Positions 1 through 64,000 of a DNA stretch of 64,000 nt are shown one piece after another. Position 1 is the first letter of the stretch. Each line of letters starts with the position of its first letter. The notes below the pieces were generated by a model, which had not been told where the DNA came from, did not search any database, and saw nothing but the letters and a program-made list of their open reading frames with translations. Position numbers and translations under genes: made by a program. The stretch is from Clostridium sp. BJN0013 (lineage in GTDB: Bacteria > Bacillota > Clostridia > Clostridiales > Clostridiaceae). The DNA is taken from the NCBI RefSeq assembly GCF_040939125.1, contig NZ_CP162495.1, forward strand, positions 2,604,001-2,668,000, written 5' to 3'.

Positions 1-7
1 CCTTCAA
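1..7 (-). CDS. Start of the next flagellar gene, probably fliJ (cut by window edge)
   Basis: Only the first codons are visible. On the minus strand an AGGAGGAG ribosome binding site lies just downstream of the fliI stop and is followed at normal spacing by a TTG start with a Lys codon. In this operon type fliJ, the export chaperone, normally follows fliI. The identity is inferred from gene order only. Confidence 0.35.
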
Positions 8-45
8 GTTATCTCCTCCTTATATAGGCGATAATACACTGCTTT

Positions 46-1365
46 TTAATTACTTCCTAAATTGAACATACCTGTTAGTCTGTTTATGCTATTATCAAAT
101 GAAGAATATTCATCCATACTCTGCTTTAAATAATTTATTATGCTGTCATAATAATTTATTGCCATATCAATATTAGGATTGTTTCCTCTAATGTAGGCTC
201 CTATATTTATTAAATCTTCAGAATTTTTATATACAGATAACATATCTCTTGCAAAAGAAGCACTTTTTTTATGTGATTCTTCAGTTATTTCTGACATGAG
301 TCTGCTTATACTGGCCAATACGTCTATGGCCGGGTAATGGTTCTTATTAGCCAGAGAACGGGACAATACTATATGTCCATCTAATATACCTCTAACCGCA
401 TCTGCAATAGGTTCATTTAAGTCATCTCCATCTACAAGAACTGTATAAAAGGCAGTAATAGACCCTTTATCCGACATACCGGATCTTTCCATAAGCCTGG
501 GAAGTTTTGCAAACACAGAGGGAGTATATCCTTTAGTTGCAGGTGGTTCTCCTACTGCAAGTCCAATTTCCCTTTGAGCCATGGCAAACCTGGTAACCGA
601 ATCCATCATAAGTATAACTTTTTTACCTTTATCTCTAAAATACTCTGCAATAGCAGTAGCAGTAAAGGCTCCTTTCAATCTGACTAAGGCCGGTTTATCC
701 GAAGTAGCACATACTATAATAGATTTTTTTAATCCTTCCTCTCCCAGATCCTTTTCTATAAAATCTCTGACTTCTCTTCCTCTTTCCCCTATAAGTGCTA
801 TTACATTCACATCTGCCTCTGCATACCTGGCTATCATACCAAGAGTTGTACTTTTTCCTACTCCACTTCCTGCAAATATACCAATCCTCTGGCCCTCTCC
901 GCAGGTCAAAAATCCATCTATAGCACGTATTCCCGTAGATATCACCTGTTTAATTCTTTTCCTCTTTAAGGGATCTGGTGGATCTGCATCCAATTCATAT
1001 AAAACTCCGGATGAAATTTCATTTCCCTCCAGAGGATTGCCAAGTCCATCTAAAACCTTGCCAAATAACTCCTCAGAGCATTTTACACTTAAAGGTCTTC
1101 TACCCGGCACAACCCGACACCCCGGAGAAATTCCAACAAGTTCTCCCAAAGGCATTAATATTACATCTTTTTCTTTAAATCCGACTACTTCACAGGCTAT
1201 TTTCCCGTTTTCTTCAGTATATATATTGCATACCTCTCCTACAAAAGCCTTTATGCCTTCTACTTCTATAGTTAATCCTATAACTTTTTTCACAATACCT
1301 TCCTGGTAGGTAAAATTAGCAACTTTTACTTTCCTATTCAGTTCAGAAAAGTTTAAATCTATCAT
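46..1365 (-). CDS. fliI: Flagellar type III export ATPase FliI
   Basis: Cytoplasmic ATPase that powers export of flagellar subunits, related to the F1 beta subunit. The 439-residue length is normal for the family. Visible are the Walker A motif AGSGVGKST at about residues 165-173, the catalytic GER at about 193-195, the Walker B ILMMDS at about 251-256 and the family signature PSVFAKLPRLMERSG. The N-terminal beta-barrel domain fills residues 1-100. It follows fliH by 25 bp in a continuous minus-strand operon with the rod and switch genes, and should bind FliH and FliJ. No defects are seen. Confidence 0.97.
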   Translation of the reverse strand: MIDLNFSELNRKVKVANFTYQEGIVKKVIGLTIEVEGIKAFVGEVCNIYTEENGKIACEVVGFKEKDVILMPLGELVGISPGCRVVPGRRPLSVKCSEELFGKVLDGLGNPLEGNEISSGVLYELDADPPDPLKRKRIKQVISTGIRAIDGFLTCGEGQRIGIFAGSGVGKSTTLGMIARYAEADVNVIALIGERGREVRDFIEKDLGEEGLKKSIIVCATSDKPALVRLKGAFTATAIAEYFRDKGKKVILMMDSVTRFAMAQREIGLAVGEPPATKGYTPSVFAKLPRLMERSGMSDKGSITAFYTVLVDGDDLNEPIADAVRGILDGHIVLSRSLANKNHYPAIDVLASISRLMSEITEESHKKSASFARDMLSVYKNSEDLINIGAYIRGNNPNIDMAINYYDSIINYLKQSMDEYSSFDNSINRLTGMFNLGSN

Positions 1366-1390
1366 GTAACCCTCACCTTACATACATTTA

Positions 1391-2155
1391 TTATTCTACA
1401 CTTTTAAATATTTCTTTCATTTTTTTCATGGCTATATCTACAGAGAAAACACTTTTTCCATTATTTTTTTCTATAATTACACTGCCTTCTTCTAAGGTTT
1501 CATCCGGTATTATAAAAATATCTCCTTTAAATGGCAATCTTTCTCTCCAGATATCCACCTGTTTTTTAAACTGGTCACAATATTTTTTTCTACTTTTTAT
1601 TATAAAAGTTTCAATATTTCTCACTTGTGAGAGTTCATTAAATACCATAGCATTTAAACTGTCCTCATTTTTAACTTCCTGTTTTAAAATACTTTCTATT
1701 GAATCTATTATAAATCTTTTAATTTCTTCTTCCTTTTCCCTCAAATATCTATTCTTTTCCTCTACAGAAGCTTCTAGGATGGAATCTGCTTTATTTATTA
1801 TCTCTTCTCCCTGAATTCTGGCCTTTTCTATATTTTTAGTATAGCCTTCTTCATATGCCTTTTTAAAACCATCCGCATATCCTTTTTCATGTCCTTCTTT
1901 ATATCCTTCTTCATTTGCACTTTTATAAGCTTCCTCTTCAATTTTTCCAGCTTCTTCATAGGCTTTAGAAAGTATTTGTTCTCTTTTTCTCTGAGCATCT
2001 TCTATCATAGCCTTCACTATTTTGGAATAACTATTTATTATTGAATTATCTTTATCCTCTTCTTCAAAGATCTTCTTTTCAAATACTGTAACTATATTTT
2101 TAGCACCTTTTCCACTTATGCTGTCACCTTTTATAATTTTATACGATGATTGCAT
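1391..2155 (-). CDS. fliH: Flagellar assembly protein FliH
   Basis: Regulator and stator of the FliI ATPase in the flagellar export apparatus. The protein has a charged Glu/Lys-rich coiled coil from about residue 45 to 140 with GYxEGxExG repeats, followed by the FliH/YscL C-terminal domain. I place the start at the ATG at 2155 (MQSSYKIIK), which has a GAGGAGGAG ribosome binding site 2 bases away. An upstream TTG in the same frame lies inside that site. The start overlaps the 3' end of fliG by 17 bp, so translation is probably coupled. Confidence 0.9.
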   Translation of the reverse strand: MQSSYKIIKGDSISGKGAKNIVTVFEKKIFEEEDKDNSIINSYSKIVKAMIEDAQRKREQILSKAYEEAGKIEEEAYKSANEEGYKEGHEKGYADGFKKAYEEGYTKNIEKARIQGEEIINKADSILEASVEEKNRYLREKEEEIKRFIIDSIESILKQEVKNEDSLNAMVFNELSQVRNIETFIIKSRKKYCDQFKKQVDIWRERLPFKGDIFIIPDETLEEGSVIIEKNNGKSVFSVDIAMKKMKEIFKSVE

Positions 2156-3155
2156 CCTCTCCTCCTCTTGCAAGAACTATTTCCCCTGCTTCATCCAATC
2201 TTCTTATAATATTTACAATTCTCTGTTGTGCCTTTTCTACATCCATAAGTCTAACAGGTCCTAAGAACTCTATGTCCTCTTTTAAAGCTGCAGCAGCTCT
2301 CTTGGATTGATTTCTAAATATAGTTTCTGATACTTCTTCTGAACATCCTTTAAGGGCCAGTGAAAGTTCTTTTGTATCCACTTCTCTGAGTACTCTTTGA
2401 ATAGATACATCATCCAGTGTAATAATATCTTCAAATACAAACATGGATTCTTTGATCTTTTCTGCCAATTCCGCATCTTGTTTTTCAAGACCTTCCGTAA
2501 TATTTTTTTCTGTAGTTCTATCTACTTGATTCAATATATCTACAATTGTCTCTACGCCGCCGATTACTTTTATATCTGATTTAACTACAGAGGAGAGTTT
2601 GGTATCCAATACTTTTTCTATCTCTTTTACTACCATATGTGACGTATTACTCATTGTAGCTATTCTATATGCAACCTCAGCCTGCATGCTCTCAGGAAGC
2701 GCAGATAGTATCTGTCCGGATTTATCTGCCTGAAGGTAACAAAGTATAAGTGCTATAGTCTGAGGATGTTCATCAGCTATTATATTTAAAAGTTGCTGGG
2801 CATCTGCCTTTCGGGCTATAGCAAAAGGTCTAAACTGCTGGGTAGCCTCTATAACTTTATCTAATATTTCCATAGCTCTTTGTGTTCCAAGTGCTTTAGA
2901 TAAAAGGTTTCTGGCGTACTCTACTCCCCCTTCTAACAAATAATCTTGAGCTCTATTCATCTCCATAAATTCTTGAAGTATTTCCTTTTTCTGCTCTGAC
3001 TTTACTGAGTTAATATTGGCTATTTCATAAGTTATCTTTTGTATTTCAGCTTCTGGCAATCTTTTCAATATTCCTGCAGCAGCTTCCGGTCCAAGGGTTA
3101 TAAACAATATGGCTGCTTTCTGTACACCAGTTAACTTTTGACTGTCCTTAGCCAT
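2139..3155 (-). CDS. fliG: Flagellar motor switch protein FliG
   Basis: Component of the C-ring that converts ion flow into torque and sets rotation direction; it binds FliF, FliM and MotA. The 338-residue product shows the FliG N-domain (QKAAILFITLG), the middle-domain EHPQ motif (ADEHPQTIALIL) and the C-terminal charged torque helix near FVFEDIITLDD. The ATG at 3155 is preferred over the GTG at 3164 because the GAGAGGTG ribosome binding site sits at proper distance only from the ATG. The fliF stop lies 6 bp upstream. Confidence 0.96.
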   Translation of the reverse strand: MAKDSQKLTGVQKAAILFITLGPEAAAGILKRLPEAEIQKITYEIANINSVKSEQKKEILQEFMEMNRAQDYLLEGGVEYARNLLSKALGTQRAMEILDKVIEATQQFRPFAIARKADAQQLLNIIADEHPQTIALILCYLQADKSGQILSALPESMQAEVAYRIATMSNTSHMVVKEIEKVLDTKLSSVVKSDIKVIGGVETIVDILNQVDRTTEKNITEGLEKQDAELAEKIKESMFVFEDIITLDDVSIQRVLREVDTKELSLALKGCSEEVSETIFRNQSKRAAAALKEDIEFLGPVRLMDVEKAQQRIVNIIRRLDEAGEIVLARGGEDAIIV

Positions 3156-3160
3156 TTTTA

Positions 3161-4741
3161 TCACCTCTCATCTTCAGCTAACCATGATTTTATTATATCT
3201 GCAACTTGATCAGGTTTATCCTTTGCATATTTCTTTATTTCTCTTTCAATATAAATATCTTCTGTATCCTGTTCAAGTTCTAAAGGCTTAAATTTAAGCT
3301 TTTCACTGGCCTTAGTATCTTCATCACCTATAACTACATCTATGCCTTCCAGTTGTTCATCTTCAAATAATTCATCTTCTCCATGTTTTCTTCTCCATAA
3401 TATAACTTCAATTATGGTAGCAATTATTGCTGCTGCAATACCTCCTATGATAGCAATTAGTCTATTTCTCCTTGCTGTCCTTTCTGCCTGTTCCATATCT
3501 TCCATATCCTTTTGGGCATTGTCTTTAGCAGTGGTATCAAAAGGTAATCCTTCTACACTTATGGTATCTCCTCTGTTGCCATCATATCCTATGGCTGAAA
3601 CCGCTAAATTTCTTATAGCTGTTCTAGTGGCATCATCCACATCTCCATCTAAAGCTACTGATGCTGTAAGTCTTCTTACACTTCCCGGTGCCTTTACAGT
3701 TTTCTGTTCTACCTTAGGTACATTATAATTTCTTGTAGTCTCATTATAGGTTGAATTTCCTCCTGTAGTATTATTTGTAATTGTATTACTCATGTTGTTA
3801 TCTACAGGACTTCCAGTTTGGTTACCTGTATCTCCCTGACTTGTTTGATCTATTACATGCTCACTTACTACAACACTGTTATTATCATAAGTTGTAGAAT
3901 TCTGTTGTACGGCATCAAAATCTAAATCTGCATTTACTTTAACTTCAACTTTATCTTTTCCATATACAGCTTCCAGCATACTCAATAAGTTCTTCTCCAA
4001 ATTCTTCTCATATTGCTCCTTAAGCTGCTGTTGTTTTTCAGCCGGAATAGTACTATCTTCACTATTAGCTTCATCCTCAAATAAATCTTTAGACAGTAAA
4101 GTCATATTATCATCTATAACCTGTACATTTTCTTTAGGTACATTTTTAACAGCACCAGACACTAAAGAAACCAATGCCTTTACTTGTTCTTTGCTTAATT
4201 CTTCTCCTTCTTTTAATTTCAAAGTTACAGATGCGCTTCCTGGACTTGTATCCTTCACAAATTCAGTATCATCAGGTAGTACAAGATGTACTCTTGCATT
4301 TTCTACTTCTGGAAGTGATTTTATTGTTCTTTCCAATTCTCCCTGAAGAGCCCTTTGATAATTTATTTTAATTTCTGTATCCGTACTACCCAATTTGCTC
4401 TGATCTAATAGTTCAAATCCTTCACTGCCATTAGTAATTTCAACTTCTGAAAGTACCTTCATCCTAGTTTCATCCACCTCATCTTCAGGTACTAAAATAG
4501 AGTTTCCCTCTACTTTAACATCTACTTTATCTTCCTGAAGCTGTTTATAAACAGAAGATAAATCCTTTGAATCCATATTAGAAAATAAAACCGCATATTT
4601 TGTTTTTCCAAGTGATATTCCTGCAAATACAATAGCTGCTATAATTCCTGCTATTATCACTCCAAAAGCTATCTTTTTATTTTTACTTAATTTCTTGAAC
4701 TTATCTATTAAATTTTTAAAAATTTGTGACAGCTTACCCAT
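3161..4741 (-). CDS. fliF: Flagellar MS-ring protein FliF
   Basis: Forms the membrane ring on which the motor and export gate assemble. The 526 residues include a first transmembrane helix at about 23-45, the periplasmic ring-building motifs (KVDVKVEGNSILVP, RALQGELERTIKSLP), a Ser/Thr/Asn-rich linker at about 300-340, a second transmembrane helix at about 429-449, and a cytoplasmic tail ending in DIIKSWLAEDE that docks FliG. The gene sits directly between fliE and fliG, as in other Firmicutes. Confidence 0.97.
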   Translation of the reverse strand: MGKLSQIFKNLIDKFKKLSKNKKIAFGVIIAGIIAAIVFAGISLGKTKYAVLFSNMDSKDLSSVYKQLQEDKVDVKVEGNSILVPEDEVDETRMKVLSEVEITNGSEGFELLDQSKLGSTDTEIKINYQRALQGELERTIKSLPEVENARVHLVLPDDTEFVKDTSPGSASVTLKLKEGEELSKEQVKALVSLVSGAVKNVPKENVQVIDDNMTLLSKDLFEDEANSEDSTIPAEKQQQLKEQYEKNLEKNLLSMLEAVYGKDKVEVKVNADLDFDAVQQNSTTYDNNSVVVSEHVIDQTSQGDTGNQTGSPVDNNMSNTITNNTTGGNSTYNETTRNYNVPKVEQKTVKAPGSVRRLTASVALDGDVDDATRTAIRNLAVSAIGYDGNRGDTISVEGLPFDTTAKDNAQKDMEDMEQAERTARRNRLIAIIGGIAAAIIATIIEVILWRRKHGEDELFEDEQLEGIDVVIGDEDTKASEKLKFKPLELEQDTEDIYIEREIKKYAKDKPDQVADIIKSWLAEDER

Positions 4742-4756
4742 TAATTAGCACTCCTT

Positions 4757-5068
4757 CTAAATCTGTGTTCTGTTTAGTTCCTGATATGCCTCCACAAATT
4801 TATTTCTAATTTGCACCGCAAGTTCTAGTGACATCTTTGCTTCCTCAGTATCCAACATAACATTATGTATATCCACTCTATCTCCTTGTATGAATTCTTC
4901 TGTACTGTTATCAGCCTGTATTTGTTTATTATTTACTTCATCTAATTCATTTTTTAGTACAGAAGCAAAATCAGATATGTAATTTTTATCTTCCTTATTA
5001 TTATCACTTTCATTTATTTTATCAAAATCAAATATACTGCTATCAGGTACATACTCATTTATTTTCAT
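4757..5068 (-). CDS. fliE: Flagellar hook-basal body protein FliE
   Basis: Small rod-junction protein that links the MS ring to the rod. The 103-residue product has the diagnostic C-terminus (VMLDTEEAKMSLELAVQIRNK, then a YQELNR motif) found in all FliE proteins. The N-terminal 45 residues are acidic and poorly conserved, which is normal. It lies between flgC (12 bp) and fliF (15 bp). Confidence 0.93.
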   Translation of the reverse strand: MKINEYVPDSSIFDFDKINESDNNKEDKNYISDFASVLKNELDEVNNKQIQADNSTEEFIQGDRVDIHNVMLDTEEAKMSLELAVQIRNKFVEAYQELNRTQI

Positions 5069-5080
5069 TTATATATCTCC

Positions 5081-5512
5081 CTACTTTCCTATATCTAAAG
5101 CTTTTGAAAACATACTCTTCTCCGCGGAAATAGCACTTAAATTGGCTTCATAAGATCTAACTGCCACCATCATATCTGCCATTTCATTCAATATATTTAC
5201 ATTTGGCATAGACACATAGCCATCTGCATCTGCATCTGGATTAGTCGGATCATATACTCTTTTAAATTCAGAATTATCTTCAATTATACCCACGGCCTTT
5301 ACTCCTTGTGATACATTTTCATATTTTCCATTTTTATTTAATTCCCTATTCAAATTTTCTTGAAATACCGCTATCTTTCTTCTATAAGGATTTCCATCAG
5401 CTCCTCTGGTGGTTTCTACATTAGCCATATTAGAAGCTATAGTATCCATTCTAAGCCTTTCTGCAGAAAGACCACTGGCACTTATTCTTAAAGTGTCAAA
5501 AGCTTGAATCAT
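5081..5512 (-). CDS. flgC: Flagellar proximal rod protein FlgC
   Basis: Rod protein exported by the flagellar type III system. The 143 residues contain the N-terminal rod signature ([19 protein letters not shown] with NMANVETT) and the C-terminal helix [20 protein letters not shown] shared by FlgB, FlgC, FlgF and FlgG. Length and gene order (flgB-flgC-fliE) match the family. Confidence 0.96.
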
Positions 5513-5524
5513 AATTTTCCCTCC

Positions 5525-5926
5525 CTATTTTCCACTTATTACATAACGTTCCATAGATAATCTACTACTTACTTGATTTACAAGTGCATTGTACATAAGA
5601 GCATTAGCTGCCTGATTTACTATTTCAATATCCATATCCACATTATTTCCATCTTCTCTCATACTATTGCTGTCGTCTGTCTTTGTTTCTATTTGTCCAT
5701 AACTATTTCCTATTTTAATATGTTTTTCATCATCTGTTTTAAGTCCTAAATCATATACACTATTTTTCAAGGATTCCTCAAAAGTGACATATTTCCTCTT
5801 ATACCCTTCAGTATTTATATTTGCTAGATTGTCGGATATAGCTTTACTTCTTTCCGAAGTAGCATCTAGTCCCTTTTTTAATAAGACATTTACCAATTCA
5901 TCATTTGACACATTTCCTATATACAC
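5525..5926 (-). CDS. flgB: Flagellar rod protein FlgB (first gene of the operon)
   Basis: Proximal rod protein. The 133 residues carry the rod signature SDNLANINTEGYKRK near residue 30 and the C-terminal heptad region MDIEIVNQAANALMYNALV. It is the first gene of the flgB-fliI operon: the roughly 300 bp upstream holds no gene on this strand. An AGGAG ribosome binding site precedes the ATG. Confidence 0.95.
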   Translation of the reverse strand: MYIGNVSNDELVNVLLKKGLDATSERSKAISDNLANINTEGYKRKYVTFEESLKNSVYDLGLKTDDEKHIKIGNSYGQIETKTDDSNSMREDGNNVDMDIEIVNQAANALMYNALVNQVSSRLSMERYVISGK

Positions 5927-6232
5927 TACAAGCTTCTCCTTTCTATGGAAATATTAGACATTATACTGCATATAAATATTAAAATTTTAATCTTATTTTA
6001 TTTTTGATTAAAACTTTATACTTGACATACTTCATTTTAACATAATTGTATGCTATATTCTACCTTAAATATACAAAAAAAAAAATAATTTGTGACAATT
6101 AAAGATTATCTAACAAATTATTAAAAAATATTCAATGGCACATGGTGTAATATTTTGAATAAAATGCATACATAACTATTTAATACAAAATAAGTCCATA
6201 TTGTACTTCAATTATTTTATGTAAATATATAA
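5927..6232. other. AT-rich intergenic region upstream of the flagellar operon
   Basis: No gene is seen. On the minus strand a TATAAT hexamer at 5960-5965 is a possible -10 element for the flgB operon, but no good -35 box stands 16-18 bp upstream. The sequence shows no clear flagellar sigma factor motif. Confidence 0.3.
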
Positions 6233-6265
6233 AAGGATACTTATTTTTTGAAAATAAGTATCCTT
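6233..6265 (-). terminator. Rho-independent terminator of the flagellin gene
   Basis: Perfect 15-bp inverted repeat (arms 6233-6247 and 6251-6265, 3-base loop) about 20 bp after the flagellin stop codon. On the minus strand it is followed by a short TTTT run. It isolates the flagellin unit from the flgB operon. Confidence 0.88.
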
Positions 6266-6286
6266 CATATATTTCATCAAACAACA

Positions 6287-7129
6287 TTATCTAATATTTC
6301 TCAATACCTCCAAAACATCCTGTGGCAATTTATTTGCTTGCACAATCATAGCAGTAGAGGATTGTACAATTATGCTTTCTTTAGAATAATTCATCATTTC
6401 CTCTGCTATATCACAATCTCGTATACTGCTGTCAGCAGAAGTCATACTATTAGTTAAAGCCTGCATATTCTCATAAGTAGTCTGAAATCTGTTTTCAAGT
6501 GCTCCATACTGACTCCTTAAAGAGAGTATAGTATTTAAAGAACTATCTATAGCCTCTAATGCAGTATTATTGTCACCACTTAATATATCTTTCCCTTGGG
6601 CTGTTTTAATTTTATATAGATCTGAAATAACACTTTCACTGCCATTAGTTAAATCTATCTGAGGTATATTAACACTTTCTCCAGAATTTGCTCCTACAGG
6701 CATACTTAAATTTTTGTTCTTCCCCAATAATTTTAGTCCATTAAATTCTATACTATTAGCCATAGAATTTATACCATCCAAAGTTTCATCTATTTCATTC
6801 TGTATTATTTTTCTATCATTTTCATCAACTACTCCTCCAGCCTGTACAGTAAGCTGTCTTACTCTCTGGATCATATTTGTAATTTCCTGCAATCCACCTT
6901 CTGCACTTTGAAGCATACTTACACCATCTTGAACATTTCTAGTAGCAGATTGAAGACCTCCTATCTGCATTCTTATGTTCTCACTTTTTACTAATGCACC
7001 AGGATTGTCTTTAGCAGTAATTACCTTATATCCACTAGATATTCTGAGCAAATTTCCACTCTGCCTATTTAAAGCCTGCCTTTGAATTAAATTTATAGTT
7101 AAAGCTGGCATATTGTAATTTAATCTCAC
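6287..7129 (-). CDS. Short flagellin-like protein (D0/D1 domains only)
   Basis: Filament-type protein of 280 residues made only of the conserved N- and C-terminal coiled-coil domains (NLLRISSGYKV, RNVQDGVSMLQSAEGGLQE, and C-terminal QSSTAMIVQANKLPQDVLEVL), with no variable D2/D3 insert. The usual RINRAGDDAAGLAISE segment is replaced by KVITAKDNPGALVKSE, so this is a divergent paralogue or a minor flagellin. I use the GTG start at 7129 because AGGAGGTG lies 6 bases upstream. The longer frame starting at 7153 would include that site. A strong terminator follows. It could also be a hook-associated FlgL-like protein, but flagellin fits better. Confidence 0.85.
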   Translation of the reverse strand: MRLNYNMPALTINLIQRQALNRQSGNLLRISSGYKVITAKDNPGALVKSENIRMQIGGLQSATRNVQDGVSMLQSAEGGLQEITNMIQRVRQLTVQAGGVVDENDRKIIQNEIDETLDGINSMANSIEFNGLKLLGKNKNLSMPVGANSGESVNIPQIDLTNGSESVISDLYKIKTAQGKDILSGDNNTALEAIDSSLNTILSLRSQYGALENRFQTTYENMQALTNSMTSADSSIRDCDIAEEMMNYSKESIIVQSSTAMIVQANKLPQDVLEVLRNIR

Positions 7130-7181
7130 AAAATTCACCTCCTCATACAACATTAATATATTTTTTAGAAAAACTTTATAT

Positions 7182-7517
7182 TTAATAAATTTTTTTATTA
7201 TAAGATTCCATTTTTACATATGTGTTAAATAACTCTTGAGCCTGCTGTTCAGTAAGATGTCCACTATCTAAATTACGGTACAATATATATAAGTTGGCAT
7301 TCATATCCGGATCTATTCCTTTTGTTTCTTTCATTTTCTCAAGTATTCTATCCTTTAAAGGAATATCGTCTTCTTTTAACTCTTCCTTTAATAAATCCAA
7401 TAATTTTTCTATGTCTTTTATTATTACTTTATTTGTCGTACTTACCTTTATACTTTTTAATCCCAAAATTATTTTATCTATGCAATCTTTACTTATAAGT
7501 ATCTTTTTTTTCTCCAT
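7182..7517 (-). CDS. Hypothetical protein upstream of the flagellin-like gene
   Basis: Predicted 111-residue, Lys/Glu-rich, mostly helical cytoplasmic protein. I do not recognise a family. The ATG at 7517 is preceded by GAGGG at good spacing. It lies 52 bp upstream of the flagellin-like gene on the same strand, so a role in flagellin expression or secretion is possible but unproven. The C-terminal part (LDSGHLTEQQAQELFNTYV) reads like a helical hairpin. There are no membrane segments or signal peptide. Confidence 0.6.
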   Translation of the reverse strand: MEKKKILISKDCIDKIILGLKSIKVSTTNKVIIKDIEKLLDLLKEELKEDDIPLKDRILEKMKETKGIDPDMNANLYILYRNLDSGHLTEQQAQELFNTYVKMESYNKKIY

Positions 7518-7714
7518 AAGATCAACCCTCGCCCTTCCCAACTTAATTTTAACAATTTAATGGGGCCTATGCTCAATTTTAAAATTGAAATCGCTAATTA
7601 CATAATATAAGTACATTTTATCAATGTAGTTATACTTCTGTCAATAAAGGATAAAAGTAGTATTTATAACTATATTCCATAGATTTAGGTGGAATTTGGT
7701 TAAAACATAAGAAT

Positions 7715-7749
7715 AATTAAGGCCAAACTTCCCAAGTTCCGCCTTAATT
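7715..7749. terminator. Possible hairpin terminator
   Basis: Nine-base inverted repeat AATTAAGGC / GCCTTAATT with an inner AACTT/AAGTT pairing, located between the SSB-like gene and the gene at 7182. The flanking T-run is weak on both strands, so termination is only suggested. Confidence 0.45.
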
Positions 7750-7778
7750 GTTTCATTTTAAATACTGTCCTTTAAGAA

Positions 7779-8111
7779 TTATGCCAAAACTTCTTTATTA
7801 TATTCTAAAAATTCGATTTTATATGCTTCTACAGTGGTAAAATACTTTTTTATTTCTTCCTTAACAGAACTTTTGATACATATTCTACCATTCACTCCTA
7901 TAAGCTTACCTTTTTTCAAATATAGACATAACTTTTCTCCATGATTGCTCCAGTAAGAAATAGGAATAAAATCTGCCTCTTTTTCTCCCCTGTCATTTAT
8001 AAAATCCTTATTCACTGCTAAAATAAAATTTATAACACTTCTATTGCCAGACTTCATTTCAACTATTTGTGCATCTTTAGTAAGCCTACCTATAAGATTA
8101 ACATTATTCAA
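7779..8111 (-). CDS. Single-stranded DNA-binding protein paralogue without acidic tail
   Basis: OB-fold single-stranded DNA-binding protein, about 110 residues. It opens with the family signature NVNLIGRLTKD and contains FILAVNKDF and a GKLIGVNGRI strand typical of SSB. It ends at the OB fold and lacks the Gly/Pro linker and acidic DDDIPF tail that recruit partner proteins, so it is likely a secondary SSB rather than the replicative one. The TTG at 8111 is chosen because GGAGG sits 8 bases upstream and the protein then begins exactly where SSB proteins do. It is monocistronic. Confidence 0.8.
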   Translation of the reverse strand: MNNVNLIGRLTKDAQIVEMKSGNRSVINFILAVNKDFINDRGEKEADFIPISYWSNHGEKLCLYLKKGKLIGVNGRICIKSSVKEEIKKYFTTVEAYKIEFLEYNKEVLA

Positions 8112-8206
8112 TACCTTAACCTCCAAATTAATTTTTTTATAATTATATCCCTTTTAAATCACTTTATTCAGTAAATATTTTAATAGAAGATAGGTATTAT
8201 TTATTC

Positions 8207-8572
8207 CTACATACTTAAGATCTCCGTCCAATATCCATCTGGATCGGCTATAAAATAAAGTCCCATTTGTTTATTTTCATAACATACACATCCCATTTTG
8301 TTATGATGTTTATATGCAGATTTAAAATCATCTGTTCTTACAGCCATATGAATTTCATTATCCCCAAGGTTATAAGGTTCTACCCTATCTCTGAGCCATG
8401 TAAGTTCTATTTTGTATTTTCCTGTTCCATCTCCCATAAATACCAGTATGAAACTACCATCATCTGCCTCTTTTCTTTTTATCTCTTTAAAATTAAGGGC
8501 ATCTTCATAAAATTTTATACTTTTCTCTAAATTTAATACATTTATGTTATTATGGTCAAACACAAATCTCAT
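8207..8572 (-). CDS. Glyoxalase/VOC-fold protein, lactoylglutathione lyase-like
   Basis: Small metal-dependent enzyme of the vicinal oxygen chelate fold, about 121 residues. It shows two beta-alpha-beta-beta-beta halves (NNINVLNLEKSIKFYEDALNF and DNEIHMAVRTDDFKSAYKHH) and the terminal FIADPDGYWTEIL strand with the metal-ligand Glu. It resembles lactoylglutathione lyase GloA (methylglyoxal detoxification), but the true substrate cannot be fixed. The ATG at 8572 has GGAGTG upstream. It is transcribed away from the divergent hydrolase at 8682. Confidence 0.85.
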   Translation of the reverse strand: MRFVFDHNNINVLNLEKSIKFYEDALNFKEIKRKEADDGSFILVFMGDGTGKYKIELTWLRDRVEPYNLGDNEIHMAVRTDDFKSAYKHHNKMGCVCYENKQMGLYFIADPDGYWTEILSM

Positions 8573-8681
8573 AATTATCACTCCATCATATACTTTATTT
8601 ACTACAATTATATCATAATACTCTCTTAATATTATTGTGATATAATAATAACAATTTAAATCACAGGAAAGGTGAAAATTT

Positions 8682-9416
8682 ATGAAAAATTATAATATTA
8701 AAATCCATTATTTATATCATAGTAGCTTTGCAGTAGAAACTTCAAACCATTTTTTAATATTCGACTATTATAAGGATTCTTTTAATCCTTTGAACCAAAC
8801 CTTAGAAAAAGGATTTATTTCAGAAGATATTATAAAGAATAAAAAAAATATAATAGTTTTCTGTTCCCATAGCCATCCTGATCATTTTAATCCAAAAATA
8901 TTAAAATGGCAGGAATTAAACCTTTCTATAAAATATATACTTAGCAATGATATAGAAATTGAGAATTTTAAAAAAAATTATTATAAACTATTTCCTTATG
9001 AAAATCTAAATTTAAATGATATATACATAAAAACATATGGTTCTACAGATATAGGAGTATCCTTTTTTATTACAGTGGATGGAGTTAATATATTTCACGC
9101 CGGAGACTTGAATTTATGGTACTGGAAGGATGAATCAAAAGGAGAACAGGCTGCTGCAAAAGAAAATTTTGAAAAGGAAATACATAAATTAAAACATGAA
9201 ACTGTAGATTTTGCATTTTTCCCCGTGGATCCAAGACTGGAAGAATATTATTATTTAGGAGGAGAATATTTTATAAACCAGATCAAACCTAAATTTTTTA
9301 TACCAATGCATTTTTGGAATAAATATGGAATAACAAAGGATTTTGCAGATCTTACCAAAAATCTTCCTTCTAAATCTTTAATCATAACTCATAGAGGCCA
9401 ACTATTTGAATTTTAA
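8682..9416 (+). CDS. Metallo-beta-lactamase-fold hydrolase
   Basis: Predicted zinc hydrolase of 244 residues. The metal-binding motif is HSHPDHFNP near residue 62, with HAGDLNLW near 135 and PMHFW near 207 as later ligands. The layout matches the L-ascorbate-6-phosphate lactonase / UPF0173 branch more than beta-lactamases. No signal peptide is present, so it is cytoplasmic. GGAAAGGTG precedes the ATG. The gene stands alone between a divergent VOC protein and convergent dut. The substrate is unknown. Confidence 0.85.
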   Translation: MKNYNIKIHYLYHSSFAVETSNHFLIFDYYKDSFNPLNQTLEKGFISEDIIKNKKNIIVFCSHSHPDHFNPKILKWQELNLSIKYILSNDIEIENFKKNYYKLFPYENLNLNDIYIKTYGSTDIGVSFFITVDGVNIFHAGDLNLWYWKDESKGEQAAAKENFEKEIHKLKHETVDFAFFPVDPRLEEYYYLGGEYFINQIKPKFFIPMHFWNKYGITKDFADLTKNLPSKSLIITHRGQLFEF

Positions 9417-9431
9417 TGTTGTAAAGATTTA

Positions 9432-9482
9432 AATTAAGAATTAAGAGTGAAGAATAATATTTTTAGCTCTTAATTCTTAATT
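9432..9482. terminator. Bidirectional terminator between convergent genes
   Basis: Perfect 16-bp inverted repeat (arms 9432-9447 and 9467-9482) made of AATTAAGAATTAAGAG and its complement, placed between the convergent MBL-fold gene and dut. Confidence 0.75.
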
Positions 9483-9495
9483 ACAAGATAGTTTG

Positions 9496-9927
9496 TTACA
9501 TATTTCCTGTAGAACCAAAGCCCCCTTCTCCTCTTTCCGTATTCTTTAATTCTACTACTTCTTTTATTAATACTTGTTCTACAGGTTTTATAACCATCTG
9601 GGCAATTTTCATGCCTTTTTCTATCAAAAAATCTTCCTGTCCTAAATTTATCATAAGAACTTTTATTTCGCCTCTATATCCTTCGTCTATAGTTCCGGGT
9701 GAATTTAATAAAGTAATGCCATGTGCTAATGCAAGTCCACTTCTAGGTCTCACCTGTCCTTCTGTATTTGGAGGTAGCTGTATTTTTATACCTGTAGATA
9801 TTAATCTTCTTTCCATAGATTTTATTAAAACTTTTTCCACAGAAAACAAATCAAGTCCCGCATCTCCCTCATGTGCATAAAATGGCAAAATAGCTTCTTC
9901 ATGAATCCTTTTTACTAATAATTCCAT
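9496..9927 (-). CDS. dut: Deoxyuridine triphosphatase
   Basis: Trimeric dUTPase that hydrolyses dUTP to dUMP and pyrophosphate, supplying dTMP synthesis and keeping uracil out of DNA. The 143 residues show all five motifs: GDAGLDLF, the [11 protein letters not shown] segment, the catalytic-Asp motif [10 protein letters not shown], and the C-terminal P-loop-like [10 protein letters not shown]. The ATG at 9927 follows a GGGGGAT ribosome binding site. It lies 30 bp downstream of the MgtC/SapB gene on the same strand and is probably cotranscribed with it. Confidence 0.95.
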
Positions 9928-9957
9928 AGATAGATCCCCCTTCAAATTTAACAAATA

Positions 9958-10641
9958 TTATTGACTTACTTCCCATCCAATTGCCAAAACTCCTGAACTT
10001 AAACTTATTTTACTTACTATCTTTTCTATACTTTCATCATTTTTTCCAATACTCATGATTTTAGATGTAACGAATACAACTCCTAGAGTTTCCGTACTCT
10101 CACTTTCTAAATTTCTAAGAACTATTTTTTCCTCTTCTAACATATGCATTAAAAAAGTTCTTATACGAAATTCTTCATTTTCATCACACTTTATACTTAC
10201 AGTATATAAATACTCTTCCTCATTCCCTTGTGATTTTACTTTATATATTCTCTTGGAAATAGGCGCAGATAGACTATTGAAAATTGCTACAACCATTGCA
10301 CCTATAAATGCATAGGTAAAATTGCCCACGCTTGTTAATACTCCAATTGCTGCTGTACACCATAAGGTGGCTGCAGTGTTTAATCCTTTTATATTAAATC
10401 CATCCCTCATTATCACACCGCCGCCTAAAAAGCCTACACCAGTAACTACTTGAGCTGCAATACGTGTTTTATCTCCAGTATCTATTAAAAAAGAAGAAAA
10501 TACAAATAGACAAGAGCCTACACATACCAATGCATTTGTATGAATTCCAGCCATTCTATGCCTATATTGTCTCTCAATTCCAATAATTCCGCCTAAAACA
10601 AGAGCTATGATCACTCTTAACAAAAAATCTGTTAAAGTCAT
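9958..10641 (-). CDS. MgtC/SapB family membrane protein
   Basis: Inner-membrane protein with four to five N-terminal helices and the family motifs GGIIGIERQ and GVGFLGGGVI followed by LNTAATLWCTAAIGV, then a cytoplasmic ACT-like domain after residue 150. Such proteins act in magnesium homeostasis or modulate P-type and F-type ATPases. They are not proven transporters. I use the second ATG (10641, MTLTDFLL) because GGGGTG is properly spaced from it. No Mg riboswitch-like structure was recognised upstream. Confidence 0.88.
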   Translation of the reverse strand: MTLTDFLLRVIIALVLGGIIGIERQYRHRMAGIHTNALVCVGSCLFVFSSFLIDTGDKTRIAAQVVTGVGFLGGGVIMRDGFNIKGLNTAATLWCTAAIGVLTSVGNFTYAFIGAMVVAIFNSLSAPISKRIYKVKSQGNEEEYLYTVSIKCDENEEFRIRTFLMHMLEEEKIVLRNLESESTETLGVVFVTSKIMSIGKNDESIEKIVSKISLSSGVLAIGWEVSQ

Positions 10642-10936
10642 TTTCATGCACCCCCATTTAGTTCTAATATATAGATTATATATTATTCTAAATTTCAATA
10701 AATATTGATTAATTTAATCAAACCACTACATTTATTAATAAAAATTGTTTAAATTATAGCATACCATAAATTATATTTAAAGTAATCAGTCTTATTCCTT
10801 TCAGTCACAGTAAAAATTTATATAGTGCAAATTCTTCTTTAATATCAGTATTTTTCCTTTTTCATCTCGGACAGAAATACTCCATTGTATTTTATAATGT
10901 ATTTTAAAAATTTATTGTAATATCATTAACATAAAA

Positions 10937-11601
10937 TCAAAAACCTGATATACTCTTTAATATTTGTTTAGTTCTTGTAACTTTGCCTTGTCCATATATT
11001 ATGCTGCTTTGTATATTTTCTTTAACATCTATAAAGTCTATAATTCTGCTGTTTCTTAATATAGTCTTTAATTTTACCTTTAATTCATCAGAATGTTTAA
11101 GGCAAAGAATTTTACTCATATGGTTTGCCCCCTCTATAGACCAGGCTGTTCCGTTATCTTTCTAGATTCTTTATTTTTAATCTTACGATTTGCCTTCTGA
11201 AATATATGAAATAAATCCAACTGATATATTTTCTGGGTATCATTTTTTGTTTCATGACTAATCCAGCTGGCTCCATCGCCATTTAGAATACTATACTGGA
11301 TTTTATTCTCATTGTATAGTTCTGAAATACGACTATTTATCAAATTATCAAAGTTATTGCCTTCTTCATATCCCGAAAAATATATAGTTCAAATAGTCCT
11401 GTATTTGTCACTTTCTTTTACCCATCCTTCTTCATATATTTTACCCACTTTAAGTTCATGTCTACGCTTTTTATTTTGTATTTTCAAGTAGACTCCATCT
11501 TTTTCTTCAAAGAGTACACTGACTTCTTTTTTGCCCTTAAGTTCTCCTTTTAAGTACCTTGTAATCCTATTATTTTCAACTTTTTCTATTTCATTACTCA
11601 A
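10937..11601 (-). pseudogene. Decayed ISLre2-family (UPF0236) transposase
   Basis: Three short minus-strand frames lie in order and read as pieces of one ISLre2 transposase: 11389-11601 (KVGKIYEEGWVKE), 11134-11343 (NGDGASWISHETKND, then LDLFHIFQKA), and 10937-11119 (a C-terminal piece). The NGDGASWI and FH motifs are characteristic of the family. Frames change between the pieces and much of the protein is missing, so the copy cannot be active. Intact terminal repeats were not found. Confidence 0.75.
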
Positions 11602-11672
11602 ATATTCATACTAAAGCTCCTTTCTATATTTGTCTTCTCAACATTAATTATAAAAAGTCTCCAGTATGAATA

Positions 11673-11708
11673 AAAGGCCTATCAGCAAGGTAATTGCTGG
11701 TGGCCTTT
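11673..11708. terminator. Terminator downstream of the yyaL pseudogene
   Basis: Stem AAAGGCC/GGCCTTT (11673-11679 and 11702-11708) with an inner CAGCA/TGCTG pairing. On the plus side it is followed by CCTTTTTTC, and on the minus side by TTTTATTC, so it could work both ways. Confidence 0.65.
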
Positions 11709-11827
11709 CCTTTTTTCTCCCTAAGAATATTTTACTGTAATCTTTCATTTTTTTATCATTTTCATATTTATTATTTACTAAAATTAAACTTATATTGCTA
11801 TAAAAATAAACCTCTACAGTAGAATAT

Positions 11828-11850
11828 CCTGAACCTAAGAATCACTTGAT
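11828..11850. repeat. Third, short copy of the terminus of the 200-bp repeat
   Basis: A 22-bp sequence here is identical to the inward ends of the two long inverted repeats at 39023-39044 and 49360-49381, and 23 bp match the second of these. The minus-strand stop codon of the DUF255 gene (11835) lies within it. Only this terminus is present. It looks like the scar or end of the same small mobile repeat. Confidence 0.7.
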
Positions 11851-13894
11851 AGTATCTTCTTCAATAACTTCATATTTGTTATAGGTTCTTTACAAGTAAA
11901 ATTTTCACAGACATATACAGTAACTTTACCCCTAATAGCTATATATTCCTCTATAGATGGACATATATTTTTCAATTCTTTATTTAAATGAGAATACAAA
12001 ACTGAAATGGTAAAGGGATTATATTTTTTATTTATTATATCCAACACTTTTTTTGCTTCATTGATATTTTCTCCTACAGATATGATAATTTGTCTAACGG
12101 GATATTTAGAGAATAATAATGCCACTAATAAGAAGGAACATGATATTGGTGATGATTCTATTTCATCTGCAAAATTTTTAAACAACTGTTTTACTTTATC
12201 TTCAAATTCATAACTTGTGGTTAAATAAGATAACCGAAGCAAATTTAATGCAGCTACAGAATTTCCACAGGGAATAGGTCCATCATATATTTCTTTAGGT
12301 CTTATTATTAGCTTCTCACTATCTTTTCCATAAAGAAAAAAACCTCCATTTTCACTATCCCAGAAAATTTCTAAAAAATTCTGATTAAGTTCTAGTGCAT
12401 TTTTCAAATATTCTGGATTATAGGTTGTTTCATATAACTCTATTAATCCCCATATCAGGAATGCATAGTCATCTGCATAAGCCAAAAAAGATGAATCTCC
12501 TTCACGATATCTTGCCAATAATCGGCCATCTTTTCTAATTAAATTCTTATAAATAAAATCTACAGACTTTTTTGCCGCCAAAGTATATTTGCTATTATTT
12601 AACACTCTTCCTGCCAATGCCATAGCTGCAATCATCAAACCATTCCAGGAAGTTAAGATCTTGTCATCTTTATGTGGATGCACTCTTTTTTCTCTATACT
12701 TAAATAATTTTTCTCTGCAATTTTTTATAAATTGTACATCTTCCTCTAATATAGAATTCCCTATCAAATTAAGTATGTTTTTCCCCTTAAAATTACCCTG
12801 TGATGTTATATTGAAATAATAACAAAATTTATTTCCTTGTTCCTGTCCCAGTACATCCTTTACTTCTTCCTGAGACCACATGTAAAATTTTCCTTCTTCT
12901 CCTTCTGAATCAGCATCTTCTGCAGAATAAAATCCACCTTCTTTAGAAGTCATATCCCTTAAAACATATTCAAGTATCTCCTCTGCTACTTTGGCATATT
13001 TTTTATTTCCCGTAACCTGAAAAGTTTCTAAATAAGCCATAGCAATAAGTGCATTATCATATAACATTTTCTCAAAATGAGGTATAAGCCATTTTCTATC
13101 TACAGAATATCTGCTGAACCCATATCCTATATGATCATATATACCTCCTCTATACATAGACTCCAAAGTTTTTTCTACCATTTCCAGTGCAAAAGTATCT
13201 TTAGTTTTATAAAAATATCTTAGAAGAAAAAGTAAATTATGAGCTGAAGGAAATTTAGGATAGCCTCCAAAGCCTCCATATAAAGTATCAAAATTCTGTT
13301 TAAATTCCAAGAAAGCTTTTCTTAGAATATCCTGTGATAATTCTCCTGATAAGTTTTTATTTAAAGTATATATTATGTCCAGCACACTATCTCCTTCTTT
13401 AAGAAGCTGATCTTTGTTATCCTTCCATGCCTTTTGTATATATTCTAGGATAGATATTAGTCCTAAAGCTTCTCCCATATTATCCTTAGGAAAATACGTT
13501 CCTGCAAAAAAAGGTTTTTGTTCAGGAGTCATAATAATTGTAAGTGGCCATCCTCCGCTTCCGGTAATAGATTGGCAAACTTTCATATAAATACTGTCAA
13601 CATCAGGTCTTTCCTCTCTATCCACTTTCACGGATACAAAATATTTATTTAATATTTCAGCAACTTTACTGTCTTGAAAACTTTCTTTCGCCATAACATG
13701 GCACCAATGACATGTGCGTATAAGATACAAATTCAACTATACCCAATAGATAAAAATATAGGCTTATCTTCTCTTTTAGCCTTGTCAAAAGCTTCCTGTC
13801 CCCATGGATACCAATCTACAGGATTGTTAGCATGCTGAAGTAAATATGGAGACTTTTCATTTATTAATCTATTGGGTGCACTTGTTAAATTCAT
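11835..13894 (-). pseudogene. DUF255 / YyaL thioredoxin-domain protein, interrupted
   Basis: Homologue of the YyaL/SSP411 family: an N-terminal thioredoxin-like DUF255 domain followed by an (alpha/alpha)6 barrel; cellular role poorly known. Residues 1-53 (from the ATG at 13894, with AGGAGGTGG upstream) end at LSIGYS and a TGA stop. The rest continues in another frame from TCHWCHVM, which carries the CxxC motif. Between GYS and TCHWC there are 20 extra bases (about 13715-13734) that create the stop and shift the frame. Downstream the reading frame stays open for about 620 residues and keeps family motifs (YPKFPSAHNLLFLLR, GGFYSAEDADSEGEEGKFY). It is probably inactive unless reinitiated. Confidence 0.85.
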
Positions 13895-13922
13895 GAAACC
13901 ACCTCCTCTAATTAAAAATACA

Positions 13923-14094
13923 TTCAAGTATATTCTATCCTTAAAGTGGTGTTATATGCACATTCTAAATTTTCATATTCTAAAATATTATCAATTATAA
14001 TTTCTAATGTTGGCGCATCTAATTTTTGTATACCCTCTACCGCTGTTAAACATTCCAATATATGCTCTTTTTCAATTTCTCCATCATACTTCAT
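13923..14094 (-). CDS. Possible 56-residue acidic ORF
   Basis: Minus-strand frame starting [14 protein letters not shown] and ending in TLRIEYT. It lies between the alpha/beta hydrolase and the yyaL pseudogene on the same strand, is rich in Glu/Ile/Leu, and overlaps nothing. The ribosome binding site is weak (AGGG). It may be a remnant of a longer gene. No family is recognised. Confidence 0.25.
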
Positions 14095-14146
14095 AAATAC
14101 CCTAAGTGAATATAATACTATATATTTAAAGCTTATTTATCCCATG

Positions 14147-15265
14147 TTATCCTTCAAGTTTTATCTTAAACCAATCTATAATCTCAGAAAATACTTCATC
14201 TAAATAATTCTGAGTACAATGTTCACCGTTCTCATAATACTTAAGAGTTTTTTCACCTTTTGCCCATCTCATCATTTTTTCTGCATGAACTTTTGGTGAT
14301 GGCATCACCTCATCTTTCCCGGCATGGTAGAAAAGTAAAGGTACCTTTAAATTAGGTTGTTCTTCAATATCCCAGTCGAACTTATCTCTTACCTCTTCTA
14401 AGTTCTCACACCCAGTCATATAAGTAACTCCTCTCTGCCAAATTGGGTTTAGAGCTTTTAACCCCTTTAATCCACCTATATAAACAAGTCCACTATTTCC
14501 AACTACCGCTTTTACTCTTGAATCATATGCTGCACATATTGGTGCTAAATACCCTCCAAGACTAAAGCCCACTAGTGCAATTTTAGTTAAGTCAATCTCA
14601 TACATTTTTTGTCCTTCAAACCAATCAATAATAGCCGACACTGCTTTATGATATTCCTTTGCATCAAATTTCATCCTCTGCCACATCTCTCCTTGACCGG
14701 GTCCATCAAAAGTAAAGTGATTAAACCCCTGTTGTCTAAATAATGTCCCTTGGAAATGCCCTTCTGCTTCCTTAATATTATCCATACCATTTACAAAAAT
14801 TATAAGTGGTTTATTGGTAGTATCAGAAAGTCTTAAGTATCCTGGGATTTTAGTACCATTGAAGGGTATATCTATTCGTATTGGTTTTTCCTTTTCATCA
14901 TATAAACTGATTGCTTTTTTATAGCTTTTTCTAGCTTTCTCTTGTGTACTTTCTTTTTGGGTACTATCAATGAAAAATATATGCTGACCTATATGATAAC
15001 AGCCTACTGCCTCATGAAACAATTTTCTTGCTTTTGTTGCATATCCATTTTGTAAAGCCTCTTCTGCCATATTATATAAATGATTCCCTTCTTTAGTCCA
15101 TTCATTGCACCATTGTAACCAGCTAGAAATTCTATTTACTACTCTCTTTATTCTTTCATACTCTACTCCAAAAGATAAGAATCTTCCATACCACCTGTAA
15201 TAAGTTTTCTTCTCGCTAAAAATGAAGTGGAATGCGAACTTTTCCTTTAAGGTTAATTTTACCAT
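14147..15265 (-). CDS. Alpha/beta hydrolase with N-terminal helical cap (FrsA/DUF1100-like)
   Basis: Predicted cytoplasmic serine hydrolase of 372 residues. The nucleophile elbow is GFSLGG (Ser about 235), the oxyanion region NGMDN near 160-164, the acid Asp in HAGKDEV near 322, and the His in NGEHC near 350. Residues 1-120 form a helical, tetratricopeptide-like cap, as in 2,6-dihydropseudooxynicotine hydrolase and FrsA-type esterases. A strong AAGGAGG precedes the ATG. The gene lies directly downstream of marR, with a 31-bp palindrome between them, which suggests MarR control. The substrate is unknown. Confidence 0.82.
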   Translation of the reverse strand: MVKLTLKEKFAFHFIFSEKKTYYRWYGRFLSFGVEYERIKRVVNRISSWLQWCNEWTKEGNHLYNMAEEALQNGYATKARKLFHEAVGCYHIGQHIFFIDSTQKESTQEKARKSYKKAISLYDEKEKPIRIDIPFNGTKIPGYLRLSDTTNKPLIIFVNGMDNIKEAEGHFQGTLFRQQGFNHFTFDGPGQGEMWQRMKFDAKEYHKAVSAIIDWFEGQKMYEIDLTKIALVGFSLGGYLAPICAAYDSRVKAVVGNSGLVYIGGLKGLKALNPIWQRGVTYMTGCENLEEVRDKFDWDIEEQPNLKVPLLFYHAGKDEVMPSPKVHAEKMMRWAKGEKTLKYYENGEHCTQNYLDEVFSEIIDWFKIKLEG

Positions 15266-15305
15266 AAAATACCTCCTTGAAATATACTAAACCTCTTGTA
15301 GTTAT

Positions 15306-15336
15306 ACATACTATAGTTATAACAACTATAGTATGT
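15306..15336. promoter_or_regulatory. Palindromic MarR operator candidate upstream of the hydrolase
   Basis: Perfect inverted repeat with 13-bp arms (15306-15318 and 15324-15336) and a 5-base spacer. It contains, on the minus strand, the 16-mer AGTTGTTATAACTATA that also occurs exactly at 15806-15821 next to the marR promoter. The shared box points to a common repressor. Confidence 0.75.
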
Positions 15337-15347
15337 AATTTAAATGC

Positions 15348-15785
15348 CTATTCGGCATTTTTACATATCTTCTCTAATACATTTAGAAAAATTCCTAAAT
15401 CTTCATCAGATATATCTTTCCTAAATTGCTCATTAATTGACTTAATATAAGGTATAAGGTCTTCAAACATTTTCCTTCCTGCATCCGTAAGATAAATACA
15501 TGAACTTCTCCTATCATTTTCATGTTTTTCCCTTACTACATATCCATTTTTGGAAAGTACATCTAATATTCTAGTTACATTGGTTTTATCTTTGTATGTT
15601 TTTACAGCAATTTCGCTTTGAATTGAACCAGGTTCCATATATAATACATTTAGTACTGTCCATTGCTCGAAGGTAATATGGTAGCCTTTTTCTAAAAACA
15701 AGCTAAGAATTTTTCTCTTAATGCACACATCACCTTTAATTATTAAATACCCAACTAATTTGGTATAATTATATTGTGTTTCCAA
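15348..15785 (-). CDS. MarR-family transcriptional regulator
   Basis: Dimeric winged-helix regulator of 145 residues. It shows the recognition region SEIAVKTYKDKTNVTRILDVL and the wing VVREKHENDRRSSCIYLTDAG with the conserved D-RR motif of MarR proteins. It probably represses its own gene and the following alpha/beta hydrolase, since the same 16-bp box lies in both upstream regions. A small hairpin (15342-15360) overlaps the stop codon and may attenuate read-through. The ligand is unknown. Confidence 0.92.
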   Translation of the reverse strand: METQYNYTKLVGYLIIKGDVCIKRKILSLFLEKGYHITFEQWTVLNVLYMEPGSIQSEIAVKTYKDKTNVTRILDVLSKNGYVVREKHENDRRSSCIYLTDAGRKMFEDLIPYIKSINEQFRKDISDEDLGIFLNVLEKICKNAE

Positions 15786-15805
15786 GCTATCACCTACTTA
15801 AAATA

Positions 15806-15847
15806 AGTTGTTATAACTATAATAGCTCTATCAACTTAATTTGTCAA
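15806..15847 (-). promoter_or_regulatory. marR promoter with overlapping operator
   Basis: On the minus strand: -35 TTGACA (15847-15842), a 17-bp spacer and -10 TATTAT (15824-15819). The 16-bp box AGTTGTTATAACTATA (15806-15821) overlaps the -10 and start region, a typical repressor site. Confidence 0.8.
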
Positions 15848-15895
15848 TATACTTGTTTATTTTCATTAGAAATTATTTAATAAAAATATTTATAC

Positions 15896-16030
15896 CTAGA
15901 AATACCCAATCAAGAGAAATATAGGTTTATCCTCATTTTTAGCCTTTTCAAATGTTTCTTCTTCCCATGTATACCAGCTTACTGGGTTACATGCATTTTG
16001 CAATAAATAACAAAACTTTTCTTTATGCAT
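15896..16030 (-). pseudogene. Second, N-terminal-only copy of the DUF255/YyaL gene
   Basis: A 44-codon minus-strand frame reads [16 protein letters not shown], then [17 protein letters not shown] and stop. It aligns with [15 protein letters not shown] and [14 protein letters not shown] of the gene at 11835-13894. It stops at exactly the residue where that gene is interrupted, just before the CxxC motif. The rest of the gene is absent here. Confidence 0.75.
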
Positions 16031-16594
16031 GATATTGATTAGAATACCCCTCTATTCCAAAATTTTCAAAATTTAGCACGGCAGACATAATACAATAGCT
16101 GCAAGACAAATATATTTTTTACTTCCTTGATTTTTTTCAATTTATATAATTTCCTTCATATACTCTACTTTCCTCAAGTTGCCATATTAAATATTAACAC
16201 AGAAAAACGGAATAATTATGTGATTTCTGCCAAACAGTCATAAAAACCAAAAGTCACTCTCCGTCAGAGAAGAAGCACCACCAACTCATAGACGCATTTT
16301 CTATCTTATTAGATTGTTGAATAACTAAAACATGGTATAATATTAATCAAGAGAATAAAAACGTTTTTAGTTAGTCACCCTTACAATGCTTTATCTCTTT
16401 CAAAAAAGTCATTGCGATTAATTTGACAACAGAGACCATCTATAAGAAGTCAATAGATTTTATAAAAAAATTTATAATATATCTTGAAATATATAAATAC
16501 TTTAGTTCGTAGAAGTAAATTGCTATGACGGAACAGTAAGATATAATTGCTAACTTGCAGAAATATATTAATTTTATAATATGTAAAATAAAAT
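16031..16594. other. Intergenic region without recognised genes
   Basis: About 560 bp, AT-rich, stop codons in all frames. No RNA gene, clear hairpin or repeat was recognised. Confidence 0.4.
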
Positions 16595-16624
16595 ATGCCC
16601 TATATAAGGATGGATGGATATAAA

Positions 16625-17116
16625 ATGGAAAAAAGGCCGAAATTTAAAATAGCTTATTCAATTTATGAAATAATAATGGAATCTGTTAGCATTATGGCAA
16701 TATTTATAAATATTGGGTTGTTATTAAAATACTATACGCTACTTTCCAATACTATACCCACACATTTTAATGCTGCAGGTGCCCCTGATAGATATGGTAG
16801 CAAGAGTTCTATATTTGTGCTTCCTATTATAGTTTTTATAATGTACTTTTTTTTAACTCTCTTAAGTAGGTTTCCTAATATATATAATTATCCAAAGCCC
16901 ATAACTAGAGAAAATGCAAAATATCAGTACAGATGTGCTAGGCAATTGATGATTATCATAAAAACAGAAATTATGATATGCTTTACCTATATAGAATGGA
17001 CAATCATAAAGGTTGTTTTAGGAAACTCTAATGGTTTGGGATTATGGTTTCTTCTAATATTTTTAACAATTATTTTTGGTACATTAGCAATATATATTAG
17101 AAAAGCTTTAAGGTAA
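16625..17116 (+). CDS. DUF1648-domain membrane protein
   Basis: Membrane protein of about 163 residues with four predicted helices. It contains the DUF1648 signature TIPTHFNAAGAPDRYGSKSS near residue 45, found in SdpI-like and related small membrane proteins. The C-terminal half has two further helices. The start is uncertain: ATG codons at 16595, 16610 and 16625 share the frame; I use 16625 because GGATGG/GGATA lies upstream of it. It stands alone. The function is unknown; SdpI relatives are immunity or signalling proteins. Confidence 0.65.
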   Translation: MEKRPKFKIAYSIYEIIMESVSIMAIFINIGLLLKYYTLLSNTIPTHFNAAGAPDRYGSKSSIFVLPIIVFIMYFFLTLLSRFPNIYNYPKPITRENAKYQYRCARQLMIIIKTEIMICFTYIEWTIIKVVLGNSNGLGLWFLLIFLTIIFGTLAIYIRKALR

Positions 17117-17317
17117 TTTAACCACAGTATTCTTAAGTTATGACGAAACAGTAAATTGTTGTGACTCAATTTCTTTTTAGTATAAGACAATAACTAAAGC
17201 AATCTAAAATCTAACAAATAAATATTTACAAACTAAAAAAGTTTGACAGTTGTTTTATGAATAATATATCTGTTTTTTATCTTCTTAGCATTTTCATAAT
17301 TAAATAATACAGATATA

Positions 17318-17364
17318 TTGACAACACTCATTATCATATGTTATATATAACATATGATAATGAG
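17318..17364 (+). promoter_or_regulatory. padR promoter inside a perfect 38-bp palindrome
   Basis: A perfect palindrome of two 19-bp arms spans 17327-17364, centred on TATATA. The -35 TTGACA (17318-17323) lies at its left edge and a TATATA/TTATAT -10 (about 17341-17347) at its centre, 17-18 bp apart. A repressor bound here would cover the whole promoter, consistent with PadR autoregulation. Confidence 0.88.
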
Positions 17365-17378
17365 TTGGAGGAAAAACT

Positions 17379-18290
17379 ATGTCCATTAATTATGCGATTT
17401 TAGGAATTCTTAGTTATAAGTCTTTAACTGGATATGACTTAAAAAAAATAATTCAGGAATCACCTTTTATGTACTGGTCAGGTAACAATAATCAAATATA
17501 TAAATCATTGGTGAGACTTCTCAATGAAGGTTTCGTTACAAACGAGGTTCATCATCAGGAAAGCTCTCCATCAAAAAAAATTTATACGATCACCAGAGAG
17601 GGATTGGCTGAATTGAAAAAATGGTTACTTTCTTCTCCTGAACCTCCTGAATTTAAAAAGATGTTTCTTATTCAATTAGCTTGGGCAAATCAACTAAGTA
17701 CAGATGAGTTAAACACATTATTATCAAAATATGAAAATGAAGTCAGAATGCAATTATTATTGCATCAAGAAAAGAAGCGCAGACAAACTTTTTTACCCGA
17801 TAGAACCTCTCGAGAAGTACATCTATGGGATTTGATTTATGATAATATAATCTCATCTTATGAAAATGAATTGAAATGGATTCAAAAAGTACAAAAAGAA
17901 ATTTGTAGTAATATTAAGGAGACAAATAGAATGAATTATAAAGTAATCGAAAGGAATAACAAAAAGTATATTGAATGTAATTCTAGTGAGACACTACTTC
18001 GTTCAGAACAGGATGCTTTAAATCTTACTGCTGCATGTGTTGAAAATAATATTTATCTATTAATGCTCCACTCAGAAGTACTTACTGATGATTTCTTCAA
18101 ACTTAGAACAGGCTTGGCAGGACAGGTGCTGCAAAAATTTATAAACTATCATGTAAAAGTGGTAGTTGTTCTAACAAGCGAGCAAAAAATTAAGGGTAAG
18201 TTTAAAGAACTGATTGCTGAATCCAATAAAGGAAATGACTTTAGAGTATTTAACAATCCTGCAGAAGCTGAAAATTGGCTTTTAAACTAA
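17379..18290 (+). CDS. PadR-family regulator fused to DUF4180
   Basis: Two-domain protein of 303 residues. Residues 1-175 are a PadR winged helix (AILGILSYKSLTGYDLKK) plus its helical dimerisation tail. Residues 185-303 match DUF4180 (LHSEVLTDDFFKLRTGLAGQVLQKF; ESNKG). DUF4180 is usually a separate small protein, and its fusion to PadR suggests a ligand or signal input. GGAGG precedes the ATG, which starts 15 bp after a perfect 38-bp palindrome. No cotranscribed target gene is obvious, so it may act elsewhere. Confidence 0.9.
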   Translation: MSINYAILGILSYKSLTGYDLKKIIQESPFMYWSGNNNQIYKSLVRLLNEGFVTNEVHHQESSPSKKIYTITREGLAELKKWLLSSPEPPEFKKMFLIQLAWANQLSTDELNTLLSKYENEVRMQLLLHQEKKRRQTFLPDRTSREVHLWDLIYDNIISSYENELKWIQKVQKEICSNIKETNRMNYKVIERNNKKYIECNSSETLLRSEQDALNLTAACVENNIYLLMLHSEVLTDDFFKLRTGLAGQVLQKFINYHVKVVVVLTSEQKIKGKFKELIAESNKGNDFRVFNNPAEAENWLLN

Positions 18291-18478
18291 AATAAAACGT
18301 AAGAGCATATTAAAGTGGACCCTATGTCGAGGACATTTGAAAAAGACGGACTAGAAAGAGAGAAGATTTTTGAATATCCTTGTGTCATGGAGGCGATATG
18401 ACACAAAGGCACTGGTATTGCATCTCCAACAGATACTTTTATCAGTACCTTTAAATTAACAGCATATCGATATAGCTT

Positions 18479-18832
18479 ATGACTCTAACTATTAGATTCT
18501 TGAATGAAATGTTTCGCACATGGGGAGATCATATTGATAAACCACTTGAACAATACCTTTTGGCAATGTATGAGGAGGAACCATTTCCCTATGAATGGAG
18601 TGAGCAAGACTTGTATGAACAAATCCGTAAGTTAATTCTTCAATACAATCAAGGGGAACTCGATATTACTATTCCTTCTGCCGAAGAAAGGCAAAGAGTT
18701 CGCTATGAAGCTCTTAAAGATAGTTATTTAGAACTTTTACGTGAAACAAATCATCTCAAGAGTATAATTAAAAATACAAGAGCAATACTTGATAATGGCT
18801 GTAAAGCCTCATCAGATGATGAGATATTTTAA
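18479..18832 (+). CDS. Hypothetical acidic protein next to the IS3 element
   Basis: Frame of 117 residues with a plausible soluble composition (MFRTWGDHIDKPLEQYLLAM; a C-terminal helical region). I do not recognise a family and no good ribosome binding site precedes the first ATG, so it may be a truncated gene. Its stop overlaps the stop of the convergent IS3 orfB by 4 bases, so the insertion may have altered its 3' end. The 180 bp upstream hold no gene. Confidence 0.4.
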   Translation: MTLTIRFLNEMFRTWGDHIDKPLEQYLLAMYEEEPFPYEWSEQDLYEQIRKLILQYNQGELDITIPSAEERQRVRYEALKDSYLELLRETNHLKSIIKNTRAILDNGCKASSDDEIF

Positions 18833-19154
18833 ACTTTTATAGGATATTCCCCAGTTTCCAGATATCTAAAATATTGATTTGGTGATAGCTTGGCCAAATT
18901 CCATTGATAACGATCATTATTATAATAGTCCATATAATTATCAACTTCTTGCTTAAGTTCATCGAAGGTACTACACTTATCAATATGTATTTCATCTTTC
19001 ATATGTCCGAAGAAGGATTCTTGAGGGGCATTATCCTAGCAGTTCCCCCTTCTGGACATAGATTGCCTAATTTCTTCTTTTAGTATAAGCTCTTGGAACT
19101 TAATGCTGGTATAATCGATTAAGAAAAAGAGATTGCTCCCTTTCCCTCATCTAA

Positions 19155-19189
19155 GAACCGTACGTGAGAGTTTCCCGCTCATACGGCTC
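19155..19189 (-). ncRNA. Group II intron domain V
   Basis: On the minus strand the 35-base segment begins GAGCCGTATGAG and ends CTCTCACGTACGGTTC with a GGGAAA-type loop. It has the conserved catalytic hairpin shape of domain V. Domain VI follows with a purine-rich stem before the 3' splice site at 19114/19113. Confidence 0.88.
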
Positions 19190-19207
19190 AAGCATTTCTT
19201 CACCCTT

Positions 19208-20691
19208 TCAGGCAGCAACAAATGTATGCAGTTTTATCTTTCTTTTATCAAAATAGTCCTTGTCTAAGAAAGGTGTTTTTATGATCTGCAATTTTGGATA
19301 TCTGACGATTTTAATCCGTCTCAAATTAATTAGACTGTACTCGTCCGTCTTGAAAAGCCATCTTTTCCAACCTTTTTCATGCCAGTATTTATTTAGTCTC
19401 CACCATTTGTTCTTATTTGGGTGTCTATGTTTTGCCCATTGCTGTAGTAAGTGATAAAGGGTGTTGTTAATATTTGAAAAGGCTTTACTAGCAACCACGT
19501 GTTTGTGATAATTTGTCCAGCCTCTTATGACTTGATTAAGCCTTCTTATTAAGTCAGATTGGGTGCTAGCTTTCCCCTCCTTAAGGATTATTGTGGAACA
19601 TCTCCTAATTATGTTTTTAATAGAACTTTTAGAAGGTTTAACTATTAATTTCCCACTGTATTTCTTAAATGTCCAGCCAAGAAAGTCAAACCCTTTGTCG
19701 ATATGTGTGATTGTAGTCTTTTCTTCTGATAGTGTTAGACCTCTTGATTGGAGGAATTGACTAACAGTAGTTTTAAGTTCTTCAGCAATTTCTTTTGAGT
19801 TTGCAGTAATAACAAAATCATCAGCATACCGAATCAAGTTCACTTTAGTTTTGGCTCTGTAATGATTTTCTATTTTACCTTTTGAATTTCTATGATATTT
19901 ATCTTGAATCACTTTTTCGAGTCCATCTAATGTCATATTTGCATATATACTTGAGATTGCACCGCCTTGTGGCGACCCTGTTTCCGTTGGGAACAGCTTT
20001 TCTTCATATATATATCCCGATTTTAGGAACTGCTTCATAATAATTTTATCCATTGGTATATTGTTTTGTAACCATTCATGGTTAATGTTATCAAAGCAAC
20101 CTTTAATATCGCCTTCAAGTATCCATGTCGGAGAACACTTTCTAGCTAATACACAAAATATCTGCTCACAGGCATCTTTTGCACTTCGTCCACGGCGGAA
20201 TTCAAAGGAAATGGAATCACCTTTTGTTTCTGCGATTGGCTCAAGCGCTAGTGCATATAATGTTTGCATTGCTCTATCATACATTGTTGGTATACCTAAT
20301 GGACGTTTCTGTTTTTTACCTTTCTTTTCGATGTATACTCGTCTTAAAGGTTTTGCTTTATAGTTTTTGTCAGTAAGTGAAAGCACAGCTTTCATCTTCG
20401 AAGCAGAGGTAGACCATAGTTTTTTGTCTACTCCAGACGTATTCTTCCCTTTATTTGTTGTTACTTTTCTTACAGCATAAGCCTTAGCTGAAAAAGAGTG
20501 GGTTAATAAGTATTGTAATCTTTTGGCTTTATTATTGTCCCCTTTTTTTTTGTTGCCTTAGCGATTCGGGTTTGTAGTCTATTAACATCGAATTCAACTT
20601 GTTTCCAGTCAATTGTTTCCCATTGAAATTCAAGTGATTTCGTGTCTTTTAGTCTCTCGGTTTTATCCGTCGTTGAATTACTAAAATTCAT
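19208..20691 (-). pseudogene. ltrA: Group II intron reverse transcriptase/maturase, frameshifted
   Basis: Intron-encoded protein needed for splicing and retrohoming. The N-terminal part (20691-20503, EFQWETIDWKQVEF) and the main part (frame ending 19208) are in different frames. The switch falls in an A9-G4 run near 20543-20556, a one-base indel. The main part has the RT active site RYADD, the GSPQGGAISSIYAN motif and the maturase X region (LNQVIRGWTNYHKH). It ends soon after X and carries no HNH endonuclease domain. A sequencing error in the homopolymer is possible. Confidence 0.85.
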
Positions 20692-21845
20692 AAATATATA
20701 CTCCTTTCCTGCTAAGAAATACCATAGGATAAGTCTGCACTCTTTCGAATTAGGGCAAATTTTGAACCCTTATCTGTTTTCATTACAAAATCAGCATTCG
20801 CTTTTTATCCTTTTCTTCTGCCCTCTATGTCATTTCGCCCCTTACGGTTAGATACCTCTCGATGGAGGAACATATAGGGTTTACCAAGTTCCACATAATA
20901 CATAATTGTAAATGCCTTAGGAGTCATCTTTAAACCGGGAGTTCTTTATCCATTCGCATTGGTTTAACAGTTGGCCTTTGCTCGACTCCTTACCATTTTG
21001 GTCAAAGCGTTTCAGCCTATTTCGCTTTCTCCAGCGTAACGATTCCTACAATGATTCACTTTACGTTCTCCATAGCATTCTTACTCTAGCAGTTGTCCCA
21101 GCTTAGGCTACTCGAACTTCCACATTGTCTCGTGAGCTTTCTAACCCAAACGTTACCATTCACGCTAGTCACGATAGAGTTACCCCGAATGGATGGGGCA
21201 GTCTTACGACAATGTATTACGCGACTTCTTGTCGCACGTGGCATCCTTGATCAGAATGAATTAATGTTTCTTTTGTTAAGGAAATGCCATAGTCACGTAT
21301 CAATATATATACAGTTTCTAGTACAAAGTCAACTTCTAGGGAATCGCTTAAGACATATGATAATATTTGTTTTGTAAAAGCATCCATAATGGTGGAAAGG
21401 TAAGCTTTCTGGGAATTACCATAAACCATATATGTTATATCTGTCAATAAGACCACTCTTGCTCCATGCTCCTTAAATTCACGATTTAGAAGATTTTCAG
21501 CAACATTATTTGTTTTTAAAGCCTTCGCCATTCTCCAGTAAGGGTTTGCTTTTCTTATAGGGCATTTCAAATTAAATTTATTCATAAGACAGCTTATTTT
21601 CTTCTGATTCATTCGTATACCCTTATTCAATAATCGCATATAGATTCCACGTTTACCCTTATCATAACCACGAAACTGATAGGCATCTAAAATGAGCTCA
21701 AAATCCTTCTTATCCTGCTCATCTTTTTTGTTTCCTGCTTTCTCTGATGATATCCAATTGTAATAACCAGACCTAGAAACACCAGCACATTCACACAACC
21801 AGCTTATGTTCAGCAGATTATTGTCTCTCTGCAACATTTGCTGAA

Positions 21846-22295
21846 TTATCTTGAATTTTTCTTCTGGTTTTGCTTGTACTTCCATTGCGCCTGTCGGTCC
21901 AGAAAGTTTATTTTTTTTAAGAATTCATTTTCTTGTTTTAGATATTTAACTTGGTGCTGTAAACGTGCAATTTGTTCATCAGCGGTTAAGTCTTTTGTTA
22001 ATGGACGTCCAGATGCACCTTTTCTCGTGTCACTAAATCCTTGTTCACGTTTGCTCATCTTCCTAAAGCGGCGAGAAATATTGTCAATTCTTTCTCTTCC
22101 TAAAGCACTAATATCAAAGCCAGAGTTTCTTAATATCTCGGATGGTATTTTACCAGCCTCATATTCTGATACAAAGTATGCCCTAAATTCTTCAGTGTAT
22201 GTTATAGCCTTCGAGCTGGCGCTCTTTATGTATGGATTCTTTAATAAAGCTTCTAATTGTTCATCTGTAAAATATTTTTTCCCTATTATAATCAA
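21846..22295 (-). CDS. IS3 orfA, helix-turn-helix transposase subunit
   Basis: About 149 residues with a split HTH (YTEEFRAYFVSEYEAGKIPSEIL, GFDISALGRERIDNISRRF) and a C-terminal leucine-zipper-like coiled coil (ADEQIARLQHQVKYLKQENEFL) typical of IS3 OrfA. It overlaps orfB by 40 bp, with an A8 run at the overlap for programmed -1 frameshifting. No ATG is present. A TTG at 22295 overlaps an AAAGGAG box, so a nonstandard ATT/ATA start a few bases later is also possible. Confidence 0.82.
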   Translation of the reverse strand: MIIIGKKYFTDEQLEALLKNPYIKSASSKAITYTEEFRAYFVSEYEAGKIPSEILRNSGFDISALGRERIDNISRRFRKMSKREQGFSDTRKGASGRPLTKDLTADEQIARLQHQVKYLKQENEFLKKINFLDRQAQWKYKQNQKKNSR

Positions 22296-22321
22296 CTCCT
22301 TTAAAATAGTTTACAATAAAA

Positions 22322-22397
22322 AAAGACCCTGTAAAATAGAATCAGTTAAAAATAGTACTTTGTACGTTTTTTTAACTGTCTATTTTATAGGGCCTTT
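22322..22397. terminator. Long imperfect hairpin upstream of IS3 orfA
   Basis: Outer arms of 19 bp (22322-22340 and 22379-22397, two wobble positions) and inner arms CAGTTAAAAA / TTTTTAACTG. T-runs flank both sides, so it can terminate transcription entering the element from outside or leaving it. Confidence 0.7.
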
Positions 22398-22547
22398 TTT
22401 ATTGAAATAAACAGTTTTATTTTTTTACTGTCTAACGCAAGGACAGCATATCAGTTCTTAGTGCAACAGCCCTTTTTTATTTAACTTAATAAATACATTT
22501 ATCATTTAAGCTTATCATTTTATAATAAATAAATTTTTATAAAAATA

Positions 22548-22576
22548 TTGATATTACGACAATTGTCGTATATACT
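22548..22576 (+). promoter_or_regulatory. blaI promoter with operator between -35 and -10
   Basis: -35 TTGATA (22548-22553), 17-bp spacer, -10 TATACT (22571-22576). The spacer contains the perfect 16-bp palindrome TACGACAATTGTCGTA (22555-22570), a BlaI/MecI-type operator. This predicts autorepression. Confidence 0.88.
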
Positions 22577-22615
22577 TTAATTAAGATAAAAAATGAAAGA
22601 AAGGTTGATTAAGAA

Positions 22616-22978
22616 ATGAAGAAGCTTCCTAGAACAGAACTTGAAATAATGAAATTTATTTGGAGCAGAAAGGATAAAGTATCTACAAAGGAGGTAGCCA
22701 ACCATATGGAAGAGGTTTTAGGATGGAAACTCAGTACTACATCTAAAACTTTATCAAGGCTTGTAAAAAAAGAATTTCTTGTTACAGAACGAATAGGGAA
22801 ACAATCCTATTATACACCAATAGTAGAGGAGGATGATTACTTAAAATTTGAGACTAAAGATTTCTTTAATTATCTTCACGGAAAGTCATTAAAAAGTATA
22901 ATATCCACCCTTGAGGAAAGTGATGAAATTACTAATGAAGACTTAGATGAGCTTGAAAAATGGATAAAGAATAGGTAA
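22616..22978 (+). CDS. blaI: BlaI/MecI-family repressor
   Basis: Winged-helix repressor of 120 residues. It shows the family start LPRTELEIMKFIWS, the recognition helix region TTSKTLSRLVKKEFLV and the wing RIGKQSYYTPIVEEDDY. In the known system a membrane metalloprotease cleaves or inactivates it. Here the next gene, 5 bp downstream, is an M56 peptidase. A palindromic operator lies in its promoter. The regulated target need not be a beta-lactamase; none is in the window. Confidence 0.92.
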   Translation: MKKLPRTELEIMKFIWSRKDKVSTKEVANHMEEVLGWKLSTTSKTLSRLVKKEFLVTERIGKQSYYTPIVEEDDYLKFETKDFFNYLHGKSLKSIISTLEESDEITNEDLDELEKWIKNR

Positions 22979-22983
22979 TTGTT

Positions 22984-24174
22984 ATGAAAGATATTTTTTT
23001 AGAAGTTTTAAGAACAAGTTTGTTAGCGGGGATATTAATATTTGGAATAATTATTATAAAAGATAATTTTTTAACTAAGTATAGTCATAAATTCAACTAT
23101 TTTTTAGCTGTTATAGTAATTATAAGAATGCTTTTAATAGTCAGTATTAAACTTAGTATAAATATAAGTGATTTTACAAAAGAGAGTTACACTGATTATC
23201 ATGAAGGTATATATAATTTCACTCAATCTCATTTAAACAATATAAATATAATTGGCTACATTTATATTGGAATGCTGATCTGGTTTATAGGACTAATAGT
23301 AGTTCTACTATATTATACTTATTTTCAAGGAAAATTTTATTTAAAAATTAAAAATAATATGACTTCTGTAAAGGATATAAGAATAGAAGAAATTTTAAAT
23401 AACGAAAAAATAAATTTAAATATAACTAAGAATATAAGAGTGAAAATAGTAAAAGGAATTTCTTCGCCAGCTATAATAGGAATACTAAATTCTACAATAA
23501 TTATACCGGAACAAGAATTTTCAAACAATGATTTAAAATGGATATTTAGACATGAGCTAGTTCATTTTAAAAGAAAAGATAATGTTATAAAACTTCTTAT
23601 GATATTCTCAGTAGCATTACATTGGTTTAACCCATTAATATATATACTTAGAAAATTTTTTAATGAACAATGTGAGTTATCCTGTGATGAAGTAGTTATT
23701 AGTGACTCCGAAACAGAGGATATTAAAGAATATGCATTGCTTTTGGTGAAATCCGCTAGATATAAAAACACGCTAAAACTTTCTATAATGTCATCACAGT
23801 TAACTAATAAAAAAGTAAATATAACGAAAAGGAGAGTAAAAAACATGTTAAGTCTGAAGTCAAGAAAAAAGGGAATGGCAGCTGCTGCTATATCATTGGC
23901 TGTTATATGTGGATCTATATTTGCATTGAATATCAATAAGGTATCATCAACAGTTTCGGAAAATAATACCAATACTGTAGCTGAAAAAAAATCAAATCAA
24001 AACAATAATGATTATACAGGCAGAAGCGCAGTAGTAACTTTAGAAACATATACCTATAAAGACGCTCCGAAAGAATTAAGAAAAGAACATGAGGAAAACT
24101 GCAAATCAATTAATATAGAAGTAAAAAATTCAGATGTAATTGGTAAATTTGTTTCAGTAGTTTGGGATAAATAA
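22984..24174 (+). CDS. BlaR1/MecR1-like M56 metalloprotease without penicillin-sensor domain
   Basis: Membrane zinc protease of 396 residues. The active site is HELVH at 190-194 with a downstream CELSCDEVV motif near 225. Transmembrane helices lie at about 13-26, 38-57, 90-112 and 293-314. Classical BlaR1 ends in a class D beta-lactamase-like sensor of about 250 residues. Here only about 80 residues follow the last helix (VTLETYTYKDAPKELRKEHE), so the signal is different or unknown. It is cotranscribed with blaI and presumably inactivates it. Confidence 0.9.
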   Translation: MKDIFLEVLRTSLLAGILIFGIIIIKDNFLTKYSHKFNYFLAVIVIIRMLLIVSIKLSINISDFTKESYTDYHEGIYNFTQSHLNNINIIGYIYIGMLIWFIGLIVVLLYYTYFQGKFYLKIKNNMTSVKDIRIEEILNNEKINLNITKNIRVKIVKGISSPAIIGILNSTIIIPEQEFSNNDLKWIFRHELVHFKRKDNVIKLLMIFSVALHWFNPLIYILRKFFNEQCELSCDEVVISDSETEDIKEYALLLVKSARYKNTLKLSIMSSQLTNKKVNITKRRVKNMLSLKSRKKGMAAAAISLAVICGSIFALNINKVSSTVSENNTNTVAEKKSNQNNNDYTGRSAVVTLETYTYKDAPKELRKEHEENCKSINIEVKNSDVIGKFVSVVWDK

Positions 24175-24333
24175 TCTATTAATAAAGCTATTTGTGGTTC
24201 TTAAACTCGCTATATAAAGTTGTATTTCTTTATTTATAATAATTATATTTAAGTAAATATTTGCTTGAAAAATTTAGTAAAAGATTAAACTTATTATATT
24301 AGATGAAACTTTTTTTGTTTATAATATAGTACT

Positions 24334-24480
24334 TTGGCTTTAATTGAGAAACAAAAAGATAAAATTACTGTTATAGGAAAAAACGACCACATAGAGTCCC
24401 TTAAAACAGCAAATGAGGTTTCAAATAAGAAATATCTCCAAAATTCCATATTGGTCATTTGCCATAATCCCGGTGTATAA
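24334..24480 (+). pseudogene. Short coding remnant
   Basis: A 48-codon open stretch on the plus strand (IEKQKDKITVIGKNDHIESL, ending ILVICHNPGV) reads like the end of a protein but has no clear start or ribosome binding site. It may be a leftover 3' end. The rest of 24175-24498 shows nothing recognisable. Confidence 0.25.
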
Positions 24481-24498
24481 TACCATAATTTAACCCGT

Positions 24499-25827
24499 TT
24501 AGCTTAAGACATATGACTTCCACAATAGATTATAGTATTTGTACACTGGATTTTTAGTAATTGAATACATTGCATCCACAAGTTCTATATGCGTTTTATG
24601 GTACTCTATATTTATATTTGGATATTGATCTTTTTTTGTGAGATAAGCGGCATCATAAGCTGTCATATATCCTAAATCATATTTATATATAATCTTGAGA
24701 AGCGTATTATTGCAATTAATAAACATCTCATGGGCATTTTTACTATAAACACTGTCCTTTGTTTGAGATAAATCATAAATTCCAAGTATGGTATATATAA
24801 AACCATTTAAAGTATAAGATTTGGGATTAGTTATATATTCTTGAAAAAACACATTACTGCTTCCATCCAACTCTCTTGTTGTATCCTTTGTACCACCTTC
24901 ATCAACTGGAATACACATGAATTCATATGCTCTATTAGCAGCATCTAAATATTTTTTATCACTTGTAACTTGATAGGCACGAACAAAAACACTTATAGCT
25001 TGTCCTTGTGCTAAAGATGACACCCAGCCTGGTTCATACGCATATTCATTAATATAATGTTTAAATCTAAAATTAAGTTTCAATACACCTGAAGAGCTCT
25101 GTAGTGATAATAACTTGTCGACTGAATCTATAAACTTATTTTTGGTACCAGTACCTTTCTTATACTTTCCAAATTGAGTTAAAGAAAATTGTGCAATTGT
25201 TACAGGATTATAATAAAAGTATCCATCTCCTCCGCTTTCTGAATCATATTTAACCATAGGTAATCCATTTTCATCAAGATGTACATAATCATTTTCATAA
25301 TAACAAGTTTCCTCACTAGCATTAAAATAATCACTAGTTGTAGTATAATTGACATTATTTAAAAGTACACAACCTGCTTTTTTATACTCATCTCTCTTTG
25401 ATTTACTGTATTCTAAATATTGTTTTGTCTGCATCTTCTCCAATGTATGCTTATGATTGGATAGCTCTAAATAGGCTTGAGCTGTCAGTTCTAAAGGTTT
25501 ATTCGATAAAGAGTTACTTATAATAGCTTGATAGCCTTTACTTGCCTGCTCATATTCACCAATAGAATGTTCATATTTGGCATATTTTAATGTACTTTGT
25601 AGATTGCTCTTAATAATATCTACATTTCCCTCTTTGCTTTTTTTTTCTGGTTTGGTTCCTGCATTACATACAACTTTATTGTATCTTTTATCAAGAATAT
25701 TTATCCATAAAGTATGTAAGCCACAAATTAATAAAACTATTATACATATTGATCTGGCCATTTTCTTTTTATTAATTTTTAAATTCTTTTTTCGTTTCCT
25801 GTAATCTTTCACTTTAATATTTGACAT
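24499..25827 (-). CDS. Membrane-anchored D-glucuronyl C5-epimerase-domain protein
   Basis: Protein of 442 residues with a basic N-terminus and one transmembrane anchor at about 24-45, so the rest faces outside. The C-terminal half matches the D-glucuronyl C5-epimerase family (YYNPVTIAQFSL, EPGWVSSLAQGQAISVFVRA, SYTLNGFIYTILGIYDL). Residues 70-140 look like a tetratricopeptide helical repeat. In bacteria this domain is linked to uronic-acid polysaccharides, but the substrate here is unknown. GGGAG precedes the ATG. It stands alone. Confidence 0.82.
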   Translation of the reverse strand: MSNIKVKDYRKRKKNLKINKKKMARSICIIVLLICGLHTLWINILDKRYNKVVCNAGTKPEKKSKEGNVDIIKSNLQSTLKYAKYEHSIGEYEQASKGYQAIISNSLSNKPLELTAQAYLELSNHKHTLEKMQTKQYLEYSKSKRDEYKKAGCVLLNNVNYTTTSDYFNASEETCYYENDYVHLDENGLPMVKYDSESGGDGYFYYNPVTIAQFSLTQFGKYKKGTGTKNKFIDSVDKLLSLQSSSGVLKLNFRFKHYINEYAYEPGWVSSLAQGQAISVFVRAYQVTSDKKYLDAANRAYEFMCIPVDEGGTKDTTRELDGSSNVFFQEYITNPKSYTLNGFIYTILGIYDLSQTKDSVYSKNAHEMFINCNNTLLKIIYKYDLGYMTAYDAAYLTKKDQYPNINIEYHKTHIELVDAMYSITKNPVYKYYNLLWKSYVLS

Positions 25828-25910
25828 GATAAATCTCCCACTACTTTAGCTTTAAATTAGAAAGATACTTTATTTTTAAAGCATCTTTCTCAGTGATAAC
25901 AAATAAAATT

Positions 25911-26404
25911 CTATTTTAATGCTTTTTCTTTGAGTTTATTAAAATTTTCTTTTGTTGGATATGCTGTATTCAAACTCAGTCCTTTATCTATGGATTTTAG
26001 GACGTCTTTTTTATTTCCAGCTTTTATCTGTAAGTCCGCTAAATAATACCAATAAAATCCAACACCCGGCATTGCCTTCTCTCCATTTCCTTCTAAATCT
26101 GCAGCTAAGACCGCATCCAGCCTGAACCCTTCTCCTGATTCATCTCAACTTTTTGTGTAGTAGGTGCAATCACATTAAATCTGCTTAAAGGAGTTTCAAT
26201 TCCAACAGGAACAATTAATCTTATAATAAGCAAAAACCATATATAATATTGCCATGCGGCATTAAATCTAGTTTTAAGCAATCCTTTTATAATAAAAATT
26301 AGAATGGCTACTATGCTTCCCATAATTGATGATAAAACAATCATTTTGAAAACAGAATAAGGATTCACAAAATCACCTCTTTTTACTGTTTTTCCCTCCT
26401 CCAT
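25911..26404 (-). pseudogene. M56 (BlaR1-like) gene with its middle deleted
   Basis: The first 85 codons (26404 down) encode the first helices of an M56 protein (VFKMIVLSSIMGSIVAILIF, QYYIWFLLIIRLIVP). At about 26125 another frame takes over and encodes a C-terminal piece (RLDAVLAADLEGNGEK, YYLADLQIKAGNKKDVLKS) ending at 25911. The HExxH protease core is missing. A canonical BlaI-box promoter remains upstream. Confidence 0.7.
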
Positions 26405-26457
26405 ATTACAAATGTAGTCTGTTGTTCTATATTACTATTGTAGTCTCTATTTGTCAA
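26405..26457 (-). promoter_or_regulatory. Promoter with two BlaI boxes
   Basis: Minus-strand -35 TTGACA (26457-26452), 17-bp spacer, -10 TAATAT (26434-26429). Two direct copies of ATTACWAWTGTAGTCT (26405-26420 and 26431-26446) flank the -10. They match the ACTACA/TGTAGT operators of BlaI/MecI. The box differs from the palindrome before blaI at 22555. Confidence 0.75.
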
Positions 26458-27026
26458 TTATTTTTATAATTATTTTACGATAAAAAATAAAACCATATCT
26501 TTATATAAGATATGATTTTAAAGTACTATCTCTATCTGTAAAAATTCATAGAAACAGTTTAAAACACTCACACAAATTGCTTTAATATTTATGAAAATAT
26601 TATACCATATTGGGATTTCTATCTATCAGCTAAAGTTACAAACGGACTTAAAGAATTTGATCCTTTATAATGTATAATTGGCTTATTTCTGTATGGTGCA
26701 CCATTGAACCTAATCTATCAAAATAGGTAAGGGACAGAATTACCATAAAGAAAAAAGTAAAATTATAATAAAGATATCAATGCAATTATTACTTCTAAAC
26801 TTTTTTAGAAAATATAAATTTACTATATATTATAGATACATAGTAAATGGCCAAATCACAAGACTTGACATTCTTGACATTATAGACGGGAAACATTCAA
26901 TTTGTTTAAAAATTAAATGGCACAGGAGTAATAAATTAGATTCCATTATTAAAAATCATAATTTATTAGAATTCATTTACAACAATTCAGCCAAATGACC
27001 AAAAGATTTATTAGTTAATACAAGAC
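26458..27026. other. Intergenic region with one hairpin
   Basis: Contains an inverted repeat CATATCTT/AAGATATG (26494-26501 and 26507-26514) that may terminate transcription on either strand. A 72-codon plus frame at 26780-26998 has no ribosome binding site and no recognisable domain, so it is not called. Nothing else is seen. Confidence 0.4.
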
Positions 27027-27596
27027 TTAACACAAATTTCTTGAAACTGACAAAATAAAATCATCTATCATCAGTTGAAAACTGTCTTCTGAACTTACTG
27101 GATTTTGGAAATATCCGAGAAAATTTAAAGAGATAAAGCCATGTAACAAACTCCTTAACGCTCGGCTTTTATGAACCAAATGTGTTTCATCCTCAATATA
27201 AAAATGTAAAATTTGACGAATAATACTGGTAGTTTCTTTTGCTAAACGATGTACTTCTTTATCTTGTGTACTTGGAATATTCATAATAAGCCCATAAGCA
27301 GCCTTGTTTTCAAAAGCAAAGTCTCTATAAGTGTAGGCATACTCTCTAATAGCATCTCCCCCACTTTTACCAATTAATCTTTGCATTAATTTCAAATTCA
27401 ATTTATTTAAAAGGCATATCGTCATTTCTATTTTAAGATTATCCATGTTAGCAAAATGATTATATAAAGATGGGTATTTTATGTCCAACTTTTCTGCAAT
27501 TTTGGGGAAAGTAATTTGATTAAGTCCAATTTCATCGGCCAATGAAAAAGCAACTTGGATAATTTTATCTTTGGTTAAATTTCGCTTTCGCATCAT
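27027..27596 (-). CDS. TetR-family repressor of the adjacent MFS pump
   Basis: Repressor of 189 residues with a TetR HTH at about 8-50 (KDKIIQVAFSLADEIG, FPKIAEKLDIKYPSLYNHFANMDNLK) and a ligand-binding all-helical C-domain of the TetR_C_13/WHG kind. It is divergent from the MFS transporter gene at 27839, with a palindrome between them, which suggests classic drug-inducible regulation of that pump. Confidence 0.9.
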   Translation of the reverse strand: MMRKRNLTKDKIIQVAFSLADEIGLNQITFPKIAEKLDIKYPSLYNHFANMDNLKIEMTICLLNKLNLKLMQRLIGKSGGDAIREYAYTYRDFAFENKAAYGLIMNIPSTQDKEVHRLAKETTSIIRQILHFYIEDETHLVHKSRALRSLLHGFISLNFLGYFQNPVSSEDSFQLMIDDFILSVSRNLC

Positions 27597-27660
27597 TCTA
27601 TAACTCCTTCGTATAATTTTACTTTATAAAAATAGTTTAACATAAAGGAATATATTTATC

Positions 27661-27679
27661 AAACTATAATATATAGTTT
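27661..27679. promoter_or_regulatory. TetR operator candidate
   Basis: Palindrome AAACTATA-N3-TATAGTTT between divergent tetR and the MFS gene, with a related half-site (TATAGTTTATAA) just to its right. Confidence 0.7.
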
Positions 27680-27838
27680 ACATGTTATAGTTTATAATTT
27701 ATAATAATATTAAAAAGCAACACATAGTGCAACATACATTTTATTGCCGTTTAGTTGTTTGTTAATTGGCATTTTCGTTATGTATTGTAGATAGTAGCAT
27801 TATTTATGTTGAGTTATAGCAAAGAGAAGAGGTATATT

Positions 27839-29028
27839 ATGAAAATGTGGAAAAGAAATTTAATAGTTTGTTGGTTTGGAATGTTTGTAACCAGTGTAGG
27901 AATGAGTCAAATTGCTCCAGTATTACCCCTCTATATAAAACATCTTGGCATTTCTAATACAGCTTTAATTGAACAATTTTCAGGAATTGCTTTTGGTATT
28001 ACCTTTATAATTTCAGCTGTTTTTTCACCAATTTGGGGACACGCTGCTGATAAATTTGGACGAAAGCCAATGCTTTTGCGAGCAAGCCTTGGTATGGCAG
28101 TAGTTATATTCAGCATGGGTTTCGCACAAAATGTACATGAACTGATAGTATTAAGAGTATTGCAGGGTATTATCACAGGTTACAGTACAGCTTGTACTAC
28201 ACTGATTGCAACCCAGACAGATAAGGAACATGCAGGATGGGCTTTAGGTACGCTCTCAACATCAGGTATTGCAGGAGCACTACTTGGACCAATGATTGGT
28301 GGATATATTGAAGAAAACTTTGGTTTACAAAATGTATTTTTTATAACAGGTATACTTATGCTGATTACATTCATTACAACTGCTTTATTTGTAAGAGAAT
28401 CCTTTACTCATGAAGATAAAAAGGTGAGTAGTATTAAGGAGATATGGAGCATTATTCCAAACAAGAGTTTAACTATTATAATGTTCGTGACCTCTTTTAT
28501 ATTAACTCTAGCGCTATATTCCGTAGAACCAATCATAACAGTATATATTACTCAGTTATCCGTAATACCAATCACGTTGCTCTGTTAGCTGGAATGGCAT
28601 TCTCAGCATCAGGATTAGCAAATATAATTGCGGCTCCGAGGCTAGGAAAACTTTCTGATAAAATTGGAGCACAGAAAGTTATATTAGTTGCACTTGTAGT
28701 GGCAGGAATAATTTTTATACCACAGGCCTTTGTAAAAAATCCTTGGCAGCTAATGGGTCTTCGCTTTCTATTAGGACTAGCAATGGGGGGACTTAATCCT
28801 TCTGTTAATGTTTTAGTTAAAAAAATTACGCCAGATTCTCTTACAGGTAGAATTTTTGGTTTTAATATATCCGCCCAATATTTAGGGATATTTGGAGGTT
28901 CCATTTTAGGTGGGCAAGTGGCAGCTTATTTAGGTATAAGATATATATTTTTTATTACAAGTACATTGCTACTACTAAATGCACTATGGGTTTATTTTAA
29001 AGTATATAAAAAGCTTAGCTTAAATTAA
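27839..29028 (+). pseudogene. MFS multidrug efflux transporter with a frameshift
   Basis: Twelve-helix major facilitator pump of about 395 residues, similar to MdtG/TetA(46)-type exporters. The first half has the motif A loop GHAADKFGRKPML and motif C-like GIAGALLGPMIGG. The frame breaks near 28560-28565 after VYITQLS, where one base appears lost. The second half continues in another frame as RNTNHVALLAGMAFSASG and APRLGKLSDKIGAQ. I choose ATG 27839 because AGAGGT lies upstream. Either it is inactive or the break is a sequencing error. Confidence 0.85.
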
Positions 29029-29146
29029 TAATCATCACAATATAAAATAAAATTATGAACTATATTATATTTATAGTCTATGTACAATCGCCATGACAAG
29101 GGGCTCACAGTACCTTGTACACGATATATAAAAAGGAGATAAAGAA

Positions 29147-29737
29147 ATGGAAGATTTAAAATCAACAGAAACTGAATTAATAAAATCAGAAAAAACAGCT
29201 CTGGTAATTATAGACTTACAAAATGGCATTGTAAACAGGGAGCTTTCACCCCATACTGGTGTAGAGGTTGTTCAGAATGCAAGCAGATTGATTAATGCAT
29301 TCACAGGGGAGGGAGCCTTTGTAGTTCTTGTAAGAGTTTCCTCTATAGATGGAAAAGATATGTTAAAACCAAATGTAGATTCGAAAATTAATCCAATACA
29401 ATTTCCAAAAGGCTGGGATAGTTATGTGGCTGAAATAGCAAATAGTAAAAACGCTCATACTATTGCCAAAAGACAATGGGGTGCATTTTATGGTACTGAT
29501 CTTGACTTGCAGTTACGACGTCGTGGAATTGATACTATTGTACTATGCGGCATCTCTACTGGAATTGGCGTAGATACTACAGCAAGAGAAGCTTTTCAAC
29601 ATGGTTATAACCAAATTTTTGTGGAAGATGCAATGACAGCTTTAACAAAAGAAGAACATAATTATGTTTGTAAACACATCTTTCCTAGGATAGGTAAACT
29701 TCGAACAAGTGAAGAAATAATTTTATCATTAAGATAA
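29147..29737 (+). CDS. Isochorismatase-fold hydrolase lacking the catalytic Cys
   Basis: Cysteine-hydrolase-fold protein of 196 residues. The Asp is in [11 protein letters not shown] near residue 27 and the Lys in [10 protein letters not shown] near 109. The position normally held by the nucleophilic Cys (GVxTNxCVxxTA) reads [15 protein letters not shown], so the Cys is replaced. This is a recurrent natural variant of the family and may be non-hydrolytic. AAGGAG precedes the ATG. It lies 118 bp downstream of the MFS gene on the same strand and could be cotranscribed. Confidence 0.85.
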
Positions 29738-29918
29738 AATTAGATTTGACGAAATATAAATATAACTTATTATTGTCGTTTTTTATTTTTAATTCACTAA
29801 CGTTCAATGTGTACTAAGATATTTTACACATAAGACTAACTCACTTATAGAAGCTGAAAGGAAAGTAGACAGTTTTTGTTTTCCTTTATCTACCATTAGG
29901 TTCGAACAAAAAATAAGT

Positions 29919-29943
29919 TGACGCATAATTTAATTATGCGTCA
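29919..29943 (-). terminator. Terminator of rsgA
   Basis: Perfect inverted repeat with 12-bp arms (TGACGCATAATT and its complement) around one base. On the minus strand it is followed by ACTTATTTTTTG. It lies between convergent rsgA and the isochorismatase-fold gene. Confidence 0.82.
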
Positions 29944-29989
29944 GCCCCAACAAAAAAATTTATGAATATTACGAAGCAATTTCACTTTA

Positions 29990-31072
29990 TTATCGTCTTT
30001 TATTCTTGCCTTTAATAAATTTTCGGGCTTCTTTCATAGCTCTCATGCTGCCAAACATTTTATTTATTTTTTCTCTTTCCAGTTCTTTTGAATTAAGCTC
30101 ACTGTACCTTAACTCTCTTTGAAGTTTTTTATAGTTTTCTAAACGCTCTATATCAAGCCTACCTTCTTCTATAGCCTCTTTAACAGCACATTTAGGCTCA
30201 TTTTCATGTTGACAATCTGAAAACTTGCACCTTTTAGCTATTTCTTCTATATCACTAAAAGATTTATCTAAATCTGCACTTATTATTCCTAATTCTCTCA
30301 TTCCAGGGGTATCTATTACAACTCCACCATCAGGAACTAAAATTAATTCCCTATGAGTAGTCGTGTGCCTGCCTTTATCATCATTTCTTACATTATTTGT
30401 TTTTAAGAACTCCTTACCTATAAGTTTATTAATAAGAGTAGATTTACCAACACCTGATGAACCAATAAAAGCTATAGTTTTACCATTTGTAATGTATTTT
30501 TTTATAGCTAAATATCCACCTTCTAATACACTACTTGTAACTACTATATCTATGCCAATTGCAATAGACTCAACTTGTAAAATCTTACTCTCAACATCAT
30601 TGCATAAATCGGATTTTGTCAATACTACTACTGGTGTTGCCATACTATCCCAAGCAATTGAAATATATCGTTCTAGCCTACGAATATTGAAATCATTATT
30701 TAGAGACATACAAATAAAAACTATATCAATATTAGCAGCAACTATCTGGCCTTCAAGCCTTGTTCCTGATACTTTTCTTTCAAAATAACTTTTTCTTGAA
30801 AGAATTCGATGAATAATTGCATTTCCACTCATATCAGTAGTTCTATCTACTAAAACCCAATCTCCAACTACTGGATAATCAATAGTTGAATTTGATGAAT
30901 AGCCTAATTTACCAGAGATTTTAGCCAATATTTCTCCATTCTCAGTAATTATCTTATACATGTCTTTATACTGAGTAGACACCCTTGCAATATATAAATA
31001 TTTTTCATACATTTCAGCTTCCTGAATATATCTTTCATTTAAACCCAAATTATATAAATTTATTTTGTCCAA
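29990..31072 (-). CDS. rsgA: Ribosome small subunit maturation GTPase RsgA
   Basis: Circularly permuted GTPase of 360 residues that checks late 30S assembly. It shows an N-terminal OB fold, G4 TKSD near 153, G1 GSSGVGKST near 205, the switch GRHTTTHREL, G3 DTPGMREL, and a C-terminal zinc-binding domain (CKFSDCQHENEPKC). The motif order G4-G5-G1-G3 is characteristic. The start is a TTG at 31072 with GGGAGGAAT upstream. Long versions of this size are common as second copies in clostridia, so another rsgA may exist elsewhere. Confidence 0.93.
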   Translation of the reverse strand: MDKINLYNLGLNERYIQEAEMYEKYLYIARVSTQYKDMYKIITENGEILAKISGKLGYSSNSTIDYPVVGDWVLVDRTTDMSGNAIIHRILSRKSYFERKVSGTRLEGQIVAANIDIVFICMSLNNDFNIRRLERYISIAWDSMATPVVVLTKSDLCNDVESKILQVESIAIGIDIVVTSSVLEGGYLAIKKYITNGKTIAFIGSSGVGKSTLINKLIGKEFLKTNNVRNDDKGRHTTTHRELILVPDGGVVIDTPGMRELGIISADLDKSFSDIEEIAKRCKFSDCQHENEPKCAVKEAIEEGRLDIERLENYKKLQRELRYSELNSKELEREKINKMFGSMRAMKEARKFIKGKNKRR

Positions 31073-31469
31073 TTCTTATTCCTCCCATATTCAATAAACA
31101 AACCTATTACAGAGGGGAGGTTTTAATAACTATTCCTCATACACCTCCCCATTTGCTACAATTGCCACTTCAGAGCATTTATTTGTATTTAACACAAATA
31201 TCATACCTTTCTTTTTCAAATTTTTAATCCAAATATAATTTAAATTAATGAGCATATTACTTTAAATCATATACTTAACACTATCATATGATTGCTACGT
31301 TGATATGTCAATCTGTTCCTCTTTCCACCATCATATTTAACATTAATCTGATATAATGCCCTTCAACTTGATTTCCCGTCGTATTTCAAATATACCTGGT
31401 TAGTTTTAGGATGAAAAAAGAGCCCTATTGAGAGCCCATAACATTATTCATACACTATCGTTCTTAATA
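31073..31469. other. Intergenic region
   Basis: About 400 bp upstream of rsgA. No gene is recognised. A direct repeat GAGCCC...GAGCCC occurs at 31420-31440. No clear promoter could be assigned. Confidence 0.35.
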
Positions 31470-31640
31470 TTATTTCATTATATTTACACTATTTTTCTCC
31501 ATTCGTTTTAATATGTTTTGTTTTAAGATACTATAAAATGAAATATTATTCTCGTTATTTTTTCCATGTTTATTTCCATGTTTATTATTGGATTCTCTAT
31601 GCATTTTACTATTAGCTTTCATAATTGAATTTATTCGCAT
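31470..31640 (-). CDS. Small basic Asn/His/Lys-rich protein (56 residues)
   Basis: Frame MRINSIMKANSKMHRE with a NKHGNKHGKNN repeat, ending in KNSVNIMK. It has a strong AGGAG ribosome binding site 7 bases before the ATG, which supports real translation. No family is recognised and no membrane segment is present. It sits at the end of the hairpin-rich segment on the same strand. Confidence 0.55.
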   Translation of the reverse strand: MRINSIMKANSKMHRESNNKHGNKHGKNNENNISFYSILKQNILKRMEKNSVNIMK

Positions 31641-31775
31641 TTTATCACTCCTCTAATTATAAATACGAACTATACATTAATTTTTATGGTGTATAAAAAT
31701 TATATTATTTCTGGTTCAAAGCACACTTGACCCATCTATAGCAGTCATATCTCATAAGTTTTTGATAATCAGAAA

Positions 31776-32510
31776 AGGAGAGGTATTCACCTCTCCAAAG
31801 GGATAATTATAAACATATTTTTTAATTTTCTCTAAGGTTATTTCCTTAGAATACTTATAATTATATACGGTATTTGTTACAACCTAATGTCATATATAAT
31901 AACTATTTGTAAACAATATAAAAGTAAGCACCCTAGATGACAGGTACTTACCTTCAACAATATTATGGGAACTAATTTAATATACTATCTTCTGGCAGTT
32001 GCATTTAAGTTTAAAGTGCCCTGCAACCACAGACACTGATTTAAATCTGTATTTGAGGTGTTAGTTGATTTATATGACTATTTATTTAATGCTAAGATGT
32101 GTTTCTTTAATATGCTATTATTATACGTTGTTTTTGTTATAGCTTGATTAACTATTTGTGAACAATATAAAAAATAAGCATCCTAAATAACAATAACGGA
32201 TGCCTGATTTGTAAGCATAAAGAGTTTATTTTTTTATGTTTATATTATATACAAAGATTGTTATGTAAAAATATTCCCCTCGTTAAGCCTTTGTTAAAAA
32301 GACACCCAGCTAAAAGCCAGATGTACTTCTCCATGCAAAATAAGTACCCTACATAACAGGCACCCATTTTTTATCTAAATTTTAATAACTTAGAATATTT
32401 TTACTATATATACTGATTATTACTACAATATGGATTGAATGTTAAATAACATTTATATTTTAAGTACCTTAAACATAAAAATAAGTGCCGGTTAGGTGTA
32501 ACACTTATTT
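31776..32510 (-). repeat. Cluster of hairpin terminators and degenerate repeat units
   Basis: Several hairpins follow each other: GGAGAGGT/ACCTCTCC (31776-31795), AAGTAAGCACC...GGTACTTAC (31922-31954), GCATCC/GGATGC (32178-32203), ACACCCAGC/GCCAGATGT (32302-32323), AAGTACCC...GGCACCC (32342-32366) and AAATAAGTG/CACTTATTT (32479-32510). Most are followed by T-runs on the minus strand. Units at 31903-31954 and 32149-32203 share about 50 bp, including AACTATTTGTRAACAATATAAAA. Apart from short peptide frames, no gene is seen. Confidence 0.65.
31977..32058 (-). pseudogene. Degenerate copy of a short peptide gene
   Basis: Minus-strand frame containing SVSVVAGHFKLKCNCQ, homologous to KAVSVVAGHVKHSCP encoded at 34046-34105. 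On the DNA level 20 bp are identical (around 32016 and 34069). There is no ATG or ribosome binding site, and a terminator (31922-31954) follows. Confidence 0.4.
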
Positions 32511-32552
32511 TTTATATTGGATTTAGAGTTAGATTTAGATAGTGGTGGGCAA

Positions 32553-34050
32553 CCTGACGTATGGACAGTTTAATGTAAATTAATGTATAAAACATTTGCA
32601 GGATAAAATTATATAGAAAACCGCCTTAAAACCCTATAAAATATAGTTGCAACCAATATAAATAGGAAGGCGGTTAACAAGTATGTTAAATACTCAAGAA
32701 TATATTATCACAGAACTGAAAAAAAGCCTAGAATCTATGATTTTTTTGACAGCACCTAGATTAAGAATTTTAGTAGCAATTATAATAGGAATTATAGACT
32801 CAGGATCAGTTGTGCTATCAAAAATTGCACAAGAATTAAAGAGCGACTTCAGTGAGGCAACTGAAGCAAGTAAAGTAAAAAGGATTTTCAGATTCTTAAC
32901 AAATGATAAAATAAATACTGATATAGTTCAATACCATTTTGCAAGGACTCTTCTGAAGAAATATAAGAATCATTCAGGAAAGGTTCATATAATTTTTGAC
33001 CATACCACAAAAGAGGATGTATTTACTATTCTTCAATTTTCACTAAGGGTTGATAACAGAGTGATTCCATTGTGGCATAAAATATTTGAGTATCAAGATA
33101 AGAAAAACAAAGAATTTGAGCATGTCTATGAAGGATTAAAAGTGGTTCATGAACTCTTATCCCCTTATAATTTTGATGTAATTCTTTTAGCTGATAGAGG
33201 CTTTAGAAGTGTTGAATTGTTTAAGTTTATTGATGAAGAATTAAAATGGAAATATGCAATAAGATGTATATCAACTACAAATGTTAGAATTTCAAACAAG
33301 CCTGGAATCAAAAAATTGAGTGACATAAAGATAAAAGCAAATAAGCGAAAATCCTTTGAGAAAGTGCTGTTAACAGAGGAAAAATATGAATGCAATCTGG
33401 GAGTTGCCTTAGCAGAAGATAATGATGTATGGTATATTGCAACAAACATGAAGCCCCAAAAAGCTATAAATGAATATCAAAAAAGATTTGATATTGAGGA
33501 AGCATTCAGAGATTTAAAGAGCAATGGATTTAATATGGAGGATAGCTGGTCAAAAGGAATAACTTATTTTAAGAACTTATATTTATGTCTTTCCATAGCC
33601 TATACTTGGCTTATAATATTAGGAAAAATCTGCACAAAGAATAAGAAAAATAAAGAGCTGGGAGCTGTAAGGATTAACAAGAATAAAAAGACAATAAGGG
33701 TATACAGTCTGTTTAGGGCGGGTTTGAAATGGTTTAAGAGATGCTACAATGATTATAGAAAAAAGTACAGGCTTAATTTTGATTTTATTCTACATGAGAA
33801 GTAATTATAACCAAACATTATAGTAATAATTTGGATATTTATAGTGTCGGTTAATCCAGGGTAATAGTCTATACCTTTATATGTCCATAATATTGAATTA
33901 TATTAATATATAACTATATAAGGTTAATGCAGTATATTATCAGGATGAAAATACTATGAAAATTAGAACTAAGCAGCACTTTATGAAAGTATTTATTGAA
34001 ATTTTTAGAAGATTAACTTGTTATAACCATATATATGTCCATACGTCAGG
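32553..34050 (+). mobile_element. IS4-family insertion sequence with intact ends
   Basis: 1,498-bp element bounded by 15-bp perfect inverted repeats CCTGACGTATGGACA (32553-32567 and 34036-34050) and flanked by an 8-bp direct duplication GTGGGCAA (32545-32552 and 34051-34058). It contains one full transposase gene. Perfect ends and duplication point to recent insertion. It interrupts a minus-strand peptide gene. Confidence 0.93.
32683..33804 (+). CDS. IS4-family DDE transposase
   Basis: Transposase of 373 residues. Visible catalytic positions are the first Asp in HIIFDHTT near residue 107, the second in LLADRGFRSVELF near 169, and the Glu in FDIEEAFRDLKSNG near 271, the IS4-type YREK-like region. 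The N-terminus carries a helical DNA-binding domain. A GGAAGG box precedes the ATG. The frame is undamaged, so the element may be active. Confidence 0.92.
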   Translation: MLNTQEYIITELKKSLESMIFLTAPRLRILVAIIIGIIDSGSVVLSKIAQELKSDFSEATEASKVKRIFRFLTNDKINTDIVQYHFARTLLKKYKNHSGKVHIIFDHTTKEDVFTILQFSLRVDNRVIPLWHKIFEYQDKKNKEFEHVYEGLKVVHELLSPYNFDVILLADRGFRSVELFKFIDEELKWKYAIRCISTTNVRISNKPGIKKLSDIKIKANKRKSFEKVLLTEEKYECNLGVALAEDNDVWYIATNMKPQKAINEYQKRFDIEEAFRDLKSNGFNMEDSWSKGITYFKNLYLCLSIAYTWLIILGKICTKNKKNKELGAVRINKNKKTIRVYSLFRAGLKWFKRCYNDYRKKYRLNFDFILHEK

Positions 34051-34105
34051 GTGGGCAACTATGTTTAACATGCCCTGCAACCACAGACACAGCCTTCATA
34101 TCCAT
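34046..34105 (-). CDS. Start of a short peptide gene cut by the IS
   Basis: Strong AAAGGGAGAT ribosome binding site, then ATG and the frame MDMKAVSVVAGHVKHSCPP; the stop codon comes from the IS inverted repeat. Removing the IS and one target copy would give a 35-residue peptide ending at 32492 inside the terminator hairpin. A relative lies at 31977-32058. No function is known. Confidence 0.5.
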   Translation of the reverse strand: MDMKAVSVVAGHVKHSCPP

Positions 34106-34343
34106 CACTTATCTCCCTTTTACATAAAAGAGTATATCTGAAATTTAAATATTAGTGTAAAAAGGAGATATATTAAACAGATATACCTATAACAAGTAAC
34201 TATCTGGAGTTTAGTTACACTTATATTTATATATATGCTCTAATTTTAATATTTATACACCTTCTAATGATTCTTAACTCTCATTCACAAATTTGATATT
34301 TTACTCATAGTATAGCATTGTAAGCAAATTTACGGAGGTACCT

Positions 34344-34646
34344 ATGAGTATTAATGATTCTACTAATGACAGCTCCAATGAAAAAGTTGAAAATTTTTAT
34401 GACTTTGAAACTCCCATGTATTGCCCATACCATTCAATGCCTTATATCCGATTAACGGATAATGAGTATATAGACAAAGATCCTTATGATGATGAGCTTG
34501 AAGACGATGAGGATTTCAATCCTGGATATAGACAAGGAGGTCGTAGAAGACGTAGACGTAGGCGCAGACGTAGAAGACGTTTCCATCCATTCATATTCCC
34601 TATATTTATATATGGTGATGACTATGACGACTGGTATTGGTATTAA
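34344..34646 (+). CDS. Small protein with 13-Arg run, possibly spore coat
   Basis: 100-residue protein of strongly zoned composition: a Ser/Asn/Asp-rich start, the motif MYCPYHSMPYIRL, an acidic stretch (DPYDDELEDDEDF), then 13 consecutive arginines, and an aromatic/acidic tail (IYGDDYDDWYWY). GGAGG with 5-base spacing precedes the ATG, and a terminator follows at 34691-34723, so it is a real monocistronic gene. The CPYH motif and low complexity recall clostridial spore coat proteins, but this is only a guess. Confidence 0.7.
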   Translation: MSINDSTNDSSNEKVENFYDFETPMYCPYHSMPYIRLTDNEYIDKDPYDDELEDDEDFNPGYRQGGRRRRRRRRRRRRRFHPFIFPIFIYGDDYDDWYWY

Positions 34647-34690
34647 AAAATATTCTATCATCCCATAACTAATTCAGTCAGATCATAGAT

Positions 34691-34723
34691 AAAGTAAGCA
34701 CCAGTTTCCCCAGTGCTTACTTT
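34691..34723 (+). terminator. Terminator of the poly-Arg gene
   Basis: Perfect 11-bp stem AAAGTAAGCAC / GTGCTTACTTT with an 11-base loop, followed on the plus strand by TGATATA after TTTT. The stem resembles those at 31922 and 32479. Confidence 0.8.
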
Positions 34724-35245
34724 TGATATATACGCCATTTTAAATAATATAATATTTTAAAAATTATTTAGTTCTTAATAGCATATGCACTGCAATTTAT
34801 AAGATTTCATTGCAATCTGAATGTATCATACTAATATTCAATGTATTTATTCATATCAAATTCTTACCAAATTTTCATGTTTTATTACTTGTGGAGGCTG
34901 TTCAATCCATCCATTATTTTAATTTTCCCCCTAAAATCTTATTATTGATTATGTTATACCTCTCATTTATTTCCAGTATAATAAACCTAATTTTACATAC
35001 CCTACTTATGTAAGACCTCTTTCGCATAAAAAATTTTTATATTTACTTTCTGAATGTAACCATTATTTTTTCATCATGCCGGGGATTATTTATCCCCGGT
35101 GTTTAGTTCTGTGAAATATCGTTTAGTATTTGAAATTCCTCAGCATTTTTGCATATTTCATTGATGTTTAAAACACTTATTCATTTTTTAATGTTAAGCA
35201 TGAAATAAGAAAAATGCCAATTAATATAGAATTCCTTCTCTTACG
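34724..35245. other. Intergenic region with one hairpin
   Basis: No gene is recognised. A hairpin CCGGGGAT/ATCCCCGG (35079-35086 and 35092-35099) is the most GC-rich item and could terminate transcripts, though no long T-run follows. Confidence 0.45.
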
Positions 35246-35809
35246 TTAAAGGTATCTAAGGACTTTTTTACAGTATTCAACGTATTCATTGCCATAAATC
35301 CTTTTCAAAGAATCCTCCTCACGAAGAACTTGGCGATTAAAAAGCCAGAAACCTGCAATTAAGTACAATAATAATATCCAGTTTGGCAAAATTAAAAATA
35401 TCCCAAACAGTATAGACCCAAAAGCAACGTAAATGGGATTGCGACTAATTGCAAAAATACCTGTTGTTATTAGAGCACCTGGTTTTTCTTCATCTATCCC
35501 AACTCTAAAGCTTTTTCCAAAGGAAATCAAGCTTAACAGGAATAATAAAAGTCCTATCATACATAACACTACACCAATCCAACTAGCAACCTCGTTACTA
35601 AACAGTTCAGTTCCTACTTTCGGCAAGTTTAGAGTACTTGAAAACAGAAGATAAAAGAATATCAAAATAAATGGAATAATAATGAAATCTTTTTTGTCTA
35701 TCTCACCAAATTTTATAGCTTTAATACCCATTTTATGCAATAGAAAAACACGAAATGAAATCATTATCACAAGTAAGACTATAGTTATGATCGCAAAATA
35801 TCCCTGCAT
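35246..35809 (-). CDS. Isoprenylcysteine carboxyl methyltransferase (ICMT/PEMT) family membrane protein
   Basis: Integral membrane protein of about 188 residues with five predicted helices. The C-terminal methyltransferase motif is visible: GALITTGIFAISRNPIYVAF followed by the tail REEDSLKRIYGNEYVEYCKKV, which forms the SAM-binding part. Bacterial members modify lipids or isoprenoids, and the substrate cannot be told. I use the ATG at 35809, 8 bases after AGGGAG. Single gene. Confidence 0.88.
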   Translation of the reverse strand: MQGYFAIITIVLLVIMISFRVFLLHKMGIKAIKFGEIDKKDFIIIPFILIFFYLLFSSTLNLPKVGTELFSNEVASWIGVVLCMIGLLLFLLSLISFGKSFRVGIDEEKPGALITTGIFAISRNPIYVAFGSILFGIFLILPNWILLLYLIAGFWLFNRQVLREEDSLKRIYGNEYVEYCKKVLRYL

Positions 35810-36153
35810 AATCATCGCTCCCTTTTGTTCGCTATAATTTACTTTTTTATTTTTCTCATTAATTACATAATACACCGTATTATTCAATTTTCAAAGAATA
35901 AATTTTTACATCTCCATATTTGATTTTTCCCCTATCTAGGTGTAGAATAAGGAATCAACAAGCTAATACAGTTTAAGAAGAAAGTCCATTTTTCATAAAT
36001 TTACAATAGGTAGATCATAACTTTGAAGTGCCACGTAAAAAAACACCGTAACTTTCTTATAATTATTTTTAAATTATTTTTGTGAGAAGATAATCTGCTT
36101 TAAAACACATTTGTGCCCCAAGTTTTGAATATTTTAACTCAATAATTTAGCTG

Positions 36154-36849
36154 TTATTTATTTAAGGCAAATTCAACAGCAGAAACAGCATGTATTTTCA
36201 ATGTATCAAAAACTGGTACGTTAACATCCTCTTGTTTTATTAATAATGGTATTTCTGTACATCCTAATATTATACCTTCAGCACCATTTAAAGCTAGATT
36301 ATTTATTATTTTTATATATTCCATCTTTGAAACCTTGTCTATTATACCTTTACATAGTTCATTATAAATAACCTTATGGACTATTTCTCTTTCGTTTTCA
36401 TCTGGAATAATTACATCTATATCGAAATTTTCTTTCAACACTTTTTTATAGAAATCTTGTTCCATAGTAAATTTAGTTCCCAGTAATCCAACTTTTTTCA
36501 TTCTGTTTTGGATTATTTTTTCACCTGTTACTTCTGCTATATGCAAAACTTTTATTCCTAGCCTATTTTCTATAGCACTTGCTATTTTATGCATTGTATT
36601 AGCACATATTACAACAAAATCAGCGCCTCCACTTTTAAGTTTTTCGGCAACATTAACCATAATGTCAGTTAGTTCTTCCCATCTATTTTCATGTTGTAAT
36701 ACTTCTATTTCCTGAAAATCTACTGAATACATTAGGCATTTTGCAGAATGAAAATCTCCTAATTTCACTTTTGCAGTTTCATTTATAATCCTATAATATT
36801 CAAGTGTTGATTCCCAGCTCATTCCACCTATTAATCCAATTGTTTTCAA
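36154..36849 (-). CDS. Aspartate/glutamate racemase-family protein
   Basis: Cofactor-independent amino-acid racemase of 231 residues. The start is typical (TIGLIGGMSWESTLEYYRIIN) and the two catalytic cysteines are present: Cys82 in VICANTMH and Cys197 in ILGCTEIPLLI. The family interconverts L- and D-aspartate or related acids (some members act on hydantoins). Substrate specificity is not readable from sequence. GGGAG precedes the ATG. Monocistronic. Confidence 0.9.
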   Translation of the reverse strand: MKTIGLIGGMSWESTLEYYRIINETAKVKLGDFHSAKCLMYSVDFQEIEVLQHENRWEELTDIMVNVAEKLKSGGADFVVICANTMHKIASAIENRLGIKVLHIAEVTGEKIIQNRMKKVGLLGTKFTMEQDFYKKVLKENFDIDVIIPDENEREIVHKVIYNELCKGIIDKVSKMEYIKIINNLALNGAEGIILGCTEIPLLIKQEDVNVPVFDTLKIHAVSAVEFALNK

Positions 36850-37212
36850 CTAATCACTCCCCTTTTTATATATTAACAAATAGCTACACACTTAAGTCAT
36901 TAAAAATTACACCCACATCTCTTTCCTAAATAATCATATTACCGAATATATCCCAACACTCTACTTACTACTTATTTTTTCACCGTCTCAATAATTCCAA
37001 TAGACTTCAAAGCATCTTTAAAAGCACATATATAAGCCTCTTATCAATAAAAAAAATTAATTCTTATAAAATTTATTACACTACGGCATGTTTTTAATAG
37101 CTTGAGAATTTTGAAACTTAGTAGTGTTATAATGATAATCTTTAAACTCTCATATTGACCATAATAAGGAGATTGGGAATTAATCAATTTTCAGAATATA
37201 CTCGCTTTGCAA
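36850..37212. other. Intergenic region with a coding remnant
   Basis: About 360 bp. A 22-codon minus-strand stretch ending at 36972 (YICAFKDALKSIGIIETVKK) looks like the C-terminal end of a lost gene. No other feature is seen. Confidence 0.3.
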
Positions 37213-37622
37213 CTACTTTTGCCATACTAATGAATATCTCCAAAAAAGTTCGCGTTTAACTTTTGCTGTAGGAATATGCTTTTGTGCTAATGCTTTTATC
37301 TCATCCATTGTCATATACATGTCATGTTTACCATGTCTCTCCCAAACTTCTTTTGAATGGGCATCATCTTTTTGCAACCTACCGTTTTTCATTAAGCTCA
37401 TTACGATATTAGGGATAAAAGCACTGCCCCATGGGATTTCTTTGACAACATAAACGAGAGTTCACCTTTGCCACAACCTATTTCAAGACAGGTTTCAACT
37501 GTATTGGGTATAAGCTTTATGAGGTGCTCAAAATAACAGTTGTTATGATTCCATTTTGATTCATCAAGTTGTGAAATTTCATTAAAATCATTTTTTACAA
37601 CATTATAATCTTCCATCTTCAT
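37213..37622 (-). pseudogene. SAM-dependent methyltransferase with internal deletion
   Basis: The N-terminal part from 37622 has the class I SAM-binding motif TCLEIGCGKGELSFMLS. After about 64 codons the frame ends, and the downstream frame encodes only a C-terminal end (GSAFIPNIVMSLMKNGR, KVKRELFWRYSLVW). Roughly the central 100 residues of a 200-240-residue enzyme are missing, so it is inactive. Confidence 0.8.
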
Positions 37623-37729
37623 ATCTCACCTTCAAAAATAAATTTTACTTTGCTATAAATTACACCTACATTTGTGACACAAGTTATGAATACTGTAATA
37701 CAATTTTTATTAATGATTCTTTATTTTAA

Positions 37730-38677
37730 TCATTCCATTGCTTTTGAGAACTTTTTCTGCATCAGTGAAATAAAATTTTTTGCTGCGGTTGACAAGTATC
37801 GATCCTTTTTATAGCCTAGTATCATGGTACTGTCAGTTGAACGATCGTTGAGAGTAATAATATATGGCCTATCCCTTTGCGTTTGAGCACCAAGTACTAA
37901 TTGTTCAGGCAAGAGCATATGAGGGCAGAAAGTTAAACCAATTCCCTTCACTACAAGAGCAATCAGAGTTTCCACATTCTCTGACATCATAATAATGTTA
38001 GGCTTCACACTTTTTTGCCTTAGATGCTGATCGATAATTGTGCGTATATGATTTTCGCTAGAAAGAAGAAGAAGAGGACAGTCTTTAAACAGCCTTATAT
38101 CCATATCCTCACCACTGTGAGAAATTATATATTCATAACTATTATGGCAATATTTGCGTAAAATTTTATCACTTACAATAATAACTAGTTTATCAACCAT
38201 AATGTCTATAGTTTCAATCTTCAATACATTTACAGGTGCTGAATCAACCATAATATCTATCTGCCCTCGGAGCAACTTTTGCTCGAGAACCTCTGAGGTT
38301 CCTTCTGCACAACGAATTTCTATTCTTGGATAACAATCATTGTATAAAGGAAGTATGTCTGGAAGAATAGCCCGTCCACGAGTATAGGAGATGCCAATGA
38401 CAAGTCGTCCACAATTATCCTCACGTATGTCTTGCATTTCGTTGCTTATCTGGCGCTCCAAATCTACTATATGAGTCAATTTTTTGACAAGCTGCTCCCC
38501 TGCATAAGTCAAAGACATTGGATGTTTGCGTTGAAACAGCTCCACTCCATACTTATTTTCAAGTTTTGCAATATGCTGGCTCAACGATTGTTGAGATATA
38601 AAAAGTCTGTGCGCTGCTCTAGTAATATTCAATTCTTCAGCAGCAACCAAAAAATATTTATAGCTAAGAGTTTCCAT
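37730..38677 (-). CDS. LysR-family transcriptional regulator
   Basis: Regulator of 315 residues with the N-terminal LysR HTH (YFLVAAEELNITRAAHRLFISQQSLSQHIAKLE) and a periplasmic-binding-protein-like effector domain from about residue 90. LysR genes are often divergent from their target, but the adjacent plus-strand region is now occupied by a 200-bp repeat, so the target may have been lost or lies elsewhere. No ligand can be assigned. Confidence 0.92.
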   Translation of the reverse strand: METLSYKYFLVAAEELNITRAAHRLFISQQSLSQHIAKLENKYGVELFQRKHPMSLTYAGEQLVKKLTHIVDLERQISNEMQDIREDNCGRLVIGISYTRGRAILPDILPLYNDCYPRIEIRCAEGTSEVLEQKLLRGQIDIMVDSAPVNVLKIETIDIMVDKLVIIVSDKILRKYCHNSYEYIISHSGEDMDIRLFKDCPLLLLSSENHIRTIIDQHLRQKSVKPNIIMMSENVETLIALVVKGIGLTFCPHMLLPEQLVLGAQTQRDRPYIITLNDRSTDSTMILGYKKDRYLSTAAKNFISLMQKKFSKAME

Positions 38678-38843
38678 TTTTAGCCCCTCTCGTTAAAAAT
38701 AATTCACAATATTATAATAAGTTAATATAACAATATTCTAACATAAAAAAATTTATATAAGATTAGGTAAAATATTACTTTAATAATCTATCTTACTTGA
38801 TTTTATATGTTAGACTAAGTGTTTTGATTTCATGTCTACTATA

Positions 38844-39044
38844 TTTTTATCCGATCACTACCATTGCTAACACCACATCTTCTATCAAAGTGTGGGATAA
38901 GCACTGCTGCGCGCCTGGATAAGTTCTTCCCCTAAAGGATAACGTATTCTAAGTGCTAAAGACACTAAAAATACTGTTAATAAGGTCCAGCTGGAAAGAG
39001 TCATCCTTATAAGCAAACTCCACCTGAACCTAAGAATCACTTGA
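38844..39044 (+). repeat. 200-bp noncoding repeat, copy 1
   Basis: About 85-90% identical by eye to the inverted copy at 49360-49562. It shares the blocks GGATAAGTTCTTCCCCTAAA and GTGCTAAAGACACTAA and a terminal 22-bp block. No open frame is seen. CCTAAGAATC-type ends and a hairpin at the other end recall IS200/IS605 ends, so a non-autonomous derivative is possible. Confidence 0.8.
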
Positions 39045-39300
39045 CACAAAATGAATTTCACTTATATAATATTTGTTTAGACTTAGGAAGCTTATATCTT
39101 CCATATCTTCAGTATAATAGTATTTTAATAACAATCCAAACACGTAAATGCTTGTGAATGCAACAAGCATTTACTTGTACCTCTCTGATTTTGAATAAAA
39201 AATGGTGTCTAAATCATATACTAGTCTTTGAAGGGTTTAAAGTCTTAAACACACATGCTAGTTTACAATAAAATCATAATAATAAGGTTCACACACAAAA

Positions 39301-39325
39301 ACCAAGCACACACAATATGCTTGGT
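39301..39325 (+). terminator. Rho-independent terminator
   Basis: Stem ACCAAGCA/TGCTTGGT followed by ACTTCG and eight T on the plus strand. No gene is left upstream on this strand within 39045-39300, so it probably served a gene lost at the repeat. Confidence 0.7.
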
Positions 39326-39407
39326 TACTTCGTTTTTTTTGAATTATGTGACGTAAAAGTAAATTGTGGCGAATTATTCTAAATAATATCAAAGGGAGGG
39401 GATAGTA

Positions 39408-40034
39408 ATGAGTTATTATGAAGATATTTGTTTTTTAGGAAATTGGAATTTAAATGAGGAGCAAGGAACTCTTAATATTGAAAAGACAGGAGAAACATAC
39501 AAGTGTACTTGGAAAATAAATAAGGAAGATGTTCAAAATGAATATTTAGGAATTGGGATGCTTGTTGATAACCAACTCCTTATATCAAGATTTTCTAACA
39601 AAGTGCATGGAGGAGGAGTAGGTTTATATAGACCAATAGGTGACTTAAGGTCAAATTCTGCACTTTGGGCTTCTACGCAAAATTTCAATACATTAGATTC
39701 TGGAATCGCATTAAGAGAAGATACCAGTCAAGACTTAGAAAGGCAATTATAAAGTTAGATATTTCATTAAAGGAAATGAATCTCCAACTTATGATTTAAG
39801 AATTCTTAAAAATGAAAAAAATAATGTATACTCACTGAATTGGTCTGTAAATGATAAAGTAATATTGCATGGAATTGAATGATGAATAAAGGACAAATGC
39901 CTCTTGTTTATGGTGGGACAAACTTTGATTATGAATTAGTTATTTTAAGCATTGATAATAAAAATAGATTAAGTAGTAAATGTGCCTTATTAAGTAATAG
40001 TTGTATAACTGAAGAAGTTTATACAAAATATTAA
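39408..40034 (+). pseudogene. Hypothetical protein with two frameshifts
   Basis: A single coding region is broken twice. 39408-39752 encodes FLGNWNLNEEQGTLNIEKTG and KVHGGGVGLYRPIGD. The next frame (about 39753-39881) gives NESPTYDLRILKNEKNN and VNDKVILHGIE. The third (about 39886-40034) gives GGTNFDYELVILSIDNK. The two halves repeat a beta-rich unit (YKCTWKIN...GIGM against YSLNWSVN...HGIE). GGAGGGG precedes the ATG. The family is not recognised. Confidence 0.65.
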
Positions 40035-41040
40035 ATTTAAATTATCATTAATATACTACGAATTTGTATGTTGTTAATACATAAAATTCTTATATTGTTT
40101 ACTAACTTTAACTAGAGTAAAAATACCCCTAGTTCTATTTTTTTGTAAAAGCACCATAAAAGAACGTTTATGGGATTAATTTTCTTAACGTGGGTTTTGT
40201 CGGTTTTGTTAGCTGCACCCCATATTGAATCAAAACATAAGCTAAATCAATTGTAAGTTCAGAAAACATAGAAACTTTTATTTTATCTGATTCAGTGTAA
40301 GATTCTGGTCTTCCATATCAATTGTGTTGTATAACATAAACAGTATTCATTAATAAATTGTGTTGCATTAAACAGTAGTACTTTAACATATACATCCACT
40401 TAGTACAATACAATTGATGTTGTGTCGCGTAAAAATTTTTATTACCATATAATTACAGCGTCGAGGGCATTTTTGTTTCTGTTACTACACAAGTCTTAAG
40501 TTTTTGGTAAATTTTAGTGTGTGTAACGGGAATTTTTGTACCGTTACTACACATACCCCAAATATCTGAATAATCTCCCTTATCTTTTATACACATCATA
40601 AAACTATTTTACAGCATTTTTTCTTATTTTTCTAGTTTTACATTTATATCTATTTTTATATTTCATATGGAAATTTTATAAATTCCTATACACTAAAAAA
40701 ATGTACTTGAATCTTAAAATAATGTAAATGTTGAAATAAATAGCCTTGTAGGTTGTATTGACATCAGTTTTAAGATTCAAGATTACTTATGTTATCAAGA
40801 TATAATTTAAAAAAATCTCAAATTCAATTATACAATTATATATGTATAATTTGTAAATAAATATAAAGGGACTGTCTTAAAAAAATAACATATTTTTTTA
40901 ATTTGCTCTTAGTAACTACACTTTAACTATATACTAAGTAAGGGAAATTTTTGTTCAACCCTCCCTTGGATTTAATATAATAAGTGTTATACCAAGATTG
41001 TTTTAAACGTAGGACAAAAGTTCTGTAAGAGAAACTCTTA
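40035..41040. other. 1-kb intergenic region with remnants and an inverted repeat
   Basis: A minus-strand open stretch 40168-40317 (SDKIKVSMFSELTIDLAYVL) looks like the end of a lost gene. At about 40515-40555 a hairpin GTGTGTAACGG / CCGTTACTACACA occurs, and GTTACTACACA is repeated about 65 bp upstream. At 40866 the motif GGGACTGTCTTAAAA resembles an IS end. No intact gene is seen. Confidence 0.4.
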
Positions 41041-41244
41041 TTATTCATTTAATTTTGTAAGATCTTTTGCATACCACTCTGTGAATCCACAATTTGGACA
41101 AACAAACGGAAATAATTCTGTTGGTTTCAAGTTAAATAAATGTTTACGTGGCGTTTTTGCTACAAGCATAGAAAAAGTATTGAATTCAATGTGGCATTCC
41201 ACTAAGTTAGCATTACATTTTGAACATTTTTTTAGTTCTGTCAT
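41041..41244 (-). CDS. Small zinc-ribbon protein
   Basis: 67-residue protein with two CxxC knuckles, CSKCN near the start and CPNCGF near residue 50, which make one zinc ribbon. Similar small proteins are common in Firmicutes and have no proven function. It lies about 380 bp downstream of the carbamoyltransferase on the same strand and inside the inverted-repeat segment. AGGAATG lies upstream of the ATG. Confidence 0.75.
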   Translation of the reverse strand: MTELKKCSKCNANLVECHIEFNTFSMLVAKTPRKHLFNLKPTELFPFVCPNCGFTEWYAKDLTKLNE

Positions 41245-41626
41245 AATTAAAACATTCCTTTCATTTTCAATAAAATTATTTTAGGTATTTTTCATTTAAA
41301 AACAACTCAAAGATTATAATGATATTTTGTGGCAAGTGAAAAAATGACTTATTTTCAAATAAATTATGCAAAAAGTGTAGTGATGAAGCATAGCACAAAA
41401 TATACTAGAAATTAACTATATATTACACAAGTGCTTTTCCAGTGGAGTTCTTAAACAGCTGATATATTAAGAAATAGACTGTATTGTACATGTAATTTCT
41501 TTTGTATGATATATTTATTTTTTGAAGACGATTTTTAATGTTTATAAATAGATGAGAAAATAAAAATTGCTTGTAAGCGTATCTAGAACCTTATTAATAG
41601 ACATCACATCAAGTAACATATCTAGG
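41245..41626. other. Intergenic region after the carbamoyltransferase
   Basis: I looked here for a precursor peptide. Two short minus-strand frames exist, MLLDVMSINKVL... (25 codons) and MYNTVYFLIYQLFK... (22 codons), neither with a convincing ribosome binding site. Nothing is called. Confidence 0.35.
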
Positions 41627-43309
41627 TTATAAAGTTATTAAACGATTTGTCCATAAAATAAGAAGCTCATCAACAATTCTTTTTTCATTTTTACCATCAT
41701 TTAAATTAAATTCTTGAATTAAGTCTTTTAAAGTTTTCTTTCCATCAAAATTTTTAAGTAGATAATATATCTGTTTTGAAATAGAAAAGACATATTCTCT
41801 ATCAAAATTAAATGTAATATAATAATCATTACATATTTCATTAAAAGAAGAAAACTTTTTTGTCTCACAAAGTAAAATATGAGGTACTAAATTTGGGATC
41901 ATATTTAAATACTTTTTGTAGTCATTTTTTTTCTTGGATATTATGTAATTATCAATAATAAGATAATTGAGTTTTGTTGTCAAGAAACATACTATAGAAT
42001 CTTCCACAGAATCCACAATTGGTTCAGCATTGTTATTAAATGATGTATTAAGTAAAATGTGAACTCCTGTAAGTTTACTGAATTCATTAATTAAACTCCA
42101 ATATTTTACATTGGTTGATTTTGAAACAGTTTGAACCCTAGCAGTTCCATCTATATGAGTAACTGCACCTAAAATAGGTTGCTTTTCTTCTTTCACTTTA
42201 AGAACAAAATTCATAAATGGAAATTGTTTTTGATTTGTAGGTAGGATAAAATATTGATCAATATATTCATCCAAAACAGATGGTGCAAAAGGCCTATAAG
42301 ACTCACGTTTTTTTACCATCTCATTAATAATAACTTTATTTTGAGATGGTCTTGGGTCTGCAAGAATACTCCTATTTCCCAAAGCCCTAGGGCCAAACTC
42401 AGATCGACCCTGCACCCAACCTATAACAGAGCCTTCTGATAGTAATTTTGCTGTATCTTTTTCTATATTATTTGATTTTCTAAAGTTAATGAACTCATGC
42501 CATTTGTTTAAGGAATCCAGTATTTCATTAGAATCTCCGATATTTGTACCAAAATAGACATTATCTAATCTAGAAATATTGATATTTTTTTTATTGTTTT
42601 TAATTATATGTAATGCTGCACCTATTGCACCTCCAGCATCATGTGCTGCTGGTTGTACAAATATATCTTGAAATAGACCTGAGTATAATAATTTCCCATT
42701 TAATGAACAATTATGAGCAACTCCACCAGCTAGGCATAATTTTAAATGACCAGTAACCTTACTGTATTCTTTTAAAATGTGTAATACAATTTCTTCTAAA
42801 GAGTACTGCAATGTTGCTGCAATATTATCACCCATACCATCAATTACAAGGACGAGACTTTCATCAAAACCAGAAAGAGCATAGGTACTTTCTGCATGTG
42901 CAATATGATGAGGAACAAAAATTATTTTATTATCTTCTACATCCTCACCAAAGGCTTCTATAACAGCACGGTGAACATAAAATCGAGCATCATAAAATTC
43001 TTTTTGTTTTCTATCTAATAAGTACATTTCTTTCAGAACAGAATTAATATAGGTTTCATCAAAGTTTACTGCAATTGCATCAATATCTTTAAGTATTAAG
43101 TGATTACTATATAAACAGAACTTCATGGCAGATATGGGTGCTTTATTTGTATGTTTGATTCTATTAAGTCTTTCTTCCTCTATTCCAGAGATTAAAATCC
43201 CATCTTCAACTAGTACAGCGGCAGCATCATGACCAAAACCATAGGTATTTGAAATAACACTCATTTCAAATTTTAATGGGATAGACATAGTTATTCCTAA
43301 AATTCTCAT
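41627..43309 (-). CDS. NodU/CmcH-type carbamoyltransferase with C-terminal PqqD-like domain
   Basis: Enzyme that would transfer a carbamoyl group from carbamoyl phosphate to a hydroxyl or amine via carbamoyl-adenylate. About 560 residues. The N-domain has GHDAAAVLVEDG and the metal site HHIAHA (134-139). The C-domain has LAGGVAHNCSLNGKL, GRSEFGPRALGNRSILADPR, RESYRPFAPSV and LLNTSFNNNAEP. About 100 residues normally present between IDGMGD and the LAGGVA block seem absent, so activity is uncertain. Residues 465-560 form a winged-helix tail (QIYYLLKNFDGKKTLKDLIQ) like PqqD/RRE domains that bind peptide leaders. GGGAGG precedes ATG 43309. It is last in the export operon. Confidence 0.85.
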   Translation of the reverse strand: MRILGITMSIPLKFEMSVISNTYGFGHDAAAVLVEDGILISGIEEERLNRIKHTNKAPISAMKFCLYSNHLILKDIDAIAVNFDETYINSVLKEMYLLDRKQKEFYDARFYVHRAVIEAFGEDVEDNKIIFVPHHIAHAESTYALSGFDESLVLVIDGMGDNIAATLQYSLEEIVLHILKEYSKVTGHLKLCLAGGVAHNCSLNGKLLYSGLFQDIFVQPAAHDAGGAIGAALHIIKNNKKNINISRLDNVYFGTNIGDSNEILDSLNKWHEFINFRKSNNIEKDTAKLLSEGSVIGWVQGRSEFGPRALGNRSILADPRPSQNKVIINEMVKKRESYRPFAPSVLDEYIDQYFILPTNQKQFPFMNFVLKVKEEKQPILGAVTHIDGTARVQTVSKSTNVKYWSLINEFSKLTGVHILLNTSFNNNAEPIVDSVEDSIVCFLTTKLNYLIIDNYIISKKKNDYKKYLNMIPNLVPHILLCETKKFSSFNEICNDYYITFNFDREYVFSISKQIYYLLKNFDGKKTLKDLIQEFNLNDGKNEKRIVDELLILWTNRLITL

Positions 43310-43349
43310 TATATTTCCTCCCAATATACCATATAAAAAATTTAATAGC

Positions 43350-44285
43350 TTAGCGTTGAATTCTACTAAATTGTCTTAATAGAAACATATATATAAGTAG
43401 TAAAACAATAGATGTTCCTCCAATGATTAATATTTGTTCAGTTGGGAATATATTTTTTACCAAAACTTCTCTAAACCCTTTTTGTATAGGAAGATATTTA
43501 TTAAAATTGCTATTTAAACTTAAAAGTTCTAAAAGCACTAATATAACCATTATTGGAGATGTAATAAGCATCATTTGTTCAATTTTTCTAAAGGGTAAGC
43601 TAATAAGTCCAGAAAAAATGCTTATAAAAAATGAAGTAATGAAAATCATGGATAATATAGCAAAAGTATTGTTATTCAATTCTTGAGTAATTAACAAAAA
43701 GGTAATCAAAGTAGAAGCAGTACAGAGAAATCCAAAAATAGTTTTACTTATTGTAAATTCAAAATATGTTAATGATGAAAGCATTAATGAAGACAAGGAG
43801 TCATTCTTATTCTCACTAAGGAAAACTATAGGACTCCCAATCAATCCTACCATTATTACAATAATAACACATAACAAAAAAGAAAATTTATCTTCATTTG
43901 GTTCATTATTTAAAATTTCTACTTTAACCTGTGTAGGATTAGATGCAGTTAACCCTTTTTTAATAGTACTTATGAGATTTATATCTTTTGTATTACAATA
44001 AATAATTTTTTCTTCTACACTTACAACAGCATCTATTTTTTTTTCGTTCAATTGTTCTAATCCATCTGAGACTGTGTTACTATATGAGATATTTGCGTTA
44101 TCAAAATTTAATTTATCATTTATGTTTGAATTGGATACTACACATATTTTTACTTTGTCTACATTCTTTAATGCTGGCATATAAAATATAACTATTGGAA
44201 TTACTATAAATATGAGTACAAGAATCCAATATTCTTTTATATCTTTTTGTAAAATTGTCATTATTCTCTTAAAAGAACCTTTCAT
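43350..44285 (-). CDS. ABC-2 type permease
   Basis: 311-residue membrane subunit with an N-terminal helix, an extracytoplasmic domain (about 30-130), and five helices after residue 140, the last with a basic end. This fits the ABC-2 exporter fold (YhgE/DrrB-like). The ATG has AAGGAGGG upstream and overlaps the stop of the preceding permease by 4 bases. It should pair with that permease and the ATPase at 45229. Confidence 0.85.
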   Translation of the reverse strand: MKGSFKRIMTILQKDIKEYWILVLIFIVIPIVIFYMPALKNVDKVKICVVSNSNINDKLNFDNANISYSNTVSDGLEQLNEKKIDAVVSVEEKIIYCNTKDINLISTIKKGLTASNPTQVKVEILNNEPNEDKFSFLLCVIIVIMVGLIGSPIVFLSENKNDSLSSLMLSSLTYFEFTISKTIFGFLCTASTLITFLLITQELNNNTFAILSMIFITSFFISIFSGLISLPFRKIEQMMLITSPIMVILVLLELLSLNSNFNKYLPIQKGFREVLVKNIFPTEQILIIGGTSIVLLLIYMFLLRQFSRIQR

Positions 44286-45232
44286 ATTCTTTCCCTCCTT
44301 AACTTTAGCATAAATATGTAATTTACAATCAAAATCATAATAGAAAATACTATCAATAAAATAAGCATATCCAAAACAAAAATCCAGTTATTTTCTATTG
44401 CATTGTAAAAAGCATTTGAAAGTTTGTTAAATGGTTTAGTCAAGAAGGAAGGAAATATCATAACAATAAACATAAAAGGATAGAACATAACTGAAACCTT
44501 TTTACTATCAGAAAAAATACCCATAAACATACCAAGTGATATGTAAATCAACCCGACCAAAAATAATAAGATTATTTCCTTTATAGATATTCCTTGTGAC
44601 ACATAAAAAAATAACGCATCAATGGAGAACAATAATATGGTACATATAGTCTTAGAAAAAATAATTTCATAATTTTTAATGGGTGAAAGGATAAGTGCTG
44701 ATAAAGTTTTCTTTTCATCAACAAACATTTTATATGGCAATAAAATACATACAAAAGTTAAAATAAAAGTAAAACTATTCAGTAAATATTTGAATTTATC
44801 CATATTATTTATATCTGGTTGGTATTCTCCTATATACTTAATTTGAAAATCTGTTTTATTTAAAATTTGTTTTAGGACTGAACCTACATATTTTGAATTT
44901 GTAGTTGATTTATTTTCTACAACTTTTATTATTTTACTTTTTTCATCATAAAAAACAAAGGCATCTACATCATTTTTGTTTTCCACAATTTTATAACCAT
45001 TGGCGAGATCTTCTACATAATAAGAAATTTTAAAGGCACCTTGAGTATTTTCAATATATTGACTCATCATTTTATCATTTGAAATGATGGCAACCTTGAG
45101 TACATCAGGCGAAGTATTTGCCACCTTTGCATTAAATTTAGTAAAAAACATAATAAAAATGGCAGGCATCAATACATATATGTAATATTTACGTATACTA
45201 AATTTAATATCTTTCCATAACATCTTCTTCAC
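44282..45232 (-). CDS. ABC-2 type permease
   Basis: 316-residue membrane protein of the same architecture as its neighbour: one N-terminal helix, a soluble external domain, then about five helices (FTFILTFVCILLPYKMF and following). The two subunits probably form a heterodimer. Its start overlaps the ATPase stop by 4 bases, showing translational coupling. Confidence 0.85.
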   Translation of the reverse strand: MKKMLWKDIKFSIRKYYIYVLMPAIFIMFFTKFNAKVANTSPDVLKVAIISNDKMMSQYIENTQGAFKISYYVEDLANGYKIVENKNDVDAFVFYDEKSKIIKVVENKSTTNSKYVGSVLKQILNKTDFQIKYIGEYQPDINNMDKFKYLLNSFTFILTFVCILLPYKMFVDEKKTLSALILSPIKNYEIIFSKTICTILLFSIDALFFYVSQGISIKEIILLFLVGLIYISLGMFMGIFSDSKKVSVMFYPFMFIVMIFPSFLTKPFNKLSNAFYNAIENNWIFVLDMLILLIVFSIMILIVNYIFMLKLRRERI

Positions 45233-46053
45233 TCCTTCGTAAGTAATAGATAAATTTCTTCCAGTGATGGTTCTGAAGAATGAATGGATTTTAATTCTTC
45301 ATGAGAAATGTTAGCTAACTGATTAATATTCTTATAATCAAACTCTTTTATACCAGACTGGGTAGTTACTATAATTTTATTTGAACCATACTTGGATTTT
45401 AGTCCTGTTATACTATCATTAGCAACAATTTTACCATTTTTAATAATTGCAATCTCATCACAAAGTTCTTCTGCCTCATGCATATAATGTGTAGTAATAA
45501 ATATAGTTGTACCATTTGATTGTAATTTCTTTATTAACTTACGAATTTCAACTGCAATATTTACATCAAGACCTGATGTAGGTTCATCTAAAAAAATAAT
45601 CTCAGGAGAATGTAATAAAGCTCTTGCAATTAAAACTCGTTGTTTATATCCTTTTGATAATTTTTTTATTTTATATTTTGAGTAATTAGTTAGTTCTAGA
45701 TCAATTATTACTGAATTAACTCTTTCTATGTTAACGTTATACAACCTCGAAAAAATGATTAGATTTTCTTTAACTGTTAAATCTTCATAAAGGTTCATTT
45801 GTTCTGGAACTACACCTATTTTACTACATAATTTTTTTTCTTCTTTTACTGGATTACAGTTAGAAACCTTGATATTCCCAGCAGAAGGTATAAGTAACCC
45901 AGTAAGCATTTTTATCGTTGTACTTTTACCTGCACCATTTGTACCAAGAAATCCAAATATAGCACCTTTTTTAACATTGAAAGAGATATTATCTACAGCA
46001 ATTTTTTCTCCAAACTTCTTTGTAAGATTTTCAACACTTATAATATAATCCAT
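45229..46053 (-). CDS. ABC transporter ATP-binding protein
   Basis: 274-residue ATPase with Walker A GTNGAGKST, signature LSKGYKQR and Walker B IIFLDEPTSG, of the CcmA/drug-exporter class, plus a short C-terminal extension. It lies 48 bp downstream of the radical SAM gene and overlaps its permease gene. It would energise export of the product made by the radical SAM enzyme and carbamoyltransferase. Confidence 0.94.
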   Translation of the reverse strand: MDYIISVENLTKKFGEKIAVDNISFNVKKGAIFGFLGTNGAGKSTTIKMLTGLLIPSAGNIKVSNCNPVKEEKKLCSKIGVVPEQMNLYEDLTVKENLIIFSRLYNVNIERVNSVIIDLELTNYSKYKIKKLSKGYKQRVLIARALLHSPEIIFLDEPTSGLDVNIAVEIRKLIKKLQSNGTTIFITTHYMHEAEELCDEIAIIKNGKIVANDSITGLKSKYGSNKIIVTTQSGIKEFDYKNINQLANISHEELKSIHSSEPSLEEIYLLLTKE

Positions 46054-46101
46054 AAAATCACAACTAATCCTTTCTTACATAATCATCCCAAGGAATATCT
46101 T

Positions 46102-47325
46102 CTACTTATAAAATTCACCAGACTTTATTCTATTAAGCATATTTTTTGAAGTTATACAAAACTCATCCGTCATAGGACCATTCAATTGACCAGTTAATTC
46201 GTATGCTTTAGCTCTGCAACCTCCTGGACAAAATTTAAATGATTCACATGTTACACAAGAATTTATTTTATTTATTTTTAAATCTCTTAATTTCTTAAAT
46301 GCTTCTGCATTTTGCCAAAAGTCACTAAGTTTATTCTCTTTAATATTTCCACCACAAAATTCTTTATATGTTTTAAATAGAGTACATGGATATACTTCAC
46401 CTTTTGCACTTATAAAACAATTTGAAATTGCGGCAGTACAACTATATTCACGTATTACTTCTTCGTTACCAAATTTATTTTCATTTTCTTTATCAAAACC
46501 CATTCCAGCCCTAAAACTTTCATTTTTTGCTGACACTAAAAGGTTATAAACTCTTAATTGTTCTAGTTCTGATTGGTCTAACATTAAGTCTTTGTTTAAA
46601 GTTGCATTACCTTTATCTATTACTTCAGATAATTCAATCTCTTTTACTCCTAATTCTTTTCCAAGCTCAAGAATATCATTATATTCATGAAAATTTTTCT
46701 TGGTTATAGTGCAAGCTAAGCCAATATCTAAGCCTTTTTCTTTACATAATTTCATTGCCTTGATTGTAGTATTAAAATTTCCTACTCCTCTCAAATAATC
46801 ATGGGTTTCTGCTTTTGCACCATCAATGCTAAATCGAATTAGTACATTACATTCTTTTATTTTATCTAGGAATTCTTCAGAAATTAAAGTTCCATTTGTA
46901 AATACAGTTACTCTAATATTTTTTTCTGTACATCTTTTTAAAATCTCAGAAAGGTCTTCCCTTAATAAAGGTTCTCCACCAGTTATAACTATTTTAAATA
47001 CTTTAAGCATACTTAATTCATCTATAAGACTAATTATTTCCTTTGTAGATAATTCTTCTGTAGAATGAGAGCCACCTTCCCAGCAATGTTTACATTCTAG
47101 ATTACATCTCTTTGTAATCTCAAAAATTGCACTATCTATTTGAGATTCTATGTCTATAAGGTTTATAAATCCTCTTTGATCATCATCTGCAGTCATAAAC
47201 TCAGAATTTTCAATATCAGCAATTACAGTATTTACATCATCTAAAAGTTCCTCATAGGATTGATCTTTAAATATTGTATGAATATATTTCGCAATATAAG
47301 AAAATGGCAAAAAGATATACCCCAC
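46102..47325 (-). CDS. Radical SAM/SPASM protein, N-terminus probably shortened
   Basis: Peptide-modifying type iron-sulfur enzyme of about 407 residues. The radical SAM cluster motif is CNLECKHC (Cys74, 78, 81). The C-terminal SPASM domain has CFISAKGEVYPC, CVTCESFKFCPGGC and a last Cys in DEFC, enough for two auxiliary clusters. Residues 1-45 (SYEELLDDVNTVIADIENSE) look like the end of a PqqD-like domain. The only start is a GTG without ribosome binding site, and the frame stays open upstream to the preceding permease stop, which suggests a 5' deletion. SPASM enzymes modify peptides, but sugars or lipids are possible. Confidence 0.87.
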   Translation of the reverse strand: MGYIFLPFSYIAKYIHTIFKDQSYEELLDDVNTVIADIENSEFMTADDDQRGFINLIDIESQIDSAIFEITKRCNLECKHCWEGGSHSTEELSTKEIISLIDELSMLKVFKIVITGGEPLLREDLSEILKRCTEKNIRVTVFTNGTLISEEFLDKIKECNVLIRFSIDGAKAETHDYLRGVGNFNTTIKAMKLCKEKGLDIGLACTITKKNFHEYNDILELGKELGVKEIELSEVIDKGNATLNKDLMLDQSELEQLRVYNLLVSAKNESFRAGMGFDKENENKFGNEEVIREYSCTAAISNCFISAKGEVYPCTLFKTYKEFCGGNIKENKLSDFWQNAEAFKKLRDLKINKINSCVTCESFKFCPGGCRAKAYELTGQLNGPMTDEFCITSKNMLNRIKSGEFYK

Positions 47326-47378
47326 TAAAATGAAAGTCGTTAAGTTAATATTTAAGTATAAGATAAATTTAAAACACC

Positions 47379-48044
47379 CTATATTTCTTTTCTTTCACAA
47401 ATAGAGCATGAAAGTAAGTATGATGAAATACCCATAATACTAATAATTACTATACCTAAAAACGGTAAAATAATTTTATTATTCATTGTTAAAAATAAAA
47501 TTTTATTCAAAAATTCAGGTGTAAAAAAACTGTTCTTCTTTAATAATATTGAAGGCAATACCCATATAACAAATGCAGGTATTATGGATAATATCATAGA
47601 TATAATATTACCGTTTTCCATACCTAATTTATAATATAGAGGATATTGGCAGAAACAAATTACAGCAGCTGCGAATCCTGCCAGGTATATTAATATAGTT
47701 TCTAACTGCCCCAATGCATTTGTGTTATGGAGATATATAATTAAACTTCCACTCATTATCCAAATAATAAGCATCATACTAATTAAATATAGAAATCTTC
47801 CTAAAACCATACTTGAAATTTTAGAAGGAAGCATATAATACATTTTATCATATTTTCCGTTACTTTCAGCACTAAATGGCATTGCTGCAACTAATATTAA
47901 AAAGAAAAATAAGTTACCTAAAGCCATAATAGATGACTCTTTCAATACAGCGAAAATGAATACTAATGGAACTATCAGTAAATATTTTAATGTACCCCCT
48001 ACAATTTTAAAATCTAACTTTAAATAATTTATAGCTCTCACCAT
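47379..48044 (-). CDS. ABC-2 type permease of the GntR-controlled exporter
   Basis: 221-residue protein with six predicted helices, a compact ABC-2 permease. It starts 2 bp after the ATPase gene stop. It belongs to the upstream YtrAB-like unit rather than to the radical SAM cluster, although all are on one strand and may be one transcript. Confidence 0.8.
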   Translation of the reverse strand: MVRAINYLKLDFKIVGGTLKYLLIVPLVFIFAVLKESSIMALGNLFFFLILVAAMPFSAESNGKYDKMYYMLPSKISSMVLGRFLYLISMMLIIWIMSGSLIIYLHNTNALGQLETILIYLAGFAAAVICFCQYPLYYKLGMENGNIISMILSIIPAFVIWVLPSILLKKNSFFTPEFLNKILFLTMNNKIILPFLGIVIISIMGISSYLLSCSICERKEI

Positions 48045-48046
48045 AG

Positions 48047-48910
48047 TTACCCCCTCATACCATTTATATGAAATACTACTATATCTTCAACAGAAGGTTT
48101 TTCAGTAAGTAATCCTTTTTTTATATATTTATTGTCTCTTGAATGAATTAGTCCCTCAAAACCAACACTAGATTTTTTATAGCCGATTAGCTTTTCTTTT
48201 ATTTGTTCTGTTAAATCTGCAGCACCGCCTTTTACCAATAAATAACCCTCCAAAACATTATCCTTTGTATCATTAAATATAGTTTTACCTTTATCAATAA
48301 AATAAAGATAGTCTGCTATTTTCTCTAAATCACTCATGATATGAGTAGAAAATAAAACACTTCTTTTACCATCCGATATATACTCTTGAAGCAATCCTAA
48401 TATTTCACTTCTAATCACAGGGTCAAGTCCACTTGTTGGTTCATCCAATAAGAGTAACTTTGTCTCTCTACAAAGTACACTGGCAAACATTAGTTTTATT
48501 TTCATTCCCTTTGAAAAATTTTTAATCTTTTTATTTTGCGGCAGCTCCCATCTATCCATATATGATTTAAATTTGAACTCATCAAATGATTTATAAAAAC
48601 TTTTAAAACTATTTTTTACATCCTTTGCTGTAAAGCACCCTGGAAAATAACATTCATCTGCAATATAACCTATCATATCCTTAAACCCAATTTCATCATC
48701 AGTGTAGTTCTTGCCAAACACTGTTATTTCTCCACTGTCCCGTTTAAGCTGCTCCATAATAAGTTTAATTGTAGTAGTTTTACCTGCCCCATTCTGTCCT
48801 ATATAACCTAAAATATATCCCTCAGGTAACTTTAGATTAATATTTTTAAGTTTAAAATTTCCAAAACTTTTATTTAAATCTTTTATTTCAAGTGCATACA
48901 TAGATTTCAC
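48047..48910 (-). CDS. ABC transporter ATP-binding protein, YtrB-like
   Basis: 287-residue ATPase: Walker A GQNGAGKTT, signature FSKGMKIK, Walker B LLLLDEPTSG. This type pairs with GntR/YtrA regulators and responds to cell-wall antibiotics in Bacillus. Its start overlaps the GntR stop by 4 bases. Confidence 0.93.
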   Translation of the reverse strand: MKSMYALEIKDLNKSFGNFKLKNINLKLPEGYILGYIGQNGAGKTTTIKLIMEQLKRDSGEITVFGKNYTDDEIGFKDMIGYIADECYFPGCFTAKDVKNSFKSFYKSFDEFKFKSYMDRWELPQNKKIKNFSKGMKIKLMFASVLCRETKLLLLDEPTSGLDPVIRSEILGLLQEYISDGKRSVLFSTHIMSDLEKIADYLYFIDKGKTIFNDTKDNVLEGYLLVKGGAADLTEQIKEKLIGYKKSSVGFEGLIHSRDNKYIKKGLLTEKPSVEDIVVFHINGMRG

Positions 48911-49278
48911 TCCTTCATCAAATTTTCTAAAATCATCACCAGTTCTTCATTTGATATACTAGCTAATTTTGCATTTTCAATGGCAGAGATAAATGCTTCT
49001 TCAATACGTTTTAAATATTCTTCTCTTACCATCTCATTATCTTTAGGAAGCACAAAACTCCCCTTTCCTTGTATAGTAGCTATGAATCCTTCAGCTTCAA
49101 GGTCAGAATAAGCCCTCGTAGTTGTAATAACACTTATGCCCAAATCCTTCGCAAGTTGACGTATAGATGGCAGAAATTCATTTTCGGCAAGATCACCGCA
49201 CATTATTTGTTCCTTAATCTGTGCCTTAATTTGAGCATAGATAGGTAAATCAGATTTATTGGAGATTAGTATTTTCAA
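48907..49278 (-). CDS. GntR-family regulator of the YtrA type
   Basis: 123-residue protein made of a GntR winged helix (PIYAQIKAQIKEQIMCGDL, LPSIRQLAKDLGISVITTTRAYSDLE) and a short dimerisation tail, which is the YtrA subgroup. It is the first gene of the ABC operon and has a palindromic operator 20 bp upstream, so it probably represses the operon until a cell-envelope signal or ligand appears. Confidence 0.92.
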   Translation of the reverse strand: MKILISNKSDLPIYAQIKAQIKEQIMCGDLAENEFLPSIRQLAKDLGISVITTTRAYSDLEAEGFIATIQGKGSFVLPKDNEMVREEYLKRIEEAFISAIENAKLASISNEELVMILENLMKE

Positions 49279-49300
49279 TTAGTGACACCTCCTTACCCAA

Positions 49301-49328
49301 TACTGTATATATTAAATTATATACAGTA
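49301..49328 (-). promoter_or_regulatory. GntR/YtrA operator
   Basis: Inverted repeat TACTGTATATA-N6-TATATACAGTA directly upstream of gntR; AT-rich -10-like sequences lie inside it. Confidence 0.8.
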
Positions 49329-49359
49329 TAATGTTTATTGTCAATATTGTGTTTAAAGA

Positions 49360-49562
49360 TCAAGTGATTCTTAGGTTCAGGTGGAGTTTACTTATGAGGA
49401 ATACTTTTCTCCATTTGAACCTTATTAACAGTATTCTTAGTGTCTTTAGCACTTATAATACGTTATCCTTTAGGGGAAGAACTTATCCAGGTGCGTAGCA
49501 GTGCTTATCCCCCACTTTGAAGAAGATGGGGGTATTAGCAATGGTAGCCTTCGGATAAAAAA
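49360..49562 (-). repeat. 200-bp noncoding repeat, copy 2 (inverted)
   Basis: Inverted copy of 38844-39044. Its outer end forms a clear hairpin (CCCCC ... GGGGG around 49508-49533), which is weaker in copy 1. Both copies point their common 22-bp terminus inward, bracketing 10.3 kb. Confidence 0.8.
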
Positions 49563-49719
49563 TTTATCAAATAGCATTCAGTATCATACCCTGTAGTTTT
49601 ACAGTGGACAAATAAATTACATATCTTTGTAAGGGGTCAGACTCCTTACAAAAACCGGTGCAACTTTTGTTTTCAAATGGTATAATTTGCATATACAGAA
49701 AATTGGGAGATGGGTAAAG

Positions 49720-49821
49720 TTGAAAAAACATTTTAAGAGTTTTATTTTAATAATTTTTTCTTTAATACTTATTATTAGCGTTGGGTGTAATAATTCAAAA
49801 GCAACTAATAATAAAAATTAG
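49720..49821 (+). CDS. Truncated lipoprotein (signal peptide only)
   Basis: 33-residue frame with a GGAGAT ribosome binding site and TTG start. It encodes a complete lipoprotein signal (KKHFKSFILIIFSLILIIS then VGC) followed by only 11 residues. A TATAAT lies at 49681-49686 and a strong terminator at 49859-49900. It is either a remnant of a larger lipoprotein or a genuine mini-lipoprotein. Confidence 0.5.
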   Translation: MKKHFKSFILIIFSLILIISVGCNNSKATNNKN

Positions 49822-49858
49822 GTGAAAAATCTTAGTTTTTTAATGCTTGTAGGGCTGC

Positions 49859-49900
49859 AATATAAGCTATTTTTATAATTATATAAAAATAGCTTATATT
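49859..49900 (+). terminator. Strong rho-independent terminator
   Basis: Perfect 19-bp stem (49859-49877 and 49882-49900) with a 4-base loop, then TTTTACTTTT. A smaller hairpin TTTGTAAGG/CCTTACAAA lies upstream at 49626-49652. Confidence 0.88.
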
Positions 49901-50395
49901 TTTTACTTTTTAGTATACCTTAAAATGATACACTCTTATATAGACATTAATATTACACGATTCATCACATAAACTTCCGTCGAACTCACGTTATTAGGAC
50001 CTTTTCCATCCAGGTAATCCTTAAAAATTCTCCTTTCAATAGATATGGGCTTTTAGTTATCTAAATAAAAAATTTGTGTATTAATCCTTAATAATAGTTT
50101 TATTAATCATTTTCTTATAAATATTAATTTTTTTCTCTAAGTTCACTATATTATTCTCTATATTGCTTTTTTGAGTATACAATCTGTCCATTTGCTTTTC
50201 CAATAATTTCAAACGTTCTCTCAGCGTACTGTCTCCCTCATATCTCAGCTTAGAATAATATTGAATTTCTTTAATTGGCATATTTGTTTCTTTTAATCTA
50301 AATATAAAATTTAACCATTCTATATCTTTTTCACAATACACTCGCCTATTTATTTTATCTCTATTAGGATAAATCAAACCAATTTTCTCATAATA

Positions 50396-50691
50396 ACATT
50401 CATTCCTTTCGCTGTGCTCAAGGCACAAAAATTAATGAAAGAGTGATTAAAATTACCAATTACTGTGAATAATATAGACAAGTATACAGGTGTACTACAG
50501 AGCACGGCGGGGTGAGTGTGATTGCACTTCACTGTAATCCGTATAATAACATGTGCCGATTACTCTTTTAAGTACAAATAAGTGTGCCCTAGGGCACGTA
50601 AGTTAATCTTTGTTTAAACAAAGACCGTTTAAAAGTATGAGTATTCAGTCAACACCTGTGTACTTTATTTTTTTATTTGTAGGTGATATAA
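50396..50691 (+). ncRNA. Candidate IS110 bridge RNA region
   Basis: In IS110-group elements the noncoding end before the transposase encodes a structured RNA that pairs with donor and target DNA. This end is long and contains hairpin-forming sequences, e.g. GTGCCCTAGGGCAC (50583-50596) and CTTTGTTTAAACAAAG (50610-50625). The assignment rests on position and family knowledge. Loop complementarity was not verified. Confidence 0.5.
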
Positions 50692-51963
50692 ATGTTAAAA
50701 ATCGTTTATTCTATTTGTTGCGGTATTGATGTTCACAAAAAATTTGTAGTTGCAACTGTAACATCAACCAATGAGAATAACATCACTACCTATGCAACCA
50801 AACAATTCAGTACTTACTCAAAGAATCTTTTCCATTTAAAAGAGTGGTTATCTGAGCATAACTGTAAAGAAGTTTGTATGGAAAGCACCGGAAAGTACTG
50901 GATACCTATCTATAACATACTTGAAGATTCCTGTAATATTACTCTGGCTAACCCAAAGTACGTTAAAAACATTCCCGGCAAAAAAACTGATGAAAAAGAT
51001 TCTCTATGGCTTGCAGACTTACATAAGCATGGATTAGTTAAAGGAAGTTTTATTCCTCCAAAGGCCATAAGAGAACTACGAGACCTTATGCGCTATCGCT
51101 TTAAACTTACAAATTTCCGTTCAAGTGAGAAAAACAGATTCCAAAATTCATTAACAGTTTCAAATATCATGATTTCAAGCGTAGTATCAGATACCTTTGG
51201 TAAATCATCATCAGCTATAATTAAATATGCCATGGAGCATCCTGATAAATTAGATATAGACTATACTCAATTTCTACACAAGAGTATGTTATCTAAGGCT
51301 GACGAAATTAAGATTGCTATGCAAGGAAGCATCTCTAAAAATCAAACAGCAAAGATGTCTATATGCTTGAATCATTATGATTATATTAACAATTGTATTT
51401 CTCAACTTGATACTGCCATTTCATTAATTTCAAGTGAATTTAAGTCACAAATTGAGCTTATTGCTTCTGCCCCTGGGATAACTACACAATCTGCTACAAC
51501 TATAATTTCTGAAATTGGAGTGGATATGTCAGTCTTTCCAGATGCTAAACATCTGTGCTCTTGGGCAGATCTTACACCACAAAATAATGAAAGTGCTGGC
51601 AAAAAGAAAAGTGTTCGTATAAGCCGTGCCGGAGCTTATTTAAAGCCAATACTTATTCAGTGTGCTAATGCAGCAATAAAAAACAAGTCCTGCCCATACT
51701 TTAAATATCGTTATGAAAGTATAAAGAAAAGACGTGGGCACAAAAGAGCAATTATTGCTATAGCAAGAATGCTTTTAACCTGTATTTATAATATGCTTTT
51801 AAAAAATGAAGCCTTTGATAATTCTATTCATGAAAAATATCTAAAAAGAGAAAACACTTCTCGACATTTTCAACCTAATATAGATAGAATTATTTTATTT
51901 CTTCAAGCTCAAAGCTTTGAAGTAACAAAAGTAAGTCAAGAGATATCACCGAAAATAAGTTGA
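50692..51963 (+). CDS. IS110-family DEDD transposase
   Basis: 423-residue recombinase. The N-terminal RuvC-like domain shows CGIDVHKKFVVATV and CMESTGKYWIP and KKTDEKDSLWLADL. The C-terminal Tnp_20 domain shows APGITTQSATTIISEIG and the segment with the conserved catalytic Ser (PQNNESAGKKKSVRISRAG). The frame is intact. It is probably active together with an RNA from the left end. Confidence 0.95.
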   Translation: MLKIVYSICCGIDVHKKFVVATVTSTNENNITTYATKQFSTYSKNLFHLKEWLSEHNCKEVCMESTGKYWIPIYNILEDSCNITLANPKYVKNIPGKKTDEKDSLWLADLHKHGLVKGSFIPPKAIRELRDLMRYRFKLTNFRSSEKNRFQNSLTVSNIMISSVVSDTFGKSSSAIIKYAMEHPDKLDIDYTQFLHKSMLSKADEIKIAMQGSISKNQTAKMSICLNHYDYINNCISQLDTAISLISSEFKSQIELIASAPGITTQSATTIISEIGVDMSVFPDAKHLCSWADLTPQNNESAGKKKSVRISRAGAYLKPILIQCANAAIKNKSCPYFKYRYESIKKRRGHKRAIIAIARMLLTCIYNMLLKNEAFDNSIHEKYLKRENTSRHFQPNIDRIILFLQAQSFEVTKVSQEISPKIS

Positions 51964-52134
51964 TTTTTAATTATGAATAATATAAGTCTCTTTTTTTGGC
52001 CTCATTTTAATAGGTCTTTTTGTCATGTTCAAAAACACCTGAATTTCTTTCAAGTTATCGTAATGTATCAATACTTAATCCAATTTTTTTAGAAAATTCT
52101 CCAATGTAATAATTCAAATATACTCACCTTCCTA

Positions 52135-52163
52135 TTGACATGGAGTTAACTCCAGCATATAAG
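52135..52163 (+). promoter_or_regulatory. MerR-type promoter and operator
   Basis: -35 TTGACA (52135-52140), then the perfect palindrome TGGAGTTAACTCCA (52141-52154) in the spacer, then TATAAG (17-bp spacing) or TAAGAT (19-bp). The palindrome-in-spacer layout is the MerR activator design. It sits between the split merR and the CMD-family gene. Confidence 0.83.
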
Positions 52164-52197
52164 ATAATACTATCAAATATGAGGAGGTAATTCAATT

Positions 52198-52566
52198 ATG
52201 GAAAGTCGTTATGAACTAGGAGTACGTAAACTAAAAGAGGTTGATGGAACAGGAGGAACAGCCGTAGTAGAGTCACTGAAAAATATTGCTCCTGATTTAG
52301 GAAAATATATTATTGAATTTGCTTTTGGAGATATTTATACTAGGCCAGTACTTGATTTGAAACAAAGAGAGCTCATTACGTTATCTGCACTCACAGCATT
52401 AGGCGGATGTGAAAGACAATTGGAAGTTCATATTAATGGAGCACTAAACGTTGGAATACCAGAGAAAGAAATTGTAGAAGTCTTTTTGCAATGTATCCCT
52501 TATGTTGGTTTTCCAAAAGTATTAAATGCTGTTTCAGTTGCAAAGGATATTTTTCTAAATAACTAA
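52198..52566 (+). CDS. Carboxymuconolactone decarboxylase-family protein
   Basis: 122-residue AhpD-fold protein. The family core is visible: RELITLSALTALGGCERQLEVHINGALNVG, where Cys and the downstream His form the usual site (single Cys here, not CxxC), and FLQCIPYVGFPKVLNAV. Such MerR-controlled proteins often respond to aldehydes or electrophiles, and the operator resembles that of AdhR-type regulators. Probably a thiol-dependent detoxification protein; the substrate is unknown. GGAGG precedes the ATG. Confidence 0.88.
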   Translation: MESRYELGVRKLKEVDGTGGTAVVESLKNIAPDLGKYIIEFAFGDIYTRPVLDLKQRELITLSALTALGGCERQLEVHINGALNVGIPEKEIVEVFLQCIPYVGFPKVLNAVSVAKDIFLNN

Positions 52567-52709
52567 TAGTTAGCACTCAATAAATAAGAGCCTAAATTGT
52601 TTATTTATATAAGCATCTAGGTTCTTATTTCTGTACATTTTTAGTTAATTTATAATTATTGTACGCTTGTGGCACGAGTTAAGAAAATTACGCACAAAAT
52701 ACCTCATTT

Positions 52710-53180
52710 TTAGATCTTCTGAATAACATTTTTTCTCTTATAATTGGCATTAGTAAACTCAATTCCGAAATATGCATTCTTTTTGCTTATACCAATATAA
52801 TCATTTTCCCACGCTAACCTAAGATCATCATAACAAACTCTTTGAATTTTCTCTTTTGAGTTGTCATGAATGTAAATATAGTTTTCATCATATCCCACCA
52901 TTAAAATCACATGTCCTGGAATATGCATCTTATGATAAAACTTTTCTTGATATTCTAGATGATACATATCCAACCCAAATATAACTACTGGGATTTCTTT
53001 GTCAACAAGCTTTCTTGTCTCTTCTATAGTTCTTTTAAACACTTTTCCTTCATCTGCTATAATATTATATCCCATTAAGTCCTTCCAAAATTCATATTGT
53101 CTCTTGCCAATGCTGAGACTCCCTAGAAATATCATTTTAGGAGGATATGCTCTTTTTTGAGATATTAATTGAAAATTCAC
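52710..53180 (-). pseudogene. C39-like BtrH_N-domain protein, 5' truncated
   Basis: 156-residue frame resembling the middle of the BtrH N-terminal (papain-like, C39-type) family: KMHIPGHVILMVGYDENYIYIHDNS with the catalytic His and DNS motif. The N-terminal part that should hold the catalytic Cys is missing and there is no ribosome binding site before the GTG, so this is probably a remnant. Full-length relatives of about 330 residues process peptides or acyl groups. Confidence 0.6.
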
Positions 53181-53261
53181 TGATTTTTAATATTCATTTC
53201 TCCTAACAAAGGATTCTGTCCAAAACAAAGGGGTCAATCCGCTTTGTTCCCTTTAATCTAT

Positions 53262-53951
53262 CTATTTTGGCGATTCATTCAGTTTTTTGAATCTTAAAAG
53301 CATAACAGACAATACTACAATCCAGAACATGTATCCATAAATATTAATACGCTCCCAAATACCCATCATAGGCGTAGGCATATCTAAAGCGTATTTCGGT
53401 TGATCTGAACCGGCCAATATGCCAAAAATAACAAACAATATCATTGTAATAATTGAATAGACCCTAAATCTCCCTTTAAAGGATACCGCTCCCGCTATCA
53501 TTGCCGGAAACATACATAGAAAAACCCCTGCTGCTGTTAAAATTCCATGCATCGTATCCGAAAAATTACCTTCCACTCCCCGCAGATGTATTGGAAAGAA
53601 TAATGTAGCCACCAATCCAAGAATCTCTTTTGTAATAATCAGAAATGCCGCGATTTTAAGAGCTCGTTTACCGTTTGAAGAGATCATAATGCCAACACCG
53701 TAAGCGTATATCAGCAGGTCATAAATAGTAAAAAGTATAGCTACATACAGTCTGGTTGGCGCGTTGACTGCAATTAATTCACTGACAGTTTGTGACGTAT
53801 GACTATAATTGCTCCACATAACGGATGCAGCTATGTCAGTGATAATATAGAGAATTGAGGATAATATACCCAAGGCAATCAGGACCGTTTGAAGCTCAGC
53901 CGATGCCTGCCATCTTTTTCTTCCAGTATTATTGTTGATTACAGGTTTCAT
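53262..53951 (-). CDS. DUF998 membrane protein
   Basis: 229-residue protein with six or seven predicted helices matching DUF998 (GILSSILYIITDIAASVMW, SHTSQTVSELIAVNAPTR, FPIHLRGVEGNFSDTMHG). Function is unknown. It lies immediately upstream of nothing obvious and is preceded on the same strand by a broken FMN-binding gene and a TetR gene, with which it may form one regulated operon (tetR, FMN-binding, DUF998). A hairpin AACAAAG/CTTTGTT follows near 53215-53245. Confidence 0.85.
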   Translation of the reverse strand: MKPVINNNTGRKRWQASAELQTVLIALGILSSILYIITDIAASVMWSNYSHTSQTVSELIAVNAPTRLYVAILFTIYDLLIYAYGVGIMISSNGKRALKIAAFLIITKEILGLVATLFFPIHLRGVEGNFSDTMHGILTAAGVFLCMFPAMIAGAVSFKGRFRVYSIITMILFVIFGILAGSDQPKYALDMPTPMMGIWERINIYGYMFWIVVLSVMLLRFKKLNESPK

Positions 53952-53966
53952 ATTTTTTCCTCCCCA

Positions 53967-54262
53967 CTATTCTTTCAGCTCCTGTTTTAGCGCGTTTTCT
54001 AGTGCTTTCAGATGTGCTTTGGAGGTAAGCGTTGCTCCGCTGATTATATCTACTTGCAGCGACTGCAATTCAATCACCTTTTGGAACAAATCCTCCATAG
54101 TCATGCCTCCGTCATTTCCACAGGATTTCCATTACTATCCAACACACCCTTAAGTATTTTTATATCTGCAATTTCACCACCGGATATGGTTACTTCGACG
54201 ATTGTATCTCTGGAACTCCCCTTAGTTCCGCTTTTCGTTATCCGCCATCTGTCCGAATTTTA
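53967..54262 (-). pseudogene. FMN-binding domain protein, frameshifted
   Basis: The first frame (about 54220-54105) reads DTIVEVTISGGEIADIKI. The second, ending at 53967, reads MEDLFQKVIELQSLQ and DIISGATLTSKAHLKAL. The SGAT motif is where FMN is covalently bound to Thr in this domain (NqrC/RnfG type). The frame switch lies at about 54100. A normal start and export signal are missing. Confidence 0.7.
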
Positions 54263-54300
54263 GTCTCATTTTGACGATAAAAAATACTGCTCTGCTTGTG

Positions 54301-54882
54301 TTATTCGGAGCAGTCCATTAGGCCCTTCATAATCAGCTCCGTCATGTGTTCCAAAAGCTCCGGAAAATATTCAAGTCCAATTTCCTCCTTATGTGTATCA
54401 ATGTTTATGATTGCAGCGAAAATCATCATGATCATTTTGCTGTCAATGTCTTTTCGCATTTTTCCTTGAGCTTGCCACTGTGTTACAATTTCAAGAAAGT
54501 CACCATACAAAAAATCTACCGCATCAATTCCGTTTTCTTCACGATAGACCTGCTCAAGCTTTTCAGAAACGCTTTTGTTGTACCACTCTCTCAGAATAGA
54601 GTTTGCCTTCATACCCTCAACGTTGAGTTGCAGCATTTGCTTAACCACCATTAGGGGACTTTGGTTAAAATCAAGTAACTGAAAGCAGTCTCGTTTCAGC
54701 TTTGCGTTTTCCTCCAAGAAGATATCCATAAAGAGTTTTTCTTTAGAGGGGTAGTAATTGTAAAAAGTTCCTACGGCCATTCCAGCCTTCTCTGTTATCT
54801 CTGAAATATTTGTATCCTTAAATCCCTTTGCGCTGAACAACTCCTTTGCGCAGTCGTAAATTAGTGTCTTTTTATTTTCCAC
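54301..54882 (-). CDS. TetR-family regulator
   Basis: About 193 residues with a typical TetR HTH (IYDCAKELFSAKGFKDTNISEITEKAGMAVGTFYNYYPSKEKLF) and a helical effector domain. I use the GTG at 54882 because GGAGGTATACCT precedes it. The longer frame from 54936 would cross the operator region. It heads the unit with the FMN-binding remnant and the DUF998 gene and probably regulates it. Confidence 0.92.
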   Translation of the reverse strand: MENKKTLIYDCAKELFSAKGFKDTNISEITEKAGMAVGTFYNYYPSKEKLFMDIFLEENAKLKRDCFQLLDFNQSPLMVVKQMLQLNVEGMKANSILREWYNKSVSEKLEQVYREENGIDAVDFLYGDFLEIVTQWQAQGKMRKDIDSKMIMMIFAAIINIDTHKEEIGLEYFPELLEHMTELIMKGLMDCSE

Positions 54883-54913
54883 AGGTATACCTCCACATCC
54901 ATTCGGGTTTTTG

Positions 54914-54939
54914 TGAATGAATAAAATATTTTTCATTCA
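54914..54939 (-). promoter_or_regulatory. TetR operator candidate
   Basis: Inverted repeat TGAATGAA-N10-TTCATTCA about 30 bp before the GTG start of tetR. Confidence 0.68.
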
Positions 54940-54965
54940 TATTATAGTATATAGAGATAGATTTG

Positions 54966-55220
54966 TCAAGGCTTTTTAATGCAAATGATAGCTATTGTCT
55001 CTGGAATCCCATATGTAGGACTTTTAAAATTAACGCTTTTAAGACAATATACCACCAACAGACCTATAGCAGAATGAGGCAAAACTTTTCCGAGATAACT
55101 GATATATGAATTATTTAATTTAGTATCTTGAAATAAAATAAAAGGCAAAAACCTTGTTATAATCGTATCAATAGTTACCATGCAAATAATAATAAAAGTT
55201 TGAACAGATGTTAAAGTCAT
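54966..55220 (-). CDS. azlD: AzlD-like branched-chain amino acid transport subunit, short C-terminus
   Basis: 84-residue membrane protein with three helices and AzlD motifs (TRFLPFILF, YISYLGKVLPHSAIGLLVVYCLK). AzlD normally has about 105 residues and a fourth helix; here it ends in ICIKKP. It follows the deleted azlC by an ATGA overlap. Since AzlC is destroyed, export of branched-chain amino acids by this pair is unlikely. AAGGAGGG precedes the start. Confidence 0.78.
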   Translation of the reverse strand: MTLTSVQTFIIICMVTIDTIITRFLPFILFQDTKLNNSYISYLGKVLPHSAIGLLVVYCLKSVNFKSPTYGIPETIAIICIKKP

Positions 55221-55380
55221 CGTACTCCCTCCTTCGGTAGTTCTTTCTCTTCTAAATATTCTTTTCGGAATACTGTCAATACTGCTAATGTAGCAATCAT
55301 GGAAGGAAGAAAGTAAATTCAGTTAATACAGGGATAGTACAGGGGAAGGCGGCCTTTAATGCTCTAGTTTTTTCTTTCAA
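55217..55380 (-). pseudogene. azlC: azlC with most of the gene deleted
   Basis: The frame starts LKEKTRALKAAFPCTIPVL (TTG at 55380), which is the AzlC N-terminus. About 25 codons later it jumps to IATLAVLTVFRKEYLEEKEL, the AzlC C-terminus. The central roughly 180 residues are missing and the frame is broken. It overlaps azlD by 4 bases as in intact operons. Confidence 0.8.
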
Positions 55381-55399
55381 ATTTTTCACCTCACTAAAC

Positions 55400-55867
55400 T
55401 TAATCAATGGGTACGTTGACAGTTCTTTTTTCTATCCCCATAACCATACTCGTTTCAACATTGCTGATTGTAGTATTCTGCATTAATGAATCAATTATAA
55501 AGTCTCTATAGCTCTCCATATCTTTTGCTATAATTTTAAGAAGATAATCGTGGCTTCCCGTAAGTGTGTAACACTCTTGAATCTGTGGAAATCTATTTAC
55601 ATCCTCTAAAAATGAATGTATTGTTTGCCTATTAAGAGGTGTTATATTGACGAGAACAAATGCAAGGACTTCCATTCCCAATTTTTTCTCGTCTATAATA
55701 GTAGCGAATTTTTTGATAGTACCAGTTTCCACCAAATTCTTTGTTCTTGCCAGGCAGGCTGATGGTGAAAGTCCAATTTTTTTTGATAAATCTAAATTTG
55801 AGATTGAATCATCTTCCTGCAATTCTCTTAAGATTGCTTTATCAGTATTATCAAGAATAATTGCCAT
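55400..55867 (-). CDS. Lrp/AsnC-family regulator of the azlCD locus
   Basis: 155-residue regulator with N-terminal HTH (LDNTDKAILRELQEDDSISNLDLSKKIGLSPSACLARTKNL) and C-terminal RAM ligand domain (FVLVNITPLNRQTI, CYTLTGSHDYLLKIIAKDM). It lies 20 bp upstream of azlC on the same strand, the AzlB arrangement of Bacillus, and so likely senses an amino acid and controlled this exporter. Confidence 0.92.
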   Translation of the reverse strand: MAIILDNTDKAILRELQEDDSISNLDLSKKIGLSPSACLARTKNLVETGTIKKFATIIDEKKLGMEVLAFVLVNITPLNRQTIHSFLEDVNRFPQIQECYTLTGSHDYLLKIIAKDMESYRDFIIDSLMQNTTISNVETSMVMGIEKRTVNVPID

Positions 55868-55965
55868 ATTGTATTTTCCTTTCTACCTGTTTTTAAATAC
55901 CATGCGAATCTTATTTTTTTATCTGAAAGACTAAGAGATGTCTATATAAGCATATTATGTTTTTA

Positions 55966-56142
55966 CTACTCATTTTCGTATCTCACAACAAATTTGCTAT
56001 TAGGCAGCGTAATATCATAAAAAAGTGATAACACTAACAGCATTACTATGATTATTAATATCAGATAAATTTTTTCCCTTTCCTTTAGAAATAATTTTAA
56101 GCCTATTATTACTTTGAAAATGCAAAATATCAGAAATACCAA
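55966..56142 (-). CDS. Small membrane protein
   Basis: Two-helix hydrophobic protein of about 58 residues (LVFLIFCIFKVIIGLKLF and KIYLILIIIVMLLVLSL). The start is uncertain: a TTG at 56142 has GGGGGAT upstream; a GTG at 56175 in the same frame lacks a site. No family is recognised. It stands about 100 bp upstream of the lrp-type gene on the same strand. Confidence 0.45.
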   Translation of the reverse strand: MVFLIFCIFKVIIGLKLFLKEREKIYLILIIIVMLLVLSLFYDITLPNSKFVVRYENE

Positions 56143-56175
56143 GAGATATCCCCCCTGTATATTTGCTATATCCAC

Positions 56176-56597
56176 TGATACTCATAAGCTCCCATTAAAT
56201 AAGGAATTTCTCTCACAATAAATTTGTACTATGAATTAATCTATTTATCTTTATATATGAATATTAAAATATATTTCTTGAAGAAATAACTAAAAACACT
56301 CCAAAATTGAAAATTAAATAATGCAGTGTTCACTTAAATTATTTGATTTTCATAATTAAATTGTTGAATAAGAGAGATATGACAGAATTAAAGTTAAAAT
56401 TATATTACCTCACTCTATTCATATAATAATCTATCTCTTAAACTTAAACATCTCCTTGAAACACATTTTCGTTTAGAGCTACTCTAAATGTCTGAAATTC
56501 TGAATCTACAAAACCTATAAATTCAACTTTTTTAATGGATTTATGACTAAACCCATACTACAGTTATATTTTTCATATCTTGGAAATGAGATTTATT
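56176..56597. other. Intergenic region
   Basis: About 420 bp of AT-rich DNA between the small membrane protein and the first immunity gene. No gene, strong hairpin or repeat is recognised. Confidence 0.4.
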
Positions 56598-57065
56598 CTA
56601 CTCTCTTTGTTCTCTACATATGCTGTTATATGTTCCAAATTCAGGATATGTATCCCAATTCCCTTGAACACTAAAGTTTCCTTCCTTTTCTACTATTTCT
56701 CCTGTTATTTCATTTTTTTCGCTCATCATTGTACTACCATCCTGTAAAAAAGTAAAGTGCATAGTACTTAAAACTTTATCGCTCCCCCCTTCATATTCCC
56801 AATATGAAGATTCGATTAAGAAAAGTTTATTTTTTTCAACCTCCTTAAACGAATAATATAAATAGTTTCTTTTATTCTCATCTAAAAAATAGACACTTAC
56901 CCATACTCCTGCTACATTAACTATATACTTCTCTGCATCATTTTCAATAATAACAGCAGTATAACTTTTTCTCTCGAAATGCCTTTTACGAGCATCTTCT
57001 TTACTTATATCCTTATGCATTTCTTTATAGAATAATGACCATTTTTCACAATATCTTATTTTCAT
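56598..57065 (-). CDS. Predicted immunity protein of a polymorphic toxin
   Basis: 155-residue soluble protein starting MKIRYCEKWSLFYK with a beta-rich centre (YIVNVAGVWVSVYFLDENKRNYLYYSFKE) and the tail NWDTYPEFGTYNSICREQ. It is about 35-40% identical by eye to the protein at 57861-58325. Its ATG overlaps the toxin stop (TAATG), the arrangement of toxin-immunity pairs. No published immunity family could be named with certainty. Confidence 0.72.
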   Translation of the reverse strand: MKIRYCEKWSLFYKEMHKDISKEDARKRHFERKSYTAVIIENDAEKYIVNVAGVWVSVYFLDENKRNYLYYSFKEVEKNKLFLIESSYWEYEGGSDKVLSTMHFTFLQDGSTMMSEKNEITGEIVEKEGNFSVQGNWDTYPEFGTYNSICREQRE

Positions 57066-57508
57066 TATTTATATACCTTCCCTTCAACATCTCGTATTAC
57101 TATATGCAACTCTTTTGCCTTCTCTATAACTTTTATAGGAACATCACATTTTTGGACTGGAATTTCTAATATCATTTGACCTTCTAATGTTAATCCACCT
57201 AATTCTTTTGGATTAAAAGTTCCATTAATTATTTCTGTTCCTGGAGAATATTTTTTATCTAATTCATTTAGATACGATATAGCCGTTCCTTCCTTTATTT
57301 CTGCTAATTGCGTAAACTTTCTTGACACTATCTCAGAGTTTCTATTATATGAATCTACTCTAAATTCATTTCCATCTTTAGTTACTCTTACTTCATTATA
57401 ATCATATCTAGGTCTGTTGTCTTTATTAAATTGGTTTCCTTTATTAAATCTTTCCTTAAGCCAATCTGGAAGTCCTTTTTTAACCTGCTCAGTTTTAGCT
57501 TCAGCCAT
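57065..57508 (-). pseudogene. C-terminal toxin domain fragment of a polymorphic (RHS/secreted) toxin
   Basis: 147 codons encoding a domain seen at the C-terminus of large secreted toxins: LPDWLKERFNKGNQFNKDN, NEFRVDSYNRNSEIVSRKFTQL, KYSPGTEIINGTFNP, LEGQMILEIPVQ. The frame continues upstream only to about 57560 (KISTGNVYVSLTKG) and then ends, so the delivery part is gone. The toxin activity is not identified; a nuclease fold is plausible. It is directly coupled to the immunity gene. Confidence 0.65.
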
Positions 57509-57860
57509 CCCCTTGGTAAGTGAAACATAAACATTTCCTGTTGATATCTTTGGTTCATTAGTATAAACAAGCTTATATCTATTTTAAAAGAAAAGCTCGC
57601 CCTTATGTCCAAGTCATTGATTTTACTAGCTTTTATCTGTTCAAGTGATACCCAAACTATGCTCAAATGTATCCAACTTTGACCCTGAAAAAGAAAACTC
57701 CAGCAGACGCCATTTCAGCATCCATTGAAGTTTTGCCCTTAGCTTGAATCAGACACCAAAAGGAGTTTTTACTAGATACCCTATGTTTCCATAGGAGCAA
57801 GCAATGGAACTTACTTTTGATGGCTATTTCGTCTTTTTTCAGTTAGCTCATCTAAATGAC

Positions 57861-58325
57861 TTATCTTTCTTCCTTACACAAATAGATATACTCACCAAAT
57901 TCAGGATACACATCCCAATTTCTTGACACATTATCTTCTGTCTCTCGTTCCTCAATTTCTCCAGTCTTAGAATCCCTTTGTTCCATAGCAATATGACCAT
58001 TTTCTTGATAACCAAAAATCATACTTTTTAATTCAGTATCAGTATCAGCTTCATACTCCCAATACATTATTGTTCTTAAAAATATCTTTTTATCCTCTTT
58101 AACTATAAAATCATAATGTAAATATTTACGAAGAAAATCATCCAAAAAACTTATTGATACCCACTTATCAGTAACATTTACTATATACTTTGGTTGCCCT
58201 CCATCACTTAATACGGCTGTATATGGCTGGCAATTTTTATGGTTAATACTTGCTACATTTTCATCCATAATATTCCAAGGTTTCTTTTTTATATTTGACC
58301 ACTTATCACAATAACATATCTCCAT
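57861..58325 (-). CDS. Second predicted immunity protein
   Basis: 154-residue paralogue of the protein at 56598: MEICYCDKWSNIKKKPW, YIVNVTDKWVSISFLDDFLRKYLHYDF, tail NWDVYPEFGEYIYLCKEE. Its ATG also overlaps a toxin-tail stop codon (TAATG at 58327-58323). It is retained although only 18 codons of its toxin remain. A role as orphan immunity protects against kin that still carry the toxin, by inference. Confidence 0.72.
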   Translation of the reverse strand: MEICYCDKWSNIKKKPWNIMDENVASINHKNCQPYTAVLSDGGQPKYIVNVTDKWVSISFLDDFLRKYLHYDFIVKEDKKIFLRTIMYWEYEADTDTELKSMIFGYQENGHIAMEQRDSKTGEIEERETEDNVSRNWDVYPEFGEYIYLCKEER

Positions 58326-58382
58326 TAGTTATACATCCTCCCAGTAATATCTCGAATAATAATACCCTTTTTAGTAGCCTCG
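58325..58382 (-). pseudogene. Last codons of a second toxin
   Basis: Reads ATKKGIIIRDITGRMYN and stop, aligning with AKELHIVIRDVEGKVYK at the end of the toxin fragment at 57065. Everything upstream has been lost. Confidence 0.6.
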
Positions 58383-58398
58383 TAAGGAGATCAGTATA

Positions 58399-58584
58399 AT
58401 GAAAAATTTAATAAATAAACTATTAAATGCTACTAAAAAGTATACTGTTTTAGATTATAGTTTTTTAAAAATAACTTTTATTTCGTTGGGAATACTTATC
58501 GGAACATATTTCTCAAATTTTTTCTTAAATTATACTTCCTTACTTTGGATAATTTTTCTTATTTCATACATTTTTATTATATAG
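58399..58584 (+). CDS. Small two-helix membrane protein (61 residues)
   Basis: AAGGAG ribosome binding site 9 bases before the ATG. The protein begins MKNLINKLLNATKKYTVLDY and has two hydrophobic helices (LKITFISLGILIGTYFSNFF and SLLWIIFLISYIFII). Similar small clostridial proteins are often labelled permease-like without evidence. It lies opposite to the toxin remnants and its ribosome binding site abuts the remnant. Confidence 0.6.
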   Translation: MKNLINKLLNATKKYTVLDYSFLKITFISLGILIGTYFSNFFLNYTSLLWIIFLISYIFII

Positions 58585-58644
58585 AACTTTTATTAAACAT
58601 AGACGTTAAAGATTTATTAAACAAAAATATTGTCTTTTAATCAC

Positions 58645-59043
58645 TTATGTTGTATTATAATTAACCCCTATATCCTTTAACTTTAAAACATCCGTACTTG
58701 AACTAATTTCCACATACCAAGCAAATCTTATCTTTTTATCCGAAATCCCAAGAGATGTCCATTGTGCTTCAGTAATTCCTTGGAGTACTGAGACAGTCAT
58801 CCTTTTAGTTTTTACGTCCCACATATTTGTTATATCTAACAATATCCATCAACTTCCATCCGATGTCTTCCATGAAACTCCACTATCTGTACTTACTATG
58901 AAAAGCATAATTCCACTGCCTGCATTATCTAACTTCACTACTGCATTAACTATATCTATTATGTATGCCTCGGTAACTAAAATGTCTTCTTTCATGCTTA
59001 CATTAAACAGTGAGAGTAATTGTAACGATTTTGTCTTTATCAA
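58645..59043 (-). pseudogene. Fragment of a surface or phage-type protein with an in-frame stop
   Basis: Two consecutive pieces in the same frame (MFIVSTDSGVSWKTSDGS-like part above 58849 and WILLDITNMWDVKTK, TEAQWTSLGISDKKIRFAWYVEIS below) are separated only by a TGA at 58849-58851. The sequence recalls beta-sandwich repeats of secreted or phage tail proteins (sequences such as DSGVSWKT). No start or export signal is present. Confidence 0.5.
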
Positions 59044-59483
59044 AATTAAATGAATTTATTATTGGAATTATTGATTTTACTGTGTTTGTAAATAAATATT
59101 AGCGAATTCACTCATTTATAGTTTTTTATTAGTATTTCAAAAAATTATCATAAAACTCAACTACCATTAATACGAGAATATCTAAAATAAATATTAAAAA
59201 TTATTATAAAAGAAAGCGAATAGCATCAAGCATTATAGCCATTAAAACCCATCAATCTCCTGTAAGCCATACAAAAAACTCCTTCCATAAATATTTTCAA
59301 CAAAAATTGATTCATTCCTCTCATTATCGGAAAATATATAAATATTTCGTATACAAATTATCAACAATTACTGCAAAAAATAATAGAAGACTATTCACCT
59401 TCTACAGTAGTTTATACTTTTATTAATAAACAAAATAAGAAAACTAAGAAATAACTGCGAATAAAGATTATGACCATAATCTT
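59044..59483. other. Intergenic region ending in a hairpin
   Basis: About 440 bp without a recognisable gene. A perfect AAGATTATG/CATAATCTT hairpin (59464-59483) directly after the permease stop may terminate the ABC operon on the minus strand. Confidence 0.45.
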
Positions 59484-60248
59484 CTACAAGAGTTTTTTAT
59501 TAAAAATTCTTATAGATAACCCTAGTGCACATAGAACAATAAACACCATTATGACAAATGAATATTTTATATCATGAAATGTGAGCATACCTTGCAATAT
59601 TTTCATATTACTGTTTGCTAATTGCAAGGGATTCCATTTTATTGCTTTAGGAAACATATTAATGATAAAAAGTATTACTGTAAAACCAGCTGTAAAAAGT
59701 AAAGAACCATAGGTATTTTTAAAACTTATGGAACCCAGCATAACTATTGAAAGTAACATAATACCAAAAAAGTAAAAGCTAAAAACAGCCAAAAATAAAC
59801 CTGTAGTTTTTCCCTCTGGAAAATAGTATTTGGTGTATATTAATGTAATAGAAAAACATATCCAATAACTTATTGTCCAAATTAAGATCGCTACCGTGTA
59901 TTTCGCCGTAACAATCGTCTTACGTGGTAATCCTTTCGTAATCAGATTGACCAACGTTCCCTTCTCATATTCATGAGACATCATTCCACTAAAAATAATA
60001 ACAGCTGCAATAGTACCCATTTGAGATACATTTTTAAAAAATTGAGTCCATGAATCTATATTAGAGGGTTCCGTTAATTGGATGGATATACCAGCAGGCA
60101 TGAATTCTCTGATAATCTCCGGCATAAACTTAGCACTAAGTGGACTAATAATTCCTAAAATTGCAAATACTATTATCATGATTAATATTTTATAGTTTCT
60201 TAGATAGTCAATCCATTCTTTTTTAATGAATGCAATATATGACCTCAT
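59484..60248 (-). CDS. ABC-2 type permease
   Basis: 254-residue permease with six helices and a short N-terminal helix preceded by a basic segment (YIAFIKKEWIDYLRNYKILI), typical of NatB/BcrB-like exporters. It overlaps the ATPase stop by 4 bases. Confidence 0.88.
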   Translation of the reverse strand: MRSYIAFIKKEWIDYLRNYKILIMIIVFAILGIISPLSAKFMPEIIREFMPAGISIQLTEPSNIDSWTQFFKNVSQMGTIAAVIIFSGMMSHEYEKGTLVNLITKGLPRKTIVTAKYTVAILIWTISYWICFSITLIYTKYYFPEGKTTGLFLAVFSFYFFGIMLLSIVMLGSISFKNTYGSLLFTAGFTVILFIINMFPKAIKWNPLQLANSNMKILQGMLTFHDIKYSFVIMVFIVLCALGLSIRIFNKKLL

Positions 60249-61162
60249 TTAACCACCTCCATAAAAATATCTTCAAGACGGGGTTCTACAATTTCAAGTT
60301 TTAATGGTGTAATTGATAATTTAACCAGAACTTTCATTATCCATTTCATGATTTCATGTACTTGCCTTGTTCTTATATAAATAGAGGTTTCTTTACACTG
60401 AATTTTTTTGTCCAATTTCATTATTTCCTCAGCCTTCAACAAGACATCTAAATCACTATTTGAAGAAAGTGACAGCACCACTATATTATCCTGATATCTA
60501 TGTTTTATGTCATTTAAATTACCTGCTAAAACAACTTCGCCATTATTTAAGATTCCAATATGATCACAGATTGTCTCTACATCATTTAATATATGGGTTG
60601 AAAAAATTACTGTTGTATGTTTTTTCACTTTGGATAAAATATCTAATATTTCTTTTCTCCCAATAGGATCTAAAGCTGAAGTGGGCTCATCACAAATCAA
60701 TAGTTTAGGATCATTTAACAATGCCTGAGCAATCCCAAGACGCTGCTTCATACCTCTTGAAAAACTTCCTATTCTTTTTTTTACATCCGTTAACCCCACG
60801 AGGTCTAATAAATCTTCACTCTTTTTTTGAATGAAATGAATTGACATTCCGGTAATTTCACCACAAAGTTTTAAATATTCTTGGGCAGTCATAAAATTAT
60901 AAAATTCTGGAACATCCGGCAAATAACCAATATATTGGTTTGTTTCTGAAGACCCGAATCTAACTTTTTTATTACATATCTGTATCTCACCAGAATCCGC
61001 TTTTAATAAAGCTAATGCAATCTTCATCGTTGTTGTTTTGCCTGCACCATTCTTACCAATAAAACCATATATAGAACCTTGTGGTACACTTAAGTTCACC
61101 CCCTTCAATATCTGATGTGTACCGAAGTTTTTATGCAAATTTGAAATTGTAAGTATATCCAC
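60245..61162 (-). CDS. ABC transporter ATP-binding protein, BcrA-like
   Basis: 305-residue ATPase: Walker A GKNGAGKTT, signature FSRGMKQRLG, Walker B LLICDEPTSALD, and a C-terminal extension of about 80 residues. This class exports peptide antibiotics or sodium. It overlaps both neighbours (stop/start overlap with the PLDc_N gene and with the permease), so the four genes form one tight operon. Confidence 0.94.
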   Translation of the reverse strand: MDILTISNLHKNFGTHQILKGVNLSVPQGSIYGFIGKNGAGKTTTMKIALALLKADSGEIQICNKKVRFGSSETNQYIGYLPDVPEFYNFMTAQEYLKLCGEITGMSIHFIQKKSEDLLDLVGLTDVKKRIGSFSRGMKQRLGIAQALLNDPKLLICDEPTSALDPIGRKEILDILSKVKKHTTVIFSTHILNDVETICDHIGILNNGEVVLAGNLNDIKHRYQDNIVVLSLSSNSDLDVLLKAEEIMKLDKKIQCKETSIYIRTRQVHEIMKWIMKVLVKLSITPLKLEIVEPRLEDIFMEVVK

Positions 61163-61365
61163 TACTCCTCATCCCTTCCAACTAGAAAATATAAAATTGG
61201 ACCAATGATGTTTACACAAACGATGATAATAATCCAAAGAGGTTTATTTCCTCTACGTACTGTGGAATGTCTTAAAACATGAACCAATGCAGTAATCATT
61301 AAAATTAATTGCAGAATAATTAGTGGTATCAAAACTGGCAAATACTCAGAAAAAGTATTACTCAT
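61162..61365 (-). CDS. PLDc_N-domain two-helix membrane protein
   Basis: 67-residue protein matching the phospholipase D-nuclease N-terminal domain: two helices (LIPLIILQLILMITALVHVL and PLWIIIIVCVNIIGPILYFL) and the ending VGRDEE. Such small proteins commonly sit in BcrAB-type ABC operons beside an XRE regulator and may act as a signalling or assembly subunit. It overlaps the preceding and following genes by one base. Confidence 0.88.
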   Translation of the reverse strand: MSNTFSEYLPVLIPLIILQLILMITALVHVLRHSTVRRGNKPLWIIIIVCVNIIGPILYFLVGRDEE

Positions 61366-62492
61366 TATTTTTCACCCAACTTTCCTTTCAATTTTTTAAT
61401 AAGCACATTGTACTGTTCATCTTCTCTCAACTGTGTAAATGCAGGATTTTCAGTAACCATTTTAATAAAATTTTTCTTAATTGTTATCTCATCTAACGGA
61501 CTGTTTGTTCCAATACAAATATTATTCTCAAGCCATTTATCTACCTGAGTAAAATATCCATTTCCTTTTAATCTCAATGGATACTGATATCCACAGACAA
61601 TGTCCACATATTCTTCTAATGCATCTATTGCCTTTTCTTTCTTCTGCTGCATCAAATACCCCTGTGCAGCGACAATATGAATTTCAAAAACTGCATTTGT
61701 CAAAATCTCTTTCATCTGAAAAGAGTTAATAATCTGAATCCCCTGAGAATATATCTGCTCAAATAAAACTGGTTCCGTCATGTGCATGGAAAGATAATTG
61801 GTTAAAAGGGTTAATGTATTTATTATATTTTGGTATAGTAATATTTGATTCACGACCTTTGCTTGAGCAATTTCTCCCAGCATTTGATATGCATTAATCA
61901 ATATAACATCATCTCCACTATACGGAGTTAATTTATCGTCTAATAATCGAATAACTTCTTTGCTATTTCCCTGCATCATCTCTGCCAATGCCTCCATAGT
62001 ATTTGCACTCTTTATGTTAGAAATATCCTCCGATTCCCCTTTTACTCTCTGACTTAGCAGTATACATTGGTGAAGAATTTCTTTTTTTATTTCCTCAGTT
62101 TTTGCTAAAGGCAAATAGTTTAATAATAATTGAATCATAGACAATAAAAATGGAAAACAAGAATAGTATTTCTTTATCATTTTGTTACACTGCTCCATTA
62201 CTTCATCAAAAGGTTTTGTAGCAAATTCATGTGAAAGTTTATTGTAAATTTTTTTAATGTCTTCCTTTGTAAGTTGTGGAGAATATCCCAATAATTCATC
62301 CACTGAAACATTAAAATAGGTTGCAAGTTCAGGAAGAAGTAAAATATCAGGATAACTTAATCCTGATTCCCATTTGGAAACAGATGCTTTAGAAACTCCA
62401 ATATAATCTGCTAACTGCTCTTGTGTTATTCCTTTCTCTTTTCTTTTTTGAATAATGCATTTACTTATATTTAGTTCTTTCATATCTATCAC
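61365..62492 (-). CDS. XRE-family regulator with tetratricopeptide-like C-domain
   Basis: 375-residue protein. Residues 9-65 form an HTH_3 domain (GITQEQLADYIGVSKASVSKWESGLSYPDILLLPELATYF). The rest is a helical repeat domain that probably binds a peptide or ligand, as in similar regulators of Bcr-type transporters. It is the first gene of the operon and presumably controls the exporter downstream. GAGGTG precedes the ATG. Confidence 0.9.
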   Translation of the reverse strand: MIDMKELNISKCIIQKRKEKGITQEQLADYIGVSKASVSKWESGLSYPDILLLPELATYFNVSVDELLGYSPQLTKEDIKKIYNKLSHEFATKPFDEVMEQCNKMIKKYYSCFPFLLSMIQLLLNYLPLAKTEEIKKEILHQCILLSQRVKGESEDISNIKSANTMEALAEMMQGNSKEVIRLLDDKLTPYSGDDVILINAYQMLGEIAQAKVVNQILLYQNIINTLTLLTNYLSMHMTEPVLFEQIYSQGIQIINSFQMKEILTNAVFEIHIVAAQGYLMQQKKEKAIDALEEYVDIVCGYQYPLRLKGNGYFTQVDKWLENNICIGTNSPLDEITIKKNFIKMVTENPAFTQLREDEQYNVLIKKLKGKLGEK

Positions 62493-62770
62493 CTCTAATG
62501 ATATTTTATGTATTAAGTCATTTCCTGTCGATGGATTTATAGTTGATTTTAATGAAATAAGTTAACTTACAGGAAACTTCCTTCAATAATTAAAGCCCTG
62601 CTTCTCTTGATTAAGCAAGGCTAATATAGATAATTTTTACTTGTAACAGCATTGAGTAAACTCTCGCCTTTCAAGTATATTTAACTTCATTTACCATATT
62701 ATATATAATTACCTAAAATCTTTTATTATTCATATTTATTATTTGAATTTCTAAGTTACCTGTAACAAGT
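62493..62770. other. Intergenic region with a hairpin
   Basis: Between the glycosidase stop and the XRE gene. An imperfect hairpin AGCCCTGCTT / AAGCAAGGCT (62594-62622) may terminate the glycosidase transcript. No gene is seen. Confidence 0.5.
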
Positions 62771-64000
62771 TTACTGTTCCTTACTATACCAATTTCTGAT
62801 AACTAATGTACTTTCTTCACTTGGGTAATAACGTTTATCCTTATCTTGTTTGCCTATTGCGAATACAGAAAACCCCAGAAACCATGGCTCATTCTCAAAT
62901 TCTCTTCTATAAGCTTCAAAGCAATTAGCTTGTTCAACATTATTTACAATGCTATTTTCATCTGGATCCCATGGATGAAATGATGCTTCATCAGTTTTAG
63001 GAAAACCAATCTCTCCAAAGAAGATAGGTTTATTCCATTTATCATAAAAATTTTTTATCTCTTGTTTTATATTTTGGTTTCTAACTTCTCCATTTACAGA
63101 TATCTGTGAACTTTCTATTGCACTTACAAGATTTTCCGCAGTATTTGTAGCATTATTTGTAAGTTCGAAATAAGCTGCAATAGATATAAAATCTAGTTTT
63201 GAAAACAACTTATTATTTAGCTTGTTTTCATAGTCAGTAATACTTTTAGTATCCCATGATGCTGTATACCACCAATTAGTTCTATAGGTTACTAATCCTT
63301 TATAATAGGTTCTAACATAATCTATGGTATCACACCAATTTTTTTCTTCAGGTTCTATATTTACAAAATTACTCCCTATGTTTAGTGCATCTACATTGTA
63401 TGGTACTGCAATATCATCTATTAATGTCTTTAATACATTTGCCCTCCAATTTAAAAAGAAAGTATCCATATCATCTGGATTCCAATCTGTTTCAATATCC
63501 TCTCCCCCAGCTATCCAGGGATAAGGCTCTAGTATTATATTTATATTTTTACCATTTAATTGTTTAATTAAGTTTATTGCTTTCTCTTCGCTTGATCTGT
63601 CAACTCTCATACCACTTGAAGAAAGATTATCTATTTCTATTTTTACAGGTATATTTAAGGTATTCAATTGAAACTTATCTATATCACTTAAGGCTTGTTC
63701 AATGTCATAGTCTGTAGATAGATTTCCTGATTTAATCTTCTTTCCATTTAACATTTCACCTTCATTACTTTTAATATTAAAGTTCAATGTGTATTCTTTA
63801 TTCAAAGTCTTACCTTTAGTAGAATGCACCTGATTTCCGATGTTTAATATGTAACTTTCTCCTGCCGTATATCCCCCTTGAGGAGCTGTCACTGTAACTG
63901 TTTTACTATCCTGACCTAATTGTATTCCCACATTTACTTTATCACCTTTACTGTCTGTTACAGTTATTCCTTGCCTGGTTAAGTCGTCAAATTCAACATC
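62771..64000 (-). CDS. Secreted GH113-like glycoside hydrolase with Ig-like domain (5' end outside window)
   Basis: The frame stays open to the window edge, so the N-terminus is missing. The first visible part is an SbsA/Big_5 Ig-like domain (VTVTAPQGGYTAGESYIL, LNKEYTLNF). It is followed by a (beta/alpha)8 barrel resembling GH113 (INIILEPYPWIAGGEDIETDWNP, NWWYTASWD, DFISIAAYFELT) and ending WYSKEQ. The nucleophile Glu is in IFFGEIGFPKTD. The usual acid/base Glu position after strand 4 reads NIGSNFVN, with Asn, so activity is uncertain. The full protein probably has more Ig or S-layer domains. Confidence 0.75.
   Translation of the reverse strand, partial: DVEFDDLTRQGITVTDSKGDKVNVGIQLGQDSKTVTVTAPQGGYTAGESYILNIGNQVHSTKGKTLNKEYTLNFNIKSNEGEMLNGKKIKSGNLSTDYDIEQALSDIDKFQLNTLNIPVKIEIDNLSSSGMRVDRSSEEKAINLIKQLNGKNINIILEPYPWIAGGEDIETDWNPDDMDTFFLNWRANVLKTLIDDIAVPYNVDALNIGSNFVNIEPEEKNWCDTIDYVRTYYKGLVTYRTNWWYTASWDTKSITDYENKLNNKLFSKLDFISIAAYFELTNNATNTAENLVSAIESSQISVNGEVRNQNIKQEIKNFYDKWNKPIFFGEIGFPKTDEASFHPWDPDENSIVNNVEQANCFEAYRREFENEPWFLGFSVFAIGKQDKDKRYYPSEESTLVIRNWYSKEQ

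Follow-up and report, generated by a model that had tools for sequence, protein, structure and literature searches.

We report that a minus-strand operon in the window, the whole 64,000-nucleotide stretch of Clostridium sp. BJN0013 DNA analysed here, is on balance probably the worn-down remnant of a tailoring and export cluster for a specialised metabolite, truncated and probably non-functional. A worn-down cluster seems likelier than a new working pathway, since the carbamoyltransferase (CT) has lost the part that holds the substrate and the radical SAM protein looks cut short. The preliminary description had proposed that a peptide, or another small molecule, is modified by a radical step and by carbamoylation and then exported; its gene set and its fold assignment are borne out, but the peptide inference is weakened to one of several readings.

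An eight-gene run behind a GntR-ABC trio

The window occupies 2604001-2668000 of a single-contig 4.1-Mb genome rated 100% complete. The five minus-strand genes are sited as previously claimed, with Pfam matches over cut-off (Table 1), and the proposed translational coupling is seen in 4-bp overlaps at 45229-45232 and 44282-44285. The five genes do belong together as one operon, but its extent had been drawn too short, as a GntR regulator, an ABC ATPase and an ABC permease lead into the run. All eight open reading frames (ORFs) are open. The gap between the trio permease gene and the radical SAM gene is 53 bp, and no terminator-like site was found between the trio and the radical SAM gene; the single such site in 40900-50800 lies at 50597, against 2.4 expected. 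Because promoter-like sites are as numerous as in shuffles (67 in all vs 65.5), the sigma-70-like match listed for the run is a lead only. Read by eye, the likelier starts of ABC-2 permease 1 and of the CT are ATG 45223, with a gaaggag ribosome site, and ATG 43309, with a gggagg site; CT residue numbers are counted here from TTG 43324, which gives an ORF of 565 aa.

Table 1. Features of the eight-gene run
Feature	Position	Strand	Evidence
GntR-family regulator	48907..49278	-	PF00392
ABC ATPase, upstream trio	48047..48910	-	PF00005
ABC permease (ABC2_membrane_5), upstream trio	47379..48044	-	PF13346
Radical SAM/SPASM protein	46102..47325	-	PF04055 and PF13186 over cut-off
ABC ATPase, DrrA/NodI-like	45229..46053	-	PF00005; TIGR01188 256 bits, under its cut-off of 312
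ABC-2 permease 1	44282..45232	-	PF12698 (ABC2_membrane_3) over cut-off; likely start ATG 45223
ABC-2 permease 2	43350..44285	-	PF12698 (ABC2_membrane_3) over cut-off; ribosome site present
GdmN/NovN/NolO-type carbamoyltransferase (CT)	41627..43309	-	Pfam Carbam_trans_N and C over cut-off
Junction of CT gap: residue 166 (GD) abuts 167 (NIAATLQ)	42826..42827	-	
CT C-terminal domain, PqqD/RRE fold, GdmN dimerisation-domain equivalent	41630..41923	-	
Sigma-70-like match 12/12, candidate promoter of the eight-gene run	49316..49344	-	consensus match only

In the 12 other genomes of the genus the best matches to the trio ATPase stand at 42-50% identity, and at the four loci of trio relatives that were read neither a CT nor a matching operon stood behind the trio. 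At locus L053 two divergent radical SAM genes lie beside a trio relative, a pair that we take to be unrelated. The original core would have comprised a homodimeric O-carbamoyltransferase of the GdmN/NolO type, a radical SAM/SPASM enzyme and a DrrAB/NodIJ-like exporter. Now directly behind the trio, the cluster is probably read from the trio promoter, and the joining may have cut off the leader-binding front of the radical SAM protein together with upstream material, possibly including a precursor gene.

A carbamoyltransferase without its acceptor-pocket segment

To judge from its sequence, the CT descends from the GdmN/NovN/NolO group; we claim descent, and not the activity of the group, because the acceptor-pocket segment is absent. 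GdmN and NovN are its best PDB structures, whether the query is the window protein alone or a profile of the window, Nostoc and NolO sequences. Over residues 167-565 it shares 53% identity with a protein of Nostoc mirabile (locus L005), the sole CT relative from the scan of genome contigs, and 49% with NolO of NGR234. Among plasmid records, 325 of 72,556 matched, 95 of these covering 80% or more of the query, and rhizobial NolO and its kin stand at 46-49% identity among the best 30 plasmid matches listed. A FastTree phylogeny (17 sequences, 434 core columns, the C-terminal domain left out and GdmN and NovN not included) united the window with six CTs that carry the C-terminal domain, two cyanobacterial and four rhizobial (support 0.954), and set it beside the rhizobial/NolO group (0.776). 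The subclade listed in the GdmN paper holds GdmN, Asm21, Asc21a/b, Orf7* and NovN; NolO belongs with it by the present analysis rather than by that list. PF16861, the YrdC-like part, is matched over 1-170 of 170, and the CT still has the iron ligands and the general base (H139, H143, D162, D229 and H32, equal to GdmN H133, H137, D156, D333 and H27).

Yet about 104 residues (~310 bp) are missing from the first domain, a gap that had gone unmentioned: the alignment jumps from GdmN residue 160 to 271, so that the equivalent of GdmN 161-270 is absent. The segment is 103-123 residues long in all 11 aligned relatives (six with the C-terminal domain and five without; the row of L025, a wrong ORF, was left out). 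Its loss removes helix 2 (186-196), loop 3 (197-203) and loop 4 (238-246, GdmN numbering) and leaves the pocket incomplete; the MGLAPYG region is also gone. The four iron ligands, the general base, the YrdC-like part and the dimer domain survive. The 11 relatives share 83 invariant columns, of which 72 are unchanged in the window, 9 are gone with the gap and 2 are altered; for columns outside the gap that are invariant in ten relatives the figures are 72/74 in the window and 74/74 to 74/77 in intact members. For columns invariant in five CTs with the C-terminal domain the figures are 159/180 (88%) in the window and 76-99% in intact members. Two accounts would fit this pattern, a clean deletion of recent date and a protein still under constraint in a different role. 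We favour the first, since in GdmN a shorter loop 4 is by itself enough to reduce activity greatly or abolish it. There is precedent for losing such genes: a genome of the same family (G057) holds a more broken CT relic, whose pieces, spread over three frames, correspond to NolO residues 127-220 and 429-660, and nolO is reported to be truncated in S. fredii HH103 (PMC4881576).

Some features nonetheless speak against erosion. Outside the gap the CT bears no sign of decay, with ligands and general base retained, and the gap is in frame in a run whose ORFs are all open. That the sequence flanking the gap on either side is normally conserved would suit an assembly or sequencing error in an organism with an intact gene, a reading that we rate as highly improbable: the genome is a single contig rated complete, and an in-frame loss of ~310 bp is not a typical read error.

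If the CT worked, carbamoyl phosphate and ATP would yield carbamoyl-AMP in the YrdC/Kae1 core, for which the residues are present; the carbamoyl group would then, as GdmN does it, be passed to a hydroxyl of the acceptor in a pocket that the partner subunit completes, and the DrrAB-like pump would export the product. In an eroded cluster the CT would at most make carbamoyl-AMP, with the acceptor no longer held; tailoring would have been lost, or damaged very recently, and the exporter may still be of use.

The C-terminal RRE fold, the radical SAM protein and the peptide reading

The PqqD-like end that the preliminary description gave to the CT stands as a fold, by fold comparison. The dimerisation-type domain of ~100 residues is present by both sequence and fold; matches to RRE-type models fall below cut-off (E 0.024, 0.17 and 0.14), and among eight domains compared the window domain alone has such weak PqqD/RRE-type sequence matches. 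The same domain dimerises GdmN, and that dimerisation domain has the RRE fold. That is the result worth passing on: the RRE-Finder study (PMC12710340) describes RREs fused to PF02543 proteins, and, given the fold of the GdmN dimer domain, RRE matches in such proteins can mislead RiPP mining.

The radical SAM protein carries a CxxxCxxC motif at residue 74 and the SPASM cysteines, and its nearest PDB structures are PqqE, 5wgg (which we take to be CteB) and SkfB. None of the 25 NCBIfam models listed, out of 91, was over cut-off (best 190 bits vs 500). Relatives occur in 3/200 family and 6/291 class genomes, its own included; the best outside its own genome reach 34-35% identity, and none above 35% was found in these 200 and 291 genomes. 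Its short front had escaped comment, but both the motif position and the absent ribosome site point there. By eye, no ribosome site precedes the GTG start, whereas most other genes of the run have one, that of the ABC ATPase gene being weak. The match to 5wgg begins at residue 28, against 61 in 5wgg, and in two distinct relatives that possess an N-terminal domain the motif lies at 111 and 125. Upstream the open frame continues for only ~23 codons before it meets a stop within the end of the permease gene. The front of the gene is apparently missing. On the other side, no RRE remnant came up when residues 1-64 were scanned with Pfam and NCBIfam models, and a short front need not mean damage, because five other radical SAM ORFs, with the motif at 16-35, naturally have no N-terminal domain (loci L036, L045 and L047, with no usable ORF, are outside this comparison); a naturally short form is possible.

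No precursor was recognised by eye among the listed ORFs of at least 20 aa on both strands of 40000-50500, in agreement with the earlier observation; the ribosome sites of small ORFs there were left unscored in this survey. A 67-aa ORF at 41041-41244 matches the Zn-ribbon PF09855 just below cut-off.

These results bear on a working RiPP pathway with its precursor elsewhere, in which one peptide would be both modified by the radical SAM enzyme and carbamoylated by the CT, its leader being bound by the RRE-fold end of the CT. The fold itself, its weak matches, the RRE fusions to PF02543 proteins, the maturases nearest to the radical SAM protein and the occurrence of CTs in the crocagin and std RiPPs would all suit it. 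We nevertheless think it rather improbable, as the same domain dimerises GdmN, the known acceptors of the GdmN group are not peptides, no precursor was recognised in the interval surveyed and the radical SAM front is short. A more far-reaching version, that the in-frame loss opened the pocket of a GdmN-type dimer and the RRE-fold domain now, or once again, binds the leader of a radical-SAM-modified peptide encoded elsewhere, which the CT carbamoylates, is very improbable; if true, this leader-binding CT would constitute the first RiPP system to combine radical SAM chemistry with carbamoylation.

Distribution, a non-peptide reading and known systems

The CT search covered overlapping samples of 13 genomes from the genus, 206 from the family, 225 from the order, 391 from the class and 398 from the phylum, with E limits of 1e-30, 1e-30, 1e-70, 1e-90 and 1e-90 respectively, the stricter of which would miss relics like that of G057. 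At class and phylum level its own genome is the only one to match through the C-terminal domain, and three phylum matches end at query residue 569-570 of 664. In the order of Nostoc 7/243 genomes matched (E 1e-110), two of them through that domain, the genomes of L005 and of L023/L029. For many CT loci only ~1.5 kb of flank was covered, and L049-L051 were judged from annotation only. In the stretches read around CTs with the C-terminal domain elsewhere there was no SPASM gene, and a tblastn search at 1e-4 with the radical SAM protein of the window found nothing at L005, L010, L016, L022, L023 and L029. Remote radical SAM matches do lie near the CTs of L019 (24%; E 2e-12, 4e-12) and L009 (22%; E 1e-7), both CTs being without the C-terminal domain, and in G057 a radical SAM relative (34%) is present on another contig than the CT relic. 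These three cases count against the view that the two enzymes never pair elsewhere.

Other surroundings differ. In NGR234 nolO lies beside nodI-nodJ and in Bradyrhizobium sp. 62B its kin lies beside nodI and a permease gene; the R. etli locus has nodD1, nolE and hemN, and the part read of the S. garamanticum locus has no exporter and no nod genes. The Nostoc CT stands between a TauD-like gene, itself preceded by an acyl-ligase/NRPS gene, and a PKS gene (domains by eye), and at L029 the CT adjoins cupin-like and MFS genes, with glycosyltransferase-like genes further off (by eye). The genome of the window has one condensation-domain site, at 2158-2173 kb, with two matches in one 1900-aa ORF and with acyl-ligase-, thioesterase- and PPTase-like neighbours (by eye).

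It may be that the substrate of the shortened CT is a hydroxylated glycolipid or lipopeptide that originates elsewhere, is O-carbamoylated and leaves through the DrrAB-like pump. NolO carbamoylates Nod factors, and the tree position of the window CT, the two loci with nolO next to nodIJ and the NRPS/PKS stretch in Nostoc are all consistent with this; the NRPS locus of the same genome could supply the acceptor in trans. Such a pathway is unlikely, however, given a CT without its acceptor-pocket segment, an NRPS locus ~0.47 Mb from the operon with nothing linking the two, and no SPASM gene beside the C-domain CTs in the stretches read. An eroded cluster is the reading that we retain, and its parts can be compared with known systems.

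The PqqE, 5wgg and SkfB maturases share the radical SAM core and SPASM domain with the window protein, whose N-terminal RRE, however, is incomplete or absent and beside which no precursor was recognised. The std and crocagin RiPP clusters (StdF, CgnI) hold a carbamoyltransferase, as proposed for the window, but differ in having a precursor and in their partners, YcaO and MNIO or a dioxygenase; the term 'radical SAM' is absent from the main text of the std paper. NovN (PDB 9s2t), the carbamoyltransferase of novobiocin, belongs to that pathway, unlike the window CT, and has the missing segment, the alignment jumping from ~168 to 272. GdmN, the geldanamycin 7-O-carbamoyltransferase (PDB 7vyj and others), has the same order of Kae1-like, YrdC-like and RRE-fold dimer domains and the same iron ligands and general base, but retains the pocket walls 161-270 that the window CT is without, and the window, unlike the GdmN setting, has a radical SAM gene and an ABC exporter and no PKS. 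NolO of Sinorhizobium fredii NGR234, which carries out Nod-factor 3-O-carbamoylation, differs in having the missing segment and in being surrounded by Nod-factor genes, with no radical SAM gene near it in the stretch read; it is 46% identical to the window CT and has the same C-terminal domain, and its gene adjoins the NodIJ ABC exporter just as the window CT gene lies beside an ABC exporter.

Elements within the window and the NRPS locus

In the group II intron a reverse-transcriptase-like ORF sits between the two Rfam matches, and the transposase gene is one that we take to be IS110-like. The 114-aa ORF had zero Pfam matches at E 0.1. By eye, the NRPS locus elsewhere in the genome also carries PPTase-like and thioesterase-like ORFs as well as an ABC pair.

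Features in the window, its own genome and two compared genomes (G057, G174)
Feature	Location	Basis or setting
Group II intron	window:19114-21200, minus strand	two Rfam matches
114-aa ORF	window:39408-39752	flanked by LysR-like gene and operon
Transposase gene	window:50692-51963	just past upstream end of 8-gene run
Acyl-ligase/NRPS locus (L059)	own genome 2158001-2176000	by eye
GdmN/NolO-type carbamoyltransferase relic, broken	L010:4586-5591 (G057, contig C11)	sequence match to NolO
ABC ATPase, two ABC-2-like permeases, radical SAM/SPASM gene	L030:4397-9699 (G057, contig C74)	partly by eye
~9.6-kb block, radical SAM/SPASM gene and ABC exporter, two tandem copies	L031:1188-16503 (G174, contig C8)	

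Related loci in other genomes

Sequence comparison placed the carbamoyltransferase relic in three frames, its pieces corresponding to NolO 127-220 and 429-660, and a search of the surrounding locus found no match to the remaining operon genes. The tandem copies in G174 lie on a single contig; either the block is really duplicated there, or the sequence runs twice round a circular element. In L030, the exporter locus of G057, the radical SAM/SPASM gene has an N-terminal domain and is followed, by eye, by MFS and binding-protein-like genes. L030 resembles the window operon in its parts list; its gene order differs and it has no carbamoyltransferase.
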